Shown: positions 1 to 64,000 of the stretch, piece by piece | Position numbering within the stretch: the first letter of the stretch is position 1 | Layout: each line of letters opens with the position of its first letter | Source: Lagopus muta | Lineage: Eukaryota; Chordata; Aves; Galliformes; Phasianidae | NCBI RefSeq assembly: GCF_023343835.1 | Contig: NC_064443.1 | Span: forward strand, 8,928,001-8,992,000 | Length of the DNA: 64,000 bases | Reading direction: 5' to 3' | Notes under the pieces: model-generated | What the model was told of the DNA's origin: nothing | The model's input: the letters and a program-made list of their open reading frames with translations, nothing else | The model's database searches: none | Program-made: the position numbers and the translations under genes

Positions 1-250
1 ACAGCAGCCTGGCGGCGGCTCGTCCTGCCTCCGGGCGCACGGCTGGCGTCTGTATAAGCCCTTAAGCAGTTTACGGGCGCTATTCATTTACAGGGCGAAG
101 GCCTTATTTAAAGCCCCGCGGTGGCACTGCTCCGGGCTGCTGCTCCTGCAGCCCCTTCTGTGCTGCCCGTCGGGCACGATGTGATGTGTGCTCGTCACGG
201 TGGGCAGCCGCCTTCTGCCCTGCGGCCTTCTGGAGCGGCCCTCCAGCGCT
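1..250 (+). promoter_or_regulatory. NCKIPSD: CpG-rich edge, probable shore of the NCKIPSD first-exon CpG island
   Basis: The first ~190 bases carry many CpG dinucleotides, whereas the following kilobases are CpG-poor. The first NCKIPSD exon found here is exon 2, so the SH3-encoding exon 1 must lie upstream. A fading CpG island at the left edge fits a promoter/first exon just outside the window. No SH3-coding frame is visible. Inference only. Confidence 0.4.
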
Positions 251-3200
251 GCCCCGCTGTGGTCGTTCTGGTTTCAAAATCTTCCAGGAAAAAGCATTTT
301 GCTTTTGAACTTATGTTTGTTATTCACGTTATGTTTTGCTGTAGCCCCAAAGCACTCAGAGGTCGCTCACCATCTGCTGTGGGTGACCCCAGCAGTCTGT
401 TGGTTGCCCACTGACACTCAAGTAGAGCTGCTCATGACCCTGTGATGCTCAGTTCAGCTGCGGCTTCCCCGGTGCTCGTGGAGCTCATAGCAGGAAACAG
501 ACAAGCTTTTCCTGCAGCCTCTCATCTTCATTTGGTGATGAAGTTTCTGGAGCCAGAACTCTCCTAGTGGTGCAGGAGGCAGCAGGACCCAAACTGCTGT
601 CCTGCAGCTGTGGTAGTGCCCTATCTGTGTTATTCTGATGAGCTGAAGTCAACCTGCATGGCAGTGGGGCCCTGCATGGGAGAGCATCCTCTGGCTGAGC
701 TGGGCTGTGGCCATTTGCTGAGCGTCAGCCTCCTGACCAACCTCAGCTTTAAAAAGGCACTGATGCCAATTAGTAACAGTCCTTTGCAAGGCAAATTAAT
801 TCCGCCCCAATCACAACAGGGAAAATGCAGCTCCTGATTAGCAAGGAGAGCGACTGGCCAACAGGAGTCACCATTGTAAAGCGAGGCATGGCTGTCAGCA
901 GTGCGTCAGGCTCCAGGTGAGTGCCAGCAGCAGCTCTGAGCCCTTGCAGCAATGCTGGGGGGAGCACGGGGCTGCTTTCCTAGTGCCACCCACTGCTGGG
1001 AGCATCAGCTTCCTTCTGATTTGCAGGTTTGCCCTGTGTCCAGGCCCTGCTGGCTCAGGCTGTGTTCCCTGTGTCGGCAGAGGTGTTAACATTGCCTGGT
1101 GAGGAGGGGAGTGGTAGCTCTGAGCCGTTCTGGTGAGAACATGGACACAGCTGAGAGCACAGTGAGCAATTTAAGGATGCCTCAGGTTGCTCTATCTTTT
1201 TCTGCAGGAACAAACAGGCATGTGATAAAAATAAGACTGCTTCACGCAGCCTAGCAACAACTTAGAATTCTCCTGCAGCATAAGCAAATGCACAGAGGCA
1301 CAGCACAGGTGATCCTGGTTGGATAGGCACGGGGATGGTGTTTCATTACCTCAGCTGAAGAGAAGGGAGGGTTTTGGAAAGGAGTGAAGCGTGAGCTCCC
1401 TTTGCTTGCAGGAAACCCCTTCATCCTGATGCATTCTGTAGTATTGACACATGCCCTGGGCTTACGTGGCTGCTTTTCTACAAGGACAGCAAACAGGTCA
1501 GTTCAGCAGCACCTCCTGGAGCTGGTATTGATGTGATTTGGGTCAGAAGGTGAGCAGACGGCTGTGGCACTGACCATCTCCTGCACTGCCGTGGAGCCCG
1601 AATCGCCATGTGTCATCAGTTCCAGATCTGCCACAGCTTGTAATGGGCGTGAGAGCTTAATCAGAGTGCTCGCACAGATCCTGAATAAGCACTTAGACTA
1701 AAAATAAAGTTTTATTTTGGAGAATAAGCAGCTGGTAGTGCTGTGCAGCTGAGGCTGTGTTTCTCAATACATGTAAGGAGCTGAAAAATGAGGCATTTTT
1801 TTTCTGGGCTGTCACAATAAGAGATGCTATCCTAGCAGAGCTGCTGATGCTTCAAAATGAAGTTTCATTCTTGAGATTAAATGACAGTCAGGGGAATTAA
1901 CCATTTCTAATTACTGCAGCTAAAGATTGAACATCTTGGCCAGAAGTTGTGCAATCTTTCACAGTTCTGAATGATTAAAGTAGAAATGCACTAATGGTCT
2001 TTGGTTTTTGTTTTTGCTCGGTCACGTGTCTTCTGGGGGGTCATGGGGATGTGTTCTTCTCACTCAAAATACTTTGATTAAAAGCAATTAAGTGCTGTTG
2101 TATCAGATCTAAAAACTTGGGACCTGAGCTCCCACACCTGAACAGCTCTGTGCCTGTTGGTCCCACTGCTCGTGGTGGCACTGCCAGGCTCTGGGGCTGC
2201 TGCCTCTGTGGCTCTCCTTTAGGCTGCTGACTTTAAGGCTGTTGTAGGGTCTGTTCAAAATGGCTGAGCCTCAGAGACAGAAAATGTAGATATCCTTCCT
2301 GCCGCCCCATTTGCAGGAAAAACATCAACTCTGAAACTTAGTAGAGGCTGACTGGAGATGACTGAACTCACTGTTTGCTCACAGGGAAAGAAAGAGTGCT
2401 GAGCAGCAGGAAAACAGAGTTTGGATTGCTTTTCCATGGGGGAAAATGTGCTGGTATTAATGACTGTGGAAAAACAACATACAGAAGGGTGAAGGCTTCT
2501 CCTTGCTGGAGAAGAGTAACATTCACGCTCAGTGCAGGCTGCGTGCCAGGAAAGGCTTTGATGGGAGCAGACAGTATCATGGTCGTTGGCTGACCTAAGA
2601 AGATTCCCTGCAAGGTCTGGGGCATATTAATTCCTGAGGGGAAAGTCAAATCCCATATAAACGGGTATTTGTCTCTCAGTAGCTGAAACATTGGAAACAG
2701 CTGAATCTCTCTGTTAAGGTCATTAAGAGATCTCAGTGCAACAGAAACAGCCTCCTCCTTTTCTTCCTTTACTTATATAGCTCAGATGTATGTAAAAATA
2801 AGCAGCATTTTTCAGGGCATCCCAGTCACGCTCCCTCATGAAGGATTTAAACTTTGTCGTCCCCTTTCGAGATCATGCATGCATCACATGAGCTGCCAGT
2901 CCAGGCCTTGGAAGGATGATAAATTCCAGCAGGGAGAGAATTTCATCAGGAGAGAAGAGCCAGCAGCCTTCATGTGCAACTGTAGCATTAGATAGTCTGT
3001 AAGAAAATTAGACTTATCAGATGCTGATGCCGTTTGCGGTCAAAGCTACAGCCAGAATGTTATAAGGCATGGCTTCTGACAGAGCTCTGTGTGCAGGTGG
3101 GTTAGGAGATAGGCTGCGGCTCCAGCTTGCTGCTCTGCTGCGGAGCCTGTGTGTGCAGATTGCTTTGTTGCATCTGTAGCTAACTTGTGCTCACATAAGA

Positions 3201-5288
3201 AGGGAAGGAGCTGCTTTCAAGTCCCTGCCATGTGCTGAGGATCAAACAGCTGTGCCACAAAGCCCGGTAGAGGTGATATTTAATGTGCAAGGAGCAGGTT
3301 GGTCCCTGCCCTGCAGCAGAGAGGTGCCAGCGCGTCGCCTGGTTTCACACAGAAGACAGTTCTGTGCTACAGAATGACTGCCACTGAGGGAAGTGTGAAG
3401 GATATGGGGCCCATGGCCTCAGTGGGGAGAGGAGTGTGGGGGAGCCGTGGCCTCCAGGGCAGCAATCAGCCACGAGTGCATCGCACCCTCTCTGAGCTGT
3501 GGGTTGTTGCCTTTTGCTGTAGCTGGACGGGGTGCTGCGTGCCATGCCTTCCTTCTGCACACACTGCTCAGCTGAAGCTCATGTGCGTGCAGGCCGTCTG
3601 TGAGACGCCGGCTTCTGTGCCCGTGACCTGGAAATGCCAACGTGTGCTGGTCCTGGGCTCTGCTCAGCTGCGCACCGGGTTTAATTTGGAAAAAGAGAAA
3701 GCTGTCAGAGTGCGTGCTAGATAATTCCAGGCTGTGGGTCATGTCTTGCTAAATCACCAGTTCCACATTCAGGCAAAAGCTGTTAGTTATTTCTTGGTTT
3801 GTTTATTTTTTGCCACTACGAGTGAGGTAGAGCTTTGCAAGGCAGAAATCTGAGGGCAGGCCCCAGCTCGCAGGCTTGCCTTGTATTAGCTAAAAACAAA
3901 GGGATGAAGGTGTGGCAAGGTCCCCAAAATAGTGACCCTCCTTGAGGGAGGTGGGGCTCATCGGGGGCAAAGGGGTCCTGAGTGCTGTTCCTGCCTGGTG
4001 TTTGCTCAGCGTTGCCTGGCTCTGCCTGTCCTGCCCTGCAGGCTCAACCCCATGCCACAAACAGGAGATCCAAATTGCTGTCGACGGGTTTTCAAGGTTG
4101 GGAGCTCTGTGTCAGCTGGGCTCAGTGCAGTGACTGTGTGCCACAATGGGTGTGTTCTGGGACCAAACAGATGGCTGCCTGAAGAGATCAAGCTGAAGCT
4201 CCCCACCAAGCAGACAAATGCAAACCTCAGTGGCCGTGCAGTCTCGTGTGATGACAGCTCCATTTTGGGTGAGCTCAGTGAGCTCTGCACCCAGTGAGGC
4301 TGCTCACAGATGGCCTTTTTCCACCCCTTCCTGAGAAAAAGATGTATATTAGAAGAAGAAAGAAGGGGTAGCGTGATGTGACCATCCAGGATCAGGTGTG
4401 TTGTGCCCTGTTGGTGAGTCCCACTGAGTCTCACGGGACTGCAGTACCCTGCTTTTGGCCCTGTTCCTGAGGAGCATCCTGCAGCAATGGGTTACCACTG
4501 TCCTTGGGTGGAGTTCTGACTCACCATACGCTATAAGGGCTCGTGTGTCAGGGAAGCCCATCCTTTTGTTTGTTTTTTTTGCATGTGTAAGGAATAATTG
4601 CATTAAAACCCAGTACATGAAGTAGGAACAATGAGTAGAAAAGTTCTTCACTTAATGTATAAGCTTAGCGATTTCCCTGAGCCTTGCAGAGTCAGTGTTT
4701 GTAGCTGGAGGCTCTTCCACCTGACACTGTGCCCCTGAATTGCTATTCTTTTAAGTAACAAAGTTTTGTCTGCCTTAGAATCACCTTTTGATTTAGACTA
4801 AAAAATGCATCCCATGTAATGGTTTTTGGACTTGGTTTAGAGCATGTCTTTGGATGCTCGATAACAAGAGGGGACTGCATCATTGAAATAATTGTGAAGT
4901 TATTAAAAAGGCTGTACAATATAGTTCTTTACATCAGGGATGGGAACAAGCCCCTCCAGCATCCCTTTTTGGGAAGCATGATTTTGTCTGTGGTCTTTGG
5001 CTCCTAGAAGCCTCCCCCTTGTGATATGGGACAGCATCTGAGACTTCTGTGTGCATGAACCACATTTGGAATGGCTGTATGCTTGAGCTGCTTATTCTTG
5101 AGATCTGATTTAGAAGTTTAAGATCTCAAGGTAACATTGAGCTCCAATCACTTCAAAAGCTTTTAAACACAGTGATACAGTATTGATATCTGAGCAACAC
5201 ATTTTCCCAACAGAAGCAGTGTTGACAATGGTCGGTCCTGTGCTGAGTTGTAGATGAACACAACCATCTACCAGCTGGGCCATGTGGA

Positions 5289-5352
5289 GTATAGAGTCAT
5301 CTAGGTTGGAAGAGACGTTCGAGATCATCAGGTGCAACCATCAGCCTGATCT
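5289..5352 (-). repeat. CR1 LINE 3'-end fragment
   Basis: The stretch reads as the reverse complement of a CR1 3' tail: an ATAGAGTCATCTAGGTTGGAA start, then AGATCATCAGGTGCAACCATCA. This matches the usual avian pattern (ATAGAATCAT..GGTTGGAA..AGATCAT..CCAACC). It is short and diverged, so subfamily was not assigned. Confidence 0.75.
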
Positions 5353-8300
5353 ACAGGATCCCATCACTGAGCCCTGTGTGAGCGTGGAAGGGCAGCCAGC
5401 TCCACCTGGAGCATTCAGAGGGCAAAAAAAGGGAGAGACAGCCACCATGGGCTTCCCAGCTGTGTGCCCTGAGAGTGCTGTAGCCCCATGCTGGCTCTGA
5501 GACAGCTTCCAGCCCTTCTCTGCCCCATGGTGGTCTTGTGCACCGGAGGGTTCTCTGGGCCCCACTTGTTCTGCTGGGGCTGAGCTGAGCCCTGGCCATC
5601 TCCTGTCCAGTGGGATCTGTCTCGCTTTGAATGGACATGAAAGTCTCTTTGGAATATGTTCATTTTAATTTGTCCTTGTGCTGCTGAGCAAGATGGAGAC
5701 TGATGAGAGTGAATGGGGCATGCGAAAAGGTGGATGTGAGAAATCAATGCTGTAATAAGGCAAATGAGCTGGGGTGAAAGTTTTGTACGTGAGAAGCAAG
5801 CAGTCCAACAAATCTAGGTTTCTCCTCTTCATTGCCTTGGGCAGTGAGGAAAACAGGATTATGGCTGTTTTGCTGCCTTTAGCACAATGTCCTAAGAGGA
5901 CATTCTCTTCCCGTTCCAATTTCTTCGTGTTTTCTGAGCCTCTGTCATTTTAAGCTGCAAAAGGAGTTGGGATTATAACTTGCAGCTCGAGCAGCAGGCT
6001 GTTTTTTCCCCTCAGATAGTGTGGACACTAATGAATTGCTTTTCTTCCGTGACCCACCTCTTGCTTTGCTGTGGGTGAAGTGTCAGCAAATCCAGTTGAA
6101 CTCTTTAATCTCTAAGAGGGGGAGAAAAAAAAAAACAACTTAAAGCAACCCCCGTATCTGTTCTTGAGCTGAATTTGGTGATAACAGCAAGTTAGCCTCC
6201 TTCCACTGATAAACACAGCTCGACTTGCAATTCTCAAGATACTTTTGTAGGTCAGCGCGGAAACTGTTGCTGTGTCTTCGGTTTTGCAGCCCAGAAAAAT
6301 CGTGCATTGTCCACCCCCACCATCTGCCAGTCAAAAAGCAGCTCACAAGGTCTCAGGTCTTAAGTTTGCACTTCTGGTGGGGTTTGTGGTGTTCTTTTTT
6401 GGTTTGTGCTCTGCCTTCACGGTCACGCACGCAGCAGCTCTAGTTGTGAGATGCAGCTACAGATGTCCGTGGTGTCTTCATTCGCTCTTAGCAAGAGTTA
6501 ACATTGGCTTTATCGTTGTCCCAGGATAGCTCAATTGTGTTGACTCCCTGAATTTGCTGTGTGTCTCAGCAGAAGCATCCACTTTACCAGGAATAAATAT
6601 GCTTGCAGCAGCAGCTCTTAATAAGTAAGAACATTGGCAGGCCTGGGGTTTTTTTCTATGGCCAATTAGCATGCTTTACCTCTTGACAACAACGCAGCCT
6701 GTGTTGTGTATTCCAGCCCTTCTGGTGCCTTTTCCCTTGCTGTCCTGCACCTGCACCCTCCACAGTCTTTTTATGGTTCTGGGCAGCAGAAGAAGCATCA
6801 TACAGAAATGATTTTTTTTTTTCAGTTGTCTACTTTGGAGAGACTTTGTAAGCATGCTTTCTGAATGCCATTAGCAGGAGCAGTCCTCAAGGATCTCCTT
6901 TTCCCTTCTCTCCATCCCTGCTGGCGCCACAATTGAATGCCAGCGACTTGCATGGCTTCCCAGGCTTGTTTCTTCTTGACTCCATCTTTACCCCCCGTTG
7001 AAGCAACAGCCAGCAAACATGATCACCTGCAAAGGGTGTTTCTGTGGCTGTGTTTTCAGCTTGCAACCATGTTTTTGCTGATTCTGTCAGAGCGCATATG
7101 GGCTGAGACTTGCAGTCTGGCCCAGGCATCTCCAGCACTCTTGGAAGTTAGAAATTAAGCATGACCAAAAGTGCAACAAATGTAGGGTTTTTGTTCTCCA
7201 TGTGCTTAGGATAACTGCATGTGAGTCACCTGGGAGCTGTACTGAGTCTCACTGAGAAGTAAGGGGCATCTGGAGTGTTGGCTTGAGGCTACTTATACAT
7301 CACATGTCCTCCAATAGTTTCTTGCACTTTACTGCAGTGACTTTCCTTCCACTTTTATATATCCTGTTCTTAACCCTGAGCCTTCTACAGTACAGAGACT
7401 ATCTGCAATTTCCTTTTCAGTATAGGCGTTAGCTCTAAAATATGTGCATGTGCTTTCTTTTCTTTCCCCTGCACAGATGCAGTGACCATTACTTGATCGT
7501 GCTTCATGCTGACTCATCTTGCAAACCGTGTGCCAAAAGGATGCTGAGCAGCCAAAACTTAAAGCCAGGACGCTCTGTCTGCCAGCTATTTACCTGGGAC
7601 AGACAGCGAGACATCCCCTGGAGAGCAGATAACAGGAAGAGCTCTGCTCAGCCAGCGCAGGCTGCAGCCCCGTTGCAGTTCGGTGGCTGTGCCCCTGTGC
7701 TGCCCATTGGACTTGGTGTATTCTGAGAGCCGCTGGTGCCTGCACTGCCTGGTTGGCACATCTCCTGCCGGGAGCTCTGCCTCCTGCTTTAGCGGGATTT
7801 GCACAACAGAAGCCCTTTCCCCTTCTCTCCCTTCTCTTCGTTTCCCATTTGCTCATGCTGTCTGCTCCAGCAGCTGCTGTCAGCGGGAGCACACGGGCTG
7901 TCTGCGGGCCGGCTCTTTGTCAGCAGGGCTCAGCCACGTCTTTGTTTGCTCACTGCTCGGCAGAGATGCTGCAGGTTGGTTAGGGGCATTGCTCATCCTG
8001 TTTGCTCAGCAGCCAGAGCGGTTGCCCGTTGTTCCTGATGCATTTTTATGGTGCATGTTTAAGTGCTGCCAGGCGTAGTTTCTTTGTACCGAGAGGAGTA
8101 AGTGAATGCCTGTCTCTTGGCTGACAACCTGGGCACTGAAGTGTTCTGATTGGGGCTGCAAAAAGGGGAAGGGAAAGCATCTGAATTTCCTAAATCAAAC
8201 CAAAAGGGCTGAGTTCTGTTATTTCTGTATGAACTGTGTGGTTCGGAAGGGGGAAGTCTTATCTGTACATCGCTGTGCCATGGAGCTGTAGAACAAAGGC

Positions 8301-8636
8301 CAGCTGGCTTTTTGTAAATCACTGCAGCCATCATTTAAATCTGGAAGGATTACAGCGTGCAGACGGCCGGGCGGTGACTGGGGACGGGCTGCATGTGACC
8401 TCAGAGGTGGTGCTGGTCTCTGGTGTGAGCAACAAAGAGCCAGTCTGTGCCTGCATGTGCCAGCAGGATCGCACCCTAGTCCCAGCAGTGCCGGTGCAGC
8501 TGCGTGAAAACAGAGCCGTCACCAGAGACAAAACTTCGTCTGTCCTCTGCCGTGGTGTTGTGAGAGCATGACGTGGTGGTGCTGCCGTGTGTCCCTGGCT
8601 CAGCCTGCTCTGTGTTCGTGGGCTGCTGTCACGGAT

Positions 8637-8690
8637 GTGGGGTCTTGCACACGTGGGGTCTTGCACACGTGGGGTCTTGCACACGTGGGG
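8637..8690. repeat. 16-bp tandem repeat, about 3.4 copies
   Basis: The unit GTGGGGTCTTGCACAC is repeated head to tail three times, followed by GTGGGG. Copies are identical, which suggests recent expansion or an actively varying minisatellite. It lies in NCKIPSD intron 1 and codes for nothing recognisable. Confidence 0.9.
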
Positions 8691-9420
8691 CAGCTCAGCC
8701 TGTCTGCGCTGATGCAGCTGTCAACCTGCTTGTCTGGAAAATGCCTTTAGGAAAGGTGTGATTATTCTGGGCTACTGGGCAAGCTCTTCTGTGTGACTGC
8801 ATTTAAACAACACGGGGTGGTAGCTGAGGAGAAATCCAGGCAGTGAGGGAGGTGCCACGTGGGACAGAAGGAAATCGGCAGGTGGCCCCGAGCAGGTCCT
8901 CTATTTGCTCATGTTATTAGCAAGGAGAGAGGAAATAATGATTTATTGATGCTTCTGTAATTCTCCTCTGCTGGGCTACGAAGGGAGAAATTTGGTTTTC
9001 TTTCTGATATTCCGGGGTCTAATTGAGATGTAAGGGCTGCCTGTAGGGCAGCTCTTCTGCAGGGCTGTGGGTGCCCCGTGTCTCAGCTGTGACCGAGCTG
9101 AGGATCTGCCATCTGCACAGCTCAGCGAGCAGCAAGTTAATGCTGCGCTTTGATTCGAGCCCTTCTGCCAGGGCTGCGTTAATAGAGGGTTGGGTGGGAA
9201 AACACAGGGAAGAGCGCGGCAGCAAAAAGCTGGTTGTCACTGTGCTTTTCTGTCAGTGTTAGAATGCCGTGCCATGTAGAAAGGCAGCAGTGCCTGTGGG
9301 TGCAGTGGGACGGCAGAGCTATGGCGTGGCAAGCATTGCCAGCATGCAGGGATGGGGAGCAGGGCTCACATGGACCATGGGCACAGCAGTGTGAAAGGTG
9401 GAATAACATCCTTACCAGAG

Positions 9421-9573
9421 AGCTGTGGTGCCCCATCCCTGGCTGTGCTCGAGGCTGGGTTGGGTGGAGCCCGGGAGGCCTGAGCTGGTGGGGAGCAACC
9501 AGTCCACAGCGTGGGCTTGGAGCTGGGTGGGTTTTAAGGTCCTTTCCAACCCAAGCTGTTCTGTGGTTGTAGG
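9421..9573 (+). repeat. CR1 LINE 3'-end fragment
   Basis: A diverged + strand CR1 tail. It contains the typical segments TGGTGGGGAGCAACCAG and GGTCCTTTCCAACCCAAGC, and ends in a degraded TTCTGTGGTTGTAG in place of the ATTCTATGATTC end. Confidence 0.75.
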
Positions 9574-10437
9574 AACGTAGCCTTCCTTTCCAATGAAGTC
9601 ATACAGCTGCATTCTAAGTGTTGGGTTTGGCCTTGATCTGATACCTTTGTGAATTTGGTAGGCGTATTTTAACAGACTTGTTTTTATTTTTTGAAGTTTT
9701 CCCCTGTTGCTTTCTCTTTTTCTGATCTTTCTTAGGAAAACAAAGCAACCAAAATACTTCCTGTATTTTTCATGCTCCAAGCTGAGGATTGCAGAGGGCT
9801 CCCATCCTCACCTTGTGTGCATATCTTTCTCACCGTCTGCAGTTGTTAATTCACATTTGGGTTAGTAATTAGGGAATAAATAATACATGGCAGGTTATCA
9901 GAATGCTGCACTCTGGTGCTGGGGGGGCAGCTCTCCTGACAGGGAGGGGCTGCATTCTACTGCTCTGCGGTCCCTGAGAGGCTGATTCAGGTGTACCCTT
10001 GATGAGATCGCAGGGGTCTCAGGTGTGAAAACCTCCTTCTTCCCTTGCCCCTTCACCACAGCTCTTCCCAGCTTCCTGCTGTGTGTTGGGTATGTCTTGT
10101 TTCAAAGCTGGCGTGTATCTCAGCCGAGCTGGCTGGCAGGAGGATTAAGTGTTGCTATGACAGTTTGGGTGTGGGGATTTGGAAAAGCCACCAAGTTGCA
10201 AAACAAGCAGCAGGAAGAAAACGAGCAAAAATGCAAACATGGAGTGAAGTGACTCTGAAGGGCACCAGACTTTAGGGCTGTCACATTTGTGGCTCTGTGC
10301 CTGCAGGGTGGTGAGAACAGCAGGAGCAGCAGGAGCTGGGTTGCACTGCCATCCGTCCTGCTGTAAGCTCCAGCAGTACATAAGTTCAAGTCACAGCTAA
10401 AGCAATGGGCTGACATGTGGGATGTTGCATTTCTCAG

Positions 10438-13400
10438 GTGCTGGAGCAGGATGTGGTCCTCCAATCCATCGACCGTGCCATCGAGGCTGTGCACAATGCT
10501 GCCATGAAGAACGGAGGGAAATACAACCTGGAGCAGAGGGATGTCCTGCAGTGAGTGGGACGGTGCTGGTGGGGGGTGGGCGGTGTGACAGGAGGGTGTG
10601 AGCTGTGCCTGGGGATAGAGATGGCCGCCACCAATCTGAGTCCCATGCTGCAAAGTGCCTGCCCAGAGAGCTTTTCAGTGCTTTTGCTGACAGCTGCTGG
10701 GGCTCCGGTCCAGCACATCAAGTATAGCGGTGCTCCGCTCCTCACACCCTTGGTGTACATAGAGGAAGAAGAAGCTGTAGGCTTAGAGGAGAAATCCAGA
10801 ACCTCTCTGGCTCTTTTCTCCTCTCTGCCAGCCAGGAGTTGTAGCGGTGGTTGGCTGTGTGGCACAGGGCCCTGAAAGCGTTCTCAAATAATTGCTTGTG
10901 AGGAGAATTTTATTTTTTTCCTCCTCTGACACCTCGCCCTCTGCACTGAGGCACGCTGGTTTAATCTCAGCTGAACAGTGATTCTAAAGTGCAGGCAATT
11001 TCTGGAGCTTGCAATGCAATATGTGACTCTCCCTTGAGGAAGAGCCATTTTTCTCCCATGAAGCGATGAATAAATCATGGGCTTCTTGCAAAGCTTCTTC
11101 CTTCCTCCCCTAGAAGTGCTTCCTTAGTTGTTAATGAAACTGGCATCGGCGTTCGCAGTAATATAACCCATTCCAGCACACGTAACCCCAAAGCAATATA
11201 TCATGTCGGCCCCTTCCTTAAGCTGTGCTCTTCCTGATGTCATCATTCCTTTTCAGAAAGCTGATCCATCACCGGAAGGAGACCGTGTCCCGCAAAAGCC
11301 ACTCTCCCACCCCTCAGGGGATGGTGATGACTCAGTCCTCCAGCGACCACCACCTGGACGCGGCGCGGCAGCCCAACGGCGTGTGCCGGACCGGGTACGA
11401 GCGGCACCACAGCCTGCCAAACACTGAGTTCGAGGAGGAGGATGATGGCCCCTATCAGGTAATGGCAGCTGGGCGCCTCTGCGTTCCTCCTTCAGTGGGA
11501 TAATGCTGCTTGGCTTGTTTAATAAGATGCCTTTATGGCTGAAGTCCCAGAGCAAGTGTTGTGTTGCTTGCTATGGCGCTGCATCCCCGGGTGCGGTAAG
11601 CTGATCCTGTGCTGTGTCCATGAAGCCTGGAACTGCCCCTCTGTTGTTCACTCTCTTGATGACTTTTGGGACCTTTGAGGGTCCAAGGCCTTACAGTGCA
11701 GGCTCTGCTCTAGACTGAGTGTTTCCTGAGCACTTTCTCAAAGAGTTGCGAGCTCCCCAGAGAACTCTTAGTGAAACAAGGGGAATAAGGGGGGATGGTT
11801 TTAAAATGAAACGATGGGAGGTTTAAGGTGAATATTAGGAGGAAGTTTTTCACACAGAGGGTGGTGATACACTGGAACAGGTTGCCCAGGGAGGCTGTGG
11901 ATGCCCCATCCATGGAGGCATTCAGGGCCAGGCTGGATGTGGCTCTGGGCTCCTGGTCTGGTGGTTGGTGACCTGCACATAGCAGGAGGTTGAAACTAAA
12001 TAATCATTGTGGTCCTTTTCAACCGAGGCCATTCTATGATTCTGTGGTTCAAAACAGCACCGGCGTGAGCTGCAGAGCTTCCTCCACATACTCAGCACTG
12101 CTTTGTTTCCCTCTTCTTGAATCTGCACAGTGATATCTTTGGTTCTTAAGTGTTTATCTGCTGTGGGTGCCAATGTTTACTGCTTAAATCATGAAGAAAC
12201 AAAGACCTTGCTTTGTCTGAATGCTTCTTGTCATGATAAATTGAAGGTAGGATGCAGGGAATATGATTTATATGTAAAAAAGCAAACTGCCATAAGTGTT
12301 ACACAATTCCAAGGTTACTGCGTGGCGTCGGCGAGGCTTCAGTGAAGTGGCCAAGGACAAGGACAGATGCAGCAGTTGTTCAGGGAGAGTGATGTGGCCG
12401 ATTATGCCGTGTGGATACAGCTGTGTTTTAGGGCTAAAGGCTAAGCAGGGCTGAGCACAGTGATTTTTTTCTCCTATAGATGAGCACGTACGCTGTAGTT
12501 TGTCTTCATCTCCACACGATTATCTGAGGAAGGCAGTGCTTATAAGGCACTGATAGACTGTCACTGCAGCACATGAAGCTGCTTTTGCACCTAAAGAATT
12601 GCAAGTTCCCAGAGTGCAAAGGTAGCTCCAGCTTGTGTGGAATGCAGCAATCCCTACAAACTCCATTTTTCTTAGCCTTAGTTTTCCTCTCTGGGCAGCC
12701 AAACCAGCTCCATTCTCAAGGCTTCACACTATAAGCTTAGGAAATGGAGCACCTGAAGGTCCATTCACCACACTGATTTCCCATCTCTGTCTGGTCTGTG
12801 CTTTGGTTGCTTGCCAAAAAGGAGCAGGATGGATCCATTGGCTAACAGAGCTGTTTCTGTCTGATGGCGCCAAGGATGCAGCCAAAAAGATTCCAGCTTA
12901 GCCCTGTGCTGAAAGGGCTTGTTGAGGTTATAGCTGCTCAGCAGAGGGGTTTCCTGTATGCTTTAGAAATAGGAAATGGAGGAAACATCACTGCTTTCTT
13001 TCACTATATCTGGTTATGCAGCTGTCTGAGAGTCCTGCTGAAAATTAAATTTTCTCAGCAACTCCAGAAAAGCAGAAGTCAGGGCGTGTTTTTCACTGGG
13101 TGCATTTTATGTTTGCATATAAAATCATGAACAGAATTTGAAGTGCAAATTTCCTCTCAGTAGCTTTGTTCCCTGGAGGCTGAACTGGCTGAAATGCATG
13201 GAGGTGGCACCATGCTGAGTCTCTGCTCCTTCCCCACAGCAGCACAAGATGGGAGATGCTTCCTCCGTTCTCTCCTCCTTCCCTTGGGGTTTTGATGCCT
13301 CCCCCCCTCTGCTCAAACCCACTCCGGAGCACGGGGCCAGAGAGGGGATGGTCATCTCTCACCCCCGTGTCTGGTAGTGAAATGCATTTGATGCTTCACA

Positions 13401-15109
13401 TTCCACCCACAGCCTCAGGGGCTGAACTCACAGCGCTGGAGAGCCGCCTGCGTGAGGCTATGTGGGGCTCTGCACTAACATTAGTTCTGCATCTATTAAT
13501 TTAGACACGAATCTGCAATGGTTGTGTTAAAGTCGTGTGGTAAATTTGGAAAGGAGAACGAAGTCCTGGAAATACTCCAGAATGTCCCAGCCCTAGCAGC
13601 CTCCAAATAATGTCGCGCTGCTGCTCTGAACTCCACGCCTGCCTGCTAAATCCACTGCTCCTGTAATTGTGGCTGTGCCATGCCAAGCAGCCCCAGCTCG
13701 GGTTGTTATCTGCTGCTTTGCCTTTAGCACAGCTGAGCGTGCCGCGTGTTGGAGCAGCCCTCCAGCCTTGCATTGTTCAGTCCCTCCTCATCTGCTTTGG
13801 TGCTCGCAGCTGTGCCCGCTCCTTTTGGACCAGTGTGGGTCATTTTTAAAGGGCAGGCACCTACTTTGTGGATTCCAGCCAGTTCTGGATGCACGTATCA
13901 CGTAGCATTTCATGCAGATAAGGATGGGAGATGGATTGACAATAACAGCAGGGCTCAGCCTGGGGGTTTGCAGCAGTACCTCATTGTACTCAATGGGCTG
14001 AAGGCTCTTGGAAAGGAGTGACCTGCTGTGTGACACTAAGTACGCTTTTTCTCCTTGTTGTACTGGAGCCATTCGAAGTAGAGACTTCTCAGGACTCAGT
14101 CTCTATTTGCTGTGGGTTGGGTAGCACTGCCCTGTGTGCCTGGGCTGTGCCACACTGCTCTCTGCCCAGCTCACAGGGAAACTTTTCTTCCAGGGCTGGA
14201 GAAACCTAGAAAATCAACAACATGGTGATCCAAGTGCCTCTGTAGCAGATTCCAGGTGGTCCCAGCCTGAGCTGTGGGAGATGTTCAGCCATCACCTCCT
14301 TCCTCTTCCCATTCAGAGCCGAATGGTTTTGTTGCAGGCAGCAACTGTAGTACCCCAAACACAGAGGCACATTGCAGGCAGCCAGCTGCTGAAATGCAGC
14401 AGTCCCACGGGACCCCAGAACCGTGTCTCCTGACCCAGCGCATTGGGATATCGATGCATTGTGCTCCTTAGTCCCCTTATGGATTTTGCTATAGGTCATA
14501 TAGAATTGCACAGGGGGTCTACCCTATTTTTTCCCTCCTGCATGAGCAGGAATAGCGATGAGAGTGTAGAAAAGGCATTTACACATTGGCTTTGTCTTTC
14601 TGCTAGGGTATTCGTGGCTGATGTAATGGATCTCTCCAGAAGAGTGCCTAAATACACGCTCTGTTTGCAGCCTCTGTGGAGCTATTGAGAGTAATGTAAA
14701 GCCATAGTGAGTGTGTGGGATTGCGCTGGGAAGAAAGGAGGAGTAAATGCTTGACAGGTCTACACGACATGTGCTGCGTGCTGCTGAACGCAGCAATTAA
14801 ACAAGGGCTGCTCCTCCTGTCACAGGGAGGGGATGGAGCGGGTGTGAGTCCTGCTTTGTTCTTCTAGGAAGCTGCCTATTAATAATCCGTCCTCCTGAGA
14901 AAACTTCCCAGAGCGGTGAGAGAGATGTAAGGGCAGATTTACGCACGCAAGGAAGAAGGTTTCATAACAGAATGTCTTTATTGCCTGCCTCCTTTGATTG
15001 CTGTGAAATGTCTCCTTGCAGATCCCGCCGCAGCCCCGACGTGCAGCTCCCATCACTCCCCCACCTCCAGAGAAACGCAAGAACGCGCAGATGGCCGCAC
15101 CCCTGAAAA
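10438..15109 (+). CDS. NCKIPSD: NCKIPSD exons 2-4: post-SH3 linker and proline-rich Nck-binding region
   Basis: Exon 2 (10438-10550) encodes the helical stretch after the SH3 domain, ending in a split Gln codon. Exon 3 (11257-11458) continues with the basic [15 protein letters not shown] segment and the conserved [14 protein letters not shown] block. Exon 4 (15022-15109) encodes [20 protein letters not shown], a polyproline ligand for SH3 domains such as those of Nck. Basic residues flank the prolines on both sides, as expected for class I/II SH3 ligands. Confidence 0.93.
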
Positions 15110-18100
15110 GTAAGGGTGACTTTTGGGGTGAGAAACCTTTGTGGTCCTGACACTGCAAGGGCCCTGGCACAGCCATCCAGGTATGGCTGGCATCCTCCTG
15201 CAAGGCTTTGCTGCCTGCTGGCCCGGCTCACTTGGCCAACACAGGAGCAATGGGGCTGCGTCCCTCCCACGGCACCTTAGAGCTCTCCCAGAATGGCAAA
15301 AGGACTTTATCAGGGCTGTGCTAAATGCACTGCTTCACCAGGGGAAGCTCACTGGCAGTGCTTCTGGCACAGGCCCAGGTCTCCTTTTGGCTCCCAGTCC
15401 ATCGTGCACTTTCTTGTACAGTGGTCAGATGAGATTTCCACCAAATCAGTTGGTCTCTGTATGAAGAAGAAATAATGCCGAAGGCACAGCTGTGTGTGCC
15501 CTGCCTACAGGGCCTCTGAGCAGAGCAGGACCACAGGGTCAGTGCAGGAGATTTTCCACCCTCAGCACAAAGGGACTGGAGGGGAAACAAGCAGTCATGC
15601 TGCTGACTTACTGCCAACCTGCCCACCTGCTCTCCTGTGCTCTGATGGATACGTGGTTGATGACACATGGTCCATGTCAAGCTCACCCATGTTCCCCTGT
15701 GAAAATCAGGGAGGATCTGTTGAGCTGTGCATAGTTGATGGAAACCTGGGGCTGGCACTGGCTCCCTGAATGATACTGAGCCATTTTCACTGTGGAAGTG
15801 GAAATTCACAAAGGTCAGTTCCCTTGAACTCATTATCTTGATTTAATGAAACATGGGTGAAGAGGAAGGAAAAAGAGGGATGCTGAACCCCCATGGGAGG
15901 GAGGAGGCCTCTCTGCACAGTTTGTGCTTGCTTTGAGAAGGAGCCTTCCTCCCAGTGGCCTCCAGAAACAAAGGGCAGGGGCTGGGGGCAGCAGGGAGTT
16001 GGGGCTGGCTGCAGGATGGATTGCTCAGTGGGACACACATGGCAGGTGCTCTGTGTGGCTGTCCTGCCAATCACTCACTTGGTGCTGGGGAAGGATGTGT
16101 AGCTCAAAGGCAAGGGGAGTTTCCTGGGGGCAAGCAGTTGTATCAAAAACAAACAAAAAACCTACCAACAAATCCCAACCAGACCCTGCAAGGCTGCAGA
16201 AATACTTGTGCAGAGTGAAGCTGCCTTCATTGAGAGTTGAGCTCCCTGTCACGTGTGCTCCACCATCAGCTCTTCTCTCCAACCTCTAGGTGAAGACATC
16301 CCGATGTCTGCCCAAGTAAATGTCAATTTTCACAGTCAGGGAAGGGCTCAGTTATGTTTCTGCCCCTAGAAGATACTGGGCATAGTTTGGTACAAGTATG
16401 TATTAGAGCAGATAATGCGGTGATAGGCTTGTGATAGGAGCATGTGCCAGTGGGGCTGTGGGGTTGTGAGCAAATTCTCAGGAGTGCTGAGAAGGAGGAA
16501 CTACAGATGTGTGTCAGCCAAATATTTCCCTGGTGTCGGTGCTGGCTGCGGTTTAGTCACTGCCACGGGGAGAGGTCTGGGCAGGAGGGAGATGCTGACA
16601 GCTGCCTGTGCCAGCACGCATCCTGCAGGCACCGGTATTCAAAGTGATGGCTCATATCCTGAGTGCGGGAAAAAGGCCCTTGCTGTGCCATGGGGAAAAG
16701 GCTTCTTCTGTCCCTTAGTCCTGTTTCTTCCTCCTTCCCATCCCCGGTGTAAAACACTAAGCCCTTTGAAGGATATTCATCTCAATAGAGCAGTTTTCCC
16801 CCTTCTAAAGAGGTGATTGTGTGGGAATGCTCCGGAGGGAACTCGGTACAATTTTGCTTTGAGATAAGTGAGGCAGGAAGAGGAGTTAAGCTGCTCTGGT
16901 GCATGCACAATGAGCCTTTTAATGGACTGTGCTGTAGCAATTTGTTTGTTCTTTTTCCCTTTGATGCTGTTGCTAAGGCTTTTTAATTGTTCCCTTTCAG
17001 ATGCCGTTGAAATTATCCCTGGGTCAGCTTCCAGTGCCTCCTCCGTGAGCACCACGTCCCTGGACACCCTGTACACCCCTTCCTCCGCCTCAGACGCCGC
17101 TCTGCCCACGGCGGCCTCCAGCCCTGCCACCACACCTCCTCCCGTCCCCAGCCGCAGTGTGCACACCACCATCACACGGAACCTGGACACCGGCCCCGCG
17201 GCCCACTCCCGCTATACGTCTTCCCCAAAGAATGGGGCCAGCAAATCTCCTCAGGCCAAACGGGCTGCCCCAGCACCGCCATCCGAAGTGGGGGCCTCAA
17301 GGTCCCACGCTGCAGATGGGGAGAAGACTCTGCAGGGCAAGAAAGCTGCCCCGGCGGCCCCCACAAACCTGGAAGCATTCAGCTCTCTCTGTCTCGAAGA
17401 TAAGAAGGCTGCCATGGCGGAGCCAGTGCCACCGGAACCCAGCGGGCTGGTGGCATCTGTTCCCAAGACCATAGGTGCCGAACTGATCGAGTTGGTGCGC
17501 AGGAACACGCACCTCAGCTATGAGCTGTCACGCGTGGCCATCGGTGTGGTCATCGGCCACATCCAGACCTTGGTCCCGGCAACCAGCGGCATCATGGAGC
17601 AGATCCTCATCTCCGTAGTGGAGAGTAAGGTAAAGCAAGCAGGGCTCTATAGGCTGGCTGGTGCCAAGGGCTGGGGTAGTGTAGGGAGCACAACACAAGT
17701 TCTCTCCTGATGTTTGGAATGGGAAGTGCAGGAAGATGCCAAAGGGAAGGTGCTGGCTGGGGGTAAACAGCTAGCTGGGGAGATCGAGGGCTGTTGTTAA
17801 TCCATAAAAGGTTGAATCATAGAATCATTACTGTTGGAAAGACCACTGAGCATCTAGTGCAGCCATCAACCCATCACCACCATACCCACAGTCATTAAGG
17901 CTGGAAAGAGCACTAAGATCATCTAGTGAGGAATGCAAAGAGGTATTAAAGAACTCAAGAGAGATTTTACAAAATAAATAAATACAAGGGCAAGGAGCTT
18001 GCCATCAAAGAATGGGGAAAAACCTAGAGAGGATGTTGAGTGCGTAGAATGAATTAGCACTACCTGAGCAGAAGCACGAAGGGGAAGAGGAACTGCTCCA

Positions 18101-21100
18101 GCTCATGGCTGTGGCGAAAAGATGGATTGGGACTGCAACAAATCAGCAGGCTTACTCTCCTTGCTGCTTTTTTCCCCTGATGGCAGTGACCACGGGTTGT
18201 GAAAGCTCATGGAGAGCCATTGTGGTGGTGTAAAATCAGACAGAAATCAATAGTGACTTTTTCAAGAGGTGTTTTCTGTTTCGAGTGCTGCAAATAGAAG
18301 CTACAGAAAATGGAGCCTTAGCAATACGTGGCATTTAATAAAAGCACCGTGTAAAGTAAGGCATTGTATAAACTTATTTTTCTCATACTATGCTACATAT
18401 ACTCTGCGTAAATGCCAATGCAGACTGTACACCTGCAGGTGTTTCTTCTCTCCTGACTGTAGAGCACCCAAAGCCTCCATTGCTTGGCTTGGTCCTTCCT
18501 CAAAACGAAGAGAACTGCTTTTCCACGGGGGTGTTCTGTCGTTCTACAGCACACTCCTCAGCTGCTGCTTCTTTACAACCACCAAAGAGTAGAGCGTTGT
18601 TTTCATCCACGGGAGGAGGAGGATTATCGTGACCTTGTTCTAAACCTTGTACCAAATGATCACATGCTCCTCCTTCCTCTGTTACAGGCACACAAGGGGG
18701 GAAATAAAGAAATGCTTCGTGCAGCAGTTGTTAAAATAGCAAAGTGCGTCTGGGTGGCCCTGTGCCTTAGTTGGAGAGAGAATAAATTTCAGCTCCCACT
18801 TGTTAAGCACAGCCCCAAGGTGTGCATTTCATATCGACATCTGAGATTGAGTTCCATCGCTAGTGGCACAATTATAGCAAACCATTCCGAGGCATTTGAA
18901 TATGAAAACTACGGCATTCAAATTTTAGATGGAATCATAATCTACTTGAATAGTGTCCTGTGAGCAATCATGAATTCTCAGTTTGTGGCCGTGACCCAGT
19001 GGTTAATTGCTTCCCTCTTCAGTAACAATGCAGTCAGTGTGCGATTCAGCACAAATTTTGAGCTCTTTCAAGCAAACACTCTGGCTCTGACTCATTTCAG
19101 AGAGGTTCTGTTTGCTGTTATTAGGATCTTGGACAAGGGTGGGATGTTATTTTTATCTTTAACACCTGTTCTCAGGATACAGTAAGCATAATTCCACAGG
19201 AGTCATTTTGTCATGCTGCCGATAGCGCCTCACCTGGCACCAGGCTCTGGTGTTCCTACTGGTGTTGGAGACCAGCTCTGCCAGTTCCAGGGGCTGCTGT
19301 GTGTCATTGCAGGTGGTTGGCTTCACGAGCATCGTGTGATGGTACAGGTTATTATTGCAGACTCTGTGTTGTTCGTTGTACCAAATCATTGCGTCGTCTC
19401 AGGGGTTCCCATGCAGGATTGTTGCTGAGTTGTCTGTTCTAGGTCAAGGGCATTTTGTCTTTAATTTGTAACTTTTGAAATCCCCCTGCACTCCAATCCA
19501 TGCAAATACGTGGTTGTTGCTTCTTCTGCACATTTTTTCAAGGTTGCTATTTTCTTTTTTCTTTTTTCTTTTTTTCCATAAGTGAGATATCGCCCCTGAT
19601 TAAAACTTTGCTCTGGTTGTAGCAGCTATTACTCCTGTTTCAGCCTCTTGTGCTGCAGTCTTTAATTAGTTATGTCCTTCCTGCTCCCGTTCCAGTCTTA
19701 ATTTGAAGTCAGATCACTGGTTTACTGAATCAATCCCAGAATCCATTAACTTGCTCTTATTCCCAGTGCGCTGTGAAGGTGGAAGTGCCGCGCCGTTTCC
19801 TTTTTATTCACGCTGCTCCTTATCTGCCAGGTGCCTGCCTAAAAGTGGGCTGTTAGCAGGGAGAGAAGGGCCTTCAGCTGGGACAGCATCACGCCCTCTC
19901 TTCCACTTTGTTCTTGAGTTTGGCTGTGCTTAAAGGAGGAATGGCTTTAACAAGCCACGGGTGCTTCTCTGGGGTTTGTCTTTCCTCCAAGGGAGCCTTT
20001 GTCCCTGTGCTTGCCCAGGATAATGGCAGTCAGCAAGGTGAGCGCTCTCAGAGCCGACTCGTTTGGCTGTACCCCTTAGTGAGATACTGAAAGAAATGTG
20101 AGTGCAGAAGGAGGAGGAATGCATTAATGCTTTGACGGATCGTCTGTGTGCTAATTGCTGGAGGAACAGCTCTCGTGCTGTCCGAGCCCCAGCCTTGCAG
20201 CTCCCTGCTTGGCCATCCACAGCTTCCCATGGCATCACACAGGCAGGGTCTGCTGTTGAAGCTGAACTGCTCCTTCCTTCCTTCCTTATCTGCTCGGCAA
20301 ACCTTATGTAATGAGCAGCCCCGATAAGAACGCTTCTTTAATTATATAATTGAACCACTGAATCAAGGTCTTAATTAGTTCACACCCCAAATACCACAAA
20401 GCAAATTACTAGCAATCCTGGCTCTAATAAAGCAGATTAAACGTTGCAGTTAATAAACTCGGAGCCGTTCCCCCCTTCTGGCCGTGGGGTTCCCAGCATG
20501 CAGAAGGTGCACAGCCCTTTGCTTGGCACAGGGTGCCTGTGCCACTGGTGCCCTGCTTGTGCTGCCCTGTGTCAGTGCTACAGTTCTGTGATCCAGAAAA
20601 GACTTGGGTATAAGTCTTATTCCCATGGCTTTGGGAGCGCTGGCACGACTGGCTTGGCTTTAGGTAGTGGCAGGCTGTAAGCAAAAAGCGGTGCAGCTTG
20701 TTTGAGTGAGGCTTCCTGGGTTCCTTAGCATTCTCAGAAGCCCGCCAGAGCTCCAGCAGGGTGGTGACAGCTTGGATTTAAAGACTTTGACTGTGCACCA
20801 GTCCTGGCACCTATTTTTGAGGGCAGGAGTCCAATTTGATTCATTCACTGCACTAGCTGTGCAAGGAAAGGAGGAGGAGGCCCAGCAAGTATGAAAGCTG
20901 AAATAATGGCTGTGTCTTTGCTGCCAGCTCTTGACTGAATGAGGTCAGCTGCACTCCTCAGTCAAAGACCACATGGAGCAACAGCCAGCTGCCAGGACCC
21001 CAGTAACCACTGTTCTGCTGTCCTGCAGGACCTGAGCTCGGGGCTGCCCTCAGGACAGATCTGTCACGACGAGCAGCGGTTGGAGGTGATCTTTGCAGAC

Positions 21101-24100
21101 CTGGCCCGGCACAAGGATGATGCTCAGCAGCGCAGCTGGGCGCTCTACGAGGATGAGAATGTTATCTGCTGCTACCTGGAGGAGCTGCTTCGCATCCTGG
21201 TGAGCCAACTCCTCTGCTGTAGGCACGGCACAGCACTCCAGCACTGGTGAAGCTCCTTTTATTTGGCTGCCTGTGTCCTTGTGTTGCCATCAGACTTGCT
21301 GTTTCAGAGAGTGGAGGTTTCCTGTGTATCCCTTACTGTTTGTGGAAAGTCTGTGATCCTTCTGCTCCGCCTTGCAAAGCTCTTAAGGAATTACAGAACA
21401 GTTTTTTACAGTGGCTGTTATTTCCCTATTACAGGAGAATAGAAAACCTCACTTCTGAACAGGTATTTTTGTATATAGCAGGCATATTTGTATGTATGAG
21501 AGGTACGTTGTGGCAGTGAGAAATACTGTCCCAGCATTCTCAAGCATGTACAAGTCTGTCTGTACAGGGAACACAATGGCACAGGAGCTGTCATCTGGTG
21601 CAGTGACGTGCTCTTTGCTACAGGTGCCATCACCATCTTTGTTATGGCACCTGTTTGGTACTCTTCATCAGTTCTAGTATGAGCAGAACTGATTTATCTT
21701 TTATGGAGTAAATGCCATTGTCTCTTTAGCTCAACACATGACCTCCCTTTTTGTTGTGAGGCCCGCAGGGCAAGAAAAAGGGGTGGATTGGTGCATTTCC
21801 TCCTGATTTAGTGGGGTTCTGAGTGGGAGGTACAATACTTCTCACTGTGGGAAAACTGGAGCTGTTGTGTGTAAGATGCTCGCACTGAGATACTGCTCAG
21901 GTCATGGGTTTTGAGATGCTTTCAGCCTAAGATGTGCTGTATGGCAGAGCTTTGGTGCAGAAGTCTCCATGTGTCAGTTCTTGAGCTGTTTCTGTTCTGC
22001 ATTCAGTTTCTTTGAGAGATGGTTAGGCTGTGGCTGCTGAAGCCAACAAGCAGCTGGCCTCCCTGGAGCTCTCTGCAGCAGCCACCTTACTGCTATCATG
22101 CAACGCTGGGCTGACCTGTCTATTCCTGCTTCCAGACAGATGCAGACCCAGAAGTTTGCAAGAAAATGTGCAAGAAGAATGAATTTGAATCCATCCTGTC
22201 CCTGGTGGCATATTATCAGATGGTAAGGTGGCAGCATGAGTTGCATTTCTTTCTTTTTGAGATTTCCCTGAAGGTGCAAAAGAGGAAGTTTATGTGATGA
22301 ACGTATGTTACATGTTCCCCCTGGGTAGGGCAGTCCTGTGAACGCAATGGAGTTGTAGCATACCTCCTGTGAGTGCTGGGCAATGCCACGTTATTCATAC
22401 AAGCTGTATGGAAGAGCAGAGAATGCTACGGACTCTGAAGCAGTAGCTAGCAGTGTGAAGGGTAAAGCTTGCTGCTTTTGATGGCTCCATTGAGGAACAG
22501 AATCAGCATCTATAATATAGAATTTCTGAGGATGCCTAGGGTAAGCTGACAGGCTGGGACTGCTCCTCTTTTAATTGATGCACTCCTGTGCATTAGTAAA
22601 TAGCTTTGCTTGGGAAAGTAGGTTGTGAATAGAAGCCTTGGGAGCGAGGAAGAAAATCAGTATTCAGAGGAAGAAGTGGAAGTTGTGTCTTCAGTGCCTA
22701 TGCAGTGTTGCTTTGTTCTGCTTCTTCCTGGGCCTGGCTGTTGTAGGATGCTGTTGGGGTTGGAGGCTTTCCCCATCCTGTCCCTCAGGGCCCAGCTACA
22801 GCACAAGAAGCCTCACTGCATTCAGCCTTCATTTCTATGTCTGAACCCAGAGCTCAGTGCTGGGTGCTGTCTGTATCTGAGAGCAGTGGGCAGCAGGCCA
22901 CAACCTGCACCAGCCCAGTTGTGAATGGCACCTGGAAAATGGCATCCTATGACACTGTTGGAAAGACAGCAGAGCTGCTGGGGTTACTGTTACTCTAGGA
23001 GGGTCTGCAGCTGTCCCAGCAGCAGGAGCTTCTCCCAGCTATGTCTCTCACCTTAGAGCGAGCCCTCATGCAGCACGTCATTTGATCTATTACACTGTTG
23101 TTGCAGGAGCACAGGGTGCCGCTGAGGCTGCTGCTGCTGAAGTGCTTTGGAGCCATGTGCAACCTGGATGCTGCCATCATCTCCACGCTTGTGAACTCCG
23201 TGCTGCCAATGGAGCTGGCGCGGGACATGCAGACTCACACACAGGGTGAGCTGGGGCTGCTGTCCTGGGGTCACTGGGGACATCTTCCCATGAGATGGAT
23301 TACAGCAGCCTTAGTGGCCTGTCGCTGCTTGACTGCTCTGTGTGCTCTGGGGACGTGGATGCCTGTTTTTACAGTTACTCAGGTTATTGCAGCTATAAAT
23401 GGAGAATGCATGAGAGGGGATGTTTCAGTCCAGTGGTGCAAGGCCCTCCAGTTCTTGAACGTGCCACTAGTGATCTGTGTCATTGCTTGGAGAGGTCTTA
23501 AAGCACGTTCTGAGCTGCTCCAGTCGGCTTCGTGATGCTGACAGGAGGCACCTACAGATCTCTGCAGCCCCTTATTGGAAGTTTTTCTGTGTGTTCTATC
23601 CCAGGTCTTGGAGGTGTTTCTTGGTGACAGATGAGATGTGTGTTGCATCAGAGGAAATTTCCCCCTCTCTGTCTGTGTATGAGGAGGGGTGGTCATGCTG
23701 TTAATGAAATCGCAGAGCTGCTACAGCCCTGCTTTCCTTTGCTCTTTGCCTTCCATACCCAGGCTTTGCCATCATGTTCCTCCTACTTTGTGCTCCTTTG
23801 TTAGGATGACCTGTCCCTGTTGTTAGCAGGAACGTCCTTCCTGCCTTTGGGCTTGATGTGTTCAATATTTCTTCCCAAGCAGATATTGGAAGTGCATTGT
23901 TTTGTTCTAAACGCAGCTCACAGTTGCAGTAGCTGTTGAGTGACCATTTGGATGAAGTCAGAATATTAGTGTTTGTGGTCTTGCTACCTGTCCCCTGACA
24001 CAGTCTGTATAATGCTGGTTTGCTGTGGGTGTTGTGGACTCTTGGAGAAGTGTAATTTGGTGATGAGACTGTAGGATATTTCTGCTCAGAATGGGGACTG

Positions 24101-27100
24101 TCACATCCGTTGCTTGTGAGCCAAGTAAATGGCCAAGAAGACCACCATGGATGTGCAAAATAGATGTCCCTGTCCCCAGCATGCTGCTGCAGCCTGTGTT
24201 GAACATCTGTGCTGTGGACAGGAGCAATGGGGCTGATCTGGTGCCTGGATAGGAAGGTGGGTTGGGAGCCAAGCCTGCTCCGGAAGGCTTTGTGGTCACA
24301 TTTGCTTTGCAGTGTGGGCATTTCGTAGGTGGGGGATGACTGAAAAGCACTGAGGGCAGCACAATGCACGTTAGGTTAGTGTGGAAAGGGACTGAGATCA
24401 TTATGCCTATGTCGGCTTAGCTTTCTCTTTGTGTTACCGCAGCATATCAATTATATGCAGTGAGCCTGTCACACTGTTGGTGTTTTTTCCTGGGTATGCG
24501 TGAGAAGCCTCTTCTCTAGGAAGAGGCTTTTCTGCCTGAGAAGCAAATAATACTTGGTTATGGAACTATGACTGTGCATCTCTGACATTATTCCTGATTT
24601 TTGTGCAGCCAAAAATAAACTTTATTATGCATCTGTCACTAATTCATAAAGATTGTCTCCAGGTAAAGGTTTTCTGTTTTATTTCAGTCGTCTGCTCTGT
24701 TCTGCAAGCTGCCCTCATGCAGGCGGGGTGGGCTGACCCAGGTTCTCAGAGCTGCTTGCCATGCCCCACCTGGTCACTGCATTGCTGTCCTGGGTGCTTT
24801 CCAGGGACTGCGTCATTCCAGACAGCACAGCTAACTCTGCCTGCAGAGCATCAAGCTTTGACATGGGGGACTTCTGCACATCTTGCTGATGTCCACGTGG
24901 CACTTCTGCTGAATTGGATCATCTCCCAACAAGTGTTAGACTCTGCTTTGGGCACCCAAAAGCATCCCACCTGAAATGGGTGGAAAGTGGCTCTGCTGTG
25001 TTCCCTGGGTTTCCAACCTGCAGCTGTGATGTCTCTTCTTTCCTTACATTTTTCTCAAGTGAGATGCTTTTTGCCCTCTGTGAGGTAACACTCAAGCAGT
25101 ACAGTTAAAGGGTAAAAGCTGCTCTTCCTTTTGCTTACAGGAGCCTTCCAAAGTCATGATGCAGTGCTGCCTTCCTCACAGTAAGCTTGTAGCAGGCACT
25201 TGCAAGCATTCCATCTGTGCAGCGTGCAGTCCTCCTGGCCTTCACAGCAGGGCTACAGAGAGGTAACCATCCTTGATCCAGACATGTCCGTCCTTCAGAG
25301 GTGGCTTAGGGCATCAGTAGTTCCCTCCTGCCATCCTGGTGCTTACTGCTTCATGTCCCACTGCCAAATGGCAAGCAGTGCCTTGCGTGAAAACACGACC
25401 TTCAGCACTGGAACGACTTGAGCTTATTTTGGTACTAGGAACTGGGGAATAGCAGCTGATCCATGACATGCCATGCACTAGCTAATCCCTTCAGTGGATG
25501 GCGGGGGCCAGAGCAATTGGTGCCAGCACAAAGCCACCGGGGACCACTGCGCAGCTCTGCAGGATCCCTCCTGGCTTGTTACTGAGGAACAGCCAAGGCT
25601 GAAGCTCTGTGCCTGGATGCTGGGTGCCTTTGATGAGAAGGAGCTTTACCCTGGGGCTGAGGCAGGCGTGTTGGCTGCTGGCCAGTTCTGCTGCCAGATG
25701 CTTGGGTCTTATTGCTTCTGGATGGCCACTTCTCTCTGATGCGGCTGGCCTGCGCATCTATCAGCATTAGAAGAGCTTATAATAAGGCACAGCGAGGCAG
25801 AATTAGCCAGAACAATTCCAAAGAAAACAGACGGGGATAATCCACTCTGTAATTGTGACTTTCTCCCCTGTTGCAGCTCAGTGTACGTGCAAGTCAAGCT
25901 GCCAGGCTCTCTTTACTTGAGTTGCAGACAGTTGTGTCTGCTCCCTGTGCCCTGGCTTTGCCCTGCTGTGTTTGGAGGTGAAAAGCAAGGTCTTTGGTGG
26001 CTGCTGAGAAATCCCTGTCAGACAGAATAGCAGCCCTCCTACCAGTGCTGAGGGAACACGGGCTGGTGAGCAAACAGCCACATCTCTTCTGTCTTTCATG
26101 GCCACTTCAGTGACACCTACCAGTCTGATGTCACTGAAGTCCCTCTGCTTCAGGAGAGCTTTCTGGATGCTATTTATTCACTTGCTGCCACTGGTGCTGC
26201 TCTGGAAGAAAAAAAAATGCTATGCTTTGGCTGGCAATGACTCTGTTTTTCAGGATGATGCAAGCATGTCAAGGAATGCAGCCTTGGCTGAGCCTTATCG
26301 CAGTGGGAGTGCTTCAAACACTTGCAGAGTGTGTGCTGAATGAGTGCACCAAGTTAATCCAGATCTGCTCCTTGTTCAGCTTTCAGACTCTTTTCAGCAA
26401 CTTCCCATCCAGCATCCGTAGCAGTGGAGCCTGCAGTCAGCTGCTACAAATGGACATCAGTTCACAGCAGATGGGGCAGAGACATGCGTAACCACCCTCC
26501 CCCCCATCCCATGTCTAATTAATCTCTTCCTCTATGTTTGCTACAACTGCATGTTCAGTGCTGGCTTCTGGTTCTCAGATCATTGTTGTGCAAGGAGCAC
26601 TGAAACGAGAGAAAAGTTCTGTTTGTGAAAGCATTGTGAAGAACACAGGAGCAGTAGCTCCCCATACCTACCTTCTGCCTCACCTTGCCTCTGATAATCA
26701 GCTCCAGGCGCCTCAGATGGAGAAGTGAAGAGGTCTTGTGATGAATAGTTGGGAAAACAGCACAGCCAGACGTGGGACGTGCCCACAGTGGCTGAGTGGT
26801 GGTGCCTGGAAGCGCCTCTGCCTGTCAGTTCTGGCTGTGCAGGTGCCTGTTGCTGCTGTCAGATCCTTTTTCTATTACTGCGAGCTTTGGTATCACTGAC
26901 ACCTTATAGCTGGGAGCTTCTTAGATAAGAATGAATTAGATTTAAGTTACTCAGTGTCCTCCCTCTCTGTTTAACAGGAGCTCTCTTTGCTGCCGCGTTG
27001 TCTAGGCTGCTCTCATACAAACTCGTGATCTTGTTAGTGTGTAGTATCTCTAGCTGGGCCCCAAATGATGTACGTTTTCACTGAAGTGTTTGCTATTTCA

Positions 27101-30100
27101 AAGCTCAGGCGTCTTGTGGAGCTTTGGCAAAGTCTGCATGCTCTTTGTTTATAGAGCCTCTGCTGATGGAGGTGGATTCTCAGGGTTATTGGGCTGAAAT
27201 GATTCTCTAGCATTTCTTCTCTTGTTCTGAGAGTAAATCTGCAAGCTGCCAACTGCTGCAAGTCCTTCAGCCAACTCCAGGAGCATTAGGAATGATGATG
27301 GCACCAGCCTGAGTGGTCAAAATCAAATTGAGCTGGCTAGCACTTAGAAATGGATTGATTTGTGCACAGAGAAGTCTTTCTGGGTTGGAGGGGGAGCCGG
27401 AACCAGGGAAGCATCATACATGGAAGGGAGCTTTTCCTTCAGCCTCACCGCTCTGGACGAAGGCTGCATTTTGTTATCACACAGCTCATATCCTGTGACT
27501 TTTGTTTCCCTGTAAAAATCTACTGAGGTGTATCCGTTAATTAACATTCAGGGAAGGCACCGGCTGTGGAATATTCACTTGGAGCTGCTGCCAGCACGAC
27601 TGGCATTGGACCGGCGGGCTGCAGGATGTGTTGGTGGTGGAGGTGTGTGCGGCCTGGGCAGTGGGCAGAGGCATGGCCTGAGCCGTGGGCAGGGACCTGG
27701 TGGTCTCCCCAGAGACTTTCCATCCCTCCAGGCAGAGCTGAGGTAGCAGAAGTGGAGCAGAGCTGAGGTGGTAATGAGCAGTGCAGCGCTCCGGGGGCGG
27801 CGGTGGTTGGAACAGGCGGCACTTCAGGGTGGCCAGATGGATGCTTTTTCTGGGTGCAGTAATTGCATAACTATGGGCTGCGTCCTGGGACTGCGCAGGG
27901 GAGGTTCTTCATTATTCACGTGGAGTTTGCCCACGTCCTCTTAAGTGGAAGGGAAAGAAAAAAAAAAAGAGAATTCTGTTGTGATTATTTTTAAATTAAT
28001 TTAGCAATGCATGGTGCAGAAGGCGTGTGCTTAAACAGGAAAACACCCTGATAGTTCAGTAAATACGAGAACAAAGAGCAGTGCAATCAGCGTGCAGTGT
28101 CTGTATTAAATATGTGGCTTAGCAGCTGAGGGTGCTGCACCAAACCCTCAGAACAATCAGTGGCAGAACCTCTGGGCTTCTCTTGCAGATCATCAGAAGA
28201 TGTGCTACTCTGCCCTGGTGCTGGCAATGATATTCTCCATGGGGGAGCCCCTTCCATACCATCATTATGGTAAGAGCAGCCTGTGCGTGTGTCAGCGCTG
28301 GTCATGGGGCACCTGGGGATGGAGCTTTTGTGGGACAGCTTGGGGCACGCTCAATGGCAGCAAGGTGACATTAGGGCCTCCTTTTCACCACTGGAGTCTC
28401 CCTGATGGAAACACAGAGCGGAGAGGCCAGGTTTTCAGTAAGAGCAGCACAAATCTGGCTTGGAGCAGAAGCATTCTGCCACGCTGCAGAAGGAGCAGTT
28501 TGCCCAGCACTGTGGCTCAGCAGCGTACTCATCCAAATGTTTTGTTGTACTGGTGCCCTGCACTACAGCACTCACCTCTTATTTGCCGCAGACACATTCT
28601 TTCTGATGCTAACTCAGATCGCTCCATGAATGTCCACTCAATCCATCAGCTGCATAATGTGGCCTCTCCCTGCTCTCCCTGGTAAGAAGGTGGCACAACC
28701 CTGTGAATTTCAAGTTCTTCATGCGAGTGGAGATGATTAAGAGTATTGCAGTCAAGAGGGAAGTGCAGGCATTGCTCCAGCTCTGCCTGTCGTACCCTTT
28801 CTTTTATGTCAACCTTCAGCTAGAAAGTGCTCTCTGCACGCTTCTTCCCCTGCCGTGTTGTGTTCCCAATACTTGGGAAGCTCTGGATTCAGCTTTCCTA
28901 GAAATGCAATGAAGATTTTTATAATTATCTCCTCAGCAGCTTCACCTTAACACTCCAATAACCACGTGCAAGGTATAAGCTGGTGCAGTGGGGACTGAGG
29001 AGCGAGTCTTCACATCTCCTGCTTTTCTCTCCTCGTGTAACCCTGGCAATTATTTCCAGCAGGTGGACTTATTTGCATGAGCTCCTGAGCTTTCCTAATA
29101 GCTAAATTGAAAAATGGGTTATTACTAATGATCTGGATGATTACCCTTTTTTTTTTTTTTAAATAGATGGATTAGACCAGTGGTCAAGAATACAAATCTC
29201 TGCCTACCTGAAGCCTTCATTGGTGACAGTGGTGCTGGAACAGCAGCTGGAGCGGAATTTGGCATTCTGTTTACTCAAACAATAAATTTAAAAAAAGCCA
29301 GTGGGAAATGAGCATTCAGCATTTGTGTGAACTGTGGGTAATTCTGAGCCATTTGTCTCTTGCACAAAGCCATTTGTTAACTTCCTGGTGGCTAACACTG
29401 GCACTCCAGTAGTGGCTTTAAGCCTAAAGGCACGGAGAAGTGGCTCACGTGGTCCCTCATTGCTTGGTGTACCTTCCTGGTGATGTAAGTGCTGTCTTTA
29501 TCCTTCTGCAGAACATCTCAACTCTCAGTTTGTGCAGTTCTTGCTGGATGTGATTGAAGATGGGCTGCCCTCAGACACCACCGACCAACTCCCTGACCTG
29601 TTCATCAACGTCCTTCTGGCCTTCAATCTCCATATTCCAGGTCGGTTTGGTGCTAGTCTGCCCTGGCAGGACCCCAGAGGTCAGGACCAGTGAGGGGATG
29701 AAGAGTGGGGATGCAGAATCTCACTGGGACTTGATGGTGTTGTGACAACCTGTGCAGCTCTCTCAGCCTCCAGCAGCACACTGTTTCTACTTTTGTCTGT
29801 TCAAATACCGTACAAAACTCTAGAGGGAAAATCAGGCTGAGAGCCCATGTCCAACCAGCTGACCCTCTACAGCACAGCAGCCATGAAGTGCAGTGGATTT
29901 CTGTCTGTACATGCAAGCTGGCTGGATCAAAGCAACTGCTGGGCTACAGGACACGTGTATGGCTAACTTGTAGGCACAGCTAATTTGGAAGGGAGCATGC
30001 TTCAATGGGCATTTCTTGGTATCTGTCCAGAAAAAAAAGTTTTTGCTTTAAGAAGGTCTTCACAAACCTTCTGCTTACCCAGCTGCACTTCTTGAACCCT

Positions 30101-33100
30101 ACTCACTGCTCACACGTTGGAGTTGAGATTATTATCCTTAGCCTGAGCTGCACTCTCTCCTACTTTCCCTCATTGTCAATCCTCCCTCCTCTGCTGAGCT
30201 CCTTAATAGACAAAGCCTGTGATCCCCAGAGCAGGGCGTTTGCCCATTCCCTGCAGGGCTGACTGGGAGCTTCAAAGCTTGTTGTTGGAAAACTGGGAAG
30301 TAGTGCAAGGTCCTGCCACTTGTTAACCCTGAGTGAGTTTGGACAATGGGTGAGTTTGCAAAATCTCCTGTTGCTCCAATTGTATTTAATTATTTACTGC
30401 TTTTCTGCTTCATGACCTTATCCGTGGCTTTGTGGAGAAAGGGGAGGATAAAACAGCAGGACGTGTCTAGTAATTTACTTATTATGAGTTGTACTTCATT
30501 AAAATTTGTGTGGAAGTTTATAATCTCATGTGAAAGTTGATTGCACAGAGGCTGATTAAGTATAGGCTCTGCTGCTTTCATTCATTGCACTTTTGCACAG
30601 ATACCCATAGAGTTCCTGGATGCAGTAGTTGGGCGATAATGTGTGACAGGCAGCATGTTTCTGAGGGACCATTGCACACCTGGGGTGTAGCTGAGAGCAG
30701 TGACTTGTTCTCTGATGCTAAGAACCTGTTAAATGATGCTCAGGTTGCTTATCAGTGGATTGACTTGTTATTTCTCTGCCTGCTCATTTGTCTTGCATTG
30801 CAGCTGTGCAGTCGATTCAAAAACTCTGCTGAAACATGTCGTGTTCATCGAGTCATAGCGAGGCTTAGATTGGAGGGTACCTTAAAGATCTCCCAGTTCC
30901 AACCCCTGCCACAGACAGGGTTGCCAACCACAAGATCCATTGCTTCGGGCCCCATCCAGCCTGGCCTTGAGTGCCCTCAGGGTTGAAACCCTGAAAACTT
31001 TGGTAGCCCTGATGGGTTGGTTCCCTGCAGTTCCCCAGAGCGATGCTGTGAAGTGGGAGCCCTGTACTGCTTTCCTTTTTTGTTTTGTTACTGTTGTCTT
31101 CAGCAAACAAAGGGATGTGCTGAGCAGGTTTCTTCCCTAGTTCCAGAGCACAGCGTGATCATGATGACGATAAGCAAGCACTCCAATGTCAAGACTTTCA
31201 CGGAGAAGCTGCTGTTGCTGCTGAACAGGGGAGGTGAGTGCAGCACTGTCACCCGCCTGGCAGGGGGTGCAGCTCCTGGGAACAGTGCTTGGTAAGAGCT
31301 GGGGGTGCTGGGGCTGCAGGCAGCTGAGAAGCTGTCAGCTCAGGCTGACGTGCTGCTTAGGGTGAAGCTTCCCATTTCAGACTGGCCAGCAGAGGGTTAG
31401 CTTTCTGCCTGCTCCGGGCAGAGTGAAATCCGCTGTATGCACAGAGCTTGTGCACAGCAGATTGTTAGAAAGCTGGAGATCACTGCAGGCAGAGCAGTGC
31501 CAGGTATTTCTGCCTGCGCTGCATGCCACCATTGTGCTTTCTAATACCTTCTGGAGCACAGGGGCTTTGCAGCTTGAGATTTGTTTTGTTGATATGCTGG
31601 TAAATAACTCACCCTGTGATGCTTGCAGCTCGTCTTACTCAGGCTTCAGTTCTCTTTGGGATCGCAAATCAGTTTCCATGCTATACCAGCTTGACGGCGT
31701 CCTGCATTTCAGTGTTTCTATGTCTGGCCCTGTCCAAAAGCCTTTGTTTAGCTTTTTTCATATTTAAATTCCCCAAAAGGATTTCCTTACTTTGAGGAGT
31801 AGCAGGACCACAACCAATGGAAGATGCTTCTCTTGTGCCCACCTCCTGCACTATCCATAGCCCCTTTTGTGGTCTGCAGGGACATGTTTTGATAGAAAAC
31901 AGGGTACAAAATGGGTAATTTAAACTTGGAGGTGTTTCTTTTATTGCTTCCAGAACAGTCCTAGCCTGGTCTCCATGGTGAAAGCTTATTTCTGATGCAG
32001 GCTCTGGTGGGCTTTTCAGAGGGGTCATTGGACCAGACTTAATAAACCAGGGAGAAAATGAGTGGTGGCTGTTGAGCAAGAAAGGGAGGCACTGAGAGGT
32101 AATGTGCTAATGAGCTTTCACCTAGGATGTTAGGTGAAACATAAACAATGATTAATGCTAATGCTAATGACTTTGGTCTCAGCTTGGTGCCCTGCAGAGC
32201 TGCCATCCTGATTACACGACTTTGTGCACAGCACTCGGGACTGCTGGCACAAAAGCTAGCCATGGGCAGGGAGCAACTGGCTGAGGTGGGGGCAGGCGCC
32301 TCCCCAAAACCTGTGGGGAACAATGGAGGGGTTGGCACTGGAGGAGGTGGGCAGCAGGGAGTGTGTGGCTTAATGTGATCTCCCTGCCACCCCCAGATGA
32401 TCCAGTTTGTATCTTCAAGCATCAGCCTCAGCCGCCGCACTCGGTGCTGAAGTTCCTGCAGGACATCTTTGCCAGCAAGGATACAGCCAGCATCTTCTAT
32501 CACACAGACATGATGGTCCTGATAGACATCCTGGTGCGGCAGATTGCTGATCTCTCCCCTGGAGACAAGGTGCTCACACAAAGCCATGGGCACTGAGAAG
32601 GGGAGCGTGGTCCCAAAGCGGTGGTGTTTCTCCTCACCTGTGGGGCTTGATGGTGCAGACAGGGGTGGAGTGCTGGGGCAGGCAGAACATTTCTGTCTGA
32701 GGGGCTGAGGAGGAAGGGAGGATTTATCCTGCCTGGCACATGGCAGTGGGAAGGTGTTTGAAGGAAGGTCTGCCAGGCTCTGGTGGTCTGTGCCCTTCTG
32801 TTCAGCGACCTTTGGGAAAAGAGCCCCTCTGTGAGTAGCAGAAGGAGGGATCTCCTGTGTTTTATTAGTGCTAGAGGCAGGGAATGTGCTTATGCTTGGG
32901 AGTGATCAAAGCATTATTGAGGTGATGTGGGAAAAGCACAGTTCTCCATAGCTAATGATGAGTCCTCCAGAAAAGCAGTGCCTTTGGAGTTCTCTCTGGC
33001 TGGTCATGCAGCAGCAGCTGCTCCTGTGCTCATGCTATAATGGAGGCTGGCACTCTTGTTTATCTCATTTTGAGTTTTTCATTGTGCCCTGTTTTTTCTC

Positions 33101-33320
33101 CCCTCCCACTTGGCAGCTGAGGATGGAGTATCTGTCTCTGATGCACGCCATCATCCGCTCCACACCGTATCTGCAGCACCAGCACCGCCTCTCTGACCTG
33201 CAGGGCATCCTGCAGCGCATCCTGGGGGAGGAGGAGGAGGAGCAGCAGTGCCAGATGGACAAACTGATCATCCTGGAGATCTATAAGGAGTTCCCAGAAA
33301 TCTCCCCTGGTACCAGCTAA
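10438..33320 (+). CDS. NCKIPSD: NCKIPSD (SPIN90/WISH), coding exons 2-13; exon 1 outside the window
   Basis: NCK-interacting protein with an SH3 domain is a cytoplasmic adaptor that binds Nck and Arp2/3 and promotes unbranched actin nucleation. Exons, all GT-AG: 10438-10550, 11257-11458, 15022-15109, 17001-17629, 21029-21199, 22136-22222, 23107-23245, 28189-28269, 29512-29640, 31141-31233, 32397-32569, 33117-33320. Phases join without error to give 702 residues plus the stop TAA at 33318. The order matches the mammalian protein: linker ([20 protein letters not shown]), proline-rich Nck-binding motif ([19 protein letters not shown]), Ser/Thr-rich stretch, then the leucine-rich helical C-terminal half that folds as an ARM-like Arp2/3-binding domain. 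With exon 1 it would have 13 coding exons, as in human. The donor after 32569 (GTGCTC) is weak. Identity rests on near-identity of many segments (e.g. [24 protein letters not shown]) and on the CELSR3 neighbour. Confidence 0.96.
11459..15021 (+). other. NCKIPSD: NCKIPSD intron 3 (3.6 kb)
   Basis: Non-coding stretch between exons 3 and 4. Apart from the CR1 copy at its 5' side, I see only short chance frames and no RNA gene or other repeat. Confidence 0.8.
11771..12049 (+). repeat. CR1 LINE 3'-end fragment (best-preserved copy)
   Basis: A ~280-bp + strand CR1 tail in NCKIPSD intron 3. It runs from GATGGTTTTAAAATGAAACG through GAGGGTGGTGATACACTGGAACAGG, TTGCCCAGGGAGGCTGTGG and GTTGAAACTAAATAATCATT to the terminal CCATTCTATGATTCTGTGG. 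This is the diagnostic avian CR1 3' UTR architecture and the main evidence for a bird genome. Confidence 0.93.
15110..17000 (+). other. NCKIPSD: NCKIPSD intron 4 (1.9 kb)
   Basis: Non-coding. An open frame runs from 16868 into exon 5, but the conserved reading and the acceptor TCCCTTTCAG place the exon start at 17001. Otherwise nothing was recognised. Confidence 0.8.
17001..17629 (+). CDS. NCKIPSD: NCKIPSD exon 5: Ser/Thr/Ala-Pro-rich linker and start of the C-terminal helical domain
   Basis: This is the largest NCKIPSD exon (209 codons plus 2 bases). It opens with the conserved serine run ([16 protein letters not shown]), then a PPPVPSR SH3-ligand-like motif. A bird-specific-looking low-complexity segment follows with two related basic/Ala-Pro patches ([10 protein letters not shown] and [10 protein letters not shown]). 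From about 17470 it enters the conserved helical block [20 protein letters not shown]. The linker is longer than the human one as I remember it and includes a lysine-rich insertion. The exon ends on a full Lys codon before GTAAAG. Confidence 0.93.
17630..21028 (+). other. NCKIPSD: NCKIPSD intron 5 (3.4 kb)
   Basis: Non-coding. It holds a CR1 tail at 17814-17927, an A/T-rich block at about 18250-18960, a pyrimidine-rich TTTTCTTTTTTC run near 19550, and a cluster of TAATT-core sequences at 20330-20455. No gene was recognised. Confidence 0.8.
17814..17927 (-). repeat. CR1 LINE 3'-end fragments, apparently doubled
   Basis: Reverse-orientation CR1 tail: GAATCATAGAATCATTACTG, then TTGGAAAGACCACTGAGCAT and ACCCATCACCACCATACCCAC. 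A second copy of the tail start (TCATTAAGGCTGGAAAGAGC) follows directly. It looks like two tails in tandem or an internal duplication. Confidence 0.85.
21029..33320 (+). CDS. NCKIPSD: NCKIPSD exons 6-13: C-terminal ARM-like, Arp2/3-binding region
   Basis: Eight exons encode about 358 residues of leucine-rich helices, strongly conserved with mammalian SPIN90. Landmarks are [15 protein letters not shown] (exon 6), [20 protein letters not shown] (exon 7), [13 protein letters not shown] (exon 8), [15 protein letters not shown] (exon 9), [17 protein letters not shown] (exon 10), [19 protein letters not shown] (exon 11), [13 protein letters not shown] (exon 12) and [13 protein letters not shown] (exon 13). 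Exons 6 and 7 are symmetric (57 and 29 codons), so each could be skipped in frame. In mammals this region contacts Arp2/3. The last residues (glutamate-rich, ending PGTS) diverge from mammals, as is usual for this tail. Confidence 0.95.
23246..28188 (+). other. NCKIPSD: NCKIPSD intron 8 (4.9 kb)
   Basis: The longest complete intron of the gene. It holds a 222-codon open frame on the - strand (23701-24369) with no recognisable family, and an A-rich run near 27957. No RNA gene, exon or CR1 copy was seen. Confidence 0.75.
28270..29511 (+). other. NCKIPSD: NCKIPSD intron 9 (1.2 kb)
   Basis: Non-coding. Near the middle there is an A/T-rich stretch with an octamer ATTTGCAT (29071-29078) close to an E-box CAGGTG, then a poly-T run near 29150. 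Possible regulatory content, not demonstrated. Confidence 0.7.
29641..32396 (+). other. NCKIPSD: NCKIPSD introns 10 and 11 (interrupted by exon 31141-31233)
   Basis: Non-coding apart from the 93-base exon 11. Intron 10 carries a reverse-orientation CR1 fragment (about 30850-31010). Nothing else was recognised. Confidence 0.75.
30850..31010 (-). repeat. CR1 LINE 3'-end fragment
   Basis: A reverse-orientation CR1 tail: GAGTCATAGCGAGGCTTAGA, TTGGAGGGTACCTTAAAGATC, TTCCAACCCCTGCCACAGAC and CCCATCCAGCCTGGCCTTGA. This is the common pattern of avian CR1 copies. It sits in NCKIPSD intron 10, about 130 bases before exon 11. Confidence 0.88.
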
Positions 33321-34685
33321 CCGCCCCTCAGACTCGAGTTTGAACCACTTGGATCAAAGGCGTCTCTTGTTGACACTTTCTCCCTGTTCCCTTCCAGTAC
33401 AGCTCATACCTTATCCTCCTTTGTGCGAGGCCTAAGGTTTGGACAGTGTTCACCGGCCCTGTAGGAGTGTCAGCAGGGTGCCCTGGGGCCTGGTGCTCCA
33501 GGGAGGGCAGCGCTGGGCACAGCAGGCTGGGTGCTGGTGCTTGGTTTGCTCCCAGCGCTTGAGCAGGAGGCATTTTTAGCCAGCAGGAAGGGCAGAGCCC
33601 AGAGGGACTCAGCAGCCAGGTGGGGTGTGTTTAGCTACGCTGGTGTCCCACCGTCCTGAAGTGAAAGGCCTTTGCCTTAGAGCATCACTTTATTTTCCAT
33701 GTGCATCTCTCCCTGCAGTGACCAAGTGGAGTCTGTTGGTGCTTGGAAGAAGCTTTTGTAACATCTGTTTTGTTTCTGCTGCTCGTGCCAATGTGCTGCA
33801 GCGCTGCCCCGGGAGGCAGTGGCTCACTGCCCAGCGCCTCGCCTGCGAGCCTGACCCTCCCTGCTGGCCTGCAGCTAACGCTTGGGGCAGCACTGCGCCC
33901 GGGGTCCTGCTCTTAGTGCAGCAGCTGCTTTGTTCAACCCGCTTTCTGTAGTGACATTTAGATCTGAGTATCTTGCACACTGCAGCAGCCTAGAACTGTG
34001 ACCCTTTGGTGCTGCTGTTAGGAGCCTTTGGTGTGGCTGTGGCACAAACAGTGCCCTGTGCAGCCACGGCTGCTGCTTGCTGCCTCCACAGCAGCACTGC
34101 CCCAGGCAAAGGGGCTGCATGTGGGCAGTGCTCTGTTCATAACGCCTGTGGGTTTTTTGCCTTGAGCTTCGCAGTAGCTCTGCTCGCTGCCCTCCTGTCC
34201 GTGAGGCAGCGTGCGCCTGGTGTCCAGTGGCTGTTTGTGACCATGCACGAGAGTGGGGAACCCTTATTTATATCCCCTTTAGGTTTCTAGCCAACAGGAC
34301 TAACCTGTATCCCTGTTACAGATAGTCACACACTAACGTGGGTCCCTTAGGTATCCGTGTGCGCAGTCTGGTCGCTCCTGTCCCCAGCTCTTCCTCTGCA
34401 GTACCCTGTGTAGAAGCTATGGGCGTTTGGAACTGGAAGCACTGGGCACAGATGTACAGGTTTAGGAGACAACAGCTGAGCTCTGCTCACAGGCCTGGGC
34501 TCTGAGCACCGTCATGCTCAGGAATGGAAAGGTTTGGTCTGGGAATGCCTGAAGCTTAATAACCGCCCTCGTAGAGAAACCTATTTTTCCTGTGTAAAAA
34601 TGTATGAATGTCAAAAGGGATGCTGTATTTTCTTAAACACTGAGTGTAACATGCAGAGGAATAAAGATGTCTTAAACTGGAGTTG
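33321..34685 (+). other. NCKIPSD: NCKIPSD 3' UTR
   Basis: The stretch from the stop codon to the only good polyadenylation signal at 34660. It is GC-moderate, holds no long conserved frame, and ends just before a CR1 copy. Length about 1.36 kb. Confidence 0.7.
34660..34665 (+). other. NCKIPSD: Polyadenylation signal AATAAA of NCKIPSD
   Basis: Canonical AATAAA, followed within ~30 bases by a GT-rich stretch (GGAGTTGTGTGAG). Cleavage is expected near 34680, leaving about 0.9 kb to the CELSR3 start codon. Confidence 0.75.
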
Positions 34686-34726
34686 TGTGAGCACAGCCCT
34701 GTCTGGCCGTGATGAGCCCTGCAGTG

Positions 34727-35042
34727 TGGTTGGAGGGGGCCTTAAAGATCGTCTCATTGCAACCCCCTGCCATGGGCTGGTTGCCCCCCACCAGCTCACG
34801 CTGCCCAGGGCCCCATCTATGGCTATGAGCACCTCCAGGGATGGGGCATCGCAGCTCTGGGCAGCCTTGCCACTGCCTCGCTGCCGTGAGCACAGAATTT
34901 CATCCTAACATCTAACCTACATCTCCCCTCTTGTAGCTTAAAGCCATTCCCCCTCTGCTATCCAGCCCTGTCACAAGCCGGTCTCACTCCTGCTTCTACT
35001 CGTGCTCCCTTCAAGTGTTGGAAGCCTGTCCCCATGTGAGAG
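34727..35042 (-). repeat. CR1 LINE fragment between NCKIPSD and CELSR3
   Basis: A ~316-bp reverse-orientation CR1 copy: GGTTGGAGGGGGCCTTAAAG, CCCCTGCCATGGGCTGGTTG, CACCTCCAGGGATGGGGCAT, TTCATCCTAACATCTAACC, AGCCATTCCCCCTCTGCTAT, and CTCCCTTCAAGTGTTGGAAG at the far end. It fills most of the intergenic gap and stops about 120 bases before the CELSR3 CpG island. Confidence 0.92.
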
Positions 35043-35159
35043 GTGCTCCAGCGCTCCGAGCATCCCGGCACTGCTCCTCATCCTCCCCGAGCTGTCAGCT
35101 GGGTAATTAGCACAAGTCACCTGGCAAGCCGTCAGCACATTTTAAAAGCATGGGCCCTG

Positions 35160-36300
35160 CTGCTGGGGCTCCGTGACGGCAGACGCTGCGGTGCGGCAGC
35201 GCGGGATGCCGAGCGCCCGCGAGGACGCGAGCCCGCCCGCCCTCGGGCCGTTACACGTACGAGGCCGCGATCTTTGTTAGCCGGGCCGTAAGAAAGCCCA
35301 CGCGGAGCCGCCCTGGGAAGATGGGACCGCGCGTCCGCCCCACTCCGCCGGCCCGCAGCGGCGCCCCGTCCCCGGCCGGCGGCGGGCAACCCCGCACCGC
35401 CGCTCCTCCCTCCCCAAGATGGCGGCGGGGCGGGGCGGCCATGTTGGGATGCGGGAGGAGCCGCCACTCCCGGCGGCGGCGGCGGCGCGGCGCGGGGCGG
35501 GGGGCGGTGCCGAGAGCAGCGCCGTGCGGCCGGGCCGGGCCGGGCGGCGGCCGCCGAGCAGCATGGCGGCGGAGGAGCGGCCGCCGAGCCGCCGCCGAGC
35601 CCGGCGGGGGCCGCCGCTTTTGCCGCTGCTGCCGCTGCTGCTGCTCCCTTTGTTTCCCCCCGGGCTGGGGGCCGCCGCTCCGCCGGGCCGGGGGCCGCCG
35701 TGTCTCGGGGGCTGCCGTCCCGCCGCCGCGCCGCGCTTTGGGGCGGCCGCCCTTCCCCCGGGGCCGCCCGCGGCTCCGCGCCGCCGCTCCCCGCCGCGCT
35801 GCCCGCCCCGCGCCGCCCAGCCGAGACCGCGGAGGGGGCGTCGGGCGGCCCCCAACCGGCACCCGCTGTTCCCGCAGTACAACTACCAGGCGGAGGTGGC
35901 CGAGAACCAGCCCGCGGGCACGGCCGTGGTAGCGGTGGCGGCGCAGGACCCCGACGGGGGCGAGGCGGGGCGGCTGGTGTACTCCATGGACGCGCTGATG
36001 AACAGCCGCTCGCTGGAGCTCTTCAGCATCGACCCTCACGCCGGGCTCATTACCACCACCCAAGCCCTCGACCGCGAGAGCATGGAGCTGCACTACTTCC
36101 GAGTGACGGCCGCTGACCACGGGGCGCCCCGTCTGTCTGCCACCACCATGGTGGCCATCGCCGTGGCCGACCGCAACGACCACGACCCGGTGTTCGAGCA
36201 GGGCGAGTACCGGGAGACCATCCGAGAGAATGTGGAGGAGGGTTACCCCATCTTGCAGCTGCGTGCCACCGATGTCGACTCGCCGCCCAACGCCAACATC
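35160..36300 (+). promoter_or_regulatory. CELSR3: CELSR3 promoter and first-exon CpG island
   Basis: An abrupt rise to very high GC and CpG density just before and across the start of CELSR3 exon 1, with no TATA box: a typical CpG-island promoter of a developmental gene. Island density continues through the codons for the signal peptide, the basic linker and the first cadherin repeat. The transcription start was not located; it probably lies between about 35200 and 35420. Confidence 0.8.
35415..35426 (+). promoter_or_regulatory. CELSR3: YY1-type motif CAAGATGGCGGC
   Basis: A perfect YY1 core (AAGATGGCGGC), an element usually located at or just downstream of the transcription start of CpG-island genes. 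Its ATG (35419) is in frame with CELSR3 and would add 48 residues, but that start would bury the signal peptide. I read it as 5' UTR. A related inverted element (GCGGCCATGTTG, 35436-35447) and the main start (ATGGCGGCGG, 35563) resemble the same core. Confidence 0.5.
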
Positions 36301-38632
36301 CGCTACCGCTTCGTCAACGAGAGGGCGGCCCACGCCGTCTTCGAGATCGACCCGCGCTCTGGGCTCATCACCACCAGCGGGCCGGTGGACAGGGAGAAGA
36401 TGGAGAGGTACTCCTTAGTGGTGGAAGCCAACGATCAGGGCAGGGAACCGGGACCTCGCTCTGCCACCGTCAAGGTGTACATCACGGTGCTCGATGAGAA
36501 CGATAACACGCCGCAGTTCAGTGAGAAGCGCTACATCGTCCAGGTGAGGGAGGACATACGGCCACACACCGAAATCTTGCGCGTCACCGCCACCGATTTG
36601 GACAAGGACAACAACGCACTCGTCCACTACAACATCATCAGTGGGAACAGCCGGGGCCAGTTCTCTATCGACAGTGTCACTGGGGAGATCCAGGTCGTTG
36701 CCCCGCTGGATTTTGAGGTGGAGCGCGAGTATGCCCTGAGGATCCGGGCGCAGGATGCGGGCCGCCCGCCGCTCTCCAACAACACCGGCATGGCCAGCAT
36801 CCAGGTGGTGGACATCAACGACCATGCCCCCATCTTTGTCAGCACCCCTTTCCAAATCTCCGTCCTGGAGAACGCGCCTCTCGGCCATTCCGTCATCCAC
36901 ATCCAGGCTGTGGACGCAGACTATGGCGAGAATGCACGTCTGGAGTATAAGCTGACCGGGGTCTCGGCCGACACACCCTTTGTGGTGAACAGTGCCACAG
37001 GATGGATCACGGTCAGCGGGCCTTTGGACCGGGAGTTGGTAGAGCACTATTTTTTTGGGGTGGAGGCTCGTGATCACGGCTCTCCATCATTATCTGCCTC
37101 CGCCAGCGTCACCATCACAGTCATGGATGTCAACGACAATCGCCCCGAGTTCACCCAGAAGGAGTACTTTATTCGCCTGAATGAGGATGCGGCTGTGGGG
37201 ACCAGCGTCCTTAGTGTCACGGCAATCGATCGGGACGTGAACAGTGCCATCACTTACCAGATCACAGGAGGCAACACGCGGAACCGCTTTGCTATCAGCA
37301 CGCAGGGCGGAGTGGGGATCATCACTCTGTCCCTGCCGCTGGACTACAAGCAGGAGCGGCGCTACGTGCTCACTGTGACGGCCTCCGACCGCACGCTGCG
37401 GGACAACTGTCATGTGCACATCAACATCACTGATGCCAACACGCACAGGCCGGTATTCCAGAGTGCGCACTACTCTGTGAGCATCAATGAGGACCGGCCC
37501 GTGGGCAGCACTGTGGTGGTGATCAGTGCCACAGATGATGACGTGGGGGAAAACGCTCGCATCACGTACTACCTAGAAGACAACGTCCCTCAGTTTCGCA
37601 TCGATCCGGACTCGGGGGCCATCACTCTCCAGGCAGAGCTGGATTATGAGGACCAGGTCACCTACACGTTGGCTATCACAGCCAAAGACAACGGGATCCC
37701 CCAGAAAGCAGACACTACCTATGTTGAAATCATGGTGAATGATGTTAATGATAATGCGCCCCAGTTTGTCAGCACTCATTACCAGGGCGTGATCTCTGAG
37801 GACGCACCTCCTTTCACCAGCGTGCTCCAGATCTCTGCCACCGACCGGGATGCCCACACCAATGGGAGAGTACAGTACACCTTCCAGAACGGGGAGGATG
37901 GGGATGGAGACTTCACCATAGAACCCACCTCAGGGATCATTCGCACTGTCCGCAGGCTGGACCGGGAGAATGTCCCGGTCTATGAGTTGACTGCATATGC
38001 TGTGGACAGGGGCATCCCTGCTCAGCGAACTCCTGTCCATATCCAAGTGACCATTCAGGATGTGAACGACAATGCCCCCGTCTTTCCAGCTGAGGAGTTT
38101 GAGGTCTTGGTAAAAGAGAACAGCATTGTAGGCTCTGTTGTGGCTCAAATCACAGCCATTGACCCGGATGAGGGACCCAACGCCCAGATAATGTATCAAA
38201 TTGTGGAAGGCAACATCCCTGAGATATTCCAGATGGACATCTTCTCTGGAGAGCTCACGGCTTTGATAGACCTGGATTATGAGACAAAACCAGAGTATGT
38301 GATTGTAGTGCAGGCCACCTCTGCCCCTTTGGTCAGCAGAGCCACGGTGCACATCAAACTCATTGACCAGAACGACAACAGCCCTGTTCTCAAGAACTTC
38401 CAGATCCTATTCAATAACTATGTGTCCAATAAATCCAATACCTTTCCCTCCGGAGTCATAGGGAAGGTTCCAGCGTATGATCCAGATGTGTCTGACCGTC
38501 TCTTCTACACCTTTGAACGGGGAAATGAACTGCACTTGTTGATTGTAAACCAGTCGAGTGGGGAGCTGAGGCTGAGCCGTAAGCTGGACAACAACCGTCC
38601 ACTCGTGGCTTCCATGCTGGTGACTGTCACAG
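35563..38632 (+). CDS. CELSR3: CELSR3 exon 1: signal peptide, basic linker and cadherin repeats EC1-EC9
   Basis: One 3070-base exon encodes the adhesive ectodomain. The hydrophobic core [15 protein letters not shown] is followed by an Arg/Pro/Ala-rich linker ending [14 protein letters not shown], a furin-like R-x-R-R site just before EC1. Inter-repeat linker motifs lie at about residues 203 (DRNDH), 311 (DENDN), 417 (DINDH), 522 (DVNDN), 624 (DANTH), 727 (DVNDN), 832 (DVNDN) and 935 (DQNDN), defining nine repeats. The fifth linker lacks the canonical calcium ligands; human has the same sequence there. Repeats EC2-EC9 are far closer to human than the linker, which is roughly 200 residues shorter. 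A single large cadherin exon is typical of CELSR genes. Confidence 0.97.
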
Positions 38633-41600
38633 GTAGGCATGCAAACCTTTAAATGCATGATTTGGGGTGTTATCCCCTGGGGGGCTTTGCACAGTCCCTC
38701 TTTGCATGGCAGCCCATTGTGAATCTGTGTGGGCTGGGACTGACAACAAGGTTTGGATGGGGAATTACGTCAAATCGGGAAATGCTGAAGGGTCTGGGAA
38801 TCTTGGAAAGGGTTGCATGCTGTAGGAGAGCATTTTGCAAAGGGGCTGAGATCACTGGTGGTGTGAAAGAACAAAGCATCGTTACTCAGCTGTGAGGATC
38901 TCATCTAGCTGCCAGCAAGACACCTTTGGAGATGCTGTCACCAGTGAATCAGTGATGTATGCCCTGGGGTGCTGGCCAAGCAAACTGTGTGTTCCTGGGG
39001 TGGCCAAGCTGGCCACGCTACTCCGAGCCCCAGGCGAGTTCTCCTCGCCAGGAAAGGATGCATTTCCTAGCTGCACTGGAGAGGGATGGGCTGGACTGCT
39101 GGAGGGTACCATTAAGCAAACAATTCAGGTCTGGGTTCTGGCCATGACATCTATTGATGCCTGTGGCTTCTAAATTTTGGGGTCTGTGTTCTGAAGTCAA
39201 CTTCGCATTGCATATAATGACTGTAACGGACTTCGGAGAGAGGTGTTTAAAACTCCCATTGTGTTGCTGGAGTATCCAAATGCAGATGCTGGTGGTGGCT
39301 CCCTGGAGTGGTTAGGGGAAGCATAACGGTCACCTCTCGCTAGGAGGGGGTGGGGCACAGATCAACCCAGGGCTTGTCTGAATTTGAGGTAGTGTCTGTG
39401 TGTGAAGCTGCCTGAGCTTTGCTAGCACTGCAAGCCTTTCTTTGCTTGTGGATGCATCATCTGAAATGGAGGCATCCATCCATCCAGTGCTGAAACAAGG
39501 AGCAGCTCTGGGGAAGGGAGGGCAGGAGCCCTCTTTGAAGGGCCCAAACAGTGAATCACAAAGCACGCTTGAGAACTGTGCTTTAAATTGCAGTTCTCCC
39601 CTGACTACCAGCTGACACCCTTCCCACCCCCATTCTATCCAGCTTATTCAGCAGGAGGAAAAAATATTTCAAAAGATGGAGTGATGGCTCTAGCAGACCT
39701 GTTCAGGGCATGGCCAGCTCTAGCCATCGGTGGAATTAGTCTCTTTGGGGACTAATTGTAGCTGCAGGGCTGGTTGGCCCCACACACACACGCATGCTGG
39801 TTGCTGGAGGTGGGGGCTGGTTTTGACCTTTTCAGCTTCTTTCCCAGTGTGTTTCTGCAAGCCCAGCCTCCTTGCACACTTAACCCCTCACAAAGGCAGG
39901 AGAAAATCACATTGCAAAGTCCTGCGCTGAGCTGCCTGGCAGCGAGAGGGCCCCTGCAATTAGTGTGTCGTCATCTTCTAGCAGGATGGGAGAATAGGAG
40001 AGGTGCACTAGCAGAGGGGAGAATGGAGGGGGAAGAGCCGTGCAGTGGGGGGGGGAGAGAGGGGGAACACAGCGAGGCAGTGGGAAGCAGGCCTTTGTTG
40101 GCTCTGACAGAGCTGCGGAGAGCTGGCTTGTTGCTCCCTTCTTCATTGTTCAGGCTTCCAGCGACAGCCCGTCCGCCCCCGGCGCCGTAGCCGTGCAGCT
40201 CCAGGGCTGCATTGTCTGCCCCAGCCCAGCTCGTTCCTCTTGAGGGAAGGCAACGAGCTCGTAGCTGGGTGCCGCTGCGCTTGGGGGCTCGCAGGGACAG
40301 GGCGGCCACCGCAAACCAGCGCCTTTCTGGGGGACCCACCGGGCTCAGCACCACGGACAGCTCCTCGCAGCCACGTGGGCGCCGTGCGTGCTGGAAATGG
40401 CTGCTCATTCCGAGCCGCCCTCATTCCGGGGGCTGAGCGGATCGGCGTTCTTCTCAAGTCAGGCACGAGTCCCAGGGCTGCCTCTCCCTTTTGCAACTTG
40501 TATCGCTTCTCTCCTCAGGAGCCCTGTCTCAGGAACCTCCTCCCTGTTAGGTCCCCTATAGCCGGAGGAGCTGACCGTGACTTGTGATGAGAAATGCGGG
40601 TTTCTGTTCCTGGTTAGGGAGTGGGTCTGATGTCTTCTTGGTTATTATACTTCAGTCCCTGTCTTTATTGATGCTGGGAGAACGACATTCATAGCGCTGT
40701 CTTGGGAATTATGATTTACTTCTGAGAGAGAGTTCTGCAGAAGCCCTGTGGGGTTTTAGTGAGGCTTGGCCATGCCATGCTGATGGCAACCAGACGTGGC
40801 AGTGGGGCTCACACAATGGCCTCCAGTGGCTTCTTGGCCTGTAGGATGGAGGAGTGGTCGAAAGCCTGAGTGTGCCCTGTTGGTGACAGGACACCAAAGT
40901 CCCTCGGGTGGGTGCTGCACAGGAGGCTTGGGAGCAGTGAGGAGGACAGGGGCGATGGGGTCTGTCTCTGGCTGCGCTGCTTTTGAAGCTGTTAGATGTC
41001 ACTCTGGGAATTGCAGCTATGCTGACCTGGCACTGCCCAGCACTGTGATCAGAGCCTCAGGCCTTTCTCCTTGTCCTGCAGGCATGTTTTGGGGTACCTC
41101 TTACTGCTGCATGAATATTCACCAGGCACCAGCTCTCCAGCCACAGGATTTAATCAGGAAGGCTGAGCATCCGTGATTAAAATACTTCCCATGGGGGTCA
41201 GTGCCTCCAGCCAGCTTTGGGTTTTCTTTTGGTAGCTTTTTGTTTTCTTCTTTTTATCCCCCTTTCATTTACAGAGGGTCATTCTTCCAACCATCTGCTT
41301 CCTCTTGCATGGAGCTGACAAGGAGGTGGCCTTGGCTGCGAGGTGAACCTTATAGAAGGTGTTCCTGCTGAGAAATGCTAGTTCAAATTGTGTCTCGGAG
41401 TGGTGATGATGATGGAGAGCAGAGTTTCCAAAGAAACACTGGGTTTGGGGCTTGGTGAATGTAGAGTGGGAGATGGAGTCATGGATGATCACCCTGCGCT
41501 GCTGACGTGTGGGGCTGATGGTGTTGGAATGATGTGAATGACCTGGGAGATGGGTTGCTGTCTTTTGCCAGGTTAGTGGGGTTCCTGGTGGGCCTCAGTA

Positions 41601-44600
41601 GATGTTTCTGGGGCCACAAAGGAGGGCGCATTGTGCTGCCTTGGAGGTGGTTCACGTGGTGTGAGGCCCTGAGGGGCGGGGAGATGGTTTCCAAGGAAAA
41701 TATAGATGAAAGAGAATTAAACAAACCGGAGGTGGGCCTGGAGAAGAAGGGATGTGGAGCAGATGCTGAGACAGGGGAAGCAGGGAGACCAGCACAAAAG
41801 CCTTGGAGGCCCTGGAGGAGAGAGGAAAGAGATGGCAGGAAGAGAGTGGGTAAGGGCAGCACAGAGGGGGGCAGTGGGGGAGTAAAGCACCCCGGGTGCT
41901 GGCACTGGCTCCAGTGTTTGTCCAACCTCCTGCTGTGGCTGCCTTCTGCCTGCTGCTCAGCAGCATCCTTGTTGTGAGAGCTCAGTCGGCTGCCCAGATC
42001 CAGAATGAGGAAGGAACCTGGCAGTTATCTCAGAGGAGAGCCTGGTGCAGGTAGCACCCAGGTTACTCCTTGGGCTACAACTTCAAGGTTTCTTAGCCAA
42101 GAATGCAGCACACTGTATTCATACACTGAGCCAGGAGGGAGGAGACCTGCAGCACATCTCTGTTCTGTCCCGCAGACGGCATCCACAGCGTGACAGCCCA
42201 GTGTGTTCTGCGGGTGATCATCATCACAGAGGACATGCTGGCCAACAGCATCACAGTGCGCCTGGAGAACATGTGGCAGGAGCGCTTCCTCTCCCCGCTG
42301 CTGGCCACCTTCCTGGAAGGGGTGGCCACTGTGCTTGCGACGCCCAAGGAGGATGTCTTCATCTTCAACATCCAGAACGACACGGACGTGGGTGGCACAG
42401 TGCTCAACGTCAGCTTCTCGGCCCTGGCACCGCGGGGTGGGCACTACTTCAGCTCGGAGGAGCTGCAGGAGCAGCTGTACATGAAGCGCATGGCGCTGAC
42501 GGGAGCCTCCATGCTGGAGGTGCTGCCCTTTGATGATAACGTCTGCCTGCGGGAGCCCTGCCAGAACTACATGAAGTGTATCTCTGTCCTCAAGTTTGAC
42601 AGCTCTGCGCCCTTCATCACCTCCCCGTCCACTCTGTTCCGCCCCATCCACCCCATTACTGGCCTGAGGTGCCGCTGCCCGCAGGGCTTCACTGGTGACT
42701 ACTGCGAAACGGAGATCAATCTGTGCTATTCCAACCCCTGCCTGCACGGAGGGACCTGCACGCGCAAGGAGGGCGGCTACACCTGTGTGTGCCGCCAGCA
42801 CTTCAGTGGTGAGTGCCAGCCAGGGGCTCCCCAGCTGTCCCCCTCCCATGGGCTCCAGGACCATCCAAAGCAGTTTTAAGCCGGTGACACACTAACACGA
42901 TGGGAAGCTTCAGCCTTCCCCCTGAGCTTGGACAGGGAGGGCCCGCTGTCTCACTGGGCAGGATCCATCCTGGCCCCTGGGACTCCCCCCCAGTGCCTTG
43001 CAGCCACACTAGGCCCCACCAGGCCATGGAGACCTGTGCCCAGCCACTGTCAGCATGGGGTGAGAGAAGGTGGCCTGTGGCTACAAGGGAGGCAGGGGAG
43101 TGCGGCAGCAGATGGTTGCCTCAGTGCTGCTCAGCTCCTGGTGAGATAAGCGGAGTCAGTGGTAATTAACCCCTGGCATTTGAAGCGTGAACAGCCATTA
43201 GCAGAAGGGTTAATGAGCTCATTTCACTGTCACTTCATGCTGTCTCCGCATCCTCCTCCTTGTGTGTGAGCAAGCAATGGGAACCAGGCCTGGGGCGTAG
43301 GGCTGAGCAATTGGTTACTGCGCTGCTGTGAGCCTCGCCAGGGCCTTTGGGTGAGCAGAGCCAGCTGAAGAGAGGCCAGGTAAACCTGGTGGGCTGGCCC
43401 TGAGGTCAGCTGTGGGCACTGAGGAAGCAGGGAGGAGTTCCCAGCCCTTCACTGGAGGTGAGCAAGGTTCAAGGTGGTCGGTTTCCTCACCCAGCTGGGT
43501 TCCTCTCTACTTGGCCCAAGTGCCAGCACCCACCTGCAGGGCTAGGGAGCTCCTGGTGCCGTGGGTGAGGAGCAGCTGAGGGCACACATCCCACACTCCC
43601 CATTCTGTCTCTCACAGGTGAGAACTGCGAGGTGGACAGCCGCTCGGGGCGCTGCCAGCCCGGCGTGTGCCACAACGGGGGCACCTGCACCAATGGCGCC
43701 GACGGGGGCTTCCGCTGCCAGTGCCCAGCGGGCGGCTTCGAGACCCCCTTCTGCGAGCTGTCCACGCGCTCCTTCCCACCCCGCTCCTTTGTCATGTTCC
43801 GGGGCCTACGCCAGCGTTTCCACCTCACCCTCTCCCTCTCGTGAGTTCTCTCTCTCCTCTGCTGGTGGCCCTCTGGACCTCCTGTCCTCTCTTCCCATCC
43901 CCATGCTGGGTGCTGCCGCATGCTCCCTGCGTGCACCCAGTGTTCCCACTGATTCCCTGCCCAGGTTCAGCACGGTGGAGCCTGGCGGCCTCCTGCTGTA
44001 CAATGGGCGCCTGAACGAGCGGCACGACTTCTTGGCAGTGGAGATCATCCAGGGGCAGGTCCAGCTGAAGTACTCCACAGGTAGGCTTGGCCCTACCTAC
44101 TGTGGGATTTGGGCCATGGGAGCTGCAAAGAGGGGGGTTCCTGCAGCTGCTGATCACCTTGAGTTCGCCTCCTGCCTGGCCACGGGTTGATTTGGAGTTG
44201 AGGACCCTCTTGGATGGGTGTTGATTGTGCAGATCACATTGGCTCTGCATGTTCATCTTCCTGCAGCATTTATCTCTGTCCCTGCAGGGGAGTCCAGCAC
44301 AGTGGTGAGCCCATACCTGCCTGGGGGTGTGAGCGATGGGCAGTGGCACACGCTGCAGCTCCGTTACTACAACAAGGTATCGTGCCCAACTGTGCACCAG
44401 CTCTTTGTCCCCTGAGGCCATCTGTACCCACCTCAAACGGCTTGCTGTGCTCAGTGAGTGCAGTGGTGCCAGGCTCCCTGTCCTTTTCTTGCTGTAAGGT
44501 GAGCTGTGGGGTGTTTGGATCTGGGGGGACATGTGCTGCTGACACTGTGTCTTTGCTTTCAGCCCAAGCTCAGTGCCCTGGGAGTGGTTCAGGGCCCTTC

Positions 44601-47600
44601 CAAGGACAAGGTGGCCATCCTGACAGTGGATGAATGCGACGCCTCTGTGGCCCTGCAGTTTGGCAGTGAGATTGGGAACTACTCGTGTGCTGCAGAAGGA
44701 GTGCAGACTAGCTCCAAGAAGTGAGTTCCTCACTGGGGTGACCTGCAGTGGGGAGAGGAGCAGGGCACCTGTGTCCCCAGCGAAGCCCGTCCTTCACACC
44801 TGGGATGTCTTGACTGGATGTCAACTTCCCAGCCTGGCCAGCTAGAGTTCACAGGGCTTCTCTCCTCACAGGTCCTTGGACCTCACAGGTCCCTTGCTCC
44901 TTGGAGGAGTCCCTAACCTGCCAGAAAACTTCCCTGTCTCTCACCGGGACTTTGTAGGATGCATGAGAGACCTGTACATTGACAACAAACGCATCGACCT
45001 GGCCTCCTACATTGCCAACAACGGAACCACTGCAGGTACCTGTGCCTCTGCCCGCCCTGGGAGCAGCCCCAGATCTCCCTGCACCAGCAGCAGGGAAGGG
45101 CTGGGTGCCAGCAGTGCCTGCCCTGTGGGCTGGAGGGAGGTGACAGGTGGGTTGAAGCTGATGTGGGTGATTTGGGTACCTTCAGGCTGCCACGCCAAGC
45201 ACAGCTTCTGTGACTCCAGCCCCTGTAAGAACGGCGGCACCTGCTCGGTCAGCTGGGGGACCTATTCCTGCCTCTGTCCTGTGGGCTTCGGGGGCAAGGA
45301 CTGCCGCCATGGTGAGTGAGCTGCTGGGCGTGCACAGGGGGATGCACGCAGCAACGCAGGGTGGGGTACAGATGAGTTGAGCTGGCTCTGTCATCACTGC
45401 ATCTGCTGCTCTAGAATCACCAGTGCCTGGAAAATGGAGTTGCACGAGGAAAGGCCTCAGGGCAGATTGGTGGTCCCCGTCCCTTCTCCTCATCTCCGCT
45501 TTCCTTTCCAGCCATGCACCATGCCCACTATTTCCAGGGCAACAGTGTCCTGAGCTGGGACTTCAAGGCAGACATGAAGATCTCAGTGCCATGGTACTTG
45601 GGGCTGGCGTTTCGGACCCGCCAGATGGACGGCGTGCTTCTGCAGGCCCATGCTGGCCAGTACACCACCCTGCTGTGCCAGGTAGGGCCACGCAGAGGAC
45701 TGGGTTTCCCTCCCTGTGCTCAGAGCTCTCGGGGAGGGTTGGTTGGAGGCAGCCAAAGTGGATCAGGATCTTGCTCACTGCTGCCATTGCTGTTCTCTCT
45801 CTGCAGCTGTCTGGAGGCCTGCTCTCCTTCATGGTGAGCCGGGGCTCAGGGCGCAGCACCAGCCTTGTGCTGGACCAGCTGCAGCTGAACGACGGGCGAT
45901 GGCACGACCTCCAGCTGGAGCTGCGGGATGTCCGCAGCGGGCGGGACTCACGCTATGTCATCACCATCATGCTGGATTTTGGGCTCTACCAGGTGAATGC
46001 TGCATGACACCCCGGCTCTGGGATAGGAACTGTGGGGGAAGCTTCGCCTACACCCTCAGGTGTGATGGCAGTTGCACCATGTTACCCCTCTGTACATTCT
46101 GCAGGACACAGTGGTTGTTGGAAATGAACTGCATGGCCTGAAGGTGAAACACCTGCATGTGGGTGGAGTCCTCAGCTCTGGCGAGGTGCAGAATGGGCTG
46201 CGGGGCTGCATACAGGTGAGTCCACTGCTTTGAGCCTTCCTTGTCCAGGGATCTGTTGTGGTGACTGATGGGAAACATGGAAACGTGGGCTAGCAGCTGT
46301 TGCCAGTGTCCGTCCTGCTGGAGATGTGCTCCCTCTGAGCATTTGGGAGTCGGAGGTGCTGCGGGGGCAGCCTTTAGTCAGTGTGGCAGGGATGATGGGA
46401 AGGGTGCCTGCTCTGGGGTTTGTAGGGGCTGGGCAGACTGAAGTGTTCTGTGTTTTTCCTGGCTCTTCAACTTTTTTCCTGTGTTTCAGGGGGTGCGACT
46501 GGGTGACAGCATCACTGGGACCGTGCTGCCCAAGCCCAGCCATGCCCTGCGGGTGGAGGCTGGCTGCAGCGTGCCCAGCCCTTGCGACTCCAGCCCCTGC
46601 CCAGCCAACAGCATCTGCAAGGATGAGTGGCAGAGCTACTCCTGTGTCTGCCAGCCAGGTAGGGCATGCAGCACTCTGCCACCCCATTGCTCTTCTCACT
46701 TAGAGTGAGAAGACTTCTCTGCCCTGTGACTCCCACGGCCTGCCCTTCCCTTGGGCTAGTTGTGTGCCTAGAAATCCCTGCCAGACATGTATTAGCTTTG
46801 GTGGAGGGCAGAATCCCTCCTGAGATCTACTGTGGGGTGCTCTGACCCCTCCTGGGAAAAGGTACTTTCTTCATGTTCTGCTCTCTGTCAACACCTTAGG
46901 GTACTATGGGGGAGAATGTGTGGATGCATGTCACCTCAACCCCTGCAAGAACAAGTCGGTGTGTCGCCGCAGGCCGGGCTCACCTCTGGGCTACGTGTGT
47001 GAGTGCGGAGGGAACTTTTTCGGGCAGTACTGCGAGCACAGGTGAGATGTGTGGCACACGGCAGGGCCTTCAGTGCCTGGCTCTGTGCTGTTCTCCCATC
47101 CCAGCTGTGTGACACCTTGCTGCTACCCTGCTCCTTGAAGCTGCTGGGCAGGCGGGCTGGTGGCAGAAGGCCCAGGAAATTGGGTTGGTGTAACACTGGA
47201 GGTGTTTCTCTCCTAGGATGGACCAGCAGTGTCCGAAGGGCTGGTGGGGGAACCCCTCCTGTGGACCATGCAACTGCGATGTGAGCAAGGGCTTTGACCC
47301 TGACTGCAATAAAACCAACGGGCAGTGCCACTGCAAGGTGAGGGGCCGTGACTCACCTGCATCCCTGGAGCCCTCTTTGTCCTTGATGATTCTTGTCCAC
47401 TCCTCAGGGCTGGCAGCTGCTGAGGTGCTGCTTTCTGTGCCTGTTCCTTGCTCACCTCCTGTCTGCAGCCCTTCTGGCCCAGCAAGGTGACAGTAGGGGC
47501 AGTAGGATGCTTGCAAACGAGGGTCTCTGTGATGAGTCCCTGATGAGCACCCAGAGAGGAGAGCAAGACCCTTTTCAGCTCCCACTCACATGGCTCCCAG

Positions 47601-50600
47601 GCTCCTGCTCTCCCCATGGGCTGTCTGATGGCCGTCCCCATCTCCCTGCAGGACTTCCACTACCGCCCCAAAGGCAGCGACACCTGCCTGCCTTGTGACT
47701 GCTACCCAGTGGGCTCCTCCTCGCGCTCCTGTGACAAGGAGACCGGCAGATGCCACTGCAGGCCTGGAGTCATCGGCCGCCAATGCAACAGCTGTGACAG
47801 CCCCTTCGCTGAGGTGACACCCAGTGGCTGCAAGGGTGAGTGGGGAGGTGGCATGGCACCGGCACCGGCACCGTGGGGCTTGGTGTGAGCTGCCCACTGT
47901 GACTGGTCCTTGGGGTGCTTGTCTCTGCAGTGCTCTATGATGGATGTCCCAAAAGCCTGAAAGCAGGCGTGTGGTGGCCTCAGACCAAGTTTGGCTTCTC
48001 GGCTGTGGTGCTGTGTCCCAAAGGCTCCTTGGGTGAGTGAGGGGTGCCATAGGGTTGGGAGAATCTCACTGCTGTGCAGGAGCTGTCACAGCCCCAGCAA
48101 GGTCACCCCAAGCTGTCTCAGTCCCATTTAGCTGGTCTGGAGGGCTGGGAGATAGCAAATGGAGAAGGAAGCACCAAGCTGAGGGCGAGCAGAGGGGGCT
48201 GGTGCAGGGCTGGGAGCCCCTACAGGGTTGGTGCTGTCACCCAGCCTCCATCCCCAGCTTCTCTCTGTCACCTCTCAGTTTCAGCCAGGCTGGGGTCAGG
48301 CCTGACACTACAGCTGGGCACATGTAGCACCTGGTGCTGCACAGCTGGGCCCCTTCTGAGCGCTGTGCGGGGAGCAGGGCATGGCGTGCCGCTCGGTGAG
48401 TTCCTTGGGTGGAAGTCACAGCCCCACTTGGAGAAGGCCGTCCTGGTTGATGGCAGAGGTGTGAGCAGGGTGTGTGGGACTGCAGGGCAGCGCAAGCCCC
48501 AGGGGACAATACAAACCCTGTCCTTCTCCAGCCGTTCGCCCTGGGAAGAGGCAGGTTCGGCTCCTAACTGTTGTCGCTTCTCTCCCTGGTTCTCTCGCCA
48601 TCCGTGCTCAGGTTTGAGGGGTGCAGGTAAGGTTGTTCCCACCTCCTTCCTTCCCTGCTGTAAGGGCTGCGCCACATGGTTTTCCTTCCCTGCTCCCTGC
48701 CTGGCACCCTGCACACCCCTGCACTTTTCCCGCTGCTTCTGGAACCACCGAGTATTTCCTCAATGCTTTGCCTGGCCTCACCGCTCCTACGCACCGCTTC
48801 CCTGCTCCCAGCACACTAACAGCACTGAGCTGGCTGTAACTGCATGCAGTCCCTGCTACCCACTGTCCTGCAGCATGGGCTCTGGGTGGCACGGAAGGCT
48901 ACTGTGCTCTCCTCCGTGGCTGGGACATGTGCTGGCTGTCCTGGTGGGCACCTGCTTGCTTAGGCTGGGAGGGGAAGGAGCTGCTGTGGGCTGGAAGGAG
49001 GGAGATGCTTGGTGTGAGAGAGCAAGGGCAGAGCTGATGCACAAAGCTCAGCACAAGGTCCTGCTATCTGGCTGGCAGGCGAAGTGCAGGCATCCCAGGG
49101 TCAGATCCTGCCCAGATCTACAGCTGAGCCAGGCTACAGATACCGGCACGGTCCTGTTCTGTGCTGGAAGAAAGGCCAGCAGCACAGGTGTTGCTTTGTT
49201 CTCTTTGCTCCTACCTGCAGTGGCATTGGTCTCTGTGCTGATGCTGCTGGGGAGAGGGTATTTGAGATGGACAGCTGGGAACTGAGGATAGTGATGGGCA
49301 CTGGGCCTTGGGATCTTCTGCAGGCTCCCTCACCCCTCCCTGGGCGTGCTGCTGCCTTCTTCACACCATGGGCTTGGGTGAGCTCCCCTGCCCTAGCGCT
49401 TTCCTCAGGAGGGTCTTGGGTACTGGGATCACCCCACTTCGTGTGTCTAATAGCATGCATGGTGATGCTCCTGGTGTGAGTGGTACTTAACAGCCGGTCC
49501 CTTGTCACTTCTGGTATCTCTGCTGCTGTCCAACAGTGCTGGGGCACCAACCAGGGATTGGTACCCAGTGCTGGCTGCTGTAACCTCTAGGAGTGCACCA
49601 CCATCTCCAGGGCAAGTTCACCTGCTGTTGCACTCCTGCAGCAGCTTTCCCACACATAGAAGGGCCTCAGCAGACGTTGCAGTCTGCCAGTCAGGGAGAG
49701 CCTGGAGTTGCCTGGGCTTCTGTAGACTGGGATCATATGTGCCCTAAGGACACAGGCACAGCTCACCAGGAACCAGGGATTTCTCCAGCCAGAGCCTTAC
49801 CAGGTCACTCCTCTTTGCATTGCTGTGTAATGGTGTCTGGTGATATGCAGGCTGTGTGCTCAGAGCCCAACTCATGGCAGCAGCTCACAGAGGAGGTGCA
49901 GACCAAGGGTGGAACAGCTGCAGTTCTGCACAGCAGGAAGATGGCTCTGGGGTGCACCAGGCTCTTCCTGTTGCTTACCACTGCTGCTCTTTGGGGTTAA
50001 CTGGTGCAGAGTTCTGCTGGGGGTTGCAGCTGGGGAGCTACATGTCCTGCACCCTCTGATTTGCTCTTCCTCCTGGTTTCAGGTTCAGCTGTCAGACACT
50101 GTGATGAGGAGAAGGGCTGGCTGGAGCCAGATCTCTTCAACTGTACTTCACCTGCCTTCAAGGAACTCTCCATGCTGGTAATCCCCCCCTTACTTCTGCA
50201 GCCCTGATGTAGGAACTAGAGCTCACAGCCAGGAGCTCAGCTCTCTGTGGCTCTTAGCATAGGAAAGGGCTTTGCAGTGGGACTTGCAGCACCCCACATC
50301 CCGATCTCTTGGAACTGTAATGCCCTCCAGGGAGGAACCTGCTGATGAGTTAATCCTCTCCTTTCTTCCCACTGGCAGCTGGAGGGCTTGGAGAGGAATG
50401 AGACTGAGCTCAACACGATTGAAGCCAAGAAGTTGGCCCACCGCCTCCGGGCCGTGACAGACCACATGGACCACTACTTTGGCAATGATGTGCACATCAC
50501 CTACCGCCTGCTGTCCCGCCTGATGGCCTTTGAAAGCCGGCAGCATGGCTTTGGCCTGACAGCCACGCAGGATGCCCACTTCAATGAGGTGAGAGCTTCC

Positions 50601-53600
50601 CTTAAATTAGAGTGCCTTCTGATGCTGCTCTGCTCTGTCAGCCACCTGGGTCTGTGTAGGGACTGAGGATATCACAAGACTGCTTTAGGAGCTCTGGGCT
50701 CCTCAGTACTGCACAGGCATTGACCCACAGAGGTGAGACCGCTGGAGGCCACCTGCATCGCCAAGGCTGGAGCACGAGAGGGAGGAGGAAAGGCAGAGAG
50801 CACCAGGTTTGCTCAGTGTGGGGGAGGGAAAGCGAAAGAGGGGTCTTAATCCCTAATGGAGAGGTGCAGAGAAGACATCTTTGCATGATGCTTGCTGATG
50901 GGGCAGTGTCCATTGTAAGGGAAACTACCATGTTTGTGCAGCAAACTTGGTAGAGGGCACAGTGCCAGCAGCCCATGAGCGGTCAGGCTGTGTTCCAAGG
51001 GCTCACCGCATGCTCTGCTGTCTCTCCCATGCAGAACCTGTTGCGTGCAGGCAGCTCTGTGCTGGCGCCTGAGAACCGGGAGCACTGGGCCATGCTGCCG
51101 CACAGCGAGCACGGCAGTGCCAGCCTGATGGAGCAGCTGCGGGACTACTCGGGCACGCTGGCCAGCAACATGAAACTCACCTACCTCAACCCTGTTGGTG
51201 TCGTCACCCCCAACATCAGTGAGTAGGAGCCAGCTGGTGGTGGGGCCTGGCTGAGGTTGTGCAGAGCACGCCTCCATCGCCCTGTACTGCGGGGCTGAAC
51301 CCCTACAACAGGGGAGGGGGCTGCACTGGGAAGGAGCGCTGTGGATGCTTGAATCTCACATCACACCAAAACATAGGAGAACTTTCCCTGTGGCTCCTGC
51401 AGTCCCTTTGCCTGCATCACCCACCTGGAGTGTATGCTCTCCAGATGGCTGCCTTAGAGATGCTTCTCACTCCCTCATTCTTCTGCAGTGCTGAGCATCG
51501 ACCGCATGGAGAACCACTCACACATCCGTCGGCGCTACCCTCGCTACCACAGCAGCCTCTTCCGTGGCCAGCCTGCCTGGGACCCCCACACCCACGTTGT
51601 GCTGCCACTGTCAGTGCTGAGCCCCCCAAAAGCTGAAGGTGAGCATCGTTTGGGGAATGCTGTGTGCTGGCCTTGCCTGTTCTTACCATCCCCTTCTGTG
51701 CCTCAGCTGTCCCCACATCAGTGCCCACGGTGCCTGGGGGTGAAGGAAACTACACTGTGGAGAGCTCCTCCCCAAGGCAGGCACTGCCAGAGCCTGAGCC
51801 TGCTCTCACTGTCATCATCCTCATCATGTACCGCACGCTGGGGGGGCTGCTACCTGCACGCTACCAGGTGGATCGTCGCAGTGTCAGGTACGTCCTCCTC
51901 TTCACCCTCCGTGAGCAGTGGTGGAAAGAGGCTGGCTGGACTGGCAGCCACAGAGTCTGTTCAGTAGCCACAGTTTGGTTCCCAGCCTGTCCCTGCCATG
52001 GAATTACTATGCTCCATGTTTCCTGACCCCTTAGTGTGGGTTCAGTAGAACTGTTCCTTCCGAGATGTCAGCACAGGGCCTTGGGATGCCCCAGGGAGGG
52101 CTGCAGCCCCCAGGTATGGTGATGGTAGAGCTCTGTTGCTCCTTGCAGGCTCCCCAAGAATCCTGTGATGAATTCCCCCATTGTGAGTGTGTCTGTGTTC
52201 AGCAATCACACCTTCCTGCGGGGGCCCCTGGACACCCCACTCGTGCTGGAATTTCGCCTGCTGGAGACGGCCAACAGGAGCAAACCTCTCTGTGTCCAGT
52301 GGAACCACTCCAGCCCGTGAGTTGAACATGACTGGGCCCAGTTCTGTGCCACAAGCTGCTTGCTCTGAGCTGCTTCCCATGGGCAGCTCCTAGTTCCCAG
52401 AGTCTCCTGAGCTCTGAATGGAGAGCATTGAGGTATAGGGGCTTCCACCCTCTTGCAGGGGATTAATTCCTGCTGGGAGGGCACAGTGGAGTCCCAGCAG
52501 TGCTCTGAGTCTGGTATTTCAGCTGTGAGAGTGCTGGTAGAAAAGCCTCGCCAGTGGGCTGTTTGCAATTCCCTCCACATACACCACAATGTCTTCTCCC
52601 CTGAATATTATCTGCTTTTTGGTGGCCACAGGACAAACCCATTGGGCTTCTGGACAGCCAGGGACTGTGATCTTGTGTACCGAAACACCACGCACGTCCA
52701 CTGCCAGTGTTCCCAGTTTGGCACCTTTGGGGTTCTGATGGACAGCTCGCACCGAGAGGTAACCTCAGCCTGCAGGGCTGTGGGCAGTAGTGGGGGTTTG
52801 TTAGCCACCAGGATATGCAGCAACAGGCTGTGTGGGGCACGAACAGAGTTTGAGAGCTTCCTGTGTCTCCCTGTAACACTGCCTTTGGCCTTTGTTTCTC
52901 TGCTGCTGCAGCAACTAGAAGGTGACCTGGAGACGTTGGCAATTGTCACCTACTCCTTGGTGTCTCTCTCCCTTGTGGCCCTGCTGCTGACCTTCTCCTT
53001 CCTGACCTGCCTCAAAGGCCTCAAGTCCAACACACGTGGCATTCACTCCAACATATCAGTCACTCTCTTCTTCTCTGAGCTGCTCTTCCTCTTGGGCATC
53101 AACCACACTGAAAATCAGGTCTGTGGGCTGCACACTATGGGGCTGGGGGGGAGGTGTGGCTGGTGCAGTTAGTGGTGGGACTGTCTCTGAATGGTTTTTG
53201 TTTCCCCAGTTTCTTTGCACAGTGATTGCCATCCTCCTCCACTGCTTCTTCCTTTCCACCTTTGCCTGGCTCTTCGTCCAGGGCCTCCACATCTATCGCA
53301 TGCAGACCGAAGCTCGCAATGTCAACTTCGGGGCCATGCGTTTCTACTATGCCATCGGCTGGGGAGTGCCTGCCATCATCACCGGTAGGAGCTGCTTGTC
53401 CCGTGGCCATGCCAAAAACACCAGTTCTCAGCAGCCTCCTGAGCCCCTGGTGTCACCTTGGTGGGGTGTGAGGCCACAGCCAGCCATTTGGGTTGTTTGT
53501 GTGGTCCTAAAAGAGGGTGTGCAGGTGGGGAGGGGAGGGGGGCTGTGCTATGCAGCTGAAAACATGTATCACAGGCTGTTTTGACTTCTGAGGACAACTG

Positions 53601-56600
53601 ATCCCTCAGTGTGTTTCTGTATGGCTCCCTCAGTAGGCATGGAGCACCTGCTAGGTCTGGAGCTGTCCTCTCCCTTCTTTCCCTAGGGCTGGCTGTTGGC
53701 CTGGATCCTGAGGGCTATGGGAACCCTGACTTCTGCTGGATTTCCGTTCATGATAAGCTGGTCTGGAGTTTTGCAGGCCCCATTACTGTCGTCATTGTGG
53801 TAAAACCCTGTCCTGTTTCACCCACAGCCCTCTCCTGCCTCCCTTCTCTGCACCACAGACACTTGCCCCTTCCCTGGCTGCACACTGCCTGCTCCCTTCT
53901 CTGTACTCCCTCTGTTAGAGCCCCTTTCTGTCCCTCCTGGCACCAGCCAAACCTGGGGGAGGCCAGAGCTCGGGTGTGAAGGGGCAAGGAGGGGAGCTTC
54001 ACATGGGCCTGGTGGACCTGGAATCTGCTCATGCTCTGCCCTGGGGGTATCAGGTCAGAGCCAGCCTTTGGCACGGCTTCTAATCAGTGCCAACGCTTTC
54101 AGATGAATGGGGTGATGTTCCTGCTTGTGGCCAAGATGTCCTGTTCCCCAGGCCAAAAGGAGACCAAGAAGAAATCGGTTCTGTGAGTATTAGTGGCCAA
54201 ATTCCCAGCAGAGCTCCTGCAGCTCTTAGTTTTCAGCACTTTCAGTGATCATTCCTCCCTCTTCCACCACTGTGGAGTGCCGCTCAGTGCATCTGTCAGT
54301 CTTGCAGCCACTCTCTTCTCCCACCTGGTGGCTGTGTTAACTGTTCCTAAAATTCCCTATCTCCATGCTGCCCTGCCAGCCTGTCCCTCTTCCCTGCTTG
54401 CCCTGACAGCCATCCCTCACATCTACTCACATTGGATCTCAGCACCTGCTGCTTCTTCTCCTCAATGCTCCTTCTGAAACCATTCCCCACTCACCCTCCT
54501 CTGGGAGCTTGGCTCAGCTGCTCTCTGTGGCTCCAAACGATCCGTGTCATTTGGGCCCTGCGTTTGCCATGTGTGCTTCAGAAGGGAAGGGCCTGCAGTC
54601 AGGAGTGAGCAGCACTGCTGTGCTGAGCGGTGCCTGCAGTGGGGCAGAATGGAGGGCTGGGCAGGAGGAGACCTTCCCCTCTGAATCTCTGTCTGCAAGC
54701 ACTAAACTGTAGATTAACAACATGTGCTAACCTCTGTGTGTGTGTGTGTGCCTGTCTGTCTCTCTCTCCCTCCAGCATGACGTTACGGAGCTCCTTTGTT
54801 CTGCTTCTAGTTATTAGCGCTACCTGGCTCTTTGGCCTCTTGGCTGTCAACAACAGTGTCCTGGCTTTCCACTACCTCTACACTGTCCTCTGCAGCCTCC
54901 AGGTAATTGCCCAGCCTCCACCAGGGCAGGCTCACAGGGCAAAAGTAATTTCTTTGCCCCCATAATCAGCCTGAGAATTGCGGGGGGGCTTTGCAGAGAC
55001 CGTGAGCACCTTCAACAGGGGTGCAAGGGATGTGCAGCACCCAGGTACTGACCTGCTGGCTGCTCCAGGCCCTGTGTGCTGCTGCTGGGGAAGAGGTTGG
55101 CACCTGGCTTCCCCAAGGCTCCTTGCTAAGGATACCCACGTGGGGCTGATGGTGCTGCAGGGGACCCTGACAGCCACTCCTCAAGCACTGCCTGCCTCAC
55201 AGACACCTTGGCCCTTCCTTCCTCTCCCGTGACCACTGGCCTGGGGGCTTGTGTTTATAGCCCTCAACTGCCAACCCCTCCTGTCCCTGCTGCAGAGTGC
55301 CAACCTGCTGTGAGGGGCTCTCCCTGCAGCCATCGTGCTCATGGCTTTTCTCCCTGCAGGGCCTGGCTGTGCTGGTCCTCTTCTGTGTGCTGAATGAGGA
55401 GGTGCAAGAAGCCTGGAAGCTGGCCTGCCTTGGCAAGAAGGGGCAGAGTGAGGAGACTGCTCGGAGCACACAGGTAAGTGGGCACCTGGAGAGCTGGGGA
55501 CTAGCTGCTTGTTGGGAGATGAAGGGATGTCCCTTCTTTACTAAGGGGTGGGACGGGAAGGTCCTTCTCTGTGCTGCACCTCATTAAAAGTCCGTGCCTC
55601 TCTCTCTGCTTTACCAGGGCCCCAATACCTACAACAACACGGCGCTGTTTGAGGAGAGCGGGCTCATCCGTATCACCCTGGGGGCTTCCACCATCTCATC
55701 GGTGAGCAGCGTGCGCTCTGCCCGCACCCACTCCAGCCAGCGGGGATACCTCAGGTAGGCACGGCGCAGGATGCCAGGAGCACCCAGGCAGAGCCGAGGG
55801 CTCGTGCTGGTGTCACTGCTTGGACCCTGTGTCTTTCAGAGACAACATGACAGCACGTCAGGGCTCAGCTCTGGATCACAGCCTGCTGGGTCACGCTGGC
55901 CCCACAGACATCGATGTGGCTATGTTCCACCGTGATGCTGGAGGAGGTAAGCACCTGGGTTAGGGTCTAACCCTAGGTATCCCAAATTAGCTCTGGCTTA
56001 AATTATTCCCTGTGTAGGCTGTGACTGCGTGGTTATGTCCTCCCACTGGTGTTTGGCTGTGACTCCCAACTAGGCTGCTAATAAGAATCAGCAGCTTTGT
56101 CACTTAGCACAGCCTCCTCCTGGACAGATGGGAAAGGGCATAACTAGTTTCCAGAGAGCTAAAAACGAAGGAGGCAAGAATTGTCCTTCCCATTTGCACT
56201 GATGATAAGTCTCATCCACTCTCTTTCCAAATGTCACCCCAACACACACCATGTCCATACAGACCAGGACTCGGACTCAGACAGTGACCTGTCTCTGGAT
56301 GAGGAACGCAGCCTCTCCATCCCGTCATCAGAAAGTGAGGAGAATGTGCGCCTGCGGGGCCGCTTCCCGCGCCAGTTCAAGCGTGCAGCACACAGTGAGC
56401 GCCTCCTCACCAACCCCACAAACACTGCTCCCAAAGGCAAGTTCCTTCCCCCCCCTAGACTTTGGCAGGGGTCTGCTGTACCTTGGGGTGGCATGGGGGA
56501 AGGGCTGTGCCTTGCCACGGCTTCATTACCCCTCACAGAAGAATTCTCTCCTTCTCTGGCGGTGTGTCCTTCACCAGATGTGGATGGCAACGACCTCATG

Positions 56601-58323
56601 TCGTACTGGCCGGCTTTGGGCGAGTGTGAGGTTCACCCTTGCTCCCTACAGAAGTGGGGCTCTGAGCGGAAACTGGGGTTTGACATCAACAAGGACGCGG
56701 CCAACAACAATCAGCCAGACCTGGCCTTGACCAGCGGGGATGAGAACTCCCTCACCCAGACACAACGGCAGAGAAAAGGTAACAGCCTGAGGGCAGCCTG
56801 GCCTGTCCCTGGTGGATGTGGCCCCGAAGGCTCAGCATTGCATCTGTTTTGTCATGTCCTTGGGGAGGTTTATCTCCCATAGCTCTCGTGCTTTTTCCAC
56901 TGCTCTGCAAAGACGTGACTTCTCTTTCTGTCTGATGTAGGGATTTTGAAGAACCGCCTCCAGTACCCTCCAGCTCTGCAGGGCTTGCCGTCTGTCGGCA
57001 GGATGACCAACGAGCTGTCCTGGTACAAGACCTCCACGCTGGGTCACAGGGCTGTCCCCGCTGCCTCCTATGGCAGGATCTACTCCGGGGCTGGCAGCCT
57101 GTCGCAGCCAGCCAGTCGGTACTCATCTCGGGAACAGCTTGACATGCTGATGAGGAGACAGATGTCCCGGGAGCAGCTGAGCAGGAACAACTCAGGAGAG
57201 TGTTTGGAAACGGTGCCCAGCCGGCACGCGTCCAGGGAGGAGCTGGACACTATCCCCAGCAGGCACGGGTCTACCGAACACCTAGAAAATCTCCCCAGCA
57301 GACATGGGTCAAGGGAAAACTTGGATCTACTTGCTCCTAGGGCCAGTCAAAGAGATCATGGGAACACACTGCCCCGGAGGCAGGGCTCCAGAGACCACCT
57401 TGAAACTTTACCCTGCAGATTTGGGTCAAGAGATCAGCTAGACTGTGGGCTGGTAAGAGAGGTCTCAAAAGAGTGGCTAAATACATTGCCAAGTAGGCAA
57501 GGGTCCAGAGACCGCATAGACAGATTGCCAAGTCGAGATACTTCTCGAGAACAATTGGATTTGCTTTCTAGAAGACAACCTTCAAGGGACCAACTAGCAT
57601 CATCTAGACAAACTTCAAGAGAGCAGCTGGACTTTCTCTCCAGAAAATCAAATTCCAGAGAGCCTCTGGGTACAGTGCCTAGCAGGCAGCCCTCACAGGA
57701 GAATCTGGGGAGTCTCTCTAGGAGACAGCTCTCTAGGGAAAGCCTGGAACCGCTCTCTAGGAGGCAGCCTTCTAGAGAGAACCTGGAGGCCATCCCCAGC
57801 AGACATCCTTCCACTGAACAGTTAGATATCCTATCTTCCATCCTTGCTTCTTTTAACACCTCTGTCCTGTCCTCGGTGCAATCTTCCAGCACTCCTTCAG
57901 GCCCCCAGATCACTGCCAACCCTTCTGCCATGCAGACCTTGACGCCCTCTGGAATGTGCCCCTCAACACCTCACTCCAGCACCTCTCACAGCATTTCGGA
58001 GTTGTCGCCAGACTCAGAGTAAGTGTATCCTTCCTCAGCCATGTCTTGGGCACTGTCTGTCTGCCTGGCTTCTTCTCTCAGGGGTTCAGCTTGGAGGGGA
58101 GGGCCACGTATCTCACTGTCACTGCTGCTATCCATCCCTGTTCCGTTCCCTCTTTCCTCTTCCCTGAACTCAGGGATTTGGACACAGTAGCATGGGTTTC
58201 TGTTCCCATATGGTGTAGCCAGGAGGCAGCAGGGAGTGCAGCTGGAGCCCAGGGGAGTGCTGTGTCTTAATGCTGCTTTTCTTTTCTCCGAGAAGAATAA
58301 TGAGAAACGAAGGCCATTCCTGA
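35563..58323 (+). CDS. CELSR3: CELSR3, flamingo-type adhesion GPCR (cadherin EGF LAG seven-pass receptor 3), 35 coding exons
   Basis: A planar-polarity and axon-guidance receptor of the neuronal plasma membrane. The 35 coding exons join with consistent phase to 3140 residues (human about 3310), matching the human exon count. All introns are GT-AG except the one after 56436 (GC-AG). Domain order by residue: signal peptide 1-40; basic/Pro-rich linker to ~100 ending in RRGRR; nine cadherin repeats ~104-1040; flamingo box ~1045-1140; EGF1-3; laminin G1 ~1278-1475; EGF4; laminin G2 ~1530-1695; EGF5-6; laminin-type EGF ~1800-1887; HormR ~1889-1950; GAIN with GPS ~1955-2293; seven TM ~2300-2560; cytoplasmic tail to 3140. 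The start at 35563 was chosen because it directly precedes a Leu-rich signal peptide and has a strong Kozak context (AGCATGG). CELSR1 or CELSR2 are excluded by tail similarity ([23 protein letters not shown]) and by the NCKIPSD and SLC26A6 neighbours. Confidence 0.97.
40140..40470 (+). promoter_or_regulatory. CELSR3: Intronic CpG-rich patch (small island or enhancer) in CELSR3 intron 1
   Basis: CpG density rises sharply here compared with the rest of the intron (GTCCGCCCCCGGCGCCGTAG and many later CpGs). No conserved reading frame overlaps it. It surrounds the RE1 at 40344 and could be a second promoter, a REST/CoREST platform or a methylation-sensitive enhancer. Function is inferred. Confidence 0.55.
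40344..40364 (+). promoter_or_regulatory. CELSR3: REST/NRSF binding site (RE1/NRSE)
   Basis: The core TCAGCACCACGGACAGC matches the 21-bp RE1 consensus. By eye, 19 of 21 positions agree, with mismatches only at position 1 and near the 3' end. Both half-sites are intact with canonical spacing. REST represses neuronal genes in non-neuronal cells through such elements, and CELSR3 is a neuronal gene. The site lies ~4.8 kb downstream of the start codon inside a CpG-rich patch. Confidence 0.88.
42176..43840 (+). CDS. CELSR3: CELSR3 exons 2-3: end of EC9, flamingo box, EGF1-EGF3, start of laminin G1
   Basis: Exon 2 (42176-42808) finishes EC9 ([10 protein letters not shown]), then encodes the conserved non-cadherin block with [15 protein letters not shown] and [23 protein letters not shown]1 follows ([24 protein letters not shown]), then EGF2 ([12 protein letters not shown]). 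Exon 3 (43618-43840) encodes EGF3 ([12 protein letters not shown]) and the first laminin G strands ([20 protein letters not shown]). EGF2 and EGF3 keep six cysteines each in normal spacing. The intron between the exons is 809 bases, with nothing recognised in it. Confidence 0.96.
43965..45035 (+). CDS. CELSR3: CELSR3 exons 4-7: laminin G-like domain 1
   Basis: Exons 43965-44080, 44288-44376, 44563-44720 and 44872-45035 complete laminin G1. Landmarks are [38 protein letters not shown] and [16 protein letters not shown], then [15 protein letters not shown] and the end [23 protein letters not shown] is a potential N-glycosylation site shared with mammals. Introns are 150-207 bases except where noted for intron 7. 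Confidence 0.95.
45186..47041 (+). CDS. CELSR3: CELSR3 exons 8-13: EGF4, laminin G2, EGF5 and EGF6
   Basis: Exons 45186-45311 (EGF4, [19 protein letters not shown]), 45512-45681, 45807-45992, 46105-46215, 46490-46658 and 46900-47041. Laminin G2 is recognised by [35 protein letters not shown] and the [11 protein letters not shown] strand. EGF5 ([16 protein letters not shown]) spans the exon 12/13 join, and EGF6 ([24 protein letters not shown]) ends exon 13. Laminin G2 is the least conserved ectodomain part relative to human. Exons 10 and 11 are symmetric (62 and 37 codons). Confidence 0.94.
47217..50177 (+). CDS. CELSR3: CELSR3 exons 14-17: laminin-type EGF repeats and hormone-receptor (HormR) domain
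   Basis: Exons 47217-47337, 47652-47835, 47931-48032 and 50083-50177. Exon 14 has [20 protein letters not shown], exon 15 the laminin-type EGF ([13 protein letters not shown] and [11 protein letters not shown]). Exons 16-17 encode HormR ([10 protein letters not shown] and [20 protein letters not shown]), with the cysteine/tryptophan pattern of class B and adhesion receptors. Exons 16 and 17 are separated by a 2.05-kb intron that holds a 403-codon open frame of unknown meaning. Confidence 0.95.
48033..50082 (+). other. CELSR3 intron 16 (2.05 kb) with a long open frame of unknown meaning
   Basis: Between the two HormR exons. A + strand frame stays open from 48074 to 49285 (403 codons). Its opening codon is GTG, and the first Met comes about two thirds of the way in. 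The translation is Cys/Ser/Trp/Pro-rich with a hydrophobic C-terminal stretch ([19 protein letters not shown]) and matches no family I know. I do not call it a gene. No repeat or RNA gene was recognised. Confidence 0.5.
50379..52758 (+). CDS. CELSR3: CELSR3 exons 18-23: GAIN domain and GPS motif
   Basis: Exons 50379-50588, 51035-51218, 51489-51638, 51707-51887, 52149-52316 and 52632-52758. The GAIN helices carry [19 protein letters not shown] and [16 protein letters not shown]. The beta part carries [12 protein letters not shown] and [17 protein letters not shown]. The GPS is [20 protein letters not shown], then GTFGVLMD. The cleavage tripeptide H-L-[ST] is replaced by Q-F-G, so autoproteolysis is not expected; human CELSR3 is also altered there. 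The tethered-agonist-like TFGVLMD is intact. Confidence 0.94.
52912..55473 (+). CDS. CELSR3: CELSR3 exons 24-29: seven-transmembrane domain
   Basis: Exons 52912-53118 (TM1-TM2), 53210-53384 (TM3-TM4), 53687-53799, 54103-54182 (TM5 and its intracellular side), 54776-54902 (TM6-TM7) and 55360-55473 (end of TM7 and juxtamembrane tail). Landmarks are [80 protein letters not shown] and [15 protein letters not shown]. The extracellular cysteine pair (QFLCTV before TM3, DFCWIS in loop 2) is present. The exon 24 donor GTCTGT is weak. A (TG)8 tract precedes the TM6 exon. Confidence 0.96.
54735..54775 (+). repeat. (TG)8 tract followed by a polypyrimidine acceptor of CELSR3 exon 28
   Basis: Eight TG dinucleotides (54735-54750) run into CCTGTCTGTC and TCTCTCTCCCTCCAG, directly ahead of the TM6 exon. 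The TG-then-pyrimidine order recalls the length-polymorphic tract at CFTR exon 9, where UG repeats affect splicing. No effect is demonstrated here. Confidence 0.85.
55618..56778 (+). CDS. CELSR3: CELSR3 exons 30-33: membrane-proximal cytoplasmic tail
   Basis: Exons 55618-55754, 55840-55946, 56263-56436 and 56578-56778. They encode [20 protein letters not shown], an acidic serine cluster ([20 protein letters not shown]) and [18 protein letters not shown], then [19 protein letters not shown]. All are close to human, which makes this one of the most conserved parts of the tail. Exon 32 ends at a GC donor (AAAG then GCAAGT), and the 141-base intron behind it is open in frame. Confidence 0.93.
56437..56577 (+). 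other. CELSR3: GC-AG intron of CELSR3 (intron 32)
   Basis: The donor is CCCAAAG|GCAAGT: a perfect donor context except for C in place of T at intron position 2. The acceptor is CCTTCACCAG. Joining gives the human-like KDVDGNDL across the junction. No GT donor nearby gives the conserved frame. The intron is 141 bases, a multiple of three, and has no in-frame stop, so retention would add 47 residues. Confidence 0.85.
56941..58018 (+). CDS. CELSR3: CELSR3 exon 34: cytoplasmic tail with a 13-residue repeat array
   Basis: A 1078-base exon. It starts [20 protein letters not shown], passes [19 protein letters not shown], then enters about eighteen 13-residue units (57114-57833). The array is followed by the conserved [20 protein letters not shown] and, near the end, [12 protein letters not shown]. 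The exon ends within a Glu codon at GA|GTAAGT. If the intron were retained, TAA would follow at once. The array is recognisable but heavily eroded in the human protein as I remember it. Confidence 0.95.
57114..57833 (+). repeat. CELSR3: In-frame 39-bp (13-aa) coding repeat array, about 18 units
   Basis: Consensus unit P/S-S-R-x-x-S-R-E-x-L-D/E-x-L. Clear members are [65 protein letters not shown] and [13 protein letters not shown]. Most units keep exactly 13 residues; one is shortened by two. About 17 R-x-x-S motifs result, the pattern preferred by basophilic kinases. DNA copies have diverged at wobble positions, so the array is old and held at protein level. Confidence 0.93.
58293..58323 (+). 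CDS. CELSR3: CELSR3 exon 35: 31-base terminal coding exon
   Basis: The acceptor CTTTTCTCCGAG precedes AAGAATAATGAG. With the two bases left from exon 34 it reads [10 protein letters not shown]-stop (TGA at 58321). The human protein ends E-V-P-R-S-E-G-H-S, so the last residues are conserved and support this splice. Intron 34 is 274 bases. Confidence 0.88.
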
Positions 58324-58408
58324 GGGGCTGAAGACATCCAGAAGAGAGATAGAAGAGGCAGGGCCATTTGCCTAGCCAGACACTACCAGCCAAGGTTTGG
58401 CATCCCCA

Positions 58409-58432
58409 GGGGCAGGGGCAGGGGCAGGGGCA
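58409..58432. repeat. (GGGGCA)4 hexamer repeat
   Basis: Four perfect tandem GGGGCA copies in the CELSR3 3' UTR. Each unit supplies a run of four Gs, so the RNA could form a G-quadruplex. The variable-number potential is plain; function is unknown. Confidence 0.9.
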
Positions 58433-60156
58433 GAACTGATGGCGGTCAGAGGCCCAAAAACCAACTCTGCCTTCCCTGCCCTCAGGGCTGAGGGGCTGGC
58501 ACCCAACCACCCACGTCCGGAGCCTCCAGGCTCTCTGCTGCTCTGCTCCCTTTGCCTGCCTGATGTGAGAGGTATAGCAGGAGCCTGCTCAGGGGAGAGT
58601 TGTGTTGAGACCCCTGGGGCTGAACTCTTCCTTTGCAACCCACTTCTACATGGGATGTGCACGTGTGTGTGGGTGTATGTGTGTGTGCGTGCATGGAGCA
58701 GGGGCAGGGGGACAGAAATGGAGCCCAGGACATGGGGGTGGAGGAGGGTTTTTCTACCTTTTTGTATCTTTGTAATCAGAGAGAAGAGAAATTTCTATGG
58801 TTATTTTTGCGGGTGGTCTGTTTCCAGGACCTGGGGCGTCTGTCTGCTAGCAGCCCTTCTCGGGCTTCCCTCGGGTGCTAGGGACTAGAGGACTGTAGGG
58901 ACAGTGCTAAGCAGACCTCATGGCTTTGCCAGCTTCACTCAGTCCCCTCCCTGAAGCAGGCAGTGAGCGCCCTCTGCTCCTTGCCCCACATTTCCCCAGG
59001 TGTCTCAGCAGGGTCCTCCTGCTGTTCTGCATCCCTCAGTGCCCTGCAGCTGTGCTGGCCCTGCAGCCCAGCCTCCCTCAGCCCTCTCTGGTGTGGGGCT
59101 GGCCCTGTCCATGATCTGGGGCAAGAACAAGGGTTTCAGGCACAGAGCTGGGTAACCCTGGCACTGCTTGGGCAGCTCAAAAGTAGGCTGGGCTGTTTTG
59201 GTGCCAGGCAGCCAATAAGCATCTGCAGGAACTCTCTGGTCTTTTGGACAGGCATCGCCTGCAGAAGCTGTTTCTAGCTGGTTCCTTGCAGACTCTGTGC
59301 ATGCAGGCCCTGCCAGCAGAGAACCCCTGCACCGGGCAGCCTGGATGGAGAGAGACAGAGACAAATGGCATTTTGCCCTTTGGAAATTCTGGAAAGGCTG
59401 CTCTGCATGCTTCTTTGTTAAGCCAGGGCCCCCACCATCCCCACCAGCTGGCTCTCCTCTGTGCCTACACTCGGAGCAGGGCCCCTGGCTTGGGGGGCTG
59501 ACACACTCCCCTTGGCCCACCCAGAGAGGCCATGCCCCTGCTCAGCTGTCCCCGGGTGCCACCAGGGCCATGGTGCTCACTGCCTTACTGCCACCCCACT
59601 GCCATGCCTCGCAGCCTGGGATGTTTACACGGGAGGATTTGTGCTGCTGTCCTCCAGGGCTCTTCCTGGGCAGGCCAAGGTCTCGGGTTGGGGAAGGCCT
59701 TGGGCCTGCTCCTGGCACGGAGCTTAGCAGCTCCACAGGCCCGTCTCCCCGCTGACATGTTTACACACCCTATGGGACCGCTCGTTTACATGTTTCTCTC
59801 CAGCTTGGGCAAGGGGACCGCAGCCCACTAGTGCCAAATGGAGAGCAAGAGACAAGTGCCAAAAAATAATTAAGACACGGTGGAGCTGATGGCATCGGGG
59901 CGGCTGTGCCTGTAGTACAGGGCCAGGCAGGGAGCAGGGCAGCCTGCATGGCTGTGGCTCAACCCCAGTGTGATGCTGTTACCTGGGCTCTGGGAGCACC
60001 CTCCTTGGGTTTGGATTTGTTCCTTTGGGGATTTGGTTTTGGTTGTTGTTTTGGGTCTTTTTGTTCTGTCTCCATATCCCAATCCTCTGGGCAGGGAGAT
60101 ACCCATGCTCCCTCCCTGGCTGTGTAAAAGTGTATCATGGAAGTGCCAGATTTGGA

Positions 60157-60162
60157 AATAAA
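60157..60162 (+). other. CELSR3: Polyadenylation signal AATAAA of CELSR3
   Basis: Canonical AATAAA, followed ~20-40 bases later by a T-rich element (CTCTGTTTTCTCTCC). It is the first strong signal after the CELSR3 stop. Confidence 0.75.
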
Positions 60163-60180
60163 AGTCTATAAAATGGCACC

Positions 60181-62256
60181 CGGCTCTGTTTTCTCTCCTT
60201 GCACCCATGACGTGGTGGGAGCTTACCGCCATCCCTTGGGCTGGAAGAGGTCTCCAGTCCTGGGTGAGGGGCTTCCCAAAGTGGAGTCAGCTGCTGCAGT
60301 GCCCTTGGCTCTGGGCTGTAGGGGAATGGCAGTGGCCAGCACTCGTGTCCAGCAGCCTGGTGAGGACACAGGGAAGTAGAGCAGGCACCAAGCATGATCA
60401 TGTTTCTTCCGTTCCTCCCTTCCTTACTGACGGAGGGAAAAGAGCATGTGAGCAAAGGGCAGTATTGACCCACAGCACTCAGAGCAAGGGTTGCTGTCAA
60501 CCAGCACTCTCCCTCCCCTGCTGTCTTTATCGGGGGCTGAGCCTGATGGAGGCTGGGGCCGAGCCTGAGCCCCAGGCGCTGCCACTGTTCCCATTCCATG
60601 GGTGGTGCATGCTGGCAGCCCCTAGGTCCTGCCGTGCTAATGGGCCTGGAGACCTGGCTGGCAAGGGAGGGCTGCTGGGAACACTTGGGAGGCAGGGCTA
60701 TGATCAGGTGGCCCAGTGGCCATGGGCTGGGTGTGCCAGTGTCAGACAGGGGCCAGCAGCTGAAGTGATAAGCAGGCAGTAAATGGTATCTGGTGCTATG
60801 AGTTGCTACCAGATGAGGCCTGTGACAGCCTCCTATTTAGTGCCAGGTGAGCAAATAATCAGTGGGGAGACAACAAGTGAGCAGGCACTGAGAGATGTCG
60901 GGATGCTGCAGAGACCAAGGGGTGTGTATTTGGTGCTGTTGGTGCTGAAAGCTGGATGAGCAGTCTGCGTGCAATGGCCATGGTGATGGGTCATGCTGAA
61001 TGTGTGATTGCCATGGGCAGATTCCTTGCCTGTGCAATGGGGTGGGAACAGGCTGCTTTGACCCTGGAGATTGTGGTCCTGTCCCACCACAAAGAGCCAC
61101 TGGGACTCCCCAACTCCTGCTGTGCCCTGCCCGCTGACTTCACACTACATGGGGTCGGGGCCAGTTAGCCCAATCCATGGCTGGCTGTGTCTCTACTGTG
61201 CATCTGGGCCAGGCATAGTTTGGAAGCACTCCAGAAATAACGGCAATAGCAGGAACGCAGGAAGGTGTGAAAGTTCGATGGTACCTGACAGGGAACTTTG
61301 GAACAAGATAATGGCCAGGTCTGTGCACGCTGGGGAAAAGTGGGGCAGTCCACAGGGCACAGCACACCCATTTCCAGCAGGTAAGCAGGGGCTGCAGTGC
61401 AACGAAAGTACCCCAGGTGACCTGGTCAGTGGCTGCAGGCATTGCTGTGCCAGGCCATAGTTCTTGCTCTGGGACGTGGTGAGGCTACAGGAGTGCCCCT
61501 AGGAGTCCCAGTGATAAGGTGCTGGCTTCCCAGGAATCTTGGCAGGGTGGGAGGGAGGGCAGATGGGAGGGAGCGGTGTCTCAAAGATCACGGGCAGGTA
61601 TTAATAGGAGGGAGCAGAGAGTGCACCCAACTGGCGGCACCAACCGGTGCGGGTGCAGCAGGTAAGGGGGCTGGGGGAGATGCAGGGGCTTAAGCTTCTT
61701 GGGGCATCCCACGAGCAACTCACATATCTGGCTGCAATTGGGCAAGCAACATAGAAATGGAGGCACCTTGGCACAAGCAGGGCAGGGCTCCTGGGCTGCA
61801 GAGACATCTCTGTCCGGCTGTGTAGATGAACCCATCCCTACCCCACACCTCTGTGCCCCTGGCTCAGTCCTTGCTCTGCAGTGCAGGGGGCTGGGGCACT
61901 GGTGAGCCAGTGACACTCACGAAGGGTTGAAATTCCTGCTCCCCTCATGTGTAAAGGGACAAAGTCTGCAGGAAAGTCTACGGGGCTGGCCGGGGCTTTG
62001 CTCTGCAGCAGTGCTGGCCTGCTGCCCTGCATGTGCTGCGGTACGTATAGGGTGCTGGACTGGGCTGGATGGAGCAGAAAGGTGGTCAGCACCAAGGCTG
62101 TCCTACAGAGGTGGATGGATTGGACTCAGTGCAATCCGGTGCCACGTTCAAGGCACCTCTTGTTGTGACCTTGGCACCCTCCCTGCCCCTTGCCCGGATC
62201 CCTGGGTGCGACTGAGCCATCTCTCATCTGCCAGCAGTGCAGCAGAGCCAGGGGCC
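60181..62256 (+). other. CELSR3-SLC26A6 intergenic region (2.1 kb)
   Basis: No protein-coding gene was recognised here. TMEM89, which lies near SLC26A6 in mammals, is not present in this gap. The distal part should hold the SLC26A6 promoter. There is no strong CpG island, in contrast to CELSR3. Confidence 0.6.
61599..61661 (+). promoter_or_regulatory. SLC26A6: Candidate SLC26A6 TATA-like box and 5' non-coding exon
   Basis: TATTAATA (61599-61606) lies about 30 bases ahead of a possible start. A strong donor, GCAG|GTAAGG, follows at 61661/61662. A plausible acceptor (TCTCATCTGCCAG) ends at 62234, just before the coding start at 62257. Together they could make a short 5' UTR exon. Inferred from signal spacing only. 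Confidence 0.3.
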
Positions 62257-63859
62257 ATGGCGGCAGAGATGGTGCTGAGCCGCCGGCCCGGGCAGCCCCG
62301 CGGTGAAGTTCTGAGTGAGGCTGACCTGGAGGAGCTGGCACAGAGGAAGCCTCCCAGCAAGACTTCAACACGCGACTGTCTCCCGAAGGCAAGGTAGGGC
62401 TGGGGGAATAGAGCTGGGTGATCCATGCAGGGCTGCATCTCTGGGTTCCTCTGCTGCCCAGCAGTGCTGGTGCCCCTACGTTCAGCCCTGGCTCCCACTC
62501 CTTCCCCTGCAGATGCTCAGCCTCCACCGCCAAGTCCCTGCTCTTCCGCTTCTTACCTGTCCTGCGCTGGCTGCCCCGCTACCCTGTAAAGGACTGGCTG
62601 CTTGGGGACATTGCCTCAGGCTTCAGTGTGGGCATCATGCACCTGCCCCAGGGTGAGTGATGTGTCCCCATGCCGTGCCCTGCGTGAGGTTCTCAAGGGG
62701 TGAGGGCCAGGACTCATCCATCCATAACATTTCTCCCTGCTCTGCTGTGCCCAGGGCTTGCCTATGCACTGCTTGCTGGGCTGCCACCTGTCACCGGCCT
62801 CTACTCCTCCTTCTACCCCGTCTTCCTCTACTTCTTCTTCGGGACATCCAGACACAACTCCGTGGGTGAGCCAAGGGGCTGTGTGCGGCCATGGGAACGG
62901 AGGGGAGGGAGAGAGAATGAGAGGGATGAGATTTTATCTATGGCACAACGTTGCCGTGCCAATGAGCAAGAGGGTGGAGGGGCCTTTCTTCTGCCTTCAC
63001 TTTACCTCACCAAGAAGGCAGTTGGCCAAAACAGAGCCAAAGCACCATGGGCACACTGAACAAGTGGTCATGTGCCTACTTTCTCAGAGAGGCCCCAACT
63101 GGTTGCCAAGCTCTGAACTTGGACTCCTTTCCTGCACATCCCCAGGTCCCTTCGCTGTCATATCCGTCATGATTGGCAGCGTGACAGACTCCTTGGTGCC
63201 CAGTGAGGACTTTATGGAGTTTGACAATGGCACCAATGGTACAGTAGTCAATGAGGCACAGCGGGATGCTGCCAGGGTAGAGCTGGTAGCCACCATCACA
63301 GTCCTGTCAGGAATCTTCCAGGTAAGGACCTAGCATGGACTTGTGGCTGTGGTGTCCCCATGCCCACAAGCTGTGGGACCTCCTACTGTCACCTTTCCTT
63401 CCAGGTGGCCCTGGGCCTCCTGCAGTTTGGCTTTGTGGTGACCTACCTCTCAGACCCACTAGTGCGTGGCTACACTACTGCTGCCTCTGTGCACGTCCTC
63501 ATCTCCCAGCTCAAGAATGTCTTTGGTGTCTCCCTAGGAGAGCACTCAGGGCCACTCTCATTGTTTGTGGTGAGTGAGGGGCTCATTGACACTCTGGAAT
63601 CCCCAGATGTGGTAAAGCATCACCTACAGGATACATAGAGTCTCCCCAAAAGAGCTAACAGCAAGCTATCTATCTGCTTTCTCTCATTCCCTCCTGCATC
63701 CTCCAGACCCTCATTGAGATCTGCAAGAAGCTGCCGGAGACCAATGTGGGCACCTTGGTTACAGCCATCATTGCCATGGTGGCCATCTTCATTGTGAAGG
63801 AGCTCAACCACAAGTTCTCTGCCAAGCTCCCCATGCCCATCCCCATCGAGCTCATCACG
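62257..63859 (+). CDS. SLC26A6: SLC26A6 anion exchanger (PAT1), coding exons 1-6; gene continues past the window
   Basis: An electrogenic Cl-/HCO3-/oxalate/formate exchanger of apical epithelial membranes. Exons: 62257-62393, 62513-62652, 62755-62865, 63146-63321, 63405-63569, 63707-63859; all GT-AG with matching phases, 294 codons so far. Conserved blocks are [37 protein letters not shown], the sulfate-permease signature region [40 protein letters not shown] and the end [11 protein letters not shown]. Two sequons (NGTNGT) sit in the expected glycosylated loop. The N-terminus diverges from mammals, and the start (GCCATGG context, -3 G) was chosen as the first ATG after a possible acceptor; Met5 is an alternative. 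The C-terminal STAS domain is outside the window. SLC26A6 rather than another SLC26 member is chosen from sequence and from its place next to CELSR3. Confidence 0.93.
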
Positions 63860-64000
63860 GTACTCAGAGCTGTCCCAGCTCTCCAAGGGGACACAGCCAT
63901 GGCCTGGGGCAGGTGCCATCACCCATAGATGTCTCTGTGCCCTGCAGGGTGATGGGGGGTGGGACAGGGTGCCTCTGCAAAGGTGGCTCCAGGGCACACA

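What the first reader, a model, noticed from the sequence alone, without database searches (positions are those of the whole stretch)
40344..40364. Near-consensus REST (RE1) element in CELSR3 intron 1 of a bird
The 21-bp element agrees with the RE1 consensus at about 19 positions (core CAGCACCACGGACAG) with canonical half-site spacing, and sits inside an intronic CpG-rich patch. CELSR3 is a neuronal adhesion GPCR, so silencing by REST outside neurons is a coherent mechanism. Presence in a bird implies an old regulatory switch or independent gain.
Basis: partly seen in the sequence, partly recalled or inferred. Interest (0 to 1): 0.8.

Follow-up and report, generated by a model that had tools for sequence, protein, structure and literature searches.

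The report
REST silencer site in bird CELSR3
A gene for wiring nerve cells, in what looks like a bird genome, carries in its first intron an almost perfect copy of the well-known DNA switch that keeps neuronal genes off in other cells; the gene is already known to be controlled this way in mammals, so the find is real but expected, apart from an unusually sharp patch of G and C letters seen around this and other such switches in the same genome.

Summary
Window 40344-40364 (+) reads CTCAGCACCACGGACAGCTCC: 19 or 18 of 21 RE1 matches depending on the linker base, all 14 core positions exact, 2-bp gap. No other window site comes near it. It lies mid-way in intron 1 (38633-42175) of CELSR3. Chance is unlikely: the exact core occurs 137 times in this 1.03-Gb genome against 7 for the reversed pattern. 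REST fingers are encoded in the genome. No such site was seen at two CELSR-like paralogues where I could look. Novelty is low: Celsr3 is a published REST target in mouse and human (PMC2573930, PMC8096226; passages). The human peak described lies in exon 1 on tandem half-sites; this exon 1 shows no comparable pair, so the binding position may differ. Around 60 RE1s examined, GC and CpG peak within about 200 bp of the motif; shuffled motifs, matched less strictly, give almost none. Occupancy, silencing and cross-species conservation could not be tested.

The parts
40344..40364 (+). Canonical RE1/NRSE, CTCAGCACCACGGACAGCTCC, 2-bp half-site gap
   Evidence: exact core is one of 137 in the genome vs 7 reversed
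40344..40352 (+). Left half-site CTCAGCACC (1 mismatch to TTCAGCACC)
40355..40364 (+). Right half-site GGACAGCTCC (1 mismatch to GGACAGCGCC)
40100..40500 (.). GC- and CpG-rich patch around the RE1 (CpG observed/expected about 0.6-0.8 in 200-bp windows starting 40100-40400; 0.06-0.50 in the other windows of the intron scanned)
38633..42175 (+). CELSR3 intron 1 (GT at 38633, AG ending 42175); no Rfam family at gathering score, no tandem array at score 50 in 38600-42200
35587..38632 (+). CELSR3 exon 1, the coding part used as query (cadherin repeats; the 5' end of the exon was not determined). No half-site pair above 7.2 bits at gaps 5-13 in 35000-38632
42176..42837 (+). CELSR3 exon 2 with the stretch read in frame (its true 3' end was not determined)

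Best explanation
The element is a genuine RE1. In non-neuronal cells and neural progenitors the animal's REST binds it and recruits co-repressors, helping to hold CELSR3 off from a position about 5 kb inside the gene's GC-rich 5' region; when REST falls in maturing neurons, CELSR3 is released. Shown here: the motif, its rarity against a reversed control, its place in intron 1, REST fingers encoded in the genome, no like site in intron 1 of the CELSR2-like paralogue. Inferred: occupancy, repression, cell types. The CpG-rich patch is most simply the usual surroundings of a strong RE1 in this genome.
For: Exact core 137 vs 7 reversed in the genome, so by count about 5% of such sites would be chance. 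14 of 14 core positions exact. CELSR3 identity: named CELSR3 proteins 80-91% identical, named CELSR2 and CELSR1 proteins 65-68% (120 rows shown of 1265); sulfate-permease family exons follow. REST fingers 94% identical over 87 residues of the query. Celsr3 was REST-occupied and among the most induced genes in both mouse ES and neural stem cells (PMC2573930, passage); normalising Rest restored Celsr3 in Rcor1/2 mutant mice (PMC7070449, passage); REST peak at human CELSR3 (PMC8096226, passage). The CpG patch resembles that of other RE1s. No like site: best match 7 mismatches in the 3.5-kb locus that holds the CELSR2-like intron 1; no core-exact site within 13 Mb of the CELSR1-like locus.
Against: No occupancy, methylation or expression data for this animal. 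In a human reporter screen 2,657 canonical-motif sites (31%, of 8,436 selected) repressed strongly at 1% FDR in at least one setting (PMC9903721, passages), so a good motif does not guarantee silencing. The human peak described is in exon 1. NRSE places were mostly not conserved between frog and human (PMC4430910, passages). PMC4371837 lists Celsr3 with the value -1.7 in a table whose heading I did not see. The matrix score is partly circular.
Confidence: 0.8

Rival explanations
1. Chance match inside a GC-rich patch, never bound.
For: The patch raises the local chance of a GC-rich word; 7 reversed-core matches exist in the genome.
Against: About 1.4e-6 matches at 19 of 21 expected in a 500-bp patch at 66% GC (1.6e-5 at 18 of 21 of the ATGG form, independent bases); shuffled motifs do not sit in such patches (weaker matches than the RE1s); known REST target gene.
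Confidence: 0.06
2. REST binds, but the site acts otherwise: as a weak or context-dependent element in an intronic CpG-rich enhancer or alternative promoter, so that its loss changes level or isoform rather than switching the gene.
For: Intronic CpG-rich patch; 31% of canonical human sites repressed strongly in the screen.
Against: The patch is about 400 bp and like that of other RE1s; no transcript data either way.
Confidence: 0.12
3. Compatible with the best explanation: REST control of CELSR3 is old but its site has moved, tandem half-sites in exon 1 in mammals, a canonical RE1 in intron 1 here.
For: Human peak in the first exon with four tandem half-sites (PMC8096226, passage); here 35000-38632 has no half-site pair above 7.2 bits at gaps 5-13, against 34.3 for the intronic site.
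Against: The passage does not exclude a further intronic site in mammals; no mammal or reptile DNA was compared; the matrix is tuned to canonical sites and may miss diverged half-sites. Isolated left half-sites such as GTCAGCACC at 36838 do exist in exon 1.
Confidence: 0.35

Closest known systems
Canonical RE1/NRSE bound by REST/NRSF (motif named JASPAR MA0138.2 in PMC9903721; letters recalled)
   Same: 21 bp, two half-sites with a 2-bp gap, C at position 9, in a neuronal gene
   Different: Nothing in the sequence; occupancy unproven; host appears to be a bird
REST sites of human CELSR3 (PMC8096226, passage seen; it cites Jia et al. 2014, which is not held)
   Same: Same gene, same presumed factor
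   Different: Human peak described in exon 1 with four tandem half-sites; here one canonical site in intron 1
GC-rich surroundings of C2H2 factor motifs (PMC4561487, passages seen)
   Same: Raised GC reaching 300 bp from bound motifs; C2H2 factors tend to GC-rich surroundings
   Different: Here seen at RE1s chosen by sequence in one genome without binding data, GC 0.79 beside the motif in 40 sites; REST itself did not appear in the passages I saw

Membership tests
Canonical RE1/NRSE | 21-bp motif with conserved core positions 2-9 and 12-17 | tested here: met
   14 of 14 core, 18-19 of 21 overall
Canonical RE1/NRSE | Half-sites in order with a 2-bp gap | tested here: met
   CTCAGCACC-AC-GGACAGCTCC
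Canonical RE1/NRSE | Motif more frequent in the genome than a matched control pattern | tested here: met
   137 vs 7; 288 vs 3
Canonical RE1/NRSE | A REST protein able to read it exists in the organism | tested here: met
Canonical RE1/NRSE | Bound by REST in vivo | not testable with these tools
   No ChIP data
Canonical RE1/NRSE | Silences the linked gene | not testable with these tools
   No reporter or expression data
Deeply conserved RE1 (same place across vertebrates) | Orthologous motif in the aligned intron of mammals or reptiles | not testable with these tools
   No other vertebrate DNA searchable here
Human-type tandem half-site element of CELSR3 exon 1 | Left and right half-sites at non-canonical spacing in exon 1 | tested here: inconclusive
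   No pair above 7.2 bits at gaps 5-13; human letters not compared, matrix tuned to canonical sites

The most novel reading that the evidence does not exclude
The GC- and CpG-rich patch centred on this RE1, and on 40 of the 60 other RE1s examined, is an evolutionary scar: REST binding keeps these spots open and unmethylated in the germ line, and in a bird without PRDM9 they then draw recombination and GC-biased gene conversion, so that each old RE1 grows its own small GC island. GC counted without CpG also peaks, which low methylation alone would not give.
Probability: 0.15. Interest if true: 0.6.

Novelty: new member of a known kind. Interest (0 to 1): 0.33.

Why it matters
It extends a known neuron-restriction switch on CELSR3 to what looks like a bird, at a position that may differ from the published human one, and so gives a concrete test of whether REST control is kept while its binding site moves. 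The RE1-centred GC peaks make a second question testable by computation: do repressor sites shape local base composition in birds?

Tried and rejected
Repeat or transposon origin: not supported. The 481 bp around the site found only themselves in the genome (the tool warns that very common words are skipped), no tandem array in 38600-42200 at score 50, no Rfam family there. CELSR2 or CELSR1 instead of CELSR3: rejected by named homologs; two other CELSR-like first exons exist in the genome, their labels CELSR1 and CELSR2 being my inference. A second RE1 close by: none within 150 bp at up to 5 mismatches at CELSR3, while 12 of the 60 other loci have one. A shared second motif in the flanks: only CG-rich hexamers came out on top (no background correction). 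One search was a first GC profile whose central bin still held the motif; replace it. One search failed (stop codons in one frame) and was redone with mended coordinates. Pfam gave no family for the upstream pieces 16868-17707 and 28110-28682, so the NCKIPSD label rests on recall alone. The relaxed NRSE count and a genome-wide reversed-core control did not complete. Cross-species DNA alignment, ChIP and expression were out of reach.

Full report
What is there. The 21-mer CTCAGCACCACGGACAGCTCC lies at 40344-40364 on the + strand. It matches 19 of 21 positions of the canonical RE1 with linker AC and 18 of 21 with linker AT; with the AC form the mismatches are position 1 (C for T) and 19 (T for G). 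All positions called core in PMC1794552 (2-9 and 12-17; passage) are exact, and the 2-bp gap is the canonical one (PMC8096226 and PMC9903721, passages). The consensus letters are recalled.

Is it chance? In the window it is the only match at up to 3 mismatches, 0.03 expected from shuffles. With independent bases, 8.7e-5 matches at 19 of 21 are expected in the window and 0.27 in the genome; for 18 of 21 of the ATGG form 1.5e-3 and 7.6. The empirical control is better: the exact core TCAGCACCNNGGACAG occurs 71+66 times in the 1.03-Gb genome, its reversed form 7+0 times. A longer degenerate pattern, written to include this site, gives 152+136 at up to 2 mismatches against 0+3. A matrix built from 60 of these genome sites gives it 34.3 of 37.5 bits, above 28 of the 60; the next place in the window scores 10.7. 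It is an ordinary, strong member of the genome's RE1 set.

Where it lies. Exon 1 ends at 38632 before GTAGG and exon 2 starts at 42176 after CCGCAG, in frame, so intron 1 is 38633-42175 and the RE1 is near its middle. Exon 1 encodes cadherin repeats. Among the 120 rows shown (of 1265 hits), named CELSR3 proteins of geckos, frogs and a porcupine are 84-91% identical and of fish 80-81%; named CELSR2 and CELSR1 proteins are 65-68%. Exons of a sulfate-permease family gene follow (pieces within 62688-63925), which fits SLC26A6, the mammalian neighbour as I recall it. The organism is named by no call; a 1.03-Gb genome with contigs C1 and C2 of 195 and 110 Mb looks avian, perhaps galliform, from recall.

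Paralogues. The genome holds two more CELSR-like first exons, C1:15527644-15530715 and pieces at C27:1180370-1182971, which I take to be CELSR1 and CELSR2. The C27 intron 1 lies within L069, and the best RE1 match in the whole 3.5-kb locus has 7 mismatches. On C1 no core-exact site is listed between 0.11 and 28.69 Mb, nor any with up to 1 mismatch to the longer pattern between 0.11 and 30.9 Mb; sites with 2 mismatches were not listed. So, as far as could be seen, CELSR3 is the one with such a site.

The factor.

What is known. Celsr3 was REST-occupied and among the most induced genes in both mouse ES and neural stem cells (PMC2573930, passage). Normalising Rest fully restored Celsr3 in Rcor1/2 mutant mice (PMC7070449, passage). 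Celsr3 is named as a REST target in pancreas and nervous system (PMC5323410, passage). [quoted passage not shown] a probe with all four gave two shifted bands (PMC8096226, passage), which cites Jia et al. 2014, not held. PMC4371837 lists Celsr3 with the value -1.7 in a table whose heading I did not see. Here 35000-38632 has no half-site pair above 7.2 bits at gaps of 5-13, though single left half-sites such as GTCAGCACC at 36838 occur. This may mean that control was kept while the site moved, but it is weak: human letters were not compared and the matrix favours canonical sites. In the listings, and the passages I saw of some of those papers, I found no report of an avian CELSR3 RE1; most of these papers I did not open.

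The CpG patch. I fetched 60 of the 288 genome RE1s: the 37 zero-mismatch sites other than this one, and 23 of the 62 one-mismatch sites listed, the first 25 in listing order less two, all on contigs C1-C3. In the first 40 (37 zero- and 3 one-mismatch), GC is 0.79 in the 20 bp beside the motif, 0.52 at 200-300 bp and 0.45 at 1.2-1.9 kb; CpG falls from 16 to 1.6 per 100 bp; GC counted without CpG falls from 0.69 to 0.43. In the other 20, GC falls from 0.70 to 0.41. The 300 bp around the masked motif hold more CpG than every other window more than 450 bp away in the 4-kb locus in 40 of 60 loci, and not in 20, several of which lie in broad CpG-rich regions. Shuffled motifs of the same composition give 0.575 to 0.55 in the window (882 matches at 14 of 21 or better) and 0.57 to 0.53 in the same loci (267 matches at 15 of 21 or better; the reversed consensus, 55 matches at 13 of 21 or better, 0.58 to 0.53). 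These controls match more weakly than the RE1s, so they may understate the pull of GC-rich places; the stricter genome-wide control did not complete. At CELSR3 the patch holds 22 CpG in 300 bp against at most 10 elsewhere. The simplest reading is the GC-rich surroundings reported for C2H2 factors (PMC4561487, passages). A bolder one is low germ-line methylation plus GC-biased gene conversion: birds lack Prdm9, and in flycatchers crossovers concentrate at promoters and CpG islands, with transmission bias to G and C at non-crossovers (PMC4878770, passages). Nothing here separates the two.

Verdict. A true RE1 by sequence, a plausible REST silencer of CELSR3, a new member of a known kind on a known target gene. 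Occupancy, silencing and age of the site remain untested.

Noticed in passing
L009-L068 (60 genome RE1 loci) and window 40100-40500: GC and CpG peak sharply within about 200 bp of RE1 motifs; shuffled motifs, matched less strictly, show almost no peak.
   Followed up: partly
L019, L022, L027, L036, L043, L052, L054, L056, L059, L060, L061, L065: 12 of 60 RE1 loci have a second RE1-like site (up to 5 mismatches) within 150 bp, 10 on the same strand and 2 on the other; CELSR3 has none.
   Followed up: no
G000:C3:48769536-48769692: Four core-exact RE1 cores spaced 34, 68 and 34 bp, which looks like a minisatellite array (sequence not fetched).
   Followed up: no
G000:C17:12516731-12516818, C18:2167515-2167564, C2:44014979-44015016: Three, two and two core-exact RE1 cores 22-37 bp apart on one strand.
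   Followed up: no
window 16868-17707 and 28110-28682: Upstream open frames that look like NCKIPSD from recall; Pfam gave no family.
   Followed up: partly
window 62688-63925: Sulfate-permease family exons downstream of CELSR3, fitting SLC26A6.
   Followed up: partly
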